Below are positions 1 to 40,568 of a stretch of 40,568 bases of DNA, one piece after another; the first letter of the stretch is position 1, and each line of letters starts with the position of its first letter. Source of the DNA: Candidatus Kerfeldbacteria bacterium (GTDB taxonomy: Bacteria > Patescibacteriota > Patescibacteriia > UBA9570 > XYC2-FULL-38-9); the NCBI GenBank assembly GCA_018500015.2, contig JAHBAR020000039.1:1-40568 (forward strand), read 5' to 3'. The notes under the pieces are model-generated. The model saw nothing but the letters and a program-made list of their open reading frames with translations, was not told the origin of the DNA and searched no databases. The position numbers were made by a program, and so were the translations under genes.

Positions 1-733
1 CGCGACGCGAGTGGATCACTTGAAAGGAAACGGTCACAGGCACCGTTCGCTTTGTGGATGAACCGTGCGGCACAATGACCGCAAAGGTATCGATCGTCTT
101 CGTGGACAAGTCCACGAAGAAGCCCGACAACCACGGGGGCACAAAATAGTGCCGCCCGAATCGGTTCCACCACCCCACCCCCTTGCCGTTGGGGTGGAGA
201 TGGTCGAGATCGATGTCTCCGAAGAGACCGGCGAACCGGTACTCATAGCGGAGAACCAGCATCTCCCAATGGGCGTTGCCCATCGAGAGGAACCCGGAAA
301 ACTTGTTCCGGAACTTCACCAACCCGAGGTTGTTCAGGTGCACCCCATCGAGATGGGGTGCCGACGAGCCCTTTCCATGATCCCCACCCCCGCCGCTGAG
401 CCACGCCCAGAGGACGAGGGCGGTGGCGACCAGCCCCAGAACGGGGCAGGCCGCCAGGGCGAGGAAGGCGACGATGCCCCCCACGCCCGAGGAGGACGCG
501 ACCATGAGGCCGATCACGAGCACGAGGCTCGTGACACCGACCCCAAGAACAACCCGACCGACGGTCGGGTTCTGGGTCCACGGCACCTGCTGGGGTGCCG
601 GTTCGGGGTGGTGGCCGAAACGACCCCCCTCATCCTCCACCTCGACGGTGGAGGGTTGCTGCGGAGGGGGTTGATGGCCCCCTCCGTCCCCGCGGGGGCG
701 CGAACGTCCCCGCGGAACATCAGAAATCGACAT
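1..733 (-). CDS. Partial GC-rich two-helix membrane protein, unknown function
   Basis: An uninterrupted frame runs from ATG at 733 to the left edge, so the C-terminus is missing (244 codons seen). An SD-like GGAG lies about six bases before the ATG, which supports this start. Residues 1-57 are Pro/Gly/Gln/His-rich and probably disordered. Residues about 59-80 and 84-112 are two hydrophobic helices separated by a short Ser/Gly turn. After a Gly stretch (115-118), a soluble domain rich in aromatic residues follows to the edge. I recognise no family. Codons end mostly in G or C, quite unlike every other gene here, so the gene looks foreign or lies across an assembly join. It follows ftsI in the same direction, but its own promoters lie between them. 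The overlapping plus-strand frame is taken as its GC-driven antisense shadow. Confidence 0.55.
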   Translation of the reverse strand, partial: MSISDVPRGRSRPRGDGGGHQPPPQQPSTVEVEDEGGRFGHHPEPAPQQVPWTQNPTVGRVVLGVGVTSLVLVIGLMVASSSGVGGIVAFLALAACPVLGLVATALVLWAWLSGGGGDHGKGSSAPHLDGVHLNNLGLVKFRNKFSGFLSMGNAHWEMLVLRYEYRFAGLFGDIDLDHLHPNGKGVGWWNRFGRHYFVPPWLSGFFVDLSTKTIDTFAVIVPHGSSTKRTVPVTVSFQVIHSRR

Positions 734-772
734 GAGAACTCCAACTTTGCCGGGAAAGAAACCGGCAGATGT

Positions 773-802
773 GGCCACAAGGGCCGGGAAGCCCTCGTGG
801 CC
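773..802 (-). promoter_or_regulatory. 12-bp hairpin in leader of the GC-rich gene
   Basis: GGCCACAAGGGC and GCCCTCGTGGCC pair (one G-T) around a six-base loop. In the minus-strand transcript this hairpin lies about 40 bases before the ATG at 733. No U-tract follows, so it is not a simple terminator. It may be part of a structured leader together with the fold-back at 812-1007. Confidence 0.4.
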
Positions 803-811
803 TGCGGAATT

Positions 812-1007
812 GCAGACTCAAGAGGAATGGGGTGTGATGTGGGGTATGGGTCCCTGACACCTACGCACCCCGTCCGTACTCGCCTTCACGTCATTGGCAT
901 GCTGACGTGAGGCTGCGTGCGGACAGGGACCCTGCTCCGGTGTCACCCATACCACTGTCTTCGTTGTGTTGAAGAAAAAACATCACACACTATTCCTCTT
1001 GATCTGC
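812..1007. repeat. About 195-base imperfect fold-back (nested inverted repeat)
   Basis: Three nested arm pairs share one centre near 898. The outer pair is 812-840 with 980-1007, the middle pair is GGTATGGGT/GACAC at 843-860 with 940-953, and the inner pair is GTCCG...TCACGTC at 872-892 with GACGTGA...CGGAC at 904-924. The arms are diverged copies with internal gaps, so this is not a simple perfect palindrome of the kind made by an assembly error. It lies in the leader between two promoters and the GC-rich gene. In the transcript the first arm carries the SD-like AGAGGA, and the second arm would pair with it. Confidence 0.6.
891..983 (-). CDS. Possible 30-residue leader peptide ORF
   Basis: A short frame begins at ATG 983, with AAGAGGA about a dozen bases upstream, and stops at TGA (891-893) near the tip of the fold-back. 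The predicted product has no hydrophobic segment and no recognised family. Its start region lies in the first arm of the inverted repeat, so translation could alter folding of the leader before the GC-rich gene. The only support is position and the SD-like sequence; it may be chance. Confidence 0.2.
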   Translation of the reverse strand: MFFLQHNEDSGMGDTGAGSLSARSLTSACQ

Positions 1008-1021
1008 TTTAGATTCCTTGA

Positions 1022-1050
1022 TTGATAATGTCCAACTGACGAATTGTCAA
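1022..1050 (-). promoter_or_regulatory. Second promoter for the GC-rich gene
   Basis: On the minus strand, TTGACA (1050-1045) and TATCAA (1027-1022) are separated by 17 bases. The -35 box is perfect; the -10 box is weaker. It fires toward the fold-back leader and the gene starting at 733. Confidence 0.4.
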
Positions 1051-1057
1051 CATACTA

Positions 1058-1088
1058 CTTTTTCTCCATGGAAACCACAGAGAAAAAG
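1058..1088. promoter_or_regulatory. Hairpin between the two promoters downstream of ftsI
   Basis: CTTTTTCTC (1058-1066) pairs with GAGAAAAAG (1080-1088) around a 13-base loop. It lies just downstream of the start point expected from the promoter at 1096-1124. No clean U-tract follows on either strand, so a terminator role is uncertain. Confidence 0.3.
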
Positions 1089-1095
1089 ACATGAT

Positions 1096-1124
1096 AGTAT
1101 ACCCTAAAATACACTAAAAGTCAA
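1096..1124 (-). promoter_or_regulatory. Strong sigma70-type promoter after ftsI
   Basis: On the minus strand, TTGACT (1124-1119) is followed by exactly 17 bases and TATACT (1101-1096). It begins a few bases beyond the ftsI stop codon and points toward the GC-rich membrane gene. It matches the TTGACT/TATACT promoter style seen elsewhere in the window, so the foreign-looking gene seems to be driven by host-type signals. Confidence 0.6.
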
Positions 1125-1129
1125 GCGTT

Positions 1130-2899
1130 TTACTGAGAAACGCGGTCAGGGGGGATTTTGAGGTAGTTGAGAATAAAGGCGTTGATGTCGCCGGCCACAG
1201 GAACAACAGAGTACTCGGCAGTTGCTACACCTTGCGGCTCGTCGAGATTTACCAAAATCACATACTGAGGATCAGAAACTGGAGCAAAACCGATAAACGA
1301 ATCGCGGTGACGATGTTCGTCGTACTCCCCTTTTGCATTCACCACTTGGGCCGTACCTGTTTTACCGGCAATCGAATATCCCGGCACCCGGGCACCTTTG
1401 GAGTGCCCTTCGTCGACCACAGTCACCAACATCGCTGCGACTGTGCGCGCTGTCTCGGGTGTAATAGGGCGCGACACTTCCTCCGGCTCGGTGATACGCT
1501 GCAAACCGTTTGCATCAATATCTTGCTCAACAATGTACGGCTTCATCATCACACCACCGTTTGCGAGCGCAGCGTATGCCTGAATCATCTGCAATGAGGT
1601 TGCCGTCATGCCCTGACCGAACGACGAGGTTGCTGTGTACACATCCTCTTGCTTGTCGACCTGACTCATGTCGCCCGACCCTTCGTTGGCAAGTGTGATC
1701 TCCGTTTCTTTTCCAAATCCAAAATCGTGCATGTAGTGATTCCATTTTTCGTTGCCTATTTGTTGCACTGCGTACACCGAGCCTAAGTTGAGCGACTCTT
1801 TCAACACGGTAATCATATCAACGGTGCCGTATGCTCGGCGGGTATAGTTGAAAATTGGAAAACCTTGAATGCGAATTTCGCCAACATCGTCGTACGTGGT
1901 GTATGGCGTGATCTTCCCTTCGTTGACCGATGCGGCAACGGCGATAGCTTTCATCACAGAGCCCGGCTCATACTCATACGAGATGGCGTTGTTTTGGTAG
2001 ACAGCGATGTCGTCAACCGCTGAGTACTCGTTTGCATCATACGATGGCACTGAACACATAGCGAGAATAGCTCCTGTTTTTGGATTTTGAATAATGACTG
2101 ATCCGCTTTTTGCGGAAAATTTTTCAAACGCTTCTTGAAGTGCGGTGCACGCTTTGTACTGAATGTTGCGATCAACCGTGAGCACAAGCATGTCGCCGTT
2201 CTGCGCACTGGTGACATCCTTCTCCCCTGCTGCGATGTATCGACCACCTTGGTCGAGCTGCGCGCTAAAACTTCCTGCTGTGCCCGCGAGTTCAGCTTGA
2301 AAATATCCTTCGAGTCCATACTGACCTTTTTTGGTATCACCAACATAGCCGACAAATCCGGTGAGTGCCGACATGATCTGCGCTTCGGGATACCAACGCG
2401 CCTCTTCAGTGTCCCAGTATACGCCCTTGATTTCCGATTCGTTTAGCCGGCTCTTCAGCAAATCCACTTCAGGCTGCGTGACTTCGTGCTTCACTGCCGC
2501 ATACAACGATTTTTCTTTTGACGCACGAGCGATCATGGTGTCACGATCAACTTGCAGAGTGTCGACCAAGATGTCGGCGACCGCTTCGGCATGATCTTTT
2601 GTAATCGTTGGATTCAAAAACACCTCATACAAGGTTCGAGCGCCGGCAACAAGGGCGAGCTTATCTTCGGCAAACTGATCTTGCGCAAAAATCTGACCAC
2701 GCTTCGGCTGGAGGACGCGTGAGACATCATGTTGGTTTGCAGCCATAGCCGTGTACTTTTGGTGCGAGATCACCTGTACCCAAAATAACCGCACGCTCAG
2801 AATGCACGCTACAACACCAAAACCAAATTTAATAACACTCAAACGGTCGACGCGCATTGTCCGCGAGGTGTGGATTGTTTTGCGCGCAACACGAGACAT
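1130..2899 (-). CDS. ftsI: FtsI / class B penicillin-binding protein (PBP2/PBP3 type)
   Basis: A septal peptidoglycan transpeptidase: it cross-links stem peptides at the division site as a single-pass, outward-facing membrane protein. The 589 residues show a basic N-terminus, one membrane helix at about 23-44, a dimerisation domain to about 200, then the transpeptidase domain. The catalytic motifs are complete: SVMK with Ser314 and Lys317, SLN at 369-371, and KTG at 513-515 followed by TAQ. There is no PASTA domain. It is the last gene of mraZ-rsmH-ftsL-ftsI, 18 bases after ftsL, an order typical of dcw clusters. Downstream mur genes, mraY and ftsW are absent; the next gene is the GC-rich membrane gene with its own promoter. 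Confidence 0.93.
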   Translation of the reverse strand: MSRVARKTIHTSRTMRVDRLSVIKFGFGVVACILSVRLFWVQVISHQKYTAMAANQHDVSRVLQPKRGQIFAQDQFAEDKLALVAGARTLYEVFLNPTITKDHAEAVADILVDTLQVDRDTMIARASKEKSLYAAVKHEVTQPEVDLLKSRLNESEIKGVYWDTEEARWYPEAQIMSALTGFVGYVGDTKKGQYGLEGYFQAELAGTAGSFSAQLDQGGRYIAAGEKDVTSAQNGDMLVLTVDRNIQYKACTALQEAFEKFSAKSGSVIIQNPKTGAILAMCSVPSYDANEYSAVDDIAVYQNNAISYEYEPGSVMKAIAVAASVNEGKITPYTTYDDVGEIRIQGFPIFNYTRRAYGTVDMITVLKESLNLGSVYAVQQIGNEKWNHYMHDFGFGKETEITLANEGSGDMSQVDKQEDVYTATSSFGQGMTATSLQMIQAYAALANGGVMMKPYIVEQDIDANGLQRITEPEEVSRPITPETARTVAAMLVTVVDEGHSKGARVPGYSIAGKTGTAQVVNAKGEYDEHRHRDSFIGFAPVSDPQYVILVNLDEPQGVATAEYSVVPVAGDINAFILNYLKIPPDRVSQ

Positions 2900-2917
2900 A
2901 CTACAACGCTCTGCGCT

Positions 2918-3274
2918 TTATCGTCGCGCAACAGCTTTCTCAGTGCGATCAACGTATGATGGAGTGACTTGTGCGACCATATTCATATCAGCACTTTCTT
3001 GCGAAATGTGATTGAGTGAACGCAGCGCCACCTCTTGTTCTTGCAAACGACCATACTCGCTTTCTAATGCAACACGATGCTTTTCGAGTTTGGTGAGTTG
3101 AAAACCGGCGGCCGTTGCGCTGTTCATAATCCACAAATATGCAGCACCAAGAAGAACAACGGCAACCACAATGCTCAATCGAGCACTTGTGGTGTTGAAC
3201 GAAGCGAATGAAAAAGCAGATCGTCGTTCACGTGGTGAAACGAAATGTGCGGATTGAACAAGCATGCGGGCCAT
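2918..3274 (-). CDS. ftsL: FtsL-like divisome protein
   Basis: A 118-residue single-pass protein. A cytoplasmic N-terminus of about 30 residues is followed by a membrane helix at about 33-55 and then a heptad-like segment (about 58-90, with Leu/Glu/Lys/Gln repeats) that should form a coiled coil. This is the FtsL/DivIC layout. FtsL proteins bridge FtsB/DivIC and activate FtsWI. Sequence identity in this family is always low, so the call rests on architecture and on its place between rsmH (nine bases upstream) and ftsI (18 bases downstream), where ftsL is normally found. Confidence 0.75.
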   Translation of the reverse strand: MARMLVQSAHFVSPRERRSAFSFASFNTTSARLSIVVAVVLLGAAYLWIMNSATAAGFQLTKLEKHRVALESEYGRLQEQEVALRSLNHISQESADMNMVAQVTPSYVDRTEKAVARR

Positions 3275-3283
3275 AGACGTTTT

Positions 3284-4204
3284 TTATTTTTTTTCTACTA
3301 TACGTAGTTTTGCGCTGCGAGCGCGTGGGTTAGTGTGTATTTCAATTTCTGAAGGTTCGATGGGTTTTTTGGTGACTTTCCATATGCGCGCACGATGCGT
3401 ACATCGGCACTCTGGAAACTCTGGTGGACAGACGCAATCAGTTGCCTCTTCCTCAAAGAAGCGCTTCACCATTCTGTCCTCTCCGGAATGGAATGAGATG
3501 ATTGCTATTCTTCCACCGCTCTCAACAGAGGCGATGCTCGCGGGCAAAAATGCCTCGAGCTGCGCAAGCTCGTCGTTGACGGCAATGCGCACGCTTTGAA
3601 AGATCTGCGCCATATGCTTGTCGGCAATGCGCTTCCCTACACAGCTCTCAACACACATGATGAGATCTGATGTTGTATGCAGAGGATGCGTACTGCGTTC
3701 TTGCACAATGCGCTGACTCAGTCTGCGCGCAAATGGAACGTCGCCATATCGGGTAAAGATGTTTTGGAGTGTTCGCTCATCACTGTCGCGGAGAAGCGTT
3801 GCTGCCGTTCTCTGCTGCGTTTCATCAAAACGCATGTCGAGCGGAGATTGGAAACGGAACGAAAATCCGCGTTGTTCCTGGTCGAGCTGCAATGATGACA
3901 AGCCGAGGTCTGCCATGATTGCGTGTATTGGGCCGTGCTTCCGAATTTCTTCGGCGCGTTCCCTGAGCTCAGCGTACGAACCGTGGATGCAGATGAGACG
4001 ATCACCATACGCCTTCAAACGCTCTTGCGTTGCGCGCATCGTGCGAAGGTCGCGTTCAAACGCGATGACTTTGCCGTGCGGCGCAATGTTGTCGAGCGCG
4101 AGTTGCGTGTGTCCACCATACCCGAGGGTTGCATCTACAACGTTTGTGTTGGGTTGTAGCTGCAAACCATCGATAACTTCATGTAAAAGAACAGAGATGT
4201 GCAT
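3284..4204 (-). CDS. rsmH: 16S rRNA (cytosine-1402-N4)-methyltransferase RsmH
   Basis: RsmH (MraW) uses S-adenosylmethionine to methylate N4 of C1402 in the decoding centre of 16S rRNA. The 306-residue protein has the family length. Visible motifs are the N-terminal HISVLLHEVI, the SAM-binding VVDATLGYGGHT, the acidic FERD after strand 2, MADLGLSSLQLD, the GFSFR...PLDMR segment, and the C-terminal IISFHSGEDRMVK. It lies 33 bases after mraZ and nine bases before ftsL, the standard dcw order. It is presumably cotranscribed from the mraZ promoter and controlled by MraZ. Confidence 0.95.
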   Translation of the reverse strand: MHISVLLHEVIDGLQLQPNTNVVDATLGYGGHTQLALDNIAPHGKVIAFERDLRTMRATQERLKAYGDRLICIHGSYAELRERAEEIRKHGPIHAIMADLGLSSLQLDQEQRGFSFRFQSPLDMRFDETQQRTAATLLRDSDERTLQNIFTRYGDVPFARRLSQRIVQERSTHPLHTTSDLIMCVESCVGKRIADKHMAQIFQSVRIAVNDELAQLEAFLPASIASVESGGRIAIISFHSGEDRMVKRFFEEEATDCVCPPEFPECRCTHRARIWKVTKKPIEPSEIEIHTNPRARSAKLRIVEKK

Positions 4205-4237
4205 TTGTTTGTATATTGAAAGACATATCTCTTAAGG

Positions 4238-4669
4238 TTATACACCGAGTTCAGCGAGACTCTCAGCAATATCATTACTTTCCTTCTCGGTGGTTTTTTT
4301 ATACGCACTCCATGCCGACTCATCCCAGATTTCAAGACGGTCATACACGCCGGCAACAACAACTCCCTTCTTCACGTGTGCGTATTCGCGAAGATACTCA
4401 GGAATGATCATGCGACCTTGCTTGTCGAGCTCCACATCCATTGCACCAGCAAGCATCAAGCGCGCAAACGCACGCGACTTGCTTTGCGACAACGGAAGTG
4501 CAGTGAGCTTTTGAGCAAGCGCGTTCCATGCGTCCAACGTGTACACAAACAAACAACGATCAAGCCCGCGAGTGACTACCGCGCCTTTTGAGAGGTCTGC
4601 ACGAAATTTCACGGGAAGGGCCATGCGGCCTTTCTCGTCGATTGTGTGCTGGTATTCACCAATAAACAT
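4238..4669 (-). CDS. mraZ: MraZ transcriptional regulator of the dcw cluster
   Basis: A 143-residue AbrB-like DNA-binding protein with two tandem SpoVT-like halves. The first half opens with MFIGEYQHTIDEKGRMALP and the second has the matching DKQGRMIIPEYLREYA; both contain the conserved DxxGR signature. A longer reading would begin at a TTG at 4726, but that extension runs into the inverted-repeat insert and has no family counterpart, so the ATG at 4669 is chosen. MraZ oligomers bind repeats upstream of their own operon, and a matching 10-base repeat array is present at 4871-4930. It is the first gene of the dcw operon. Confidence 0.93.
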   Translation of the reverse strand: MFIGEYQHTIDEKGRMALPVKFRADLSKGAVVTRGLDRCLFVYTLDAWNALAQKLTALPLSQSKSRAFARLMLAGAMDVELDKQGRMIIPEYLREYAHVKKGVVVAGVYDRLEIWDESAWSAYKKTTEKESNDIAESLAELGV

Positions 4670-4694
4670 TGCTCTGTTGATGCGTTGGTTAGGG

Positions 4695-4846
4695 TTCTTT
4701 TTAAAATCGCGGGCTGTCGTGGGCAAAGCCGCACGACCCTTTCAGGGCTTGTTGTTCGCGCTCTCGGCTCTCTCACCGTAGGTTCCACTACGGCTCGGTC
4801 GCCTCAAGCGCTCCACAACTGCGCATCCCATCGATTTTAAAAAAGA
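4695..4846. repeat. Inverted-repeat-bounded palindromic element in the mraZ leader
   Basis: TTCTTTTTAAAATCG at 4695-4709 is inverted at 4831-4846 with one extra A. Inside are smaller hairpins, including GTCGTG/CACGAC and CCGTAG/CTACGG. The element is more GC-rich than its flanks, has no convincing gene, and occupies most of the leader between the mraZ promoter and its ATG. It resembles a MITE-like or other intergenic palindromic repeat; similar structure is seen at 38415-38611. Confidence 0.5.
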
Positions 4847-4870
4847 ACGTAGTTATACACTTTCGAAAAG

Positions 4871-4930
4871 AGTTTTCCCCACTTTTTTCCACAATTCACC
4901 TCTTTTCACCATTATACACCACTTTTTAAC
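4871..4930 (-). promoter_or_regulatory. MraZ-box array (10-base direct repeats)
   Basis: Six consecutive 10-base units on the minus strand follow a GGTGAAAAGT-like consensus: GTTAAAAAGT, GGTGTATAAT, GGTGAAAAGA, GGTGAATTGT, GGAAAAAAGT and GGGGAAAACT. The period is exactly one helical turn. MraZ boxes in other bacteria are short G-rich repeats spaced by a turn in front of mraZ, so this is the expected autoregulatory operator. It overlaps the -10 box and start point, which fits repression. Confidence 0.65.
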
Positions 4931-4939
4931 CTAAATCAA
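4911..4939 (-). promoter_or_regulatory. Promoter of the mraZ-rsmH-ftsL-ftsI operon
   Basis: On the minus strand, TTGATT (4939-4934), a 17-base spacer and a perfect TATAAT (4916-4911). The start point would be near 4904, giving a leader of about 235 bases, of which about 150 are the inverted-repeat insert. Confidence 0.7.
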
Positions 4940-4942
4940 CCC

Positions 4943-4974
4943 CAAAAAAACCACAAAAGCCGCTGTGTAGCGGC
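4943..4974 (-). terminator. Rho-independent terminator, originally of the histidine kinase gene
   Basis: On the minus strand the stem GCCGCT/AGCGGC (4974-4959, four-base loop) is followed by a T-rich run. Without the transposon, the histidine kinase stop codon would lie about 40 bases upstream, so this terminator probably ended that gene and was displaced by the insertion. Confidence 0.6.
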
Positions 4975-4982
4975 CTTGCCTG

Positions 4983-4994
4983 TGGATAACCTCC
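4983..4994. repeat. Left target-site duplication of the transposon
   Basis: TGGATAACCTCC directly before the left inverted end is repeated exactly at 8191-8202 after the right end. The identity can be read as 14 bases (TGTGGATAACCTCC) if the right end is placed two bases further in. IS1595 elements usually make 8-base duplications, so 12 or more is unusual. Confidence 0.7.
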
Positions 4995-5004
4995 CATGTA
5001 TCCC

Positions 5005-5032
5005 TTGACGGCATAATCGTATAGTGTATACT
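5005..5032 (+). promoter_or_regulatory. Transposase promoter inside the left end
   Basis: TTGACG (5005-5010), a 16-base spacer and TATACT (5027-5032). The -35 box lies inside the left inverted repeat. The transposase ATG at 5039 is only six bases after the -10 box, so the mRNA is probably leaderless. Confidence 0.55.
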
Positions 5033-5038
5033 GTTGGC

Positions 5039-5914
5039 ATGGCAAAGAAAGATAGATACGGTCTTATCGACCTACACAAAGAGTTCCCAAACGATGACGC
5101 TTGTTTAGAGCATGTATTCGATACGCTCCACTCTCGTCAGTGCTCCTGTGGTGGTACATATCACAAGGTTTCAGGACGTAAGAAGTTCCAGTGTTCAAAG
5201 TGTCGTTTTCAGATAGCTCCTATGGCAGGGACGATATTCGAGAAGTCGTCTACTCCGCTGACGTTGTGGTTTCATGCTGTATTGTTTTTCTCAAACGCAA
5301 AGTCTGGTATCTCAAGCAAACAGATGCAAAGAGAGCTCAATGTCACCTATAAGTGTGCGTATCGCATACTCAAGCAAATACGTGAGGCGCTGAAACAAGA
5401 CAATGACAAACTCTCTGGTGATGTAGAAATGGACGAAGGGTTTATCGGCGGTCGTGGCAACGGTGGTACGTACAACAAAAACTATTCTGAGGTGATGAAA
5501 GATAAAGCAAAGGTGATCGCTGCTGTAGAGCGAGGTGGCAAGATGAAAGCTCAACATGTGCCTGACGTTTCCTCTATGAGCATTTGGCAGTTTTTAGAAG
5601 ATCATATTGCACAGAATGCACACCTACTGACGGATAGCTCAAACCGCTACGACCTAGCTGTACAAGCACATGGTATGAAACGTACAGCAGTCAATCATTC
5701 TAAAAAACAGTTCGTGAAAGGTGATGCGCATGTAAATAGCGTTGAATGGTTTTGGAGCCACGTAAAGAAGTCTTTAAAAGGAACGTTTAAGTCCGTTTCA
5801 AAGGAGCAGTTGCAGAGCTATCTTGACGTGTTTGTCTGGCATTATAACAATCGACGCAACGACAGGCAGCGCTTTGAGGCTTTGCTCGGTATTTTACTAC
5901 CCGTGAAAGGATAG
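5039..5914 (+). CDS. IS1595-family (ISXO2-like) DDE transposase
   Basis: The 291-residue protein catalyses cut-and-paste or copy transposition of the surrounding element. An N-terminal zinc ribbon has Cys35, Cys37, Cys52 and Cys55. A helix-turn-helix region follows at about 88-115 (SGISSKQMQREL). The DDE core is visible as VEMDEGFIGG with Asp132, LLTDSSNRY with Asp199, and the family signature SVEWFWSHVKKSLKGTF with Glu236, then the closing WHYNNRRNDRQRFEALL. The frame is intact and of family length, so it is probably active. The ATG at 5039 is preferred to one 15 bases upstream because that one falls inside the promoter -10 region. Confidence 0.92.
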   Translation: MAKKDRYGLIDLHKEFPNDDACLEHVFDTLHSRQCSCGGTYHKVSGRKKFQCSKCRFQIAPMAGTIFEKSSTPLTLWFHAVLFFSNAKSGISSKQMQRELNVTYKCAYRILKQIREALKQDNDKLSGDVEMDEGFIGGRGNGGTYNKNYSEVMKDKAKVIAAVERGGKMKAQHVPDVSSMSIWQFLEDHIAQNAHLLTDSSNRYDLAVQAHGMKRTAVNHSKKQFVKGDAHVNSVEWFWSHVKKSLKGTFKSVSKEQLQSYLDVFVWHYNNRRNDRQRFEALLGILLPVKG

Positions 5915-5932
5915 AGAGGAAAGTTGATTTTG

Positions 5933-8128
5933 TCATTCAAATAAAGAATTTAACTCTTGTTTAATTTTTTCTGTAGTTTCTTTTATCTTTTTTTCATTCG
6001 CTTGAATTTCTTTTTCTTTATTTTCTAAATCCTTAACAATTTCCTCTTGAACCTTAATGGGTAATAGTGGTATTTGAAAATCCGAAAGAAAGCCGAGGCG
6101 AATGTAAGGCATCGTCGTGCCTAGTGTCTTATCTGAAAAATACTCCTGTAACTTGTTTTTTAAAACAAAATATAGATATTTAGGCAGAATTGTTTTTGCA
6201 AAATCAGATAAAATGTATGTTCGTTGGTATGCTTCAAATTTCCCTTTATAGTATTTAGTATCACCTACCTGTCCATTCCCAGCAATCAAAATCGCCTCCT
6301 TATCAAAAGAATAATCATCACTAAATGTATACTCTTTTGCACAAGTAAAAAACGGATATTGCCCGTATGGGTTTCCTTCGTTGACATCTTTTTTTCCTGT
6401 GGTGATTAAACAAATATCTTTCAAGAAGGCAAACCCACTTTTGAGAGATTCTTTTTGTTTTAAATACTGACTACCTGAAAAATCATAGTTATTATTTTTT
6501 ACCTTTTCAATATCAATGAGACTGAATCCTATTGAAAGAATTTCTTTTTCGTTTTCTCTCTTAAAATTAGTAGAATTGACTGTCTGTAAATCATTTTTTC
6601 CCGCTATTTTTTTTCTCTGGTTATCTAATGTATATCCATCATTTTTAACATCAAAGTAAAAAAAGTATTTTTGTAAATTATTTGTTCTCACATTTGTAAA
6701 ATAGAGAATATCAGTTTTTACTAAAGTGTACGGTAGAAATACACCTTTTGGTAAAGAAATTACTGTTTGCAATTTAGCATTTTCTAATAAAAATTTTCTA
6801 ACATTTTTTAATGCGTTTTTTACCAAAAATCCCTCAGGGACAACTAACGCCATTCTTCCGCCATCTTTTAGTGACCGTAGACAATGCAAAACGCATACAG
6901 CGTCACCGCTGTTTTTTGCAATACCATTATAGTATAAATCTGTTGGCGGTTTTTTTTGTGAAAAAGGGATGTTTGAAATAACGACGTCAAATTCTTTATC
7001 TCTGGGATGCATAAGACTATTTATTTTTTGCACACCAGAATGACCGTCACCCTGCAAAATCATATTCATTTTTGCAATACGAGCAGTAGTAGTTAATTCG
7101 CCACCAAAAATAGTTTGTGTTTTTAATAATTCTTCACTGCTCGAATCATCAATAATGGTATTCTCTTTTATATATTTGAACGCTTCGGTTAAAAATCCCC
7201 CTGTACCACAAAATGGATCGTACACTCTTTCTTTAAAGACGGGATTTGCCAAATGAACAATCGTTTTGACAATATGGCGTGGAGTAAAATACTCACCTAA
7301 ATCATTGTCAGTTGATGTTGTTTTTTGTAGAAAATACTCAAAAGCATCACCTTTAATGTCTGTATCAATTGTACTAAGGATAAGCGGATCAAGACGCTCA
7401 ATAATTTCCCGTATAGTTTTCGGATTTTCTATAAATAATTTAGTAAAAACATCCCCTCCATATTCTTTTTTGATTTCTTCTATTACATATCCGTTGATAA
7501 ATCCTAGAATATCTGTATCCTTTTGATTTTTTATTGATGTCCAATAATCATGTTTGCCGTTTTCACTCAATAACTTTAAAAAGAGTATATTTGCAAATTC
7601 ACTTAGTCGTTCAATTCCAGCCCTCAAGCCCTCTGCGCGTAATGTGTTATTTAAATCTTTGAATACTCTGATTAGCTCTTGTCTAGAAATGACAACATTT
7701 TTAGGAAGTGTATAAACTTCATTAGAATTTTCTTTTAAAAACTCTAATGCCTCCCTTTCTCTTAATAATTCTCTTACTTCTTCTCCGTTAAGAATTAATG
7801 GTTTTTTGTTTACTAAAAAACGAGTCTCACAGTAAGCGCCATTCATAGCAAAAATAAGAGGTGCATTCAATGCTTGTGCGTATCGTTCTCCCTGCTCAAG
7901 TGCTTTTTGTAGATCGATCCCTCCTTTTTTTGCCTCAATTATTCCTATCGCCTTTTTAGTCTCTGTTTCATACAAAATATAATCAGGATGCTTGCCTTTT
8001 AATTTTTTCTTTAATTGTTCATCTTTTGGACTTTCAAGATGAACATTACAATTTGGATCGGATGGATCAATAATCCAGCCTTTATTTTTTAAGTTGTTAT
8101 CTATTATATAGCGTGTATCTGCTTCCAT
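5933..8128 (-). CDS. Single-chain restriction-modification protein (nuclease-HsdM-HsdS fusion)
   Basis: 731 residues joining three activities usually split among subunits. Residues about 1-110 are an HSDR_N-like PD-(D/E)xK nuclease: HPDY with Asp49 and IIEAKK with Glu65 and Lys67. Residues about 145-540 are an HsdM-type N6-adenine methyltransferase: GEYFTPR at 278-284, SAM motif DPFCGTGG at 304-311, catalytic motif NIPF at 386-389 in place of the usual NPPF/Y. Residues about 570-690 are one HsdS-like target-recognition domain, followed by a Lys/Glu-rich coiled coil. A type IIG/IIL-like or methylation-dependent mode is plausible; no translocase is present. It is clearly more AT-rich than host genes and is convergent with the transposase inside one pair of inverted ends. 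Confidence 0.85.
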   Translation of the reverse strand: MEADTRYIIDNNLKNKGWIIDPSDPNCNVHLESPKDEQLKKKLKGKHPDYILYETETKKAIGIIEAKKGGIDLQKALEQGERYAQALNAPLIFAMNGAYCETRFLVNKKPLILNGEEVRELLREREALEFLKENSNEVYTLPKNVVISRQELIRVFKDLNNTLRAEGLRAGIERLSEFANILFLKLLSENGKHDYWTSIKNQKDTDILGFINGYVIEEIKKEYGGDVFTKLFIENPKTIREIIERLDPLILSTIDTDIKGDAFEYFLQKTTSTDNDLGEYFTPRHIVKTIVHLANPVFKERVYDPFCGTGGFLTEAFKYIKENTIIDDSSSEELLKTQTIFGGELTTTARIAKMNMILQGDGHSGVQKINSLMHPRDKEFDVVISNIPFSQKKPPTDLYYNGIAKNSGDAVCVLHCLRSLKDGGRMALVVPEGFLVKNALKNVRKFLLENAKLQTVISLPKGVFLPYTLVKTDILYFTNVRTNNLQKYFFYFDVKNDGYTLDNQRKKIAGKNDLQTVNSTNFKRENEKEILSIGFSLIDIEKVKNNNYDFSGSQYLKQKESLKSGFAFLKDICLITTGKKDVNEGNPYGQYPFFTCAKEYTFSDDYSFDKEAILIAGNGQVGDTKYYKGKFEAYQRTYILSDFAKTILPKYLYFVLKNKLQEYFSDKTLGTTMPYIRLGFLSDFQIPLLPIKVQEEIVKDLENKEKEIQANEKKIKETTEKIKQELNSLFE

Positions 8129-8190
8129 AGCTATTTATAGTAACAGAATAGTTTATCGATGTTAAGCATTATGCTCACAGGGGATACATG

Positions 8191-8202
8191 TGGATAACCT
8201 CC
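8191..8202. repeat. Right target-site duplication of the transposon
   Basis: TGGATAACCTCC, an exact copy of 4983-4994. It ends two bases before the histidine kinase stop codon (8205-8207), so the transposon inserted immediately behind that gene without cutting it. Confidence 0.7.
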
Positions 8203-8204
8203 AA

Positions 8205-9884
8205 CTATTCGCTCATGGATTCGATTGTCTTCCTGTCGCTTGGAATCGGTAGCGTCATAATAAATGTCGTACCTTTTCCCTGCTCTGAAACAAAACGAAT
8301 GGTTCCTCGATGTTCGATGATAATGTTTTTTACAATGTACAAACCCAAACCCGAGCCCAGCGTGTCCTTTTCTTTTGCATACCCACCTCGGAAGAATTTC
8401 ATAAATACGCGGTCGTGTTCATCTTGTGGGATACCGATGCCATGATCCTCAACCTCGACGATAAACCGCTGCTCTTGCGCATACACGCGAACGTGCACCT
8501 CTGTTCCTGCGCGAGAATATTTTACTGCGTTATCAACAATATTTTGAATCGCGATACGAAACTTGTGAACATCAACATCAATAAACGAGAGCTGGGCAGT
8601 TTTTTGCACGTACCGCACATGCACACCACTCCGTTCGGCATCTAGATCTGCGTGCTCAACAATCTCCTTGATAATTTTTGCGGCGTTGGTGCGCGTAAAT
8701 GTGTACTGCAAACGGCCTTGTTCGATTTCTGAAACATTCAACAGATGATTAACAGTTTCGATCACCTCTTCGTTGCGCTCAAATGCCTGATTGAGTAACC
8801 GACGTTGTTTTTCAGTGACGGGACCTGCATCACCATCAGACATCATTTTAAAAAACCATTTGATTGCAGCAAGTGGCGTACGAAGCTGATGCGCCGCAGT
8901 AGAGATAAAATCAGATTTTACTTCTTCAATTTGTTTTTCACGAGTATCGTCGTGAAGGACTTTGAGCCAAAAAACAATATTGCCTTCTGCAGAGCGTACC
9001 GGAATGGAATCGATGGTAAGATACAGTGTCGCGCCTCCACGCTCAAGCACAACCTCTTGATCAAGGAGTTTATGTGGCGTTTGGTCGCGCAAAATAGTGA
9101 TAAGCGGAGTGTACGCTTTTGAAAAGCGGCGTGTATCAAGCAATATGGGTTCATCATTTGCCACGTTCAACAGTTCACGCGTTGTTTGATTATTAAGAAT
9201 CACGGATCGATCTTTATTGATGAGAATGATTCCATCAATTAATGATTGGAATAATGACTTCGTCGTGTCTTGTTCAACAAGGAGCTGGGCAGTGCGCTCT
9301 TGAATCAAACGGTTGATGAACACGGAAAGAATACCAACGAAAAAAAGTGTAATGGATACGGCGAGCATCTGACTAATCACCAACTGAGCGCTCGTATCAC
9401 GAATCATTGGAGCGTCGAACGGATTGAGATGAGGAAAAATATTCAAGTACTCTAAAATAATCATCATGTCATAACAAAAAATAGCGGCGCACGCTGTGAT
9501 AATGACAAAAAAATCGCTGAGCAAAATGGTTGCCATGAGGATTGTGAACACATAGAGCAAAAATCCAATGCTGGTCACACCACCCGTTACATAGATAATG
9601 CCAGTAAAAAAGATAATATCGACAATAACCTGTGCTACACTCAGGCTGCGTATTTTTCTGGCCGACAACTCGGTTCTTAGTATGATGTGGTACACGGCGT
9701 TATACACTGCCGGAACAAGTGACAAAACAATCCACAGTACCCACAAACCCACAGTATGAGTGTTGTACATCATGTGCTGTATGAAGCCAAGTAGGGTAAA
9801 GCCAAGGACCAAAAACCAGCGTGTGATGACGATCCGTCGCAAGGAAAAAATAGTGTGCGAGTCGTAGAGGGTGGAAGCTTGCAT
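8205..9884 (-). CDS. Membrane sensor histidine kinase with PAS domain
   Basis: A 559-residue sensor kinase. The N-terminal 195 residues hold about six hydrophobic helices (about 20-35, 45-65, 85-100, 105-122, 125-148, 168-192) with no large external domain. A PAS-like segment follows at about 206-315. The phosphoacceptor helix has AAHQLRTP with His332. The ATPase domain shows the N box NIVDNAVKYS with Asn452, DHGIGIP (480-486) and GSGLGLYIV. No receiver domain and no adjacent response regulator: the only one in the window (24363-24740) heads the pilus operon, and any pairing is a guess. TATACT ends seven bases before the ATG, suggesting a leaderless mRNA. Confidence 0.9.
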   Translation of the reverse strand: MQASTLYDSHTIFSLRRIVITRWFLVLGFTLLGFIQHMMYNTHTVGLWVLWIVLSLVPAVYNAVYHIILRTELSARKIRSLSVAQVIVDIIFFTGIIYVTGGVTSIGFLLYVFTILMATILLSDFFVIITACAAIFCYDMMIILEYLNIFPHLNPFDAPMIRDTSAQLVISQMLAVSITLFFVGILSVFINRLIQERTAQLLVEQDTTKSLFQSLIDGIILINKDRSVILNNQTTRELLNVANDEPILLDTRRFSKAYTPLITILRDQTPHKLLDQEVVLERGGATLYLTIDSIPVRSAEGNIVFWLKVLHDDTREKQIEEVKSDFISTAAHQLRTPLAAIKWFFKMMSDGDAGPVTEKQRRLLNQAFERNEEVIETVNHLLNVSEIEQGRLQYTFTRTNAAKIIKEIVEHADLDAERSGVHVRYVQKTAQLSFIDVDVHKFRIAIQNIVDNAVKYSRAGTEVHVRVYAQEQRFIVEVEDHGIGIPQDEHDRVFMKFFRGGYAKEKDTLGSGLGLYIVKNIIIEHRGTIRFVSEQGKGTTFIMTLPIPSDRKTIESMSE

Positions 9885-9891
9885 GGTTTAT

Positions 9892-9924
9892 AGTATACAC
9901 AGCGCTCTTTTTTTTCGCTATACT
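9892..9924. promoter_or_regulatory. Divergent -10 boxes for histidine kinase and phosphatidyltransferase genes
   Basis: TATACT on the minus strand (9897-9892) lies seven bases before the kinase ATG (9884). TATACT on the plus strand (9919-9924) lies seven bases before the phosphatidyltransferase ATG (9932). Both would give leaderless transcripts. The two promoters share a stretch of about 45 bases. Confidence 0.5.
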
Positions 9925-9931
9925 CTTGAGT

Positions 9932-10471
9932 ATGATTGGCATGCAATGGATTCCAAATAGCATTACCGGGCTTCGCGCAGTATGTGCACTCTATATTGCA
10001 TGCGCACTTTTCGTGCCATCATTAGCATGGCTTGTGCCAGCAGTTGCGCTCATTGGCGTACTTTCCGACAAGCTCGACGGCACACTCGCGCGCATACTCA
10101 ATGCCCAAACAGTGCTCGGCAAACGACTTGAGTCGGTTGTTGACCCGCTGTTTTCGGTCTGCGGCGGCGTGTACGTACTTCTGCGCACAGACTTCCCTGT
10201 AGGATTTTTTTGGTACGGCCTCATTCTCTTCATTCTTACCTCATTGCCTCGCTTCTATATCTATCTTCGATACAAAAAATTCTTCTCTGAAAAGTCTGAG
10301 ATCACACGCTTCAGCACAGCGCTCATTTTTCTGACGATCCTTCTCTACATTTTTCAAGTTCCGTATCGAGAATATCTCGTATATATCGAAACTGTTCTAG
10401 GAACGCTCACGTGCATAAATTACGTGCGGCTACAGATGCGCTTCATAGAAAAACAAAAACGAGCTGTGTAG
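9932..10471 (+). CDS. CDP-alcohol phosphatidyltransferase family protein
   Basis: An integral membrane enzyme of about 179 residues, of the family that joins a CDP-linked lipid to an alcohol (PgsA/Cls-like). The family signature is D-x2-D-G-x2-A-R-x8-G-x3-D-x3-D; here it reads DKLDGTLAR, then G eight residues later, then E where the third Asp is usual, then D (VVDP). About five to six membrane helices are visible. The Glu-for-Asp change is conservative but sits at a metal/catalytic position, so substrate or activity may differ. The start at 9932 is chosen because of the -10 box seven bases upstream; an ATG at 9941 is possible. A terminator overlaps the stop codon. Confidence 0.8.
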   Translation: MIGMQWIPNSITGLRAVCALYIACALFVPSLAWLVPAVALIGVLSDKLDGTLARILNAQTVLGKRLESVVDPLFSVCGGVYVLLRTDFPVGFFWYGLILFILTSLPRFYIYLRYKKFFSEKSEITRFSTALIFLTILLYIFQVPYREYLVYIETVLGTLTCINYVRLQMRFIEKQKRAV

Positions 10472-10482
10472 AGCTCGTTTTT
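10455..10482. terminator. Bidirectional terminator between phosphatidyltransferase and pepA genes
   Basis: AAAAACGAGCT (10455-10465) pairs with AGCTCGTTTTT (10472-10482) around a six-base loop. A/T tracts on both sides allow it to serve both convergent genes. The stem overlaps the TAG at 10469-10471. Confidence 0.8.
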
Positions 10483-10486
10483 AAAA

Positions 10487-12028
10487 TTACTTTTTCCAAC
10501 GCTTTCCTGAAAGGGAAAGTAACATGTGTAAAAATGTACGAACGCCATACCCGGATGCACCTTCTGGCACATAGGACTTTACTACGCGATCAACCCATGC
10601 CGGGCCGGCAATATCAAGGTGAGCCCATGGAGTTTTTTCAACAAACTTTTGTAAAAACATTGCGCCCATGGTCGTGCCTGCCCAGTTGACTGGAGGCAAG
10701 TTGTTGAGGTCAGCAATTTTACTTTCAAGGAACACTGCATAGTCATCAACAAGTGGCAGCGGCCAAAGATTTTCGTCCGTTGCTGTAGCACTTGCAGTAA
10801 TTGCGTCCACAAGTTCGGGATTGCTTCCCATGATACCGGCGTATTCTTGACCAAGAGCATAAATTGCAGCACCGGTGAGAGTTGCAGCGTCAACGAGAAT
10901 ATCCGGTTGGATATTTTTCTCGGCCCACGCGAGTGCATCGGCAAGCACAAGTCGACCTTCGGCGTCGGTGTGTCCGATCTCAATGGTTTTTCCACTATAA
11001 CTTGTCACGACATCGCCCGGCTTCATTGCTGAGCCCGATGACATATTTTCTGTTGCAGCAATCACGCCATGAAATTCGATGTTTGGTTGTAGCTCTTCAA
11101 GCACGGAGAACATACCAATGATCATACCAGCGGCTGCCATGTCGTATTTCATCCCATCCATGTGTACTCCCGGTTTTACTTGCAAACCACCGGAATCAAA
11201 AGTGATGCCTTTGCCGCACAATGCAAACTTCATTGCTGCCTTCATTGCACTCTTTGGGCCTTTTGGAGTGTAGCGCAAATGAATGAGGTATGGTTCTTGC
11301 TCAGAGCCAGAAGCAACCGCGAGAATGGTGTTCAGTCCAAGCTTCTTCATTGCAGCGCGATTGTACGCAGTGACTTTCACGCTCGATGACGTAAGCTTTT
11401 GCGCGCTCTTCAGAAGCACGGTTGGTGTCATGTGGTTTGCCGGCGCGTTGATCAAATTACGAGCATACACAGTACCTTGTGCAAAGAGAGAACCAAGGCG
11501 GATGCCTTTATCAATTGTGCGTTCATATTTTTTTGATGCGACGTATGCGATATGTGTCAGCGGTTTCTTTTTTGCATCTTCTTCAGTTTTGTATTGCGCG
11601 TATTGATATGTAGCTAGAATGACAGATTCAGCAAGCGCTTGTGAGAGCGTTTCAACCGATGATACATCTTGAGAAACACATGCATCGAACATTACCCCCA
11701 TACGCGTCATTTTCATACGTTGCACAAGTTGCGCGCCGCTCCCGATCATGCGGCGAGCGCGCTCTGTCGTCCACTGTTCTTTTTTTCCAATACCGTAAAA
11801 CACAACGCGGCGCACAGAAGAGTTGTCGTCGGTTGAACGCACAAGTAGAGTGGTGTTCCATTTTCCTGTAAATGCTTCGTCATGCGCAACATCCTGTGCG
11901 TGTGAAAAAGCGTTTGTGATTGCAATTGGCAACTCAGGTAATACTTTTGCGTCCTCCAACACGGGTACGAGCAACACATCAAGTGCGGTACTCTGTATGT
12001 GCTTTACGTCAAGAAATGTCTGTTTCAT
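10487..12028 (-). CDS. pepA: Leucyl aminopeptidase, M17 family
   Basis: A cytosolic, two-metal aminopeptidase that releases N-terminal residues from peptides. Of 513 residues, the N-terminal third is the variable domain and the C-terminal part the catalytic domain. The conserved metal and catalytic segments are present: CGKGITFDSGG with Lys and Asp ligands, KPGVHMDGMKYDM, and TDAEGRLVLADAL carrying the Asp/Glu ligands and the catalytic Arg. The usual Asn before TDAEGRL is His here. The frame is open further upstream, but that part reads as intergenic sequence, so the ATG at 12028 is used. A weak -10, TATGAT, lies at 12061-12056. The gene is convergent with the phosphatidyltransferase gene and divergent from suf. 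Confidence 0.93.
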   Translation of the reverse strand: MKQTFLDVKHIQSTALDVLLVPVLEDAKVLPELPIAITNAFSHAQDVAHDEAFTGKWNTTLLVRSTDDNSSVRRVVFYGIGKKEQWTTERARRMIGSGAQLVQRMKMTRMGVMFDACVSQDVSSVETLSQALAESVILATYQYAQYKTEEDAKKKPLTHIAYVASKKYERTIDKGIRLGSLFAQGTVYARNLINAPANHMTPTVLLKSAQKLTSSSVKVTAYNRAAMKKLGLNTILAVASGSEQEPYLIHLRYTPKGPKSAMKAAMKFALCGKGITFDSGGLQVKPGVHMDGMKYDMAAAGMIIGMFSVLEELQPNIEFHGVIAATENMSSGSAMKPGDVVTSYSGKTIEIGHTDAEGRLVLADALAWAEKNIQPDILVDAATLTGAAIYALGQEYAGIMGSNPELVDAITASATATDENLWPLPLVDDYAVFLESKIADLNNLPPVNWAGTTMGAMFLQKFVEKTPWAHLDIAGPAWVDRVVKSYVPEGASGYGVRTFLHMLLSLSGKRWKK

Positions 12029-12089
12029 AAAAATACAGTGGGTTAATATGTGGCTATCATACGAAAAAAAATCACGACTCGCAAATAGG

Positions 12090-12118
12090 TTGACTTTTGA
12101 AGGAAAAAATGGTAGAAT
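12090..12118 (+). promoter_or_regulatory. Promoter of the suf operon
   Basis: TTGACT (12090-12095), a 17-base spacer and TAGAAT (12113-12118). The start point would be near 12125, giving a leader of about 20 bases to sufC. I see no clear IscR or SufR box. Confidence 0.6.
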
Positions 12119-12144
12119 AACGCCACAAAATTTAGTATAAATAC

Positions 12145-12903
12145 ATGAATATATCTTTAGATATAAAGGATTTGCAGGTGAATGTCCGTGGCACAGAGGT
12201 GCTGCACGGCATTGATTTACAAGTCCCAAAAGGCGAGATCCACGCCATTATGGGTCCAAACGGTTCAGGAAAATCAACTCTTTCCATGACGGTCTGTGGC
12301 CATCCTTCGTATGAAGTAACGAAAGGCTCGATACAGTTCAAAGGCCAAGATATTACCACCCTCTCTCCTGATAAGCGCGCAAACCTCGGGCTGTTCTTAG
12401 CATTCCAACAACCACAAGCAATTCCTGGAGTGCGCATCAACACATTTTTGAAACAGGCTGTGAACAGCAAACGACGTTTCCTTGATCCTAAATATGCTGG
12501 TCTCAAAATTCGTGAATACCGCGAGCTGTTGCAAAGCACGATGGAACGCCTCAAAATCAAACCCGAGTACGCTGAACGCTACCTCAACGATGGTTTTTCT
12601 GGCGGCGAAAAAAAGAAAGTAGAAATTTTACAGCTTGCGCTTTTGCAACCCGACATCGCCATTCTCGATGAAATCGACTCAGGTCTCGACGTTGACGCGC
12701 TCAAAATTGTTGCTGACGGCGTGAACATGCTCCACAAAGAAAATGGAATGGGCGTACTCATCATCACCCACTATCCTCGCATTTTGAATTATCTTAAACC
12801 TGATGTTGTGCACGTCTTGATGCACGGCAAAATTGTGAAATCAGGCGACGCACAACTTGCACACGACATCGAAGAACGCGGATACGATTGGCTCACACAA
12901 TAA
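12145..12903 (+). CDS. sufC: SufC, Fe-S cluster assembly ATPase
   Basis: The ABC-type ATPase of the SufBCD scaffold: ATP hydrolysis drives the rearrangement that builds a nascent Fe-S cluster. The 252 residues are family length. Walker A is GPNGSGKST, the ABC signature is FSGGEKKK, and Walker B runs ILDEIDSGLD, ending with the SufC-specific DSGLDVDAL. A switch His is in ITHYPRIL. It is the first gene of sufCBDSU, preceded by a good promoter. No strong SD precedes the ATG. Confidence 0.96.
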   Translation: MNISLDIKDLQVNVRGTEVLHGIDLQVPKGEIHAIMGPNGSGKSTLSMTVCGHPSYEVTKGSIQFKGQDITTLSPDKRANLGLFLAFQQPQAIPGVRINTFLKQAVNSKRRFLDPKYAGLKIREYRELLQSTMERLKIKPEYAERYLNDGFSGGEKKKVEILQLALLQPDIAILDEIDSGLDVDALKIVADGVNMLHKENGMGVLIITHYPRILNYLKPDVVHVLMHGKIVKSGDAQLAHDIEERGYDWLTQ

Positions 12904-12915
12904 CTCACAGAATAT

Positions 12916-14322
12916 ATGAGTGATCCGATTTTCAGTAAACTTGATCGCGAGGCGTTTGAGCATCGTAACAACGACGCGTACGCACAAAAAGCGAAGCGCG
13001 GCCTTTCCGAGGAGTTGGTGCGCATAATTTCACGCGACAAAAACGAACCGCAATGGATGCTTGATTTGCGTTTAGAAGGTTTGCGTTTGTTCAATGAAAA
13101 ACCTCTCCCAACGTGGGGTCCTGATTTGTCGCACTTAAAATTCGACGACATCATTTACTATGCGAGCCCAAACGACGTTGTGGAGGGCAATACATCCTGG
13201 GAACAAGTACCTGAAGATATAAAAAAAACATTTGACCGCTTGGGTATTCCTGAAGCGGAGAAAAAAATGCTGGCTGGCGTTGGCGCACAGTACGAATCCG
13301 AAACCGTTTACCATCGCTTAAAAAAAGAGTGGGAAGAAAAAGGTGTCATCTTTTTGGATATGGATGAAGCCGTAAAACTGCATCCAGATTTAGTGAAAGA
13401 GTATTTCATGAAATGCGTTCCACCAAAAGATCACAAGTTTGCAGCGCTTCATGCTGCAGTGTGGTCGGGCGGCACATTTTTGTACGTGCCAGCTGGCGTG
13501 AAGATCACTCACCCACTTCAAGCCTACTTCCGCATGAACGCAAAAAACATGGGGCAATTCGAGCACACGCTCATGATCATCGAAGAAGGTGCTGACGCGC
13601 ACTACATTGAAGGTTGCTCCGCTCCAAAATATGGCGCGCGCAGTTTGCATGCTGGATGCGTTGAAGTGTTTGTGAAAAAAGGTGCTCGCATGCGCTACTC
13701 CTCTGTCGAAAACTGGAGCTCTGATACGTACAACCTCAACACCAAACGTGCAATCGTGCACGCTGACGCTCACATGGAATGGGTGGGCGGTAACATGGGC
13801 TCAGGCCTCACCATGCTCTATCCATGTTCTATTTTGCTTGGCGAGCGCGCACACGCAGAACACCTCGGCATCGCGTTTGCTGGCGAAGGTCAACTGCAAG
13901 ACACTGGCGCAAAAGTGTTTCACAGCGCTTCACATACCACATCAAACATCGTGATGAAAAGCTTGTCAAAAGATGGCGGCATTTCAGTATATCGCGGTTT
14001 GATTCAGGTGGCTCCGCACGCAAAAGATATTGTGTCGAATGTAAAATGTGACGCGCTCATTCTCGACGATCACTCACGCTCAGACACCATTCCAACAATG
14101 AAGATTCACAACAATACCGCCTCTGTTGCGCACGAAGCGTCGGCTGGAAAAATTTCTGAGGAAGATGTCTTCTATTTGCAAACACGCGGACTCTCTGAAG
14201 ACGAAGCAACGTCAATGGTCGTCAACGGTTTCATTGAACCAATCGTCAAACAACTGCCACTTGAATACGCGGTGGAAATGAATCGCCTTATCGAACTTGA
14301 AATGGAAGGCTCTGTTGGATAA
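12916..14322 (+). CDS. sufB: SufB, Fe-S cluster scaffold
   Basis: 468 residues, the usual SufB length. SufB forms the SufBC2D complex and carries the nascent cluster. Recognisable segments are the N-terminal SEELVRIISRDKNEPQWM, the beta-helix core with VPAGVKITHPLQAYFRMN, EGCSAPKY, SSVENWSSDTYNLNTKRA, the GSGLTMLYPC segment, and the C-terminal Cys-bearing SNVKCDALILDDHSRSDT. The ending (EASAGKISEEDVFYLQTRGLSEDEA, GFIEPIVKQLPLEYAVEMN) is fully conserved. It starts 12 bases after sufC. Confidence 0.97.
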   Translation: MSDPIFSKLDREAFEHRNNDAYAQKAKRGLSEELVRIISRDKNEPQWMLDLRLEGLRLFNEKPLPTWGPDLSHLKFDDIIYYASPNDVVEGNTSWEQVPEDIKKTFDRLGIPEAEKKMLAGVGAQYESETVYHRLKKEWEEKGVIFLDMDEAVKLHPDLVKEYFMKCVPPKDHKFAALHAAVWSGGTFLYVPAGVKITHPLQAYFRMNAKNMGQFEHTLMIIEEGADAHYIEGCSAPKYGARSLHAGCVEVFVKKGARMRYSSVENWSSDTYNLNTKRAIVHADAHMEWVGGNMGSGLTMLYPCSILLGERAHAEHLGIAFAGEGQLQDTGAKVFHSASHTTSNIVMKSLSKDGGISVYRGLIQVAPHAKDIVSNVKCDALILDDHSRSDTIPTMKIHNNTASVAHEASAGKISEEDVFYLQTRGLSEDEATSMVVNGFIEPIVKQLPLEYAVEMNRLIELEMEGSVG

Positions 14323-14324
14323 CT

Positions 14325-15056
14325 ATGCAGACACTCCTCTCTTCTCAACTTTCTTCAAACACACGCATTACTGAAAATTGTGCGCTGATTTTGGATAACT
14401 ACAACCTCTTGAATATCACCGTCGCTCCGCAGTGCGTTGTGTCGATCATCATCCTTACCAAAACTCATGCGCCTTCTGAGTACACGCTTTCACTCACGCT
14501 CGAAGATGGCGCTCGCGTGACCATGTGGTCAGCAACATTCGCTTCGCTCGCTCTCAAGATGACAACGCACCTTGTTGGCAACGATAGCGTTTTTGAGCAC
14601 CACGCACTCTATGTCGGTAAAGAAAAAATGCAGATCACAGAGCACCTGCGTTGCGTGCATACAGGGCAGCACACCATGTCACGCACTGTTGTGCACGGAC
14701 TTGCACTCGACCAAGCACAGATCGATGTAAAAGGAATGATCGACATCGCACTCTCAGGGCACAAAGCTGACACGCACTTTGGTCATGAAGGGTTGTTGCT
14801 CTCAGCTCGTGCTCGCATCGACGCAGAGCCGGGTTTGCAAATCAAAACAAACGATGTAAAAGCAACACATAGCAGTGCCGTGCATTTTATTCGCCCAGAG
14901 CAATTGTTCTACTTGCAAACGCGCTCGCTTGATGAACAGAGCGGCAAACGCATGATCGCTGAAGGCTTTCTTGAGTCTGCACTTCCTCGCATTCCGCTTG
15001 ATGATATGCGCGAACAGATTTCTCAACTCATTCAATCATCAATTGAACATATATGA
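14325..15056 (+). CDS. sufD: Short SufD-like protein
   Basis: SufD pairs with SufB in the scaffold complex. This 243-residue protein keeps the beta-helix core and the shared C-terminal module: HTGQHTMSRTVVHGL, LLLSARARIDAEPGLQI, a KATHSSAVH segment, then EQLFYLQTRSLDE and GFLESALPRIPLDD. The last 60 residues align well with the SufB ending. It lacks the N-terminal roughly 150 residues of typical SufD, as do other reduced versions. It starts two bases after sufB, and its end overlaps sufS by four bases, which implies translational coupling. Confidence 0.88.
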   Translation: MQTLLSSQLSSNTRITENCALILDNYNLLNITVAPQCVVSIIILTKTHAPSEYTLSLTLEDGARVTMWSATFASLALKMTTHLVGNDSVFEHHALYVGKEKMQITEHLRCVHTGQHTMSRTVVHGLALDQAQIDVKGMIDIALSGHKADTHFGHEGLLLSARARIDAEPGLQIKTNDVKATHSSAVHFIRPEQLFYLQTRSLDEQSGKRMIAEGFLESALPRIPLDDMREQISQLIQSSIEHI

Positions 15057-16264
15057 TTGACTCACATTCAATTCGCAAAAATATTCCTGCGCTCGCAAAC
15101 GGCGTGGCGTATTTGGACAGTGCTTCAACGACACTGAAACCCCAAACTGTGATCGACGCGATGAATGCCTACTACCAAGAGTTTCCTGCCAACGTGCATC
15201 GCGGTGTATATCACATGTCGGAGCGTGCAACAGCAGCGTACGAACATGCGCGCGAACAGGTGCAGCATTTCGTGAATGCTCGCTTCCCTGAAGAAATTAT
15301 TTTTACCTCCGGCACAACAGAATCGCTCAATATGGCTGCGCGCATGTGTGCACAAAGCATGCGCAAAGGTGATAGCGTTCTGCTTACTTATTTTGAACAC
15401 CATTCCAACATCGTACCGTGGCAACTCATTGCGCAAGAAAAAGGTGTTGAGCTACTCTACCTTCCTGTTACAGAGAATGGCGAGATTGATGTTGAGGCGT
15501 TTGACCGCATTATAAAACCGAACACAAAAATACTCGCTGTCACACACATCTCAAACGCGTCTGGCATTGTATCTCCTCTTTCACAGCTGGTTGCAAAAGC
15601 GCGCGCTCACGGTATGCGCGTTATCGTCGATGGTGCACAAAGTGCTCCACATATGCCGATCGATGTACAAGCGCTCGATGTCGACTTTTTTGCCTGTTCA
15701 GCGCACAAAATGCTTGGTCCAACAGGCGTTGGTTTGCTCTACATTCGCAAAGAACTTCATGATTCAATCGAGCCTGTCGTTGGTGGCGGAAGTATGATTC
15801 GCGAAGTATCGCTGCATTCTTCAACATGGGCTGATGCCCCTGCAAAATTCGAAGCAGGCACTCCAAATATCGCTGGTGTGATTGGCTTTGGCGCAGCAGT
15901 TTCGTACTTACACTCTTTCGGCATGGATGCTGTGAACGCATACATTACACAACTTTCAAAGAAACTCTACACAACTCTTGAATCACTCCCCTACATTCAC
16001 ATTCTCGGCAGTAGTTCACACGAGCATCAACACGGCATCGCTTCGTTCATTATGGACGGTGTGCATCCACACGATGTTGCAACCATTCTTGACCAAGAAC
16101 ATCTCGCTGTGCGCGCTGGGCATCATTGCGCACAACCACTGATGAAACTCTGGGGTGTTCCGGCAACAACGCGAGCGAGTCTCTACATCTATAATACTAC
16201 GGAAGACATTGAACGCTTGAAATACGCTCTCGAAAAAGTATACTCAATTTTTCATCGCAACTAA
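15053..16264 (+). CDS. sufS: Cysteine desulfurase SufS
   Basis: A PLP-dependent, group II cysteine desulfurase of 403 residues that takes sulfur from cysteine for the SufBCD scaffold. Conserved segments: YLDSASTTLKPQ, GTTESLNMAA, EHHSNIVPWQ, the PLP region VDGAQSAPHMP, the Schiff-base Lys in CSAHKMLGPTGVGLLY, the FEAGTPNIAGVIGF segment, and the catalytic Cys in RAGHHCAQPLM. It overlaps sufD by four bases and is followed after one base by sufU, its likely sulfur-accepting partner. Confidence 0.96.
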   Translation: MIDSHSIRKNIPALANGVAYLDSASTTLKPQTVIDAMNAYYQEFPANVHRGVYHMSERATAAYEHAREQVQHFVNARFPEEIIFTSGTTESLNMAARMCAQSMRKGDSVLLTYFEHHSNIVPWQLIAQEKGVELLYLPVTENGEIDVEAFDRIIKPNTKILAVTHISNASGIVSPLSQLVAKARAHGMRVIVDGAQSAPHMPIDVQALDVDFFACSAHKMLGPTGVGLLYIRKELHDSIEPVVGGGSMIREVSLHSSTWADAPAKFEAGTPNIAGVIGFGAAVSYLHSFGMDAVNAYITQLSKKLYTTLESLPYIHILGSSSHEHQHGIASFIMDGVHPHDVATILDQEHLAVRAGHHCAQPLMKLWGVPATTRASLYIYNTTEDIERLKYALEKVYSIFHRN

Positions 16265-16265
16265 T

Positions 16266-16625
16266 ATGGACATGTATCAAGAAGAGATTTTGGAACACTA
16301 CCGCCATCCACATCATCATGGCAAGCTTGAGCATGCAACAAAAATACAAGCGGAACACAATCCGTTGTGCGGCGACAAACTCACATTTTATCTTGAGATC
16401 AAAAACAATGTAGTTGTTGATGTCAGTTTCGAAGGTGAGGGCTGTGCGATTTCGCAAGCCGCTGCGTCGATGCTTACAGACGAGATTATTGGTAAACCGA
16501 TTACAGAAATACAACAACTCCAAAAAGAACACGTGCTCAATATGCTTGGCATTGAACTTGGCCCTACACGCCTTAAATGCGCACTACTCTCATTACAAGG
16601 CATCACTCGCGCACTGAACTCATAA
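16266..16625 (+). CDS. sufU: SufU-type sulfur acceptor / scaffold-like protein
   Basis: A 119-residue IscU/SufU-fold protein. It begins MYQEEILEHYRHPHHHG, typical of SufU. Three conserved Cys are visible: NPLCGD (about residue 39), GEGCAISQAAASML (about 60) and LKCALLSL (about 105). In Gram-positive bacteria SufU is a zinc protein that receives persulfide from SufS rather than building clusters itself. The close position behind sufS and the GEGCAIS motif support that role. It is shorter than typical SufU (about 145), lacking part of the insert that separates SufU from IscU. Confidence 0.9.
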   Translation: MDMYQEEILEHYRHPHHHGKLEHATKIQAEHNPLCGDKLTFYLEIKNNVVVDVSFEGEGCAISQAAASMLTDEIIGKPITEIQQLQKEHVLNMLGIELGPTRLKCALLSLQGITRALNS

Positions 16626-16642
16626 CAGGGATACATACAAAA

Positions 16643-16670
16643 ACATCCGCTCATTGCGGATGTTTTTTAT
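16643..16670. terminator. Bidirectional terminator between sufU and the pilin gene
   Basis: ACATCCGC (16643-16650) pairs with GCGGATGT (16656-16663), a five-base loop between. TTTTTT follows on the plus strand and a T-tract on the minus strand, so it can end both the suf and the pilus transcripts. Confidence 0.85.
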
Positions 16671-17132
16671 TTAACGAACAACGGAAATTGTTGAACTGTT
16701 TTCAGCGCCGGGAGCGCATACCGTAACGCGGTTGTTGCTGCTCTTGGTAACGTAATATCCAGCGCCGGAAGCGTCGCCGGTTGTTGGGTCTGCAGGGATA
16801 GAAGTGAGGTACTCTTCAGAAGCGGTTAACACTGAAAGATCAACCATGCCAGAGCAACTTTCGGCACCTGTTGCACAAATTTCATTACCGCTAGTATTAC
16901 AGGTTGTACCTGTTGCGATAGATGTTGGCAAGCTACCATTATTGTCGAGCGCGTATTGATAGATAGCATTTAACAGTGTGGTGACATCAGCGCGACGCTG
17001 TGCATTGCGTGTGTCGCCCAATTGCTTGTTTGGATTAATAGCCAAAATGACGATACCTGCCAAGATGCCGATTGCAGCCACAACCAGCAAAATTTCCAGC
17101 AATGTAAAGCCGTTGTGTTTTGTTCTCTCCAT
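16671..17132 (-). CDS. Type IV pilin / GspG-like prepilin
   Basis: 153 residues with a class-III prepilin signal: a short basic leader ending NG, then FTLLEILLVVAAIGILAG with Glu at +5. A helix follows (about 34-65) with the GspG/PilA-like AINPNKQLGDTRNAQRRADVTTLLNAIYQYALDN. The C-terminal part has Cys77, Cys85, Cys92 and Cys133 or nearby, which could form disulfides outside the cell. It is probably the major pilin because it is the most PilA/GspG-like of the five prepilins here. It is last in the operon, 66 bases behind the previous gene, and ends at the terminator. Confidence 0.85.
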   Translation of the reverse strand: MERTKHNGFTLLEILLVVAAIGILAGIVILAINPNKQLGDTRNAQRRADVTTLLNAIYQYALDNNGSLPTSIATGTTCNTSGNEICATGAESCSGMVDLSVLTASEEYLTSIPADPTTGDASGAGYYVTKSSNNRVTVCAPGAENSSTISVVR

Positions 17133-17198
17133 ACAAAAACGATAACGAAATGATTTAATCTTTTTTATAGTATGACATATTAGCTATAAAATCACAAA

Positions 17199-17618
17199 CT
17201 AAAAGTCGGCAACACGCTGCCAAGAGCTCACAACGGAAGGATGCCCCACACTTGAGAGCGTTGCACTCACGCGCTGCGTTGTACGACCAACCGTAGACTC
17301 AACATTCACAACACGATTAACATCCCCAGAACCTTCAACAGAAACAACCACGCAACTACCATTCGTAAGAGTGAGTGTTGTGCCGCCGCTGTATGCGGTA
17401 TCTCTTTCTAATTGAATGATCGCCTCTTCCACACACGCATCATTTAACGCGCGAGCTTGCGATACCTCTTGCTGCACTTGTGCAGTTTGTAATACCGAAG
17501 AGCTCAAAGTTAATAAAGCAACGGCAATACTCGATGCGAGAGCACCGGTGACGAGAACGGAGATCAGCAAAATGTATCCGTTATCGTCGTGTGAATGTAG
17601 AGGTGAATGTGTCGGCAT
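17199..17618 (-). CDS. PilX-like minor prepilin-like protein
   Basis: 139 residues. After a polar leader, DDNG precedes YILLISVLVTGALASSIAVALLTLSSSV, a pilin-like helix. The usual Glu at +5 is absent (Ile is there), as in PilX and GspK-type minor pilins. The rest has one amphipathic helix with Gln/Ala/Glu and a small beta-rich domain with two Cys (about 62 and 88). It overlaps the upstream prepilin gene by 38 bases, so the two are probably translationally coupled. Sequence identity to PilX is not claimed; the call is by layout and position. Confidence 0.65.
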   Translation of the reverse strand: MPTHSPLHSHDDNGYILLISVLVTGALASSIAVALLTLSSSVLQTAQVQQEVSQARALNDACVEEAIIQLERDTAYSGGTTLTLTNGSCVVVSVEGSGDVNRVVNVESTVGRTTQRVSATLSSVGHPSVVSSWQRVADF

Positions 17619-18078
17619 ATGCGTATTCTGAACGACCTGAAATATTATGTGTACTCACTGTAAATGAAACAGTGATTGAGTCGCGAGTTGTGCCTGAAGC
17701 AACATTGGTGAATGACAGACCACTCACTTCTACAGTATCTGAATTCAGAGTATACACTCCTGAGAGATCTTCAACTATCAGATCTGTATGTTCAATAGAA
17801 ATAGTACGAGTGCCATAGTCAACATCATACATGCTTACCTCCAATACATCCCCTTGATTACTTGGCGTAGGCGTTGTAACGCTGCTCGCTTGTTGAATGG
17901 AATCTTGGATAAACTGCATAATGACACCTCCCTGTTGCTCAACTTCACGTTGCGCGTTGTTGTGAGTACGTCCATTAATAAACAGAAAAAAGAAAGAAAT
18001 AATGGTCGACAACATCAGTGCGGTCACTCCGATGTACAACAATAATTCAAGAATAGTAAACCCGTTATTGCGCGTCAT
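17581..18078 (-). CDS. PilW/GspJ-like minor prepilin
   Basis: 165 residues with the signal NNG, then FTILELLLYIGVTALMLSTIISFFFLF (Glu at +5). Next comes a region with AQREVEQQGGVIMQFIQDSIQQASS, typical of GspJ/PilW-type minor pilins, and a beta-rich domain ending in a basic TRR. No Cys is seen. It overlaps the LamG prepilin gene by 14 bases and the next gene by 38 bases. Minor pilins of this class prime pilus assembly at the inner membrane. Confidence 0.75.
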   Translation of the reverse strand: MTRNNGFTILELLLYIGVTALMLSTIISFFFLFINGRTHNNAQREVEQQGGVIMQFIQDSIQQASSVTTPTPSNQGDVLEVSMYDVDYGTRTISIEHTDLIVEDLSGVYTLNSDTVEVSGLSFTNVASGTTRDSITVSFTVSTHNISGRSEYAYADTFTSTFTRR

Positions 18079-21000
18079 ACAATAGTGTTACATGGTGTAA
18101 AATAGGACTCACAGCACCGTCGCTTGTGAATGTCACCTTGTACTGTATCCACTCATAGCCATTAAGTGCCGTTGGTATCAATGAAGTTGTTGCGTCAAAA
18201 AAATCTCCTGAGCCCTCAGCTCCATACCATGCGGTCCAATCACCGGGTACGCCTGAATCATCGGGCGCAACACGCACCTGAAGTTGTACATCGCACTCGG
18301 AACATGCAGAGGTATCTTTTGATACACTCACAACAGTGCTATTGGATACTGCGCCTAATTCAAATGCTGAGGAGGTAAGCTCTGCCGTGGTACCAATACC
18401 AGCTGAGATGTCTTGCTCATACCGAAGGTCTATCGCATCAAGAGTGATCTGATCACTTCCTTCAGACACAAAAAATACTTTAAACTGTAGCGTGCCATTG
18501 GGCAAAGTGAGGGTGCGTAAATTTGCAGTAAGCGTTGAAGCGGCATTGTAATCAGTATCACTGCTTGGAGTTATCCACGCGGCACCATTCCAATATTTCC
18601 ATGTGGCGCCATCATCATTTGAAACTTGATAGTATAATTGAGATGTTCCACTTGTGGTCGCAGTTTCTGTCCAACGTACCACAGCGTTGAGTGCGGTTGG
18701 GTGAAATGAGCTTGCAAGAGTGAGCGTTGGTGTGGTCGTGGGATAATACACACCGAACGGATGGTCGGGAACGGTAAAATTACTGGAATACCGAGCAACA
18801 CTTGAAACACGGACCTCATCAAGCGTTCCATTAAAACTTGCTGTCGATGCGCCGCTCAGCATAAATGGCGTGGTTGTATTTGCAGCATCATCACTATACG
18901 ATGTTGAGCCAAGCATCTCTCCGTTCACAAACACTTTGAGCGAGCTGCCATCATAGACACCGGCAACATGGTACCACTCGCCTGTAGTGATAGCCCCGGT
19001 CGGGGATGATACAAGCGCCGAGGAAGATCCGTTGCGCACCTGGAAAGCAAGTTCGCCAAGATTTCCCACAAACAGTTGATAGCCTTGCGTATCTGTGGTG
19101 ACCCCCCATTTACCTGCAATCACATCGTTGCCTGAAAATGTGGTTTTGTGTATCCATGCTTCAACGGTAAACTCTCCAGTCATATCAAGACCCGTCTGTG
19201 AACCATCTGCAATGGATGCATACTGATCCGTTGCGTCAAATCCAATTCCGGAAGCAAACTGACCCGAGGCATCATAGGTTGGCGATCCTGAAGTACTGAG
19301 ATCGTTTGAATTTCCAGAGTAGTCAATGAAATCTCCACTCGCTTCATTCAAATGCCACAAACCCACAGTAGCACTGTCAGGCGCTGAACCGCCCCCTTGT
19401 AGCACAGCGGCCCCTCCTGAAATAGTGATGTCAGATGAGTAGGTATACTCTGCCGCTGTATCAAAGTCCCACGTTTGGTTAAGCTGGCAGGTCACGGACA
19501 CTGTATCTAGAGAAGCTGGATCATCTCCTTCTGAAGAAAAAATGGCCCGCCAATAGAGGGTTTTTTCTGTGGTGGTAAAATTATTAATGTTCACGTTCAC
19601 AGAAGATGCTGTACTGGCATTTGATACACCACTTGCCGTGGCCCATGTTGAACCATTCCAATATTTCCATGTGGTAGCGTCGTCAGAAATTTGATACATA
19701 ATGCTACTACTGCCAGAAACTGTGGTGCTATCTGTAAAACGCGCCCAATACGCAATATTCGTTGGAGTGTATGGCTCGCTTATAGTCAGTGTTGGGTGTG
19801 AAGAGTCATAATATATACCGAATGGATAATCGGGAACCGTAAAATTACTTGTATAGCGGGCAACATCTGAGAGACGGACTTCGTCAAGTGTTCCATTAAA
19901 ACTTGCTGTTGAAGCGCCGCTCAGCAAAAAATTAGAGGTTGAATTGTTAATACCCGCACTATACGCTGTTGAACCAACCATCTGGCCATTCACATAGATT
20001 TGTATCGTACTTCCATCATACACTCCAGCGACGTGATACCACGTGCCTGTGGTCACCGCTCCAGCAGGTGAAGTTCCAATGCCCAAAGAAGCGCCGTTGC
20101 GAAGCTGCAAAACTACCGCTCCCGTATTTCCAATAGAAAACTGGTAGCTCTGCGCTGCTCCTGTTGACCCCCATTTACTCACAATAAGATCAGTGCCGGA
20201 AAACGCGGTCTTCTTTACCCACGCCTCGACAGTCATCGCACCGATAATGTCGAGGCCAGTGTGCGCAGCATCAGTAATAGATGCGTAATGATCGGTTCCA
20301 CCGAATCCAATCGCGGAACCAAACTGCCCTGTGCTGTCATAGGTGGGGAGCCCTGTTGGTGTAAGCGTATTATTTTTTCCTGAAGTATCTGCAAAATTTC
20401 CGGATGATTCATTTAAGTGCCATAAAGCAACGGTATTGCTGTCAGGAGCCGAACCATGTGCAACTAATGATGCTGTGCCACCAGAAACCTCTATGTTATC
20501 TGCATCGTACACATACTCCGACGCTGTCTCCAAATCCCATGTCCGTTCACCACAACCGGTTATTGGAGCCATCTCCACTTGCCCTGTGGTTGACACTAAA
20601 AGATTGCCGCTATCACTATCATACTTACTCGCATCAGCCCATACGCTTTGACCACTTCCCCCATCCCAATTGGTTTGACTCCACGCAGAAGTGTCCCAAT
20701 GCGTGACCACTGTCTGCGTGCTATATGAACGTGCTGCAGCAAATTGCCCTGTCCAGTTAATCGTAACAGTCACATACTTTGCAGTCACATCAGTATATGA
20801 ACTTGGACATGTCTCAATCTCATCTGAAGCGTTGCGACATACTGCATCGAGAGTGATCGTGCGTGTATAACTACCAAGTGTGTCGGTAGTTCCTTCACCA
20901 ACCCACTGCCATACACCAAGCGCATCAGTAACACCACTCTGTGTCATCGTCATACCATTCCACGCCGCTTCACGTAACGAACGCACGGCTTCGATGCCTT

Positions 21001-21160
21001 GCTCTGCAAGCTGTAATGCATGAGTACGTTGTTGATGTGCTGTCGATGACTGGTATGCATACGCCAAAGCGCCAACAAGACCTGAGGTAAGCAATGCAAA
21101 CACAGCGATACTCATGAGCGCATCAATTAAACTAAATCCATTGTGCGGAAAAAAACGCAT
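18065..21160 (-). CDS. Giant prepilin with two LamG-like domains
   Basis: 1031 residues, far larger than a normal pilin. The N-terminus is a prepilin signal, NG followed by FSLIDALMSIAVFALLTSGLV, with Asp instead of Glu at +5, and then a long helix. Residues 209-560 and 565-912 are a tandem duplication (period about 356 residues, 1068 bases). Each copy has a laminin-G/concanavalin-like domain (VALWHLNES..., GIGFDATDQYASI, FTVEAWIHK, EWYHVAGVYDGSS, FNGTLDEVRVSSVARY) followed by a beta-sandwich segment containing TWKYWNG. The C-terminal 120 residues are another beta-rich domain with a Cys pair. It is probably a tip adhesin binding glycans or a host surface. Gaps to neighbours are minimal. Confidence 0.88.
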   Translation of the reverse strand: MRFFPHNGFSLIDALMSIAVFALLTSGLVGALAYAYQSSTAHQQRTHALQLAEQGIEAVRSLREAAWNGMTMTQSGVTDALGVWQWVGEGTTDTLGSYTRTITLDAVCRNASDEIETCPSSYTDVTAKYVTVTINWTGQFAAARSYSTQTVVTHWDTSAWSQTNWDGGSGQSVWADASKYDSDSGNLLVSTTGQVEMAPITGCGERTWDLETASEYVYDADNIEVSGGTASLVAHGSAPDSNTVALWHLNESSGNFADTSGKNNTLTPTGLPTYDSTGQFGSAIGFGGTDHYASITDAAHTGLDIIGAMTVEAWVKKTAFSGTDLIVSKWGSTGAAQSYQFSIGNTGAVVLQLRNGASLGIGTSPAGAVTTGTWYHVAGVYDGSTIQIYVNGQMVGSTAYSAGINNSTSNFLLSGASTASFNGTLDEVRLSDVARYTSNFTVPDYPFGIYYDSSHPTLTISEPYTPTNIAYWARFTDSTTVSGSSSIMYQISDDATTWKYWNGSTWATASGVSNASTASSVNVNINNFTTTEKTLYWRAIFSSEGDDPASLDTVSVTCQLNQTWDFDTAAEYTYSSDITISGGAAVLQGGGSAPDSATVGLWHLNEASGDFIDYSGNSNDLSTSGSPTYDASGQFASGIGFDATDQYASIADGSQTGLDMTGEFTVEAWIHKTTFSGNDVIAGKWGVTTDTQGYQLFVGNLGELAFQVRNGSSSALVSSPTGAITTGEWYHVAGVYDGSSLKVFVNGEMLGSTSYSDDAANTTTPFMLSGASTASFNGTLDEVRVSSVARYSSNFTVPDHPFGVYYPTTTPTLTLASSFHPTALNAVVRWTETATTSGTSQLYYQVSNDDGATWKYWNGAAWITPSSDTDYNAASTLTANLRTLTLPNGTLQFKVFFVSEGSDQITLDAIDLRYEQDISAGIGTTAELTSSAFELGAVSNSTVVSVSKDTSACSECDVQLQVRVAPDDSGVPGDWTAWYGAEGSGDFFDATTSLIPTALNGYEWIQYKVTFTSDGAVSPILHHVTLLYDAQ

Positions 21161-21163
21161 ATG

Positions 21164-21601
21164 TTATTGGATACTTACCATACCACGAGAAGAGAGTTGA
21201 ATGTTCGCAACTTTACCATCTACATCAGTAAGCGTCAGAGTTCCTGTTGTTGTTGGCAGAGCAGTGAGCTTTTCAAATACAAACTCTGATGTACCCGAAA
21301 TAGTGATAGTGTTTGATATTTCAAAAGTGATGTCCTCTACTTCTACACGTGTTGCATACGTATTGCCAGAAAAAACAACAATGCGGCCAGTAGTGACATA
21401 CACACCCCATTGCGTATCATTAATTTGCGCCCGCGCATAATGTTCTGCTTGCCGAATTGCTTGCACCGTACTATCTGTCGCAAGAGAGAGACCATTCTTT
21501 GTATAATACGAACGGGAAAAAGGAATGACCATGCTCGTCAAAATCGCGATCATGGCGACTGAGAGTAACAGCTCGAGTAAGGTAAAACCTGAGCGCTGCA
21601 T
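21164..21601 (-). CDS. GspH/FimT-like minor prepilin
   Basis: 145 residues from ATG 21601. The frame is open upstream, but that part overlaps pilC and precedes the prepilin signal, so MQRSG followed by FTLLELLLSVAMIAILTSMVI is taken as the start (Glu at +5). The next stretch, SLATDSTVQAIRQAEHYARAQ, is typical of GspH/FimT minor pilins, followed by a beta-rich domain with VYVTTGRIVVFSGN and a closing LSSRGMVSIQ. It begins five bases after pilC and ends three bases before the LamG prepilin gene. Confidence 0.8.
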   Translation of the reverse strand: MQRSGFTLLELLLSVAMIAILTSMVIPFSRSYYTKNGLSLATDSTVQAIRQAEHYARAQINDTQWGVYVTTGRIVVFSGNTYATRVEVEDITFEISNTITISGTSEFVFEKLTALPTTTGTLTLTDVDGKVANIQLSSRGMVSIQ

Positions 21602-21606
21602 ATCTT

Positions 21607-22707
21607 CTATACTCTTAATCCGCCGATCAATGAGTAGACAGGAAGCACAACAGCAAGCGCGACAGTAATAACCCCGAGCCAAACAATCACCAAAAGAATT
21701 GGTTCTAAGATCACTGATAAATTTTTTGTCGTGTTGGTAATTTTTTCTTCATACATCACACCAATGTCTAACAGCGTTTTTGGTAATGCTCCCGATTGCT
21801 CCCCTGCAACAACGAGCTGCTCAATAGATGAAGGAAACAGTTTGCGTATATGGTGGTATTGTGCAAAAAAAATACGTAGGGGCTGTCCATCATTGACCGC
21901 ACGCGCCGCACGAAGATAGAATTTTTTATACTTGTAAAAAATTGCAGACTGCGCAACTGAATCAAGCGCTTCGACAATAGGAAGCCCGGCATCCAACAGC
22001 GTCCCTAACATATATCCTAAGTGGGAAATTTCTATTTCTTGTACCAGCTTGCGCACACCGGGCAAAAGAAGTAAGAGTGCTTGGCCTGTAAATCGTGTCC
22101 GATGCCAGATAAAAACAACATATATCAACACACACAGACCAATAAGTATTGAAGGCACAATAATTGCTCCATGCCGTCCAAACTCAGCTCCAACAATAAT
22201 AAGTAAACGAGTCACAAGAGGAAGATCAACATCAAGTTGAGCAAAGATGGTTGTAAGTTTTGGCAAAATAAACCACGAAATCCCTAAACCAATAATAACA
22301 GTGAGCATTAATACGAATCCGGGATACAGCAAGGCTGAACGAATACGTGCGGCAAACTCTCTATCGCGCCGTTGTTGCCCTACAACGATTTTAAGGTTTT
22401 CCGGTAAACGCCCACTTTGTTCACCGATACGCACAAGCGACACAACGTGACGTGGCATGAGTTGAGAGGCATCTAATGCTTGCCACAAAGGAAAGCCTGC
22501 ATCCACATCGTCACGCAATTTTCGAATAATTTTACGTAAGCGATTTGATTTTATATCTTCTTGTGCGCTTTCTAAAATGTGGATCATGTCCATACCGGCC
22601 GCAAGAAGCATGGTCACATGTTCGATGAATAACAATTTCTCATCAGCAGAAATGGAGATGTTGTTCAAAAAACGATTCAGTTGTGTTGGACGCGGCGTTT
22701 CGTTCAT
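21607..22707 (-). CDS. pilC: Type IV pilus inner-membrane platform protein PilC/GspF
   Basis: 366 residues with the two-fold T2SSF layout. Each half has a cytoplasmic helical bundle followed by membrane helices (helices at about 128-150, 175-200 and 335-360). The family segments ESAQEDIKSNRLRKIIRKLRDDVDAGFPLWQAL with LVRIGEQSGRLPENL, and VNDGQPLRIFFAQ with QLVVAGEQSGALPKTLLDIG, mark the repeats. It anchors the assembly ATPase PilB to the pilus machine. It lies nine bases after pilB. Confidence 0.93.
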   Translation of the reverse strand: MNETPRPTQLNRFLNNISISADEKLLFIEHVTMLLAAGMDMIHILESAQEDIKSNRLRKIIRKLRDDVDAGFPLWQALDASQLMPRHVVSLVRIGEQSGRLPENLKIVVGQQRRDREFAARIRSALLYPGFVLMLTVIIGLGISWFILPKLTTIFAQLDVDLPLVTRLLIIVGAEFGRHGAIIVPSILIGLCVLIYVVFIWHRTRFTGQALLLLLPGVRKLVQEIEISHLGYMLGTLLDAGLPIVEALDSVAQSAIFYKYKKFYLRAARAVNDGQPLRIFFAQYHHIRKLFPSSIEQLVVAGEQSGALPKTLLDIGVMYEEKITNTTKNLSVILEPILLVIVWLGVITVALAVVLPVYSLIGGLRV

Positions 22708-22716
22708 GTTTTGAAT

Positions 22717-24354
22717 TTATGGATTAGCCACGCGGAGTAGCTCATCAATTGTTGTGATGCCATCGGTCACTTTATCAATACCATCTTCAAACATACTGCG
22801 AGCGCCATTTTTCTCTGCCATTTCCCATACTGTGTGACTCGATGGTCGCTCCAAAATCAATTGACGTAACGCTTCGTTCATCACAATCATTTCGAATATA
22901 GCAACACGGCCGCGAAACCCGGTATTATTACAATCGCGACATCCTTTTCCTGCGTATAATGTAATTGTGCCACTCAGCATACCCTTCAGTTGTGGATATT
23001 TTTTTACTATATCCACTGCTTTTTGAGAACGACTCACACGACAACGCTCACAAATTTTTCGCACCAAACGTTGAGCAATAACCAACTCAAGTGTAGACGC
23101 TAACAAAAATGGTTCAACGGCCATGTCGAGTAGACGCGGAATCGCCGTTGCTGCGTCGTTTGCATGAAATGTAGAAAGCAAGAGATGTCCGGTAAGAGCG
23201 GCATTCACTGCAATCTCAGCCGTCTCTGTGTCACGAATTTCTCCAACCAAAATAATGTCTGGATCTTGACGCACAATAGAACGTAAACCTTTTGCAAACG
23301 TAATGTGTGTTTGTGCGTTGACCTGAATTTGATTCACACCTGAAATTTTGTACTCAACAGGATCTTCGATAGTGGTAATGTTTACCTCAGGATCATTCAA
23401 CTCTTTGAGCGCGGCATACAACGTTGTTGATTTGCCTGACCCTGTTGGGCCTGTTACAAGAATCATACCAAACGGCTTGTTGTATGCTTTGACCAGCACC
23501 TCATGATCTTTTTCCGAGAGACCAAGGTCGGTAACCGCGAGTCCGCGAACATACTGCGAGAGTAAGCGCATCACCACCTTTTCTCCCTCAATGGTTGGGA
23601 TAATCGAGATGCGGATGTCGGCAACGTACTGCTCTTTTTCGTAATGCATTGCACCATCTTGCGTTGAAAAGTGTTCATCAATGCGCAAGCGACCCTGCAC
23701 TTTAATGCGATTCAAAATACTTTCGTAATACGTACGAGCAATTTTTCCTGCATCTTGCAAAATACCGTCCACGCGAAAACGGATAATGACTTGTTCTTTC
23801 TGGGGTTCAATATGAATATCTGACGCACGAAAAATAAGTGCATCTTGAATAATTTCATCGATCAACTCAGGAGCAACACGTGTTTGAGAAGATAAAATTT
23901 TGCTAAAACGCGTGTCCAAAGTTTTGCGATATTTTGCCAAGGCGGCATTTATATCTTCACTTAAAGAATATGCGACTTCGATTTTCCTTTTTGGAAAGAG
24001 CGGGGCGAGCACTTTTCGAATATCTTTAACCTCCGGCTGATCGGTCGTGACTGTAATACTGTCGGTAAAATCCTTGCAAAACAATATGCGATGCGCTTTT
24101 GCAATATCTTCAGGAATACGATCAATTTGCTCGCGTGTCGGTTGATGGGTATTCAAATCAATATATGGAATGTGAAAATATTCAGCAATGGCCTGCCCTA
24201 ATAAATCGTGGGTCAAAATATTTTCAGATTGCAAATACTCGATAACAGAAATGTGATGAGCGTCAGCAAATTTACTGGCAACATTCATGTCTTCCCCAGA
24301 AACATAATTCTGCTCAACGAGTAGTGTGCGTAAATCGGCCTCCTTCAATTCCAT
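22717..24354 (-). CDS. pilB: Type IV pilus assembly ATPase PilB/GspE
   Basis: A hexameric secretion ATPase of 545 residues that powers pilus extension. It has an N-terminal GspE N-domain (about 1-150), then RASDIHIEPQ, the Walker A GPTGSGKSTTLYAAL, the Asp box TTIEDPVEY, the Walker B region RQDPDIILVGEIRDTETAEIA and the His box TGHLLLSTFHANDA. A four-Cys zinc site is formed by CERCR and CRDC (about residues 425-470). No pilT retraction ATPase is seen in this window. It lies eight bases after the response regulator gene. Confidence 0.95.
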   Translation of the reverse strand: MELKEADLRTLLVEQNYVSGEDMNVASKFADAHHISVIEYLQSENILTHDLLGQAIAEYFHIPYIDLNTHQPTREQIDRIPEDIAKAHRILFCKDFTDSITVTTDQPEVKDIRKVLAPLFPKRKIEVAYSLSEDINAALAKYRKTLDTRFSKILSSQTRVAPELIDEIIQDALIFRASDIHIEPQKEQVIIRFRVDGILQDAGKIARTYYESILNRIKVQGRLRIDEHFSTQDGAMHYEKEQYVADIRISIIPTIEGEKVVMRLLSQYVRGLAVTDLGLSEKDHEVLVKAYNKPFGMILVTGPTGSGKSTTLYAALKELNDPEVNITTIEDPVEYKISGVNQIQVNAQTHITFAKGLRSIVRQDPDIILVGEIRDTETAEIAVNAALTGHLLLSTFHANDAATAIPRLLDMAVEPFLLASTLELVIAQRLVRKICERCRVSRSQKAVDIVKKYPQLKGMLSGTITLYAGKGCRDCNNTGFRGRVAIFEMIVMNEALRQLILERPSSHTVWEMAEKNGARSMFEDGIDKVTDGITTIDELLRVANP

Positions 24355-24362
24355 AGAATTTT

Positions 24363-24740
24363 TTATGCTCCTAAATAACGATTTACCTTTTCCACAACTT
24401 GTGCAATCGTCACGTTGGATTTCACATAATAATCAACAGCGCCAAGTGTTTTGACGCGTTTCATATCTTCTTCTTGAGAAAGATTCGAAGAGACAATAAC
24501 AGGAACAGAATTTTTGCGTTTTTTCAGCTCTTCCAAAAAATCAAAGCCGTTCATTTTTGGCATGATAAGGTCAAGTAAGATCAAATCAAATGTATTTTTT
24601 TCAATACACTGTAGTGCTTCTTCTCCATTCATAGCGAGCTCAACATCAAATCCGCTATGCGAGAGTTTGAGTTGGAGTGCTTTTGCAATTGGTTTTTCAT
24701 CTTCCACAATCAGAAGACGTTTTTTGTGTTTTGATGGCAT
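24363..24740 (-). CDS. CheY-like single-domain response regulator at head of pilus operon
   Basis: 125 residues, one receiver domain with no output domain. It shows the acidic pair in IVEDE (about residues 12-14), the phosphorylation site LILLDLIMPKMNG (Asp about residue 56), the Ser/Thr switch in VIVSSNL and Lys in DYYVKSN. The ATG at 24740 is chosen because the longer frame adds 21 residues with no receiver character and crosses the intergenic region. It is cotranscribed with pilB and could tune pilus extension. Its cognate kinase is unknown; the orphan kinase at 8205-9884 is one candidate. Confidence 0.88.
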   Translation of the reverse strand: MPSKHKKRLLIVEDEKPIAKALQLKLSHSGFDVELAMNGEEALQCIEKNTFDLILLDLIMPKMNGFDFLEELKKRKNSVPVIVSSNLSQEEDMKRVKTLGAVDYYVKSNVTIAQVVEKVNRYLGA

Positions 24741-24793
24741 GCGTGTTATTTTATATTTAACGATACTATACCATTTCCTAGGAAAAAATCCAA

Positions 24794-25591
24794 ATGCATT
24801 CACAAGAGAGTCTTTCGCAGATGAGCGAGATAGCGCGCGAGGCGGGCAAAATACTTTTAGAGTACAAAAATCGTCCGTTGGAAAAATTTCACAAAGGAAC
24901 GCAAGGTGACTTTGCTACAGCAGCTGACTTGGCAGCACAAACATATATTGTTTCCGAAATTCAAGAACGCTTTCCTGATGATGGAATTATTGCCGAAGAA
25001 GAAAATTGTTCAATCCCCTCACGTTCTGGATACACGTGGGTTATAGACCCTATCGACGGCACGCGCAACTACGCATCAGGAAGCGAACATTTTGGTGTCA
25101 TGATTGGCAGAGTTAATGAAAAAGAGATCACAGAGTCAGTTGTGTATTTTCCGAGTGATGACGTATTGTTTAGCGCAGCGCGACATGAAGGCGCGTTGCG
25201 CAACGGTGAGCGTGTTACACCCTCTTTTCCAGCATCGATTCAAAAGGTGCGAGCATGTTTAGCACACACAGATCCAGCGGCGCACACTACTCCAGCTATG
25301 GATGCATTACGCTCAATGTTGGCTGCAACTGGCTTTGAACCATGCTCGCTCTTTAGCTCTGCGGCGAATATGCGATCTATTTTAGAAGGCAATCACGATA
25401 CATTTGTGATTCCCTCCAACTGTGCATGGGATAACTGTGCGCCTGCCTTACTTTTTGAAGAAGCTGGTTTTACAGTTTCAGATTGGAAAAAAGGAAAGAT
25501 TCATCCACTGTTTGGCACACAACATTTTCTTGCAGCGCCACCAACTGTATACGATGCGATACAAAAAACTCTTGCTGCGTTTTATAACTAA
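24794..25591 (+). CDS. Inositol monophosphatase family phosphatase
   Basis: 265 residues with the metal-dependent phosphatase signature of IMPase/SuhB/CysQ proteins. The first metal site is AEEE (about 75-78), the second is DPIDGTRNYASG (about 93-104) and the third is AWDNCAPALLFEEAGF, where the usual AGG is AGF. Possible substrates include inositol-1-phosphate, sugar phosphates or PAP; the sequence does not decide. It is divergent from the pilus operon, and its stop overlaps the end of the convergent DEAD-box helicase gene by four bases. Confidence 0.9.
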   Translation: MHSQESLSQMSEIAREAGKILLEYKNRPLEKFHKGTQGDFATAADLAAQTYIVSEIQERFPDDGIIAEEENCSIPSRSGYTWVIDPIDGTRNYASGSEHFGVMIGRVNEKEITESVVYFPSDDVLFSAARHEGALRNGERVTPSFPASIQKVRACLAHTDPAAHTTPAMDALRSMLAATGFEPCSLFSSAANMRSILEGNHDTFVIPSNCAWDNCAPALLFEEAGFTVSDWKKGKIHPLFGTQHFLAAPPTVYDAIQKTLAAFYN

Positions 25592-26925
25592 TTGAAATTT
25601 CGATTCTGTTGAGATCGACCATTTCCACCACGACGTGGTCCAAAATTTCTACGACCCCCAAAACCGCCGCGTGAACCGCCTCCAAATCCGCGACCTCCGC
25701 CGCGACCATTGCGACGAGGATTAAAGCTTGCGCCCATTTTCAAATCTGTAGTTGGCACACCTTGAAGCGTTGTACGATCAAGTGTCTTTTTAATTGTACG
25801 TTCGATTCTGCGTAACAAATCAGATTGATCAGCAATCACAAATGAGAGTGCTCTCCCCTTGCGACCAGCACGACCTGTACGGCCAATGCGGTGCACATAT
25901 TCTTCTGGTGACTCTGGAAGGTCGTAATTAATAACAAGCTCCATATGATCGATATCAATACCACGAGCAGCAATGTCAGTTGCCACCAAGATGCGTGAAC
26001 GTTTTTCTTTCACTGCTTGCAACGCTTTTTTACGTTGAGCAAGAGAACGGCCTGAGTGCAGCTCTTCTGCGCGCTGGTTAGCATCGCGAAGTGCGTACGT
26101 GAGTTTGCGTGCTTGATGTTTAGTGCGCGTAAATACCAATACCGTTCCTTCAACTTCTTTGATTGCAGCAAACAACGCATTCATGTGTTGTGCTTTTTCG
26201 ATGATGATAATTTCTTGTGTGATATCAACTTTCGTTTCTGGAGTTGGAGCGATTTCAATATGTAGTGGAGTGTGCATGATGTCGCGCGCGAGACGAGCAA
26301 TTTCATCCGGCATCGTTGCTGAAAATAACACTGTTTGACGTTGATCTTTTTCTGGAACATGTTTCAAAATCATTTTGATCTGAGGAGCAAAGCCCATGTC
26401 AAACATGCGATCAGCTTCGTCGAGCACCAAGTATGAAGTGCTTGAGAGCATTTTTGGGTTACGTTCAAGATGATCGTTGAGACGACCCGGGGTTGCCACG
26501 ATCACGCGTGGACGGCGCTTGAGATCGCGCATTTGGCGATCCATTGGAGCGCCACCAACAATAACTGTTGAAAAAATATTAAGCGATTGAGCAAACCAAC
26601 GGCACACTTCTTCAACTTGGTACGCAAGTTCGCGTGTTGGCACAACAACAAGAGCGTTGCCTTGTGACTGCAACAATTTTTGCATCATTGGCACAACAAA
26701 CGCCAATGTTTTTCCTGTCCCTGTTTGTGCGATACCCATCACGTCGTCGCCAGCAATCACAGCTGGAATTGCCTGCGATTGAATTGGTGTTGGTGTGGTG
26801 ATCTTTTTTGATTGTAAAACTCGAACAATACGATCGTGAATGAGCGCGTCATCGTACGAACGCAAGAGAGCGTGAGACACAGCAGAAACCGCTGCATCAG
26901 TGTGTGATGTATTCATAAAAACCAT
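25588..26925 (-). CDS. DEAD-box RNA helicase with RGG-rich tail
   Basis: An ATP-dependent RNA helicase of 445 residues, RhlE/CsdA-like. The Q motif is TPTPIQSQAIP, motif I AQTGTGKT, motif Ia PTRELA, motif II DEAD in LVLDEADRMFDMGF, motif III SAT, motif V ATDIAARGIDI and motif VI HRIGRTGRAGRKG. A C-terminal tail of about 45 residues is rich in Arg, Gly and Asn (RGG-like), a typical unstructured RNA-binding tail. Two starts are possible (26925 and three codons later). A hairpin covers the region directly upstream of the first ATG. Confidence 0.95.
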   Translation of the reverse strand: MVFMNTSHTDAAVSAVSHALLRSYDDALIHDRIVRVLQSKKITTPTPIQSQAIPAVIAGDDVMGIAQTGTGKTLAFVVPMMQKLLQSQGNALVVVPTRELAYQVEEVCRWFAQSLNIFSTVIVGGAPMDRQMRDLKRRPRVIVATPGRLNDHLERNPKMLSSTSYLVLDEADRMFDMGFAPQIKMILKHVPEKDQRQTVLFSATMPDEIARLARDIMHTPLHIEIAPTPETKVDITQEIIIIEKAQHMNALFAAIKEVEGTVLVFTRTKHQARKLTYALRDANQRAEELHSGRSLAQRKKALQAVKEKRSRILVATDIAARGIDIDHMELVINYDLPESPEEYVHRIGRTGRAGRKGRALSFVIADQSDLLRRIERTIKKTLDRTTLQGVPTTDLKMGASFNPRRNGRGGGRGFGGGSRGGFGGRRNFGPRRGGNGRSQQNRNFN

Positions 26926-26953
26926 GATTATCCCCGAACTCCCAAGGATAATC
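26926..26953 (-). promoter_or_regulatory. Hairpin over the ribosome-binding region of the DEAD-box helicase gene
   Basis: GATTATCC (26926-26933) and GGATAATC (26946-26953) form a perfect 8-bp stem with a 12-base loop. In the transcript the 3' arm carries a GGGGAT SD-like sequence and ends exactly at the ATG. It could mask the ribosome-binding site and act as a temperature or helicase-responsive switch; this is inference from position. Confidence 0.45.
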
Positions 26954-27043
26954 AGGCCTCAAGTCTTCGGACGGAGCGCCAAAATAGGGCGCAAAATTAA
27001 GCGCATAGACACTACCATACCGATCCCATAAAGTCAATGCCCG

Positions 27044-27526
27044 CTACGATTGTACAGCCGCAAGCGCTCGTGTGTATTGACGAAGCATCAACGCTACGAG
27101 GACAATCGAGAGTGGAATGGTGACAATACTTAGATACGGAATGAGTGACAAGATCCAAAACTTCACATAGAGCAGCGGAATGCGTGTCGACACTTTTTGC
27201 GTTGCAATGTTATGACGATCAATATACGCGTTCAAGTCACATGCGAACCCCCAGATGCATCGATACAGCCACACGATGTTGAATACAGGAATAAAATTAA
27301 ACCCTACAGCTTGAGCTGGCGTCATACGCTCATGACCATCGCGAATACTGTTCCACATTTCGTACGTGAAGAAAAAAATACGAACAAGTGCAATGAGAAG
27401 AGCTGCAAGCGCTACATACAACCAAACATCTCGCCAATCTGTTTGCCATGCCATGAGAAGCGAAATGTAGAAGACAGCGAGCCCGCCAACAATCGGGACA
27501 AAAAGTAAAAAATTATTTTTGCGCAT
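27044..27526 (-). CDS. Four-helix membrane protein, unknown function
   Basis: 160 residues from ATG 27526; the frame extends upstream, but that part covers the divergent msrB promoter region. Four hydrophobic helices are visible at about 6-24, 35-55, 75-95 and 125-152. Between the middle helices is the polar loop MWNSIRDGHERMTPAQAVGFNFIPVFNIVWLYRC, whose PAQAV-FNFIPVFN-W pattern resembles DUF4234/DUF4328-like proteins; I am not sure of either. It is separated from msrB by a 51-base divergent promoter region with a TATAAT-like box on the minus strand. Confidence 0.6.
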   Translation of the reverse strand: MRKNNFLLFVPIVGGLAVFYISLLMAWQTDWRDVWLYVALAALLIALVRIFFFTYEMWNSIRDGHERMTPAQAVGFNFIPVFNIVWLYRCIWGFACDLNAYIDRHNIATQKVSTRIPLLYVKFWILSLIPYLSIVTIPLSIVLVALMLRQYTRALAAVQS

Positions 27527-27577
27527 AGATGTGGTATTCGTGATATTATATACAAAGTATATCATTAATTTTATTGT

Positions 27578-27946
27578 ATGGCATGGAATGAACTCACGCC
27601 TGAAGAAAAGCATGTGATCGAAGACAAAGGCACAGAACGCGCGTTCACTGGCGAATATGATAACTTTTATAAAAATGGTACGTATGTCTGTCGCAGATGC
27701 AACAATCCCCTCTACAGCTCAGAAGCAAAATTCAAATCAGGGTGCGGGTGGCCAAGCTTTGATGACGAGTTCCCTGGCGCTGTGAAACGCACTGTGGACG
27801 CTGACGGTTTTCGCGTTGAGATCACATGCAATAATTGTGGTGGTCACCTTGGTCATGTGTTTGAAGGTGAACGTCTCACAGACAAAAATACACGCCACTG
27901 TGTAAACTCCCTCTCTATCAAATTCGTCCCTGAGGAAGAAAAATAA
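27578..27946 (+). CDS. msrB: Peptide methionine (R)-S-oxide reductase MsrB
   Basis: Repairs oxidised methionine by reducing the R-sulfoxide. The 122 residues are family length. Two CxxC pairs (CRRC about 38-41 and CNNC about 85-88) bind the structural zinc. The substrate-binding GCGWPSF and [10 protein letters not shown] are conserved, and the catalytic Cys is in [11 protein letters not shown] (about 108). The resolving Cys of some MsrBs is not evident. It lies six bases before the pseudouridine synthase gene. Confidence 0.96.
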
Positions 27947-27951
27947 TCCGC

Positions 27952-28653
27952 ATGGAAAATATTCGGCTCAACAAATTTTTGGTAGCACAAGGTGTGTGCT
28001 CGCGCAGAGAGGCTGATAGACTTATTGAAGCTGGGAAAATTTTTATCAATGGTAAACCTGCAACACTTGGCGCAAAAGTGGGTGGCACAGAGGAGATTGT
28101 TGTGAACGGAAAAAAAGTCACTGCGCAAAAACGAAAATCAATCATCATCGCTTACAATAAACCTGTCGGCGTTATTTGCACATCCGACCCCTCTGCGCCT
28201 GGCAACATCATCGACGCAGTCAATTTTCCTGAGCGCATTTTTCATATAGGCAGACTCGACGTTGCATCAAGCGGATTGATTCTACTTACTAATGACGGCG
28301 ACTTAGTTAACAAAATCCTGCGCTCAGAAGGCAGACACGAAAAAGAGTATATCGTCAGCATCGATGTTCCAGTTACGCGCGATATGCTCTCAGAGCTCGA
28401 AGGCGGCGTGTACATTCTTGGGCGCATGACACTCCCAGCTCGTGCGCAAAAAATCGACACATATGTGCTTTCGCTCACCATCACCGAAGGGCGCAATCAA
28501 CAAATCCGTCGTATGTGCGAAGTTGTTGGCGCACACGTGGTCGATCTTACACGCGAACGTATTATGAATATTGAGCTTGGTGACCTTCCTCTTGGACAAT
28601 GGCGCTACCTTACACCCACAGAAGAAAAAGAGTTGCGCGCGCTCCTCACTTAG
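27952..28653 (+). CDS. rluF: 23S rRNA pseudouridine synthase, RluF/RsuA family
   Basis: 233 residues. An N-terminal S4 RNA-binding domain (RLNKFLVAQGVCSRREADRLIEAGKIFING) precedes the synthase domain. The catalytic Asp is in HIGRLDVASSGLILLTNDGDLVNKIL, and the closing EGRNQQIRRMCEVVGAHVVDLTRERI is typical. The LTNDGDLVNKIL-R-HEKEY segment is most like RluF (U2604 of 23S rRNA), but RluB/RsuA-like targets are possible. It follows msrB closely and is convergent with the frameshifted gene, with 15 bases between. Confidence 0.9.
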   Translation: MENIRLNKFLVAQGVCSRREADRLIEAGKIFINGKPATLGAKVGGTEEIVVNGKKVTAQKRKSIIIAYNKPVGVICTSDPSAPGNIIDAVNFPERIFHIGRLDVASSGLILLTNDGDLVNKILRSEGRHEKEYIVSIDVPVTRDMLSELEGGVYILGRMTLPARAQKIDTYVLSLTITEGRNQQIRRMCEVVGAHVVDLTRERIMNIELGDLPLGQWRYLTPTEEKELRALLT

Positions 28654-28668
28654 AGCCTGTCCACGATC

Positions 28669-30450
28669 TTAAAACCTTGGTCCTCTTCTTGGCGGTAATT
28701 CGTCGACAAAAATTTTGGGTAAATTTTGAAAACATGCTCGATGCTGGCTCACATCTTGTATGTGTCCCGCTGCAACAAGACGCTGTGCTATAGCATAATG
28801 ATCAGATCTTTTGAGCGTAGCAACATGTTGCACAACTTGAGGATCAAGACCCATATGAATGAGCTGAAAAACATATTTTTGCTCATCAATGCCGTTGATC
28901 TGACCAAGATATTGAGGCAGTAACTCTGGAGCCTGCGCTAACACGTCTTCAGCAATAGCAGGATGAGCTCTACTATCAAACACATGCAGATTGGAAAGCA
29001 CCAACTCTTTTGGAAATTCCGCGAGCATAATGCGTGCTGTATCGACATTCAACTGTGTATACTTACCGATGTGTGCAGCGACTAAATCTTTCTTACCACT
29101 ACTTATAAGTCTCAAAACCAAACCATCATAGGGTACATCACTAAAGCTTCCGAGATGCTTAGCAATTTGTATAACGTATCCATTCTCCAAACCCCATTGC
29201 ACAACTTCGCGAGAGAGTCCGTAGACTTGATCTAAGTTGTTCATCAATCTATCGCATTGTCCATCTGCAATCAATCTTCTTGCAAGGTGGTCGTAATCCA
29301 TACTCACAAAACTACGCACATTATCAAACACTGCTAACCCAAACCCATCGTCAATCAACATCTTGGCACATTCCTTGTTCAGTTTTTTAAAAAGTCTTAA
29401 AGACACTGCGCACGCGGCATTGTATCCAGCAAGACAGAGAAGTCGGCAAATACCACTATGATATTCATCAGGAAAATAATCAATGTATTCTGGAATATAT
29501 TTAGGGCAATGCTTTAAAAGCTCAAGAGAAAGAAGTGCGTAGTCTATACCTGAGTATCGTAGTAAATGACCAAGAACGAAAAGCCCCTCACCTCGTTCAA
29601 TAAGTTTCATTGCCAGTTCGTGATTTGGACCCTGTACATGCTCAATATAAATTGCAACACTCCTCGCTGCTCCGCACTCAACCAGTTGCATAGCCTCCTG
29701 CACTCCAATGGGATACTGTAGCTTCACAGTACCTTCTATCCAGCGTAAAGAAGTCATTGCCGCAACATCCGCAACAGTGTTCGCTACCCATTCTCCAATA
29801 TACACTCGTGTACGCGAAGTCATTGGCGCAGGTGCGTGGACAATCTGATCGAGTTCATGAGCATCAAAAACTGTGCGCATATCCACCATTCTATTACGTC
29901 GTTTTTGTAGTCGCACAATTCGGGCACTGGCTTCAATACCAAATCCTTCAATCTTTCTATCAAACTCATGCAGAAAACGTAGATCAGCAGCATCCAGCGA
30001 CCCTCCTGATTCGTGCAGAGATTCGATCCGATTGAACTGTTGCATATCTCTGAGTTTTGGAAGAAAACGTTCGCCGTGAGGCAGCTCCAGTAACTTAGTT
30101 TCCACAACAGGCAACATACGCGCATCCACATTTTGCTTAGACTCTATACCCCGAACTTCAGAGACCAATCCATCAACAACCACCATGGAAACGCGCGGAA
30201 TAGTTGGGTGACCATCTGCATCATTCGAGAAAAAGAGATGCATATCACCTCCACGCTGGCGGTCGTTGCCCTGAATGTACGCCTTTGCTGATTCAGGGCC
30301 TCGTGTGCACCACCCCGTACCAAACTGTTTGATATCATCAACAAGCTTCATATGATCTGAACCTTTTGGATACACTCTCCAACTTCCTTCAGTGATCTGG
30401 AGCAACTCTGTATTGATAGGTTTAAAATGTTCAAGTAACCAACCATACAT
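28669..30450 (-). CDS. C-terminal part of a large frameshifted protein with a GTGWCTRG motif
   Basis: 593 residues from the first ATG (30450); the frame is open back to about 30559, where it meets the upstream frame at a slippery site. Residues about 22-110 contain ITEGSWRVYPKGSDH, GTGWCTRGPESAKAYIQGND, DMHLFFSNDADGHPTIPRVSMVVVDG and EVRGIESKQNVD. I recall this pattern from uncharacterised CPR proteins, and it recalls the PcfJ-like fold. The remaining 400 residues are helical with repeat-like Leu/Ala/Gly spacing and an IxxGxxxLV motif (about 35-residue units), like a HEAT/ankyrin-type solenoid. Function is unknown. Translation as a stand-alone gene is possible, but the conserved-looking part begins upstream of this ATG. 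Confidence 0.6.
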   Translation of the reverse strand: MYGWLLEHFKPINTELLQITEGSWRVYPKGSDHMKLVDDIKQFGTGWCTRGPESAKAYIQGNDRQRGGDMHLFFSNDADGHPTIPRVSMVVVDGLVSEVRGIESKQNVDARMLPVVETKLLELPHGERFLPKLRDMQQFNRIESLHESGGSLDAADLRFLHEFDRKIEGFGIEASARIVRLQKRRNRMVDMRTVFDAHELDQIVHAPAPMTSRTRVYIGEWVANTVADVAAMTSLRWIEGTVKLQYPIGVQEAMQLVECGAARSVAIYIEHVQGPNHELAMKLIERGEGLFVLGHLLRYSGIDYALLSLELLKHCPKYIPEYIDYFPDEYHSGICRLLCLAGYNAACAVSLRLFKKLNKECAKMLIDDGFGLAVFDNVRSFVSMDYDHLARRLIADGQCDRLMNNLDQVYGLSREVVQWGLENGYVIQIAKHLGSFSDVPYDGLVLRLISSGKKDLVAAHIGKYTQLNVDTARIMLAEFPKELVLSNLHVFDSRAHPAIAEDVLAQAPELLPQYLGQINGIDEQKYVFQLIHMGLDPQVVQHVATLKRSDHYAIAQRLVAAGHIQDVSQHRACFQNLPKIFVDELPPRRGPRF

Positions 30451-30497
30451 ACGAGAAAAATTGTAGCTTTCTACAGCGCCTGCAAATTTTTGTACTT

Positions 30498-31124
30498 CTA
30501 TACCATCAATACCATATGCAAGCCCTGGATCAATTTTTTCTTCTTCAGCAAGTTTTTTTCAACTGTCTCAATAGCGATCTGTACGGCAGTCGTGTTCAGA
30601 TCAGGAAACATATACATCGTTTTTTGTGTACGATTGTTATAGGTACCTCGACCTGTGGGCGAACCCATACCAACAACGCTCCGAAATACCCAGTACCGGA
30701 GTTCGCGAGGATATTGAGCGGTCTGGGGAGAAAGTAAGTAATCAATCCACACATCCAACGAATGTGCTTGGTCTCTAATGATAGTGCTGATGCGTTCAGC
30801 TCGAGCAGTTGGAGTAAGATCATTCAAAAAATGTGCTGGAAATGATTCAGGTGCAATGACCAACTGTGCGCGCAGAAAAGCTTTGAGTATACGAATACGC
30901 TCAGCCCGTGTACGCAACGCAGAAGGGTTGTGGATTTCATCGGGTGAAAGAAAAGCTTCCATTCGATCGAAGTACGCTTGAATGCGCGCTTCAAAATCCG
31001 AAGGCGGCAACGCTTCTGCGTCTCCTGTTCGTGATCGATGTTGACGAACAGCTCGCTTCACTTCATCGGACTGACTAAAACTCTGGAAATGATTTTGCAG
31101 AAATCGTTCTCCGCGCATTGCCAT
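30498..31124 (-). CDS. N-terminal part of the frameshifted GTGWCTRG protein
   Basis: 208 residues, the last 18 of which (after IETVEK) lie past the slippery site and look like out-of-frame sequence. The body is helical and charged, with SFSQSDEVKRAVRQHRSR near the start; no family is recognised. Shifting -1 at 30552-30558 joins it to the downstream frame and gives an 818-residue product, with the junction reading EKKLAEEEKIDPGLAYGID or similar. TATATT lies seven bases before the ATG (31137-31132) with a -35-like TTCACT 18 bases further, so the mRNA may be leaderless. Confidence 0.6.
   Translation of the reverse strand: MAMRGERFLQNHFQSFSQSDEVKRAVRQHRSRTGDAEALPPSDFEARIQAYFDRMEAFLSPDEIHNPSALRTRAERIRILKAFLRAQLVIAPESFPAHFLNDLTPTARAERISTIIRDQAHSLDVWIDYLLSPQTAQYPRELRYWVFRSVVGMGSPTGRGTYNNRTQKTMYMFPDLNTTAVQIAIETVEKNLLKKKKLIQGLHMVLMV
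30552..30558 (-). other. Slippery heptamer A AAA AAC, possible -1 frameshift site
   Basis: In the frame of the gene starting at 31124 the codons read GAA AAA AAC, so A AAA AAC is in the canonical X XXY YYZ phase. A -1 slip leads exactly into the downstream 593-residue frame. No strong stem-loop was seen just behind it. A one-base loss in the A-run (seven instead of eight) would look the same, so a true mutation or sequencing error remains possible. Confidence 0.45.
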
Positions 31125-31131
31125 AGGGTAA

Positions 31132-31161
31132 AATATAACGCCCTAGATTTAGCACAGTGAA
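31132..31161 (-). promoter_or_regulatory. Promoter of the frameshifted gene
   Basis: On the minus strand TTCACT (31161-31156), 18-base spacer, TATATT (31137-31132), then seven bases to the ATG at 31124. The boxes are moderate matches. Confidence 0.4.
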
Positions 31162-31198
31162 CAGAAAAAATCAATGGTATAAGCAGAACATCATCCCT

Positions 31199-31357
31199 TT
31201 AAAACTTGGCTTTTAATAAGAGAAGTGCTTTATCAATAGAAAGGACGCTTGTATACGATCCATCTCTTTTATGTACTTCAATCCCACCTTTTTCTTGTGA
31301 GCGTTTGCTCACCACAATGCGATATGGCGCACCGATACTATCGGCATCGTGTAATGG
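31199..31357 (-). pseudogene. proS: 3' remnant of prolyl-tRNA synthetase gene
   Basis: An open stretch of about 52 codons reads DADSIGAPYRIVVSKRSQ, then GGIEVHKRDG and a Leu-rich end before TAA (31199-31201). This matches the C-terminal anticodon-binding domain of class II synthetases, most like ProRS, where 'D-IG-P-RVVVS-K...K-EV-KR' is conserved. An in-frame TAG (31358-31360) and then the heliorhodopsin stop codon lie directly upstream, so the rest of the gene is gone. It has no start and is presumably untranslated. A working proS must be elsewhere. A ThrRS or HisRS origin is less likely. Confidence 0.65.
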
Positions 31358-31369
31358 CTATGCTGTAAA

Positions 31370-32140
31370 TTATACAGGACGTAATGTACCGGCAAACACT
31401 TGCCACGCAAGAAGTGATTTAGCAACAAGACTCATAATGATGTAGACTTTTTCGCCATAGGTATATTCCTTCCACTTGCCTACTTTCTTGTACTGCAACA
31501 CCATGTTCACAGCAAATGAATTGAAGAATACAAACATAGAAAAGAAAATCCAGTACACAAATGCAGGCGCTTTCATGTCACCTTCACCAGCAAACGCTAA
31601 ATACAAAGAGATAGCAATCCATGGCACAATGCCGGCAATACAACCAAAGATATATGAGGTCCAGTTTGTCTTCTTCGTTGATTGATTGTGGAGCTCCATC
31701 ATCCAACCAAACAAAATCATCATCGCGTTGAGCGCAAACATCAGCATCAAGGCAATGGCATCATACATTCCAGTGAGCATCGCAATGACCACAATCATGA
31801 GAGACGAGCTCAAGGAATATTCAATCCAACGGGCAAAATTTGCGCCATTCTTCAAATTTTTTACGTACCACTCGTATATACGAGGTAATGATACTACTAA
31901 GTGCGCTAATGCAGAGAGCGCAAGGAAGCCAGCCACGAGTGGGCCAACACGAACTAGTGTCCACTGTTGTAAGTCAGGCGCCAACTGACCCGATTGTGAA
32001 TTGAACTCAACAAATGCCGTAGTAAGCGGCAATGAAAAATCATTACTGAGCATAAACATGCTCACGGCCTGGATCGCATGAAAGAAGAACATGACGATAT
32101 TCCAACGTCGTAAATGTGTGTAAGTTTTTTCGTTGAGCAT
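31370..32140 (-). CDS. Heliorhodopsin
   Basis: A 256-residue, seven-helix retinal protein of the heliorhodopsin family, which sits inverted in the membrane (N-terminus inside) and is thought to sense light rather than pump ions. Diagnostic segments: RWIEYSLSSSLMIVVIAMLTGMYD in helix 3 with the counterion Glu107, IFGCIAGIVPWIAI in helix 5, NSFAVNMVLQYKKVGKW in helix 6, and SLVAKSLLAWQVFAGTL in helix 7 with the retinal-binding Lys241 and Ser237. These numbers coincide with the prototype 48C12; His80 also matches. No retinal-synthesis gene is in the window. The gene is divergent from an uncharacterised gene and followed by the proS remnant. Confidence 0.95.
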   Translation of the reverse strand: MLNEKTYTHLRRWNIVMFFFHAIQAVSMFMLSNDFSLPLTTAFVEFNSQSGQLAPDLQQWTLVRVGPLVAGFLALSALAHLVVSLPRIYEWYVKNLKNGANFARWIEYSLSSSLMIVVIAMLTGMYDAIALMLMFALNAMMILFGWMMELHNQSTKKTNWTSYIFGCIAGIVPWIAISLYLAFAGEGDMKAPAFVYWIFFSMFVFFNSFAVNMVLQYKKVGKWKEYTYGEKVYIIMSLVAKSLLAWQVFAGTLRPV

Positions 32141-32170
32141 GTTGTTACATTTTATTTACTTTCTATATGC

Positions 32171-32179
32171 TATAGTATA
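32171..32179. promoter_or_regulatory. Overlapping divergent -10 boxes for heliorhodopsin and its neighbour
   Basis: TATAGTATA reads as TATAGT on the plus strand (32171-32176; 18 bases before the ATG at 32195) and as TATACT on the minus strand (32179-32174; about 33 bases before the ATG at 32140). The two promoters overlap, so the genes cannot be transcribed independently at the same moment. The -35 boxes are weak on both strands. Confidence 0.45.
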
Positions 32180-32194
32180 CACATATTTTTTAAT

Positions 32195-33211
32195 ATGAAA
32201 AATCCTCATTCTTCTCAATTTATAAAAGGCGTTGAGCGACTCATACGACCTGCTGATGTTACCGCCATTTCATTTTTAAATACACTGACACGGCGTCTGC
32301 CTGTCCAAATGCAAAAAAAACTCATGTCGAATGCCGCAAAAGATACTCCTCACATGGGTTTTGTTGTTGAACCATACGCTTTTTTCCTATGCTATCCAAT
32401 TATCGATATTCAGCGTGCTCAAGCTCTCATACCGGATGATTACAAAATCATAAAAACGAAAATTTTTTCTGACGATGAGCCAAATTACTACGTTCTTTTT
32501 GGTTGCTTTACAGCGCATACGAGTGCTTTTTGGGGCAGTCGCATTGAAATGTACGTTATCGCTGAACATACTAAAACGAAAATGCTGAGCTGGATCATTG
32601 TTGATTATGATACGAATACAAATAGTTTCGATCCTGCGCACGGATTAATTTCTGGAAACTGTAGCGACTCAGTTGTAACAACACGCTTCGATGGACGAGT
32701 CGTTGTCGACATGAAACGCGATGATGGATCGCGGCGACTGAGTGTGGAGGCTGATATTACACAAGGCAAAATGAATCCACTCGATCAGAGACTGTGGCTT
32801 GAGGGTAACTTGTCCATCGATTACGGAAAGAAACTACGTGATAATGCAACACACTCTTTTGGATTAACATTTCATCCTGAGGAAGTATCGTATGCACTTC
32901 GCATTCCTGTAGATGCGGTTTCTATTGAACACAATGATTGGCATGCTGACATCATCGCTTCAACACCAACACAAGTGGCATGCTTCCCCTACGCGCAACA
33001 TTTTGTAACCGACAGCGTTCCTCAAGGCAAAATGATTCGTAATGAAGCAGAGTTACGCGCAACAGTCGACGCATTTGGTGACATGCATAATGTAAGACAA
33101 TTTTCCGCGCAACCAATAAAAAAACAGATTGTCATCGGCTGGTTGATATCTACAACACTCTCAACAGCTGCGATTCTTTTTCTCATCATTCACTTCATCG
33201 CTGCACACTGA
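32195..33211 (+). CDS. Uncharacterised protein, acetoacetate decarboxylase-like fold possible, C-terminal membrane anchor
   Basis: 338 residues from ATG 32195; the frame is open upstream but would run through the promoter. The body has PYAFFLCYPIIDIQRAQALIPDDYKI, then YVLFGCFTAHTSAFWGSRIEMYVIAE, WIIVDYDTNTNSFDPAHG, LDQRLWLEGNLSIDYG, and a final helix IVIGWLISTTLSTAAILFLIIHF that would anchor it in the membrane. The 'A-ALIPDDY...GSRIEMYVIA' pattern recalls the acetoacetate decarboxylase/DUF2071-like superfamily; I am not sure. A catalytic Lys typical of the decarboxylase is not identified. It is divergent from heliorhodopsin across 54 bases, which suggests shared control. Confidence 0.6.
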   Translation: MKNPHSSQFIKGVERLIRPADVTAISFLNTLTRRLPVQMQKKLMSNAAKDTPHMGFVVEPYAFFLCYPIIDIQRAQALIPDDYKIIKTKIFSDDEPNYYVLFGCFTAHTSAFWGSRIEMYVIAEHTKTKMLSWIIVDYDTNTNSFDPAHGLISGNCSDSVVTTRFDGRVVVDMKRDDGSRRLSVEADITQGKMNPLDQRLWLEGNLSIDYGKKLRDNATHSFGLTFHPEEVSYALRIPVDAVSIEHNDWHADIIASTPTQVACFPYAQHFVTDSVPQGKMIRNEAELRATVDAFGDMHNVRQFSAQPIKKQIVIGWLISTTLSTAAILFLIIHFIAAH

Positions 33212-33273
33212 GTAGTATGCTTCTATGACTCTAATGATGATGGCATAATTGATTCGTATAATTAAATCTAATT

Positions 33274-33681
33274 ATGAAAACCACCCTGTTACTTCTTGCG
33301 TGTTGCTTCATCCTCTTGGGCGCAACTCAAGTTCACGCAGCAACCAAATTTTCACTCGTAGAGTTTAAGTACGACGCCGACGGAAACGATAACTATAACC
33401 GTAACGGAGAGTACGTGACATTAAAGAACATCTCCGGTAAGACCTTAAATCTGAAAAACTGGATAGTGACTGATAATGGCTCCCATAGCCTCACTCTTCC
33501 AGAGATAAAGTTAAAGAAGAATAAAAAAATCACTATCTACACTGGCGAAGGTACAAACGTAACGACTGGTTCACCAAAGAAAGTCTACTGGGGTAACGGC
33601 TGGGGGTTATGGAATAATGATCACGACAAGCTAACGGTGAAGAACAAGAAAGGCAAAACTGTATTTAGCTATGCATACTGA
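33274..33681 (+). CDS. Secreted lamin-tail-domain protein
   Basis: 135 residues. Residues 1-22 are a signal peptide (basic start, Leu-rich core, AHA-type cleavage site at VHA|AT). The rest matches a lamin-tail (LTD) fold: EFKYDADGNDNYNRNGEYVTLKNISGKTLNLKNWIVTDNGSHSLTLP, KNKKITIYTGEG, then YWGNGWGLWNNDHDKLTVKN. This Ig-like fold is common in bacterial surface or secreted proteins and may bind DNA or other polymers. No Cys in the mature part. It stands alone with a terminator seven bases after its stop codon. Confidence 0.85.
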   Translation: MKTTLLLLACCFILLGATQVHAATKFSLVEFKYDADGNDNYNRNGEYVTLKNISGKTLNLKNWIVTDNGSHSLTLPEIKLKKNKKITIYTGEGTNVTTGSPKKVYWGNGWGLWNNDHDKLTVKNKKGKTVFSYAY

Positions 33682-33687
33682 AACGAT

Positions 33688-33716
33688 AAAACTCCTCGTT
33701 ACGAACGGGGAGTTTT
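33688..33716. terminator. Bidirectional terminator after the lamin-tail gene
   Basis: AAAACTCCTCGTT (33688-33700) pairs with AACGGGGAGTTTT (33704-33716) over a three-base loop, 13 pairs with one G-T. T-tracts on both strands suit the convergent DUF305-like gene as well. Confidence 0.85.
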
Positions 33717-33719
33717 ATT

Positions 33720-34181
33720 TTACTGCAAAGCGTTGAGCTTTTGTTTCATTTCCTCTATCTCTTTTTGTTGACTGGTGGTGATCCTGCTACATAGGTCAAG
33801 AATATCATGATCTTGAATTTCTACCTGTTCACACATTAAGATAGCGCTCGCATGGTGAGAAATCATGGAACGCAAAAACTGCTTATCTGAAATACCTATC
33901 TGATAGCGAATAGCAAACCAGCTACCCAATAAAATAACAGCGCTTCCAACAACAATAGCGGCGTTTGCCTTTTTGTTTGGGTACATTGAATACATTAACC
34001 CAATTTCAATAATAGCCATTACAGCAACCATTAATAAAGCCATATATATTTGGTTGAAACTGTGATACACATTGCTCCATGTGTTCACCATTGCGTACAT
34101 AAAAATATACATTGCTACAAAGGAAAGGAAGAGCATAGCGAAAAAGCGCCAATAGTGATTGTGACTATGTTCGTTCTTCAT
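33720..34181 (-). CDS. DUF305-like protein with membrane helices, linked to copper module
   Basis: 153 residues from ATG 34181. The N-terminus is His-rich (NEHSHNHYWR), followed by membrane helices at about 14-36, 42-62 and 70-95. The C-terminal part has DKQFLRSMISHHASAILMCEQ and DLCSRITTSQQKEIEEMKQKL, the DUF305 pattern (M..HH..A..M, Q..EI..M). Members often accompany copper and other metal-resistance genes. Met/His/Cys residues could bind metal. It is transcribed away from csoR across the CsoR operator, so the same repressor probably controls it. Confidence 0.75.
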   Translation of the reverse strand: MKNEHSHNHYWRFFAMLFLSFVAMYIFMYAMVNTWSNVYHSFNQIYMALLMVAVMAIIEIGLMYSMYPNKKANAAIVVGSAVILLGSWFAIRYQIGISDKQFLRSMISHHASAILMCEQVEIQDHDILDLCSRITTSQQKEIEEMKQKLNALQ

Positions 34182-34211
34182 ATGTATATATGACATGCTA
34201 TGGATACACAT

Positions 34212-34239
34212 TTGACACTATACCCCATAGGGGTATACT
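34212..34239 (+). promoter_or_regulatory. csoR promoter with an embedded CsoR operator
   Basis: TTGACA (34212-34217), a 16-base spacer and TATACT (34234-34239). Between and overlapping the -10 box is the perfect palindrome TATACCCCATAGGGGTATA (34219-34237), the G/C-tract type of site bound by CsoR. Occupancy would block RNA polymerase, and copper would release it. The csoR ATG at 34249 is nine bases beyond the -10, so the leader is at most a few bases. Confidence 0.8.
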
Positions 34240-34248
34240 ACCTCACAT

Positions 34249-34527
34249 ATGATTCATGACCTACCTCACGCAACAAAAAAGCAACTCCTTCGCCGCCTTA
34301 AGATTATCGAAGGACAAGTCCGTGGCCTCCAACAAATGATTGAGCAAGACACCTATTGCATCGATGTCATCACACAAAGCTCTGCAGTGAAGCAAGCTCT
34401 CTCCCGTATTGAGGATGTCCTCATGGAAAATCACCTTGCCACATGCGTCGTTCATCAAATGCACAGCGGCAAAGAAGACAAAGCAAAAGATGAAATTCTT
34501 AAGGTATATCGATTAAAACGTAAATAA
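34249..34527 (+). CDS. csoR: CsoR-family copper-sensing repressor
   Basis: 92 residues, the all-helical CsoR/RcnR fold. The Cu(I) ligands are all present: Cys37 in DTYCIDVI, His62 in MENHLATC and Cys66, giving the C-H-C triad of true CsoR. The RLKIIEGQVRGLQQMIE segment is the family signature. It would repress the csoR-copA-HMA/UreH-cupredoxin operon by binding the operator at 34219-34237, and leave DNA when Cu(I) binds. It lies three bases before copA. Confidence 0.95.
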   Translation: MIHDLPHATKKQLLRRLKIIEGQVRGLQQMIEQDTYCIDVITQSSAVKQALSRIEDVLMENHLATCVVHQMHSGKEDKAKDEILKVYRLKRK

Positions 34528-34530
34528 TTT

Positions 34531-36825
34531 ATGCCACATACGTCTACATACCCAGTCAAAGGAATGCACTGTGCATCCTGTTCGTACACAATCCAGAAAG
34601 CGCTCAAGAAAATCCCTGGTGTTCAAGAAGCTGAAGTCAACTATGGCACAGAAACAGCAAAAGTGACGTTCGATGAACAGTCAGCGAATCCGGAACAGTT
34701 TGCATCTACGGTGAAAGACTTAGGCTACACACTAGTGTTACCAAAACCAACTCCTGTAATGCAACATGCTGGCCACAACATGGCAGGTGAGGACCACTCC
34801 ATGCACACTGGCGTGAATGAATCCAAGCAAGAAAAACTACAAGAGCTTGCGAAATTGCGTGGTCATATATGGACTCTTCTTCCACTTGCTATTTTCAGTA
34901 TTGTCGTCATGACATGGGACGTTTTGATTACCGTGGGTACTCTGCCTGAGATGCCGTATACACTCAAGGAGTTTATCCATCACCTACTGCCGATTCTTGC
35001 AACATACACACTCTTCGTCGTTGGAAAACCATACTTAGTCGGGGTCTATCGCTTCATTCGTCATGGGAGAGCAAACATGGATACGCTTATCGGTATTGGG
35101 ACAAGCGTGGCATTCATCTACAGCTTTCTCATTACGGCGTTTGAGGATGTATTCAAGCCCTATCTTGATGTTGAACACACATACTACGATGTAACAATCG
35201 TCGTAATTGCGTTTATTACACTTGGGAAATTTCTTGAAGCGCGTTCCAAATTACGCACTGGCGACGCTATTGAAAAGCTCCTCAATCTCCAAGCAAAAAC
35301 TGCCCTTGTTATTCGTGATGGAAAAGAAATGGATATTCCTGTGGATCAAGTTGTCCATGGTGATCTCATAAAAATTAAACCGGGTACAAAGATTCCTGTA
35401 GACGGTGTGGTGACTGAAGGAAGCTCATATGTTGATGAAGCCACGGTGACTGGTGAACCGACACCTGTCGAGAAAACCACTGGCGACACAGTCGTCTCTG
35501 GAACACTCAATACCAATGGAGTGTTTACATTCAAGGCAACAAAGGTTGGTTCCGAAACCTTCTTGGCAAACATCATTAAGATGGTGCAAAACGCCCAAGG
35601 GAGTAAAGCACCGATCCAAGGGCTTGCCGACAAGGTATCTGCCATTTTTGTACCAACGGTACTCATCATCGCTGCTGTTACTCTCACTATCTGGCTGGTT
35701 GCGGGGTCGCCTATCCTTGGTTTCTCTCAAGCCCTTTCATACGGATTACTCTGCTTCATTGGCATATTGGTCATCGCGTGCCCATGTGCGTTAGGTCTTG
35801 CAACACCTACAGCAATCATTGTCGGTGTTGGTCATGGTGCGTCCGAAGGCATTCTCATTAAAGATGCGGCTACACTTGAAAAACTCGCTGCTGTACAAAT
35901 CGTTGCACTGGATAAAACAGGAACGATTACCGCAGGCAAACCACAAGTGGTCACTGCCGCCGATGATACAGCGATGGCACTGCTCACTTCGTTGGAACGC
36001 AATTCTGAACATCCACTCGCCCATGCCATTTTCACTTATGCAAAAGAGCATCACCTGCCTCTCTCAACGGTGACCAACTTTACGAGCCATAAAGGCAAGG
36101 GTGTGCAAGGGGCAATCGACGGCAAAACATACTTTGCAGGCAATAGCCAATTCATGAAAGATAACGATGTCACATTTGATGAGACTTCTATCACTGAAGC
36201 TACCAAAAAAGGACAGACGCCCGTACTCCTCGCCAGTGAGGGAAAAGTGATTGGAACAGTGATGATTGCGGACGTTATCAAACCCAACGCAAAAGAATCT
36301 ATTGATGCGTTGCATGCGCTTGGTTTGAAGACCATACTGTTGACCGGTGATCATGAAAATACTGCCCACGCTATTGCTCAAGAGGTGGGTATTGATACCG
36401 TGAAAGCTGGCGTATTACCAGAAGATAAATTGAACTACATTAAAGAGTTGCAGAAAAACGGCCAGCGAATCGCCATGATTGGCGACGGCGTTAACGACGC
36501 GCCTGCACTTGCACAGTCAGATGTTGGCGTTGCCATGGGCACTGGGACAGATGTGGCTATTGAGTCTGCTGGCATCACCTTGCTGCATGGAGACTTAAGC
36601 AAGCTCGTGCGTGCTATTCGATTGTCTCGTGCAACACTACGCGGCATCAAACAAAACCTGTTCTGGGCATTTATCTACAATATGATCGGCATTCCGCTTG
36701 CAGCAGGCGTGTTCTTTCCATTATTTGGATGGTTGCTCTCTCCAGTGTTTGCCGGAGCGGCAATGGCGCTTTCAAGTGTATCGGTGATCTCAAATTCGCT
36801 GCGTCTTAAACGCGTCAAATTGTAA
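34531..36825 (+). CDS. copA: Cu(I)-exporting P1B-type ATPase CopA
   Basis: 764 residues. An N-terminal heavy-metal-binding domain has GMHCASC (Cys14, Cys17). It is followed by a His/Met-rich linker (about 72-95, MQHAGHNMAGEDHSMHTG) that could bind copper. Eight membrane helices surround CPC in ACPCALGLATPTA (about residue 416). The TGE motif is VTGEPTPVEK, phosphorylation site DKTGTIT (about 461), nucleotide-binding SEHPLAHAI and GDGVNDAPAL. It expels Cu(I) from the cytoplasm. It is in the csoR operon with three-base and four-base gaps. Confidence 0.96.
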   Translation: MPHTSTYPVKGMHCASCSYTIQKALKKIPGVQEAEVNYGTETAKVTFDEQSANPEQFASTVKDLGYTLVLPKPTPVMQHAGHNMAGEDHSMHTGVNESKQEKLQELAKLRGHIWTLLPLAIFSIVVMTWDVLITVGTLPEMPYTLKEFIHHLLPILATYTLFVVGKPYLVGVYRFIRHGRANMDTLIGIGTSVAFIYSFLITAFEDVFKPYLDVEHTYYDVTIVVIAFITLGKFLEARSKLRTGDAIEKLLNLQAKTALVIRDGKEMDIPVDQVVHGDLIKIKPGTKIPVDGVVTEGSSYVDEATVTGEPTPVEKTTGDTVVSGTLNTNGVFTFKATKVGSETFLANIIKMVQNAQGSKAPIQGLADKVSAIFVPTVLIIAAVTLTIWLVAGSPILGFSQALSYGLLCFIGILVIACPCALGLATPTAIIVGVGHGASEGILIKDAATLEKLAAVQIVALDKTGTITAGKPQVVTAADDTAMALLTSLERNSEHPLAHAIFTYAKEHHLPLSTVTNFTSHKGKGVQGAIDGKTYFAGNSQFMKDNDVTFDETSITEATKKGQTPVLLASEGKVIGTVMIADVIKPNAKESIDALHALGLKTILLTGDHENTAHAIAQEVGIDTVKAGVLPEDKLNYIKELQKNGQRIAMIGDGVNDAPALAQSDVGVAMGTGTDVAIESAGITLLHGDLSKLVRAIRLSRATLRGIKQNLFWAFIYNMIGIPLAAGVFFPLFGWLLSPVFAGAAMALSSVSVISNSLRLKRVKL

Positions 36826-36829
36826 GCAT

Positions 36830-37864
36830 ATGGTAGAAACAAGCATTCGTACTCATACATTCTATGTAAAAGGCATGCACTGTCCTTCATGCGTTGTACT
36901 CACTGAAGACAAGCTCACTGAGGTCACAACCGTTCATGGAGCAAAGGCAAGCCTTGCAGAATTGTCCGTAACAGTGACTGGCGACTTTGGTGACAAGGCA
37001 GTGGAACAACTTGCTACGGAACTCAGCCAACCGCTTATTCCACACGGATATTCATTGCAACTGACAAAACCAAAGGCAACAATCCGCTGGCAAGATTTCA
37101 AATATGCTCTCCCCCTTGCACTCTGTGCGATTGCGCTCTTTATCGCCCTACAAAAATTGGGCATTGTGAACTTCGTCCGCTCTGGAAATACTGGTTACGG
37201 TACTGCATTTATTGTTGGCATTATTGCGTCGTTATCAACCTGCATGGCGGTTGTGGGTGGGCTTGTGTTATCGCTTTCAGCTTCGTATAGCAAAGCAGGC
37301 AAACGCGTCGTTCCACAAATGCTGTTTCATGCTGGTCGCCTTGCTTCCTTCTTTGTGCTTGGTGGGGTTATTGGTGTTCTTGGCAAGAACGTACAGCTGA
37401 ATACAACCGGTATATTTGTACTCGATGTGGTGATCGGAATTGTGCTGCTCATTTTGGGCATCAACTTACTAAACATCTTCCCATGGATGCAGCGCTGGCA
37501 ACTCGCATTACCAAAGGGGTTATCACAACGGCTGTTGGGTGTGCAAAAACTTAACTCGACTGTCACTCCCGTTCTTGTTGGAGCAATCACGTTTTTCCTT
37601 CCATGCGGGTTCACACAATCGATGCAAATCTACGCACTGTCTACGGGGAGTTTCATTACTGGCGCACTCACTATGTTGAGTTTTGCACTTGGCACGCTCC
37701 CCGTACTTTCGCTGCTGAGCTTCTCATCATTCAAGATACAAAAACCAGAAACACAAAGCGTCTTCTTCAAAACAGCTGGCCTCGTGGTTATGTTCTTCGC
37801 CGTATTCAACCTGCTTGCTGGCTTGGTCGTGCTCGGAGTTATTCCACCAATTTTGAATATATAA
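36830..37864 (+). CDS. HMA-domain fused to UreH/DsbD-like membrane protein
   Basis: 344 residues. Residues 1-80 form a heavy-metal-associated domain with KGMHCPSC (Cys19, Cys22). After a linker, six helices (about 93-112, 125-150, 165-188, 195-215, 248-270, 280-345) form a UreH/DsbD_2-like module with STCMAVVGGLVLSLSAS and FFLPCGFTQSMQIYALSTGS; the paired Cys in these motifs recall DsbD electron-transfer proteins. It probably moves copper or reducing power across the membrane. It is four bases after copA and 15 before the cupredoxin gene. Confidence 0.85.
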   Translation: MVETSIRTHTFYVKGMHCPSCVVLTEDKLTEVTTVHGAKASLAELSVTVTGDFGDKAVEQLATELSQPLIPHGYSLQLTKPKATIRWQDFKYALPLALCAIALFIALQKLGIVNFVRSGNTGYGTAFIVGIIASLSTCMAVVGGLVLSLSASYSKAGKRVVPQMLFHAGRLASFFVLGGVIGVLGKNVQLNTTGIFVLDVVIGIVLLILGINLLNIFPWMQRWQLALPKGLSQRLLGVQKLNSTVTPVLVGAITFFLPCGFTQSMQIYALSTGSFITGALTMLSFALGTLPVLSLLSFSSFKIQKPETQSVFFKTAGLVVMFFAVFNLLAGLVVLGVIPPILNI

Positions 37865-37879
37865 ATTTACATATCTTTT

Positions 37880-38263
37880 ATGAAGTACGTTATTGGTATC
37901 GTCGTCGGCATTACAACACTCTTTGTTGCACTTATGGTGCTCATTCCTAATCAAAAAGGTTCAGCTGCGGACGGAAGCAACGTTACCGTAGAAAACGGGG
38001 TGCAAATTATTGACCTCACAGCAAAAGGTGGATATTCACCAAACAAAACAGTTGCAAAGGCTGGCATGCCAACGAAGCTTGAGGTGGCAACCGATGGCAC
38101 ATTTGATTGTTCTTCCACAATACTCATTCCTTCCCTCTCTGTTACAAAACAATTGCCATCCTCTGGCACAACAGAAGTCGACCTTGGTACACCTCAGGTT
38201 GGTTCGCTCAATGGCACCTGTGGAATGGGAATGTATCGCTTCGAAATTGATTTTCAGGGGTAA
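37880..38263 (+). CDS. Membrane-anchored cupredoxin-like protein
   Basis: 127 residues. An N-terminal helix (about 2-24) serves as a signal anchor. The outward domain resembles Cupredoxin_1/EfeO-like folds: GGYSPNKTVAKAGMPTKLEV, DCSSTILIPSLSV (Cys about 75) and NGTCGMGMYRFEIDF with Cys and two Met at the end. The Cys-x-Met-x-Met pattern at the copper-binding loop suggests Cu(I) binding outside the cell. It is the last gene of the csoR operon and may take the copper that CopA exports. Confidence 0.85.
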   Translation: MKYVIGIVVGITTLFVALMVLIPNQKGSAADGSNVTVENGVQIIDLTAKGGYSPNKTVAKAGMPTKLEVATDGTFDCSSTILIPSLSVTKQLPSSGTTEVDLGTPQVGSLNGTCGMGMYRFEIDFQG

Positions 38264-38338
38264 GAAAGATTTGTGCCATTCGCACCACAATCGCGCCCAG
38301 AGGATTTTACCCCAAACTAGGAGACTGATACGAAAAAC

Positions 38339-38367
38339 AAAATCCCTCGCGCGTAACGAGGGATTTT
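38339..38367. terminator. Terminator after the copper operon
   Basis: AAAATCCCTCG (38339-38349) pairs with CGAGGGATTTT (38357-38367), an 11-bp stem and seven-base loop. It lies about 75 bases beyond the cupredoxin stop codon. A weaker hairpin (TGAGGT/ACCTCA) follows nearby. Confidence 0.75.
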
Positions 38368-38414
38368 GAGGCTCTGAGGTTAATAGGTCACCTCAGGAAC
38401 TTTTTGATATCAAG

Positions 38415-38611
38415 CTGGGGAAAAGGAATTCGGCTTCGCCTCTCCTCGCCTTCCGGCTCGTCGGGCTAGCCACCGCCTCGCACAAAAAGGGATTCCTGCT
38501 CACCCGATTCTTAGCGACCACTACGTGGTTCCCGCTAAGAATCTCCTTCGCAGCCTGGCTTTTCAAAAATCTGCCACAGGCAGTTTTTTGAAATAGCCTT
38601 CAAATCCCTTT
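38415..38611. repeat. Palindromic element with a copy of the tRNA-Gln 3' end
   Basis: CTGGGGAAAAGGAATTCGG at 38415-38433 matches 17 of 19 bases of the tRNA-Gln 3' end at 38665-38683. Next comes a GC-rich stretch of small hairpins, then an inverted-repeat block bounded by AAAGGGATT (38486-38494) and AATCCCTTT (38603-38611). Within that block are two hairpins: GATTCTTAGCG/CGCTAAGAATC (38506-38543) and TTTCAAAAATCTGCC/GGCAGTTTTTTGAAA (38561-38593). No gene is seen. It may be a relic of integration at the tRNA gene or a mobile palindromic repeat. Confidence 0.5.
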
Positions 38612-38622
38612 GTCTCACTTTC

Positions 38623-38662
38623 TGTACAATAAAAAATCCCTGACGGGATCTTTTATTGTACA
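38623..38662. terminator. Terminator of tRNA-Gln
   Basis: TGTACAATAAAA...ATCCC and GGGATCTTTTATTGTACA form a long stem with a short loop, just downstream of the tRNA 3' end on the minus strand. A/T-rich flanks allow termination in either direction. Confidence 0.75.
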
Positions 38663-38664
38663 TA

Positions 38665-38735
38665 CTGGGGAAAAGGGATTCGAACCCCTGATGGTGGGAC
38701 CAGAACCCACTGCCTTACCGCTTGGCTATTCCCCA
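38665..38735 (-). tRNA. tRNA-Gln (anticodon CUG)
   Basis: 71 bases fold as a cloverleaf. The acceptor stem TGGGGAA pairs with TTCCCCA, the anticodon stem GTGGG/CCCAC holds the loop TTCTGGT with anticodon CTG, and the T arm AGGGG-TTCGAAT-CCCTT is standard. The discriminator is G, as in bacterial tRNA-Gln. CCA is not encoded. The U-A first acceptor pair is also a Gln feature. Confidence 0.95.
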
Positions 38736-38774
38736 TCAATGCAGAGCTGAGAGTATCAAAACCCTCACACTCCG

Positions 38775-40421
38775 TCAACGCACATCCTCAATGTGCTTTG
38801 GTTGAAACGCGTTCACGGCCAAGTCCCACACATTTTGAAGTTCAGTAGCTGGAACAACTTCGACGTTACCCACAGCATCGGTCGTTTCTTTAAGCTCAAA
38901 CTCAGGACCAATAATTGCTTCAATATGAATGCCTGGGCCAAGAACTTCTGTCAGCGCTTCATCAAGCATCTTCCGATTTTTACCTTCATTCAAACGATCT
39001 TGGTAAAACTGGTATTGAAAGCCAAGCTGAATTGCTTTCCCTACAACATTCACCAACTTACCTACTTGTAGAGTAAGATGCAAACCTTGATTGCGTTTTT
39101 TTGTGGCTTCAAGCACAGCGCTCCAACGCTGTTGGATGTCATCACGCGTGTATGAAGATTGTTGTGACGCACGCTGCACAGCTGGCTCAACTTTTGATGT
39201 CTCAACCTTTACAGGCTCTTCTTTTTTAGGTTCAACCTCTGGTGTCGGCTTCACTTTTTGCACTGGTGCAGGAGGCGTAGGTTGCTTAGGCGCAGAAACA
39301 GAAGTTGAGCGAGCGGGCTGCACATTTTCTCCTTCAACACAGTGAACACACGCGAGTTCAAGTGGGAGCTCTGGAAGCGGAGTCGTCTTTTGCTGCTCGC
39401 TAGCTTTCATAAAATGCTCAATGCATCGAGCGAGTCGTTCAGCAGAAAAATGTTTCGCGAGTTGAAGGAAGTTAGCAGCACGTTGCGCATCTCCAAGTTC
39501 GTTCTCAAGATATGTCGCTGAATTGCACACGCGAGCTAACAGTGTTGCGCGCAACAGAGAAATTGCGGAAACAGTAATTTGTGAAGCTTGCGCTCCCGAC
39601 GCGATTCCAGATTTCACCTGCTCCACTGCAGCCACAAGATCGTTGCTTAACACTTTTTCAACAATCTGTGCTGCTATCTCTGTTTCGCGAATAGAAAGCA
39701 TCTCAGCAACATCGTCGAGTGTGAGTTTCTCTTTTTGTACGGCGAGCACCTGGCCTAAGATACTTTGTGCGTCGCGCATCGCGCCATCTGCGAGTCGTGC
39801 AATGTGACGCAGCACAGCCTCGTCAACGCTGCGTTTTTCTTTTTCGCACATACTCCTTAAACGCTCGACAATAACCTCAGCACTCAAACGTACGAAACGA
39901 AAATGCTCGCAGCGAGAAATAATTGTTGCTGGAACTTTGTGTAGCTCTGTGGTAGCTAAAATGAACACAGCGTGTGCTGGTGGTTCTTCGAGAGTTTTTA
40001 ACAATGCATTGAAGGCAGAAGTCGAAAGCATGTGCACTTCGTCGATGATGAATACTTTCATCTTGAGCACAGCTGGCGCAGTGCGTGCATGCTCGATGAT
40101 ATTTTCCCGCACGTTATCAACACCAGTGTGCGATGCTGCATCGACCTCCATCACATCGAGCGCTTTTTGTTCGAGAATCGAAACGCATGATGCGCATGTG
40201 CCACAGGGCTCACCTGCTTCGGTGCGTACTGTGCAATTTATCGCACGAGCAATCAAACGGGCGGTTGTGGTTTTGCCAACACCGCGCGGCCCAGAAAGTA
40301 AATAGGCGTGTGCAACATCACTGTGAACTATCTCGCTAAGAACAGTAGTACGAATGTGATCTTGTCCAACAAGATCAAAAAATTGTTGTGGGCGATAACG
40401 CTGATACAAAGATTGAGGCAT
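38775..40421 (-). CDS. dnaX: DNA polymerase III gamma/tau subunit DnaX
   Basis: The clamp-loader ATPase of the replisome, 548 residues from ATG 40421. It shows YRPQQFFDLVGQDHI, Walker A GPRGVGKTT, a zinc site with Cys in INCTVRTEAGEPCGTCASC, Walker B FIIDEVHMLS, sensor 1 FILATTELHKVPATIISRCEHF, the domain III helices, and a Pro/Lys/Glu-rich linker (about 380-420) before a C-terminal tau-like domain. The 18-residue upstream extension overlaps the promoter and is not used. No in-phase slippery site for a short gamma form was found. Confidence 0.95.
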   Translation of the reverse strand: MPQSLYQRYRPQQFFDLVGQDHIRTTVLSEIVHSDVAHAYLLSGPRGVGKTTTARLIARAINCTVRTEAGEPCGTCASCVSILEQKALDVMEVDAASHTGVDNVRENIIEHARTAPAVLKMKVFIIDEVHMLSTSAFNALLKTLEEPPAHAVFILATTELHKVPATIISRCEHFRFVRLSAEVIVERLRSMCEKEKRSVDEAVLRHIARLADGAMRDAQSILGQVLAVQKEKLTLDDVAEMLSIRETEIAAQIVEKVLSNDLVAAVEQVKSGIASGAQASQITVSAISLLRATLLARVCNSATYLENELGDAQRAANFLQLAKHFSAERLARCIEHFMKASEQQKTTPLPELPLELACVHCVEGENVQPARSTSVSAPKQPTPPAPVQKVKPTPEVEPKKEEPVKVETSKVEPAVQRASQQSSYTRDDIQQRWSAVLEATKKRNQGLHLTLQVGKLVNVVGKAIQLGFQYQFYQDRLNEGKNRKMLDEALTEVLGPGIHIEAIIGPEFELKETTDAVGNVEVVPATELQNVWDLAVNAFQPKHIEDVR

Positions 40422-40427
40422 TTGAGT

Positions 40428-40456
40428 AGTATACCCAAAAGCTCGTCCCATTTCAA
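40428..40456 (-). promoter_or_regulatory. dnaX promoter, leaderless start
   Basis: On the minus strand TTGAAA (40456-40451), exactly 17 bases, then TATACT (40433-40428), and only six bases to the ATG at 40421. Transcription would begin at or next to the start codon. Confidence 0.7.
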
Positions 40457-40486
40457 CTGATGATTTTACGGTCAACCTAACTAAAA

Positions 40487-40535
40487 TGGAACAAGGTATA
40501 CTACAGATGCCTATCTAAGCATTGACCTTGTTCCA
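40487..40535. repeat. Perfect 11-base inverted repeat upstream of dnaX
   Basis: TGGAACAAGGT (40487-40497) and ACCTTGTTCCA (40525-40535) are exact inverse copies around 27 bases. A plus-strand TATACT (40497-40502) sits at the edge of the first arm. It could be a regulator site for the divergent gene that may start at 40539, or a short hairpin. Confidence 0.45.
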
Positions 40536-40538
40536 CAA

Positions 40539-40568
40539 TGTACACACTATCAAATCCACCTACAGAGC
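40539..40568 (+). CDS. Possible start of a gene running off the right edge
   Basis: ATG at 40539 opens a frame to the edge (ten codons). A TATACT box is 36 bases upstream. No SD or homology can be seen in so short a piece, so this is a weak call. Confidence 0.2.

Follow-up and report, generated by a model that had tools for sequence, protein, structure and literature searches.

An IS1595-family transposon with a single-chain restriction-modification-like passenger, from a clade that prefers DnaA-box sequence as its target

The DNA analysed here, referred to as the window, is a stretch of 40,568 nucleotides from a Candidatus Kerfeldbacteria contig. Between the host genes for MraZ and a histidine kinase it harbors a transposon composed of a transposase gene of the IS1595 family and, convergent to it, a passenger gene for a restriction-modification (RM)-like protein, both enclosed by one pair of inverted ends (Table 1). 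The element bounds were obtained from an automatic search using inverted repeats and target site duplications as sole criteria. The first 0.9 kb of the window (positions 1-900) show a GC content of about 62% as compared with about 46% in the rest, a difference possibly due to foreign DNA or to chimerism at the contig end.

Table 1. Features of the transposon and its surroundings (nucleotide positions in the window; residue numbers for the protein motifs)
Feature	Position	Strand	Basis or remark
Whole transposon, 3,200 bp	4993..8192	+ (transposase-oriented)	Inverted repeat 20/26 and perfect 8-bp direct repeat
Left target duplication copy GATAACCT, 8 bp	4985..4992	none	
Right target duplication copy GATAACCT, 8 bp	8193..8200	none	
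Left inverted end CCCATGTATCCCTTGACGGCATAATC	4993..5018	+	
Right inverted end	8167..8192	-	
DnaA-box sequence TTATCCACA, left junction (target)	4981..4989	-	
DnaA-box sequence TTATCCACA, right junction	8189..8197	-	Last 4 bp of the element supply the TGTG half
IS1595-family transposase, 291 aa	5039..5914	+	Zinc-ribbon-like CxC...CxxC N-terminus, DDE
Passenger, single-chain RM-like, 731 aa	5933..8128	-	Domain matches and conserved motifs
Passenger, PD-(D/E)xK nuclease motif	P48 D49 ... E65 x K67		
Passenger, N6-adenine methyltransferase motifs	DPFCGTGGFL 304-313, NIPF 386-389		
Passenger, single specificity domain	568-717		
Host mraZ, flanking, outside the element	4238..4726	-	PF02381 matches at 4268-4669
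Host histidine kinase, flanking	8205..9884	-	ORF; stop codon 4 bp past the right target copy

The sequence CATGTATCCCTTGACGGCATAAT, which starts at position 4995, matches the reverse complement of the right end in 19 of 23 positions with the first ten identical, as had been originally predicted. The ten-base end CATGTATCCC occurs exactly twice in the genome of 1,070,703 bases (1.07 Mb), once at either end of the element, and the ends are thus not a product of chance. Inverted ends are found at the termini of the element only, none of them between the two genes, and a gene unrelated to transposition, namely the passenger, lies fully within this single pair. With one transposase and one end pair, a composite transposon made of two IS copies around a cargo is ruled out. 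The element is present as a single copy.

The original prediction of an exact 12-base target duplication holds with respect to the exact repeat, which even extends to 14 bp (TGTGGATAACCTCC, 4981-4994 and 8189-8202), but not with respect to the target duplication proper, which is 8 bp long. Perfect 8-bp repeats were found in more than 20 relatives by a search for inverted-repeat similarity and flanking repeats, the relatives scanned for ends originating from Patescibacteria, Acidobacteriota and viral contigs. Since elements inserted into other targets permit 8 bp only (L024, TATAACTC; L025, GAATATTA; L026, GACAAAAT), the duplication is GATAACCT, the element spans the bounds given in Table 1, and a target duplication of 12 or 14 bp is ruled out. 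The six additional identical bases are explained by the right end finishing with TGTG, as does the target flank, and by the left end starting with CC.

The transposase matches the profiles PF12762 (2.6e-29, 102.6 bits, cut-off 27) and NF033547 (2e-51, 174.9 bits, cut-off 75). Asp132, Asp199 and Glu236 as well as the zinc-ribbon cysteines are invariant in five relatives of 57-63% identity, in line with the intact DDE transposase that had been proposed. Its gene occurs once in the genome, and no sequence-similar protein was found among solved structures. In a tree of IS1595 relatives the clade of this transposase, which is Patescibacteria-centred, forms one branch with a support of 100/100.

The passenger is a single open reading frame with three domain parts and a GC content of about 31-33%, compared with about 45% in its surroundings, confirming the predicted AT-rich one-gene passenger. 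Profile matches are obtained to N6_Mtase (1.1e-54) and Methylase_S (1.4e-16), while the HSDR_N_2 match stays marginally under the Pfam cut-off (24.8 vs 25); the N-terminus of EcoAI-R matches the nuclease part at 2.8e-9. Relatives of solved structure comprise type I M subunits, BsaXI and an S subunit. The single-sequence structure model reaches a pLDDT of 34, and the putative nuclease fold is assigned from profile matches and conserved residues. The PD...ExK and SAM-binding motifs do not vary when the passenger is aligned with homologues from the Patescibacteria genome G585, Acinetobacter and Geobacillus. The second residue of motif IV varies (NIPF, NPPY, NMPF, NIPY), hence the NIPF of the passenger is no sign of decay. 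The most variable region is the C-terminal specificity part. HsdR-N-like nuclease, N6 methylase, one specificity domain and the same catalytic motifs are also the constituents of type IIG/IIC proteins. Judged by its sequence, the passenger is a type IIG-like (IIC) R-M-S chain of known architecture with intact catalytic motifs, which would be expected to cut and to methylate DNA. Its nearest full-length matches are WP_000065151.1 from an Acinetobacter baumannii plasmid (47-49%) and WP_172418938.1 from a Geobacillus plasmid, whose genes reside in plasmid backbones with no adjoining annotated IS1595 element, whereas the passenger is located inside one. A phage origin of the RM gene was rejected, as no relative was found among the viral contigs.

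A class-level match in genome G108 was likewise rejected as an instance of the same architecture, since it consists of a fused HsdM-S protein adjoining a full HsdR (L136, 4796-7225). The specificity domain of this fusion nevertheless strikingly resembles that of the passenger (TGxKDVNEGNPxGxYPFFTCxKE), a likeness which suggests that recognition modules are exchanged between type I and single-chain systems.

At the insertion locus, the DnaA box closely follows the stop codon of the histidine kinase gene and precedes a hairpin, upstream of mraZ, and because of this position between stop codon and terminator hairpin no gene is broken. In several sister genomes of the same family and order, kinase and mraZ adjoin each other without an insert; one of them (G004) carries TTATACACA at the corresponding place. 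A near-identical empty site was not found in these genomes, which belong to other genera. In none of the genomes searched is the RM gene present at this locus in the absence of the transposase, the sister genomes having neither. The recent movement proposed in the original prediction is compatible with the 8/8 duplication, the intact genes and the low GC content, but the insertion is undated and the element single-copy. Three elements of the clade (window, L004 and L026) are inserted upstream of mraZ. Of 29 loci lacking an insertion, 6 have the exact sequence TTATCCACA in target orientation within the 600 bp preceding mraZ. TGTGGATAA matches of shorter range, close to the start of mraZ, were left out of these counts as probable MraZ operator repeats.

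Insertion of IS1595 elements has been described as occurring into unremarkable A/T-rich DNA. The reconstructed empty site of the window, gcctgtgGATAACCTcc, has the core TTATCCACA, a DnaA box, and shows no mismatch to TTATNCACA in fixed register. Alignment of the targets of 11 two-ended clade members yields TGTG^GATAACYY, and in nine of them TTATNCACA is present in one exact register, with no more than one mismatch (P = 1.2e-26 at a background of 8.5e-4 per position, the box frequency in DNA flanking the elements at these loci). The box idea goes back to the elements identified first (window, L004, L024, L026 and L030); all five two-ended members found afterwards (L121, L122, L123, L114 and L117) agree with it. 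For L122, two end pairs score equally and the pair starting at the conserved TATCCC was used. A twelfth element with one end only, L030, has an exact box. Given that the target of L025 has no box and that of L053 is two bases short of one, the preference of the clade is not absolute. The box was absent in register from all 19 other IS1595 elements tested. Viral-contig pattern matches (L113, L116 and L118) were discarded as chance or unusable. Since a single branch comprises the whole clade, a single origin of the preference is probable. Neither the DnaA-box target nor its sharing across the clade had been part of the original prediction.

The orientation of the nine box-inserted elements relative to the box is even (4 vs 5), so that the box can be faced by either end. 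Among named genomes, the closest relative is L004 from Magasanikbacteria, which carries a different cargo and is inserted in the opposite orientation at TGTG^GATAACCT. In the window and in L121 the box is present at both junctions. The exact sequence TTATCCACA occurs at just 18 sites in the 1.07 Mb of the window genome.

Three of these boxes lie within 55 bp (G000:C9:12852-12906; L120, 4853-4907) in a gene-poor stretch of 1.2 kb near gmk and pnp. This is the sole such cluster in the genome, the dnaA gene being located on another contig (C45), and the stretch is a candidate replication origin. In the phage-like contig L115 (1697-2449), the 3' end of a methylase gene lies inside a sequence identical to the inverted end of the clade and adjoining TGTTGATAACTT; neither a second end nor a transposase was found in this contig.

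RM cargo recurs in IS1595 elements. A homologue of the passenger (46% across 559 residues in the search and 38% when the whole alignment is considered) is present in genome G585 (L105), where it is convergent to a different IS1595 transposase, truncated at the contig end, and is followed by an IS1595-type right end. Of two closed IS1595 elements, L032, with perfect 8-bp repeats, contains a D12 adenine methylase and a PDDEXK_11/DpnII-like nuclease, and L027 a type II methylase (8e-60) together with a type II restriction endonuclease (1e-7). Altogether, predicted RM functions from unrelated families are found in at least 4 of about 33 elements. The transposases of the RM-carrying elements are located in different parts of the tree, which indicates that RM genes were probably gained several times. 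Other cargo of related elements includes a reverse transcriptase, an SDH protease, BRO and DUF3800 proteins, membrane proteins and small ORFs.

Within this other cargo, an RVT_1 reverse transcriptase lies beside a small helical ORF in the closed IS1595 elements L123 (G1010, 6374-10038) and L068 (G579, 5083-10506; both in oriented coordinates). The helical ORF recalls the Avd accessory protein of diversity-generating retroelements, and the pair is possibly a core of this kind within an IS. The DnaA-box clade elements L024 (1280-1534, + strand) and L026 (6060-6362, - strand) have in common a passenger ORF of 84-100 residues with the pattern QQICFxxDGMMxCN...SKxGKWxxF. Homologous proteins of about 200 residues are encoded by the clade elements L025 (8612-9289) and L121 (G961); they show no family match and start with a membrane-helix-like stretch (FIYIGRKLQILD...). 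Elsewhere in the window, two adjoining ORFs of 593 and 208 residues (28669-31124) resemble an interrupted gene, the apparent homologue of which, likewise split in two ORFs, is IS1595 cargo in L068 (1658-3556 of the element).

Domain matches, inverted repeats and duplication bear out the prediction of an IS1595 transposon whose single end pair encloses an RM-like passenger. The reading put forward here, to which a probability of about 0.87 is assigned, is that of a transporter-type IS1595 element forming one mobile unit with its type IIG-like passenger and belonging to a clade that prefers the DnaA-box target TGTG^GATAACYY. Transposase and R-M-S passenger would move together between the single pair of inverted ends, at which the transposase would cut before joining the element across an 8-bp stagger in the target. 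This target corresponds to the DnaA box 5'-TTATNCACA-3' plus flanking bases and is used in either orientation of the element; in the orientation of the window, the terminal TGTG of the element would rebuild the box, leaving one at both junctions. The passenger may benefit the element via defence of the host, or via addiction by killing cells that lose it. A more far-reaching version, in which a site-selective clade exploits DnaA boxes as conserved landing sites at which genes are spared, possibly with the DnaA protein as mediator, re-creates the box at its junctions and ships compact RM systems and other cargo among Patescibacteria, appears rather doubtful when taken as a whole.

Several other explanations have to be weighed against this reading. 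Host DnaA bound to its boxes might recruit the transposase, such that the insertions would mark occupied boxes in promoters and origin regions. Guidance by host replication proteins is known from other transposons, the target is identical to the consensus of the DnaA box, a DnaA carrying the signature for box reading (GGRDHTTAMHA) is encoded in the genome, and both the exact boxes in uninserted loci and the three insertions upstream of mraZ are in agreement with such a recruitment. However, one exact cut register in both orientations is more simply accounted for by a transposase that reads the DNA itself, several one-mismatch targets (TTGTCCACA, TAATCCACA and TTTTGCACA) would be weak boxes, and some targets lie in phage-like contigs. 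Recruitment by DnaA is thus considered unlikely, and because of the fixed register the target is most likely read directly by the transposase. It is very improbable that the motif is instead the MraZ operator unit GTGGATAA and that the preference is one for insertion near mraZ. GTGG(A/G)TAA-type repeats do occur just upstream of mraZ in these genomes and three elements are found near this gene, but the mraZ-side insertions lie outside the repeat cluster, their boxes preceding the start codon by roughly 170-360 bp, and the remaining motif-bearing elements are away from mraZ, their neighbours including undecaprenyl-PP-synthase-like and decarboxylase-like genes, glycosyltransferases and phage contigs.

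With respect to the passenger, the varied cargo of related elements would also fit an ordinary hitchhiking defence gene without addiction, RM being one of many cargos. This is a tentative but serious alternative, somewhat short of even odds, against which stand the recurrence of RM functions from unrelated families and the over-representation of compact type IIC systems in mobile elements (PMC4176335). That RM gene and IS adjoin by chance, or that the ends are chance repeats, has a negligible probability in view of the end sequence found only twice, the perfect duplication and the same plan in relatives, and is already refuted by the anatomy of the element.

Passenger-carrying IS1595 elements have been described before, as have RM genes on mobile elements. 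'Transporter IS' of the IS1595 family are attributed to Siguier, Gagnevin and Chandler (2009) in a citation in PMC3129680, and ISApl4, an IS1595 relative of the IS1016 group, generates an 8-bp duplication (PMC12561309). These elements resemble that of the window in the DDE_Tnp_IS1595 transposase, the short inverted ends, the 8-bp duplication and the capacity for passengers. In contrast, ISApl4 inserts at varied A/T-rich 8-mers for which no motif is described (PMC12561309), whereas the clade of the window uses TGTG^GATAACYY and has ends of roughly CACANNTATCCCTTGACRNCATAAT, unlike the ISApl4/IS1016 group. IS-moved RM genes are also known as IS-flanked units (PMC3031569, with PluTI as a putative mobile element in a citation there); in these, two IS copies flank the RM genes, while in the window the RM gene lies inside a single IS. 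Gene-sparing target sites are shared with Tn7-family transposons, which employ dedicated target selectors (PMC10293859), whereas the element of the window has one transposase only and no separate selector gene. In the literature searched, which included few subscription papers, neither an IS1595 clade with a fixed target nor DnaA boxes as IS targets were found. New here is the clade-level landing preference for DnaA-box sequence, as deduced from the aligned targets.

A binding site of DnaA, the initiator of bacterial replication, is present in nearly every bacterium, usually outside genes. A clade reading DnaA-box sequence would thereby gain a near-universal, mostly intergenic site, and would illustrate in simple form, with one protein, how target choice can evolve. 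Patescibacteria are genome-reduced and rarely encode CRISPR-Cas; for the exchange of complete RM systems among these organisms, such elements would provide a concrete vehicle.
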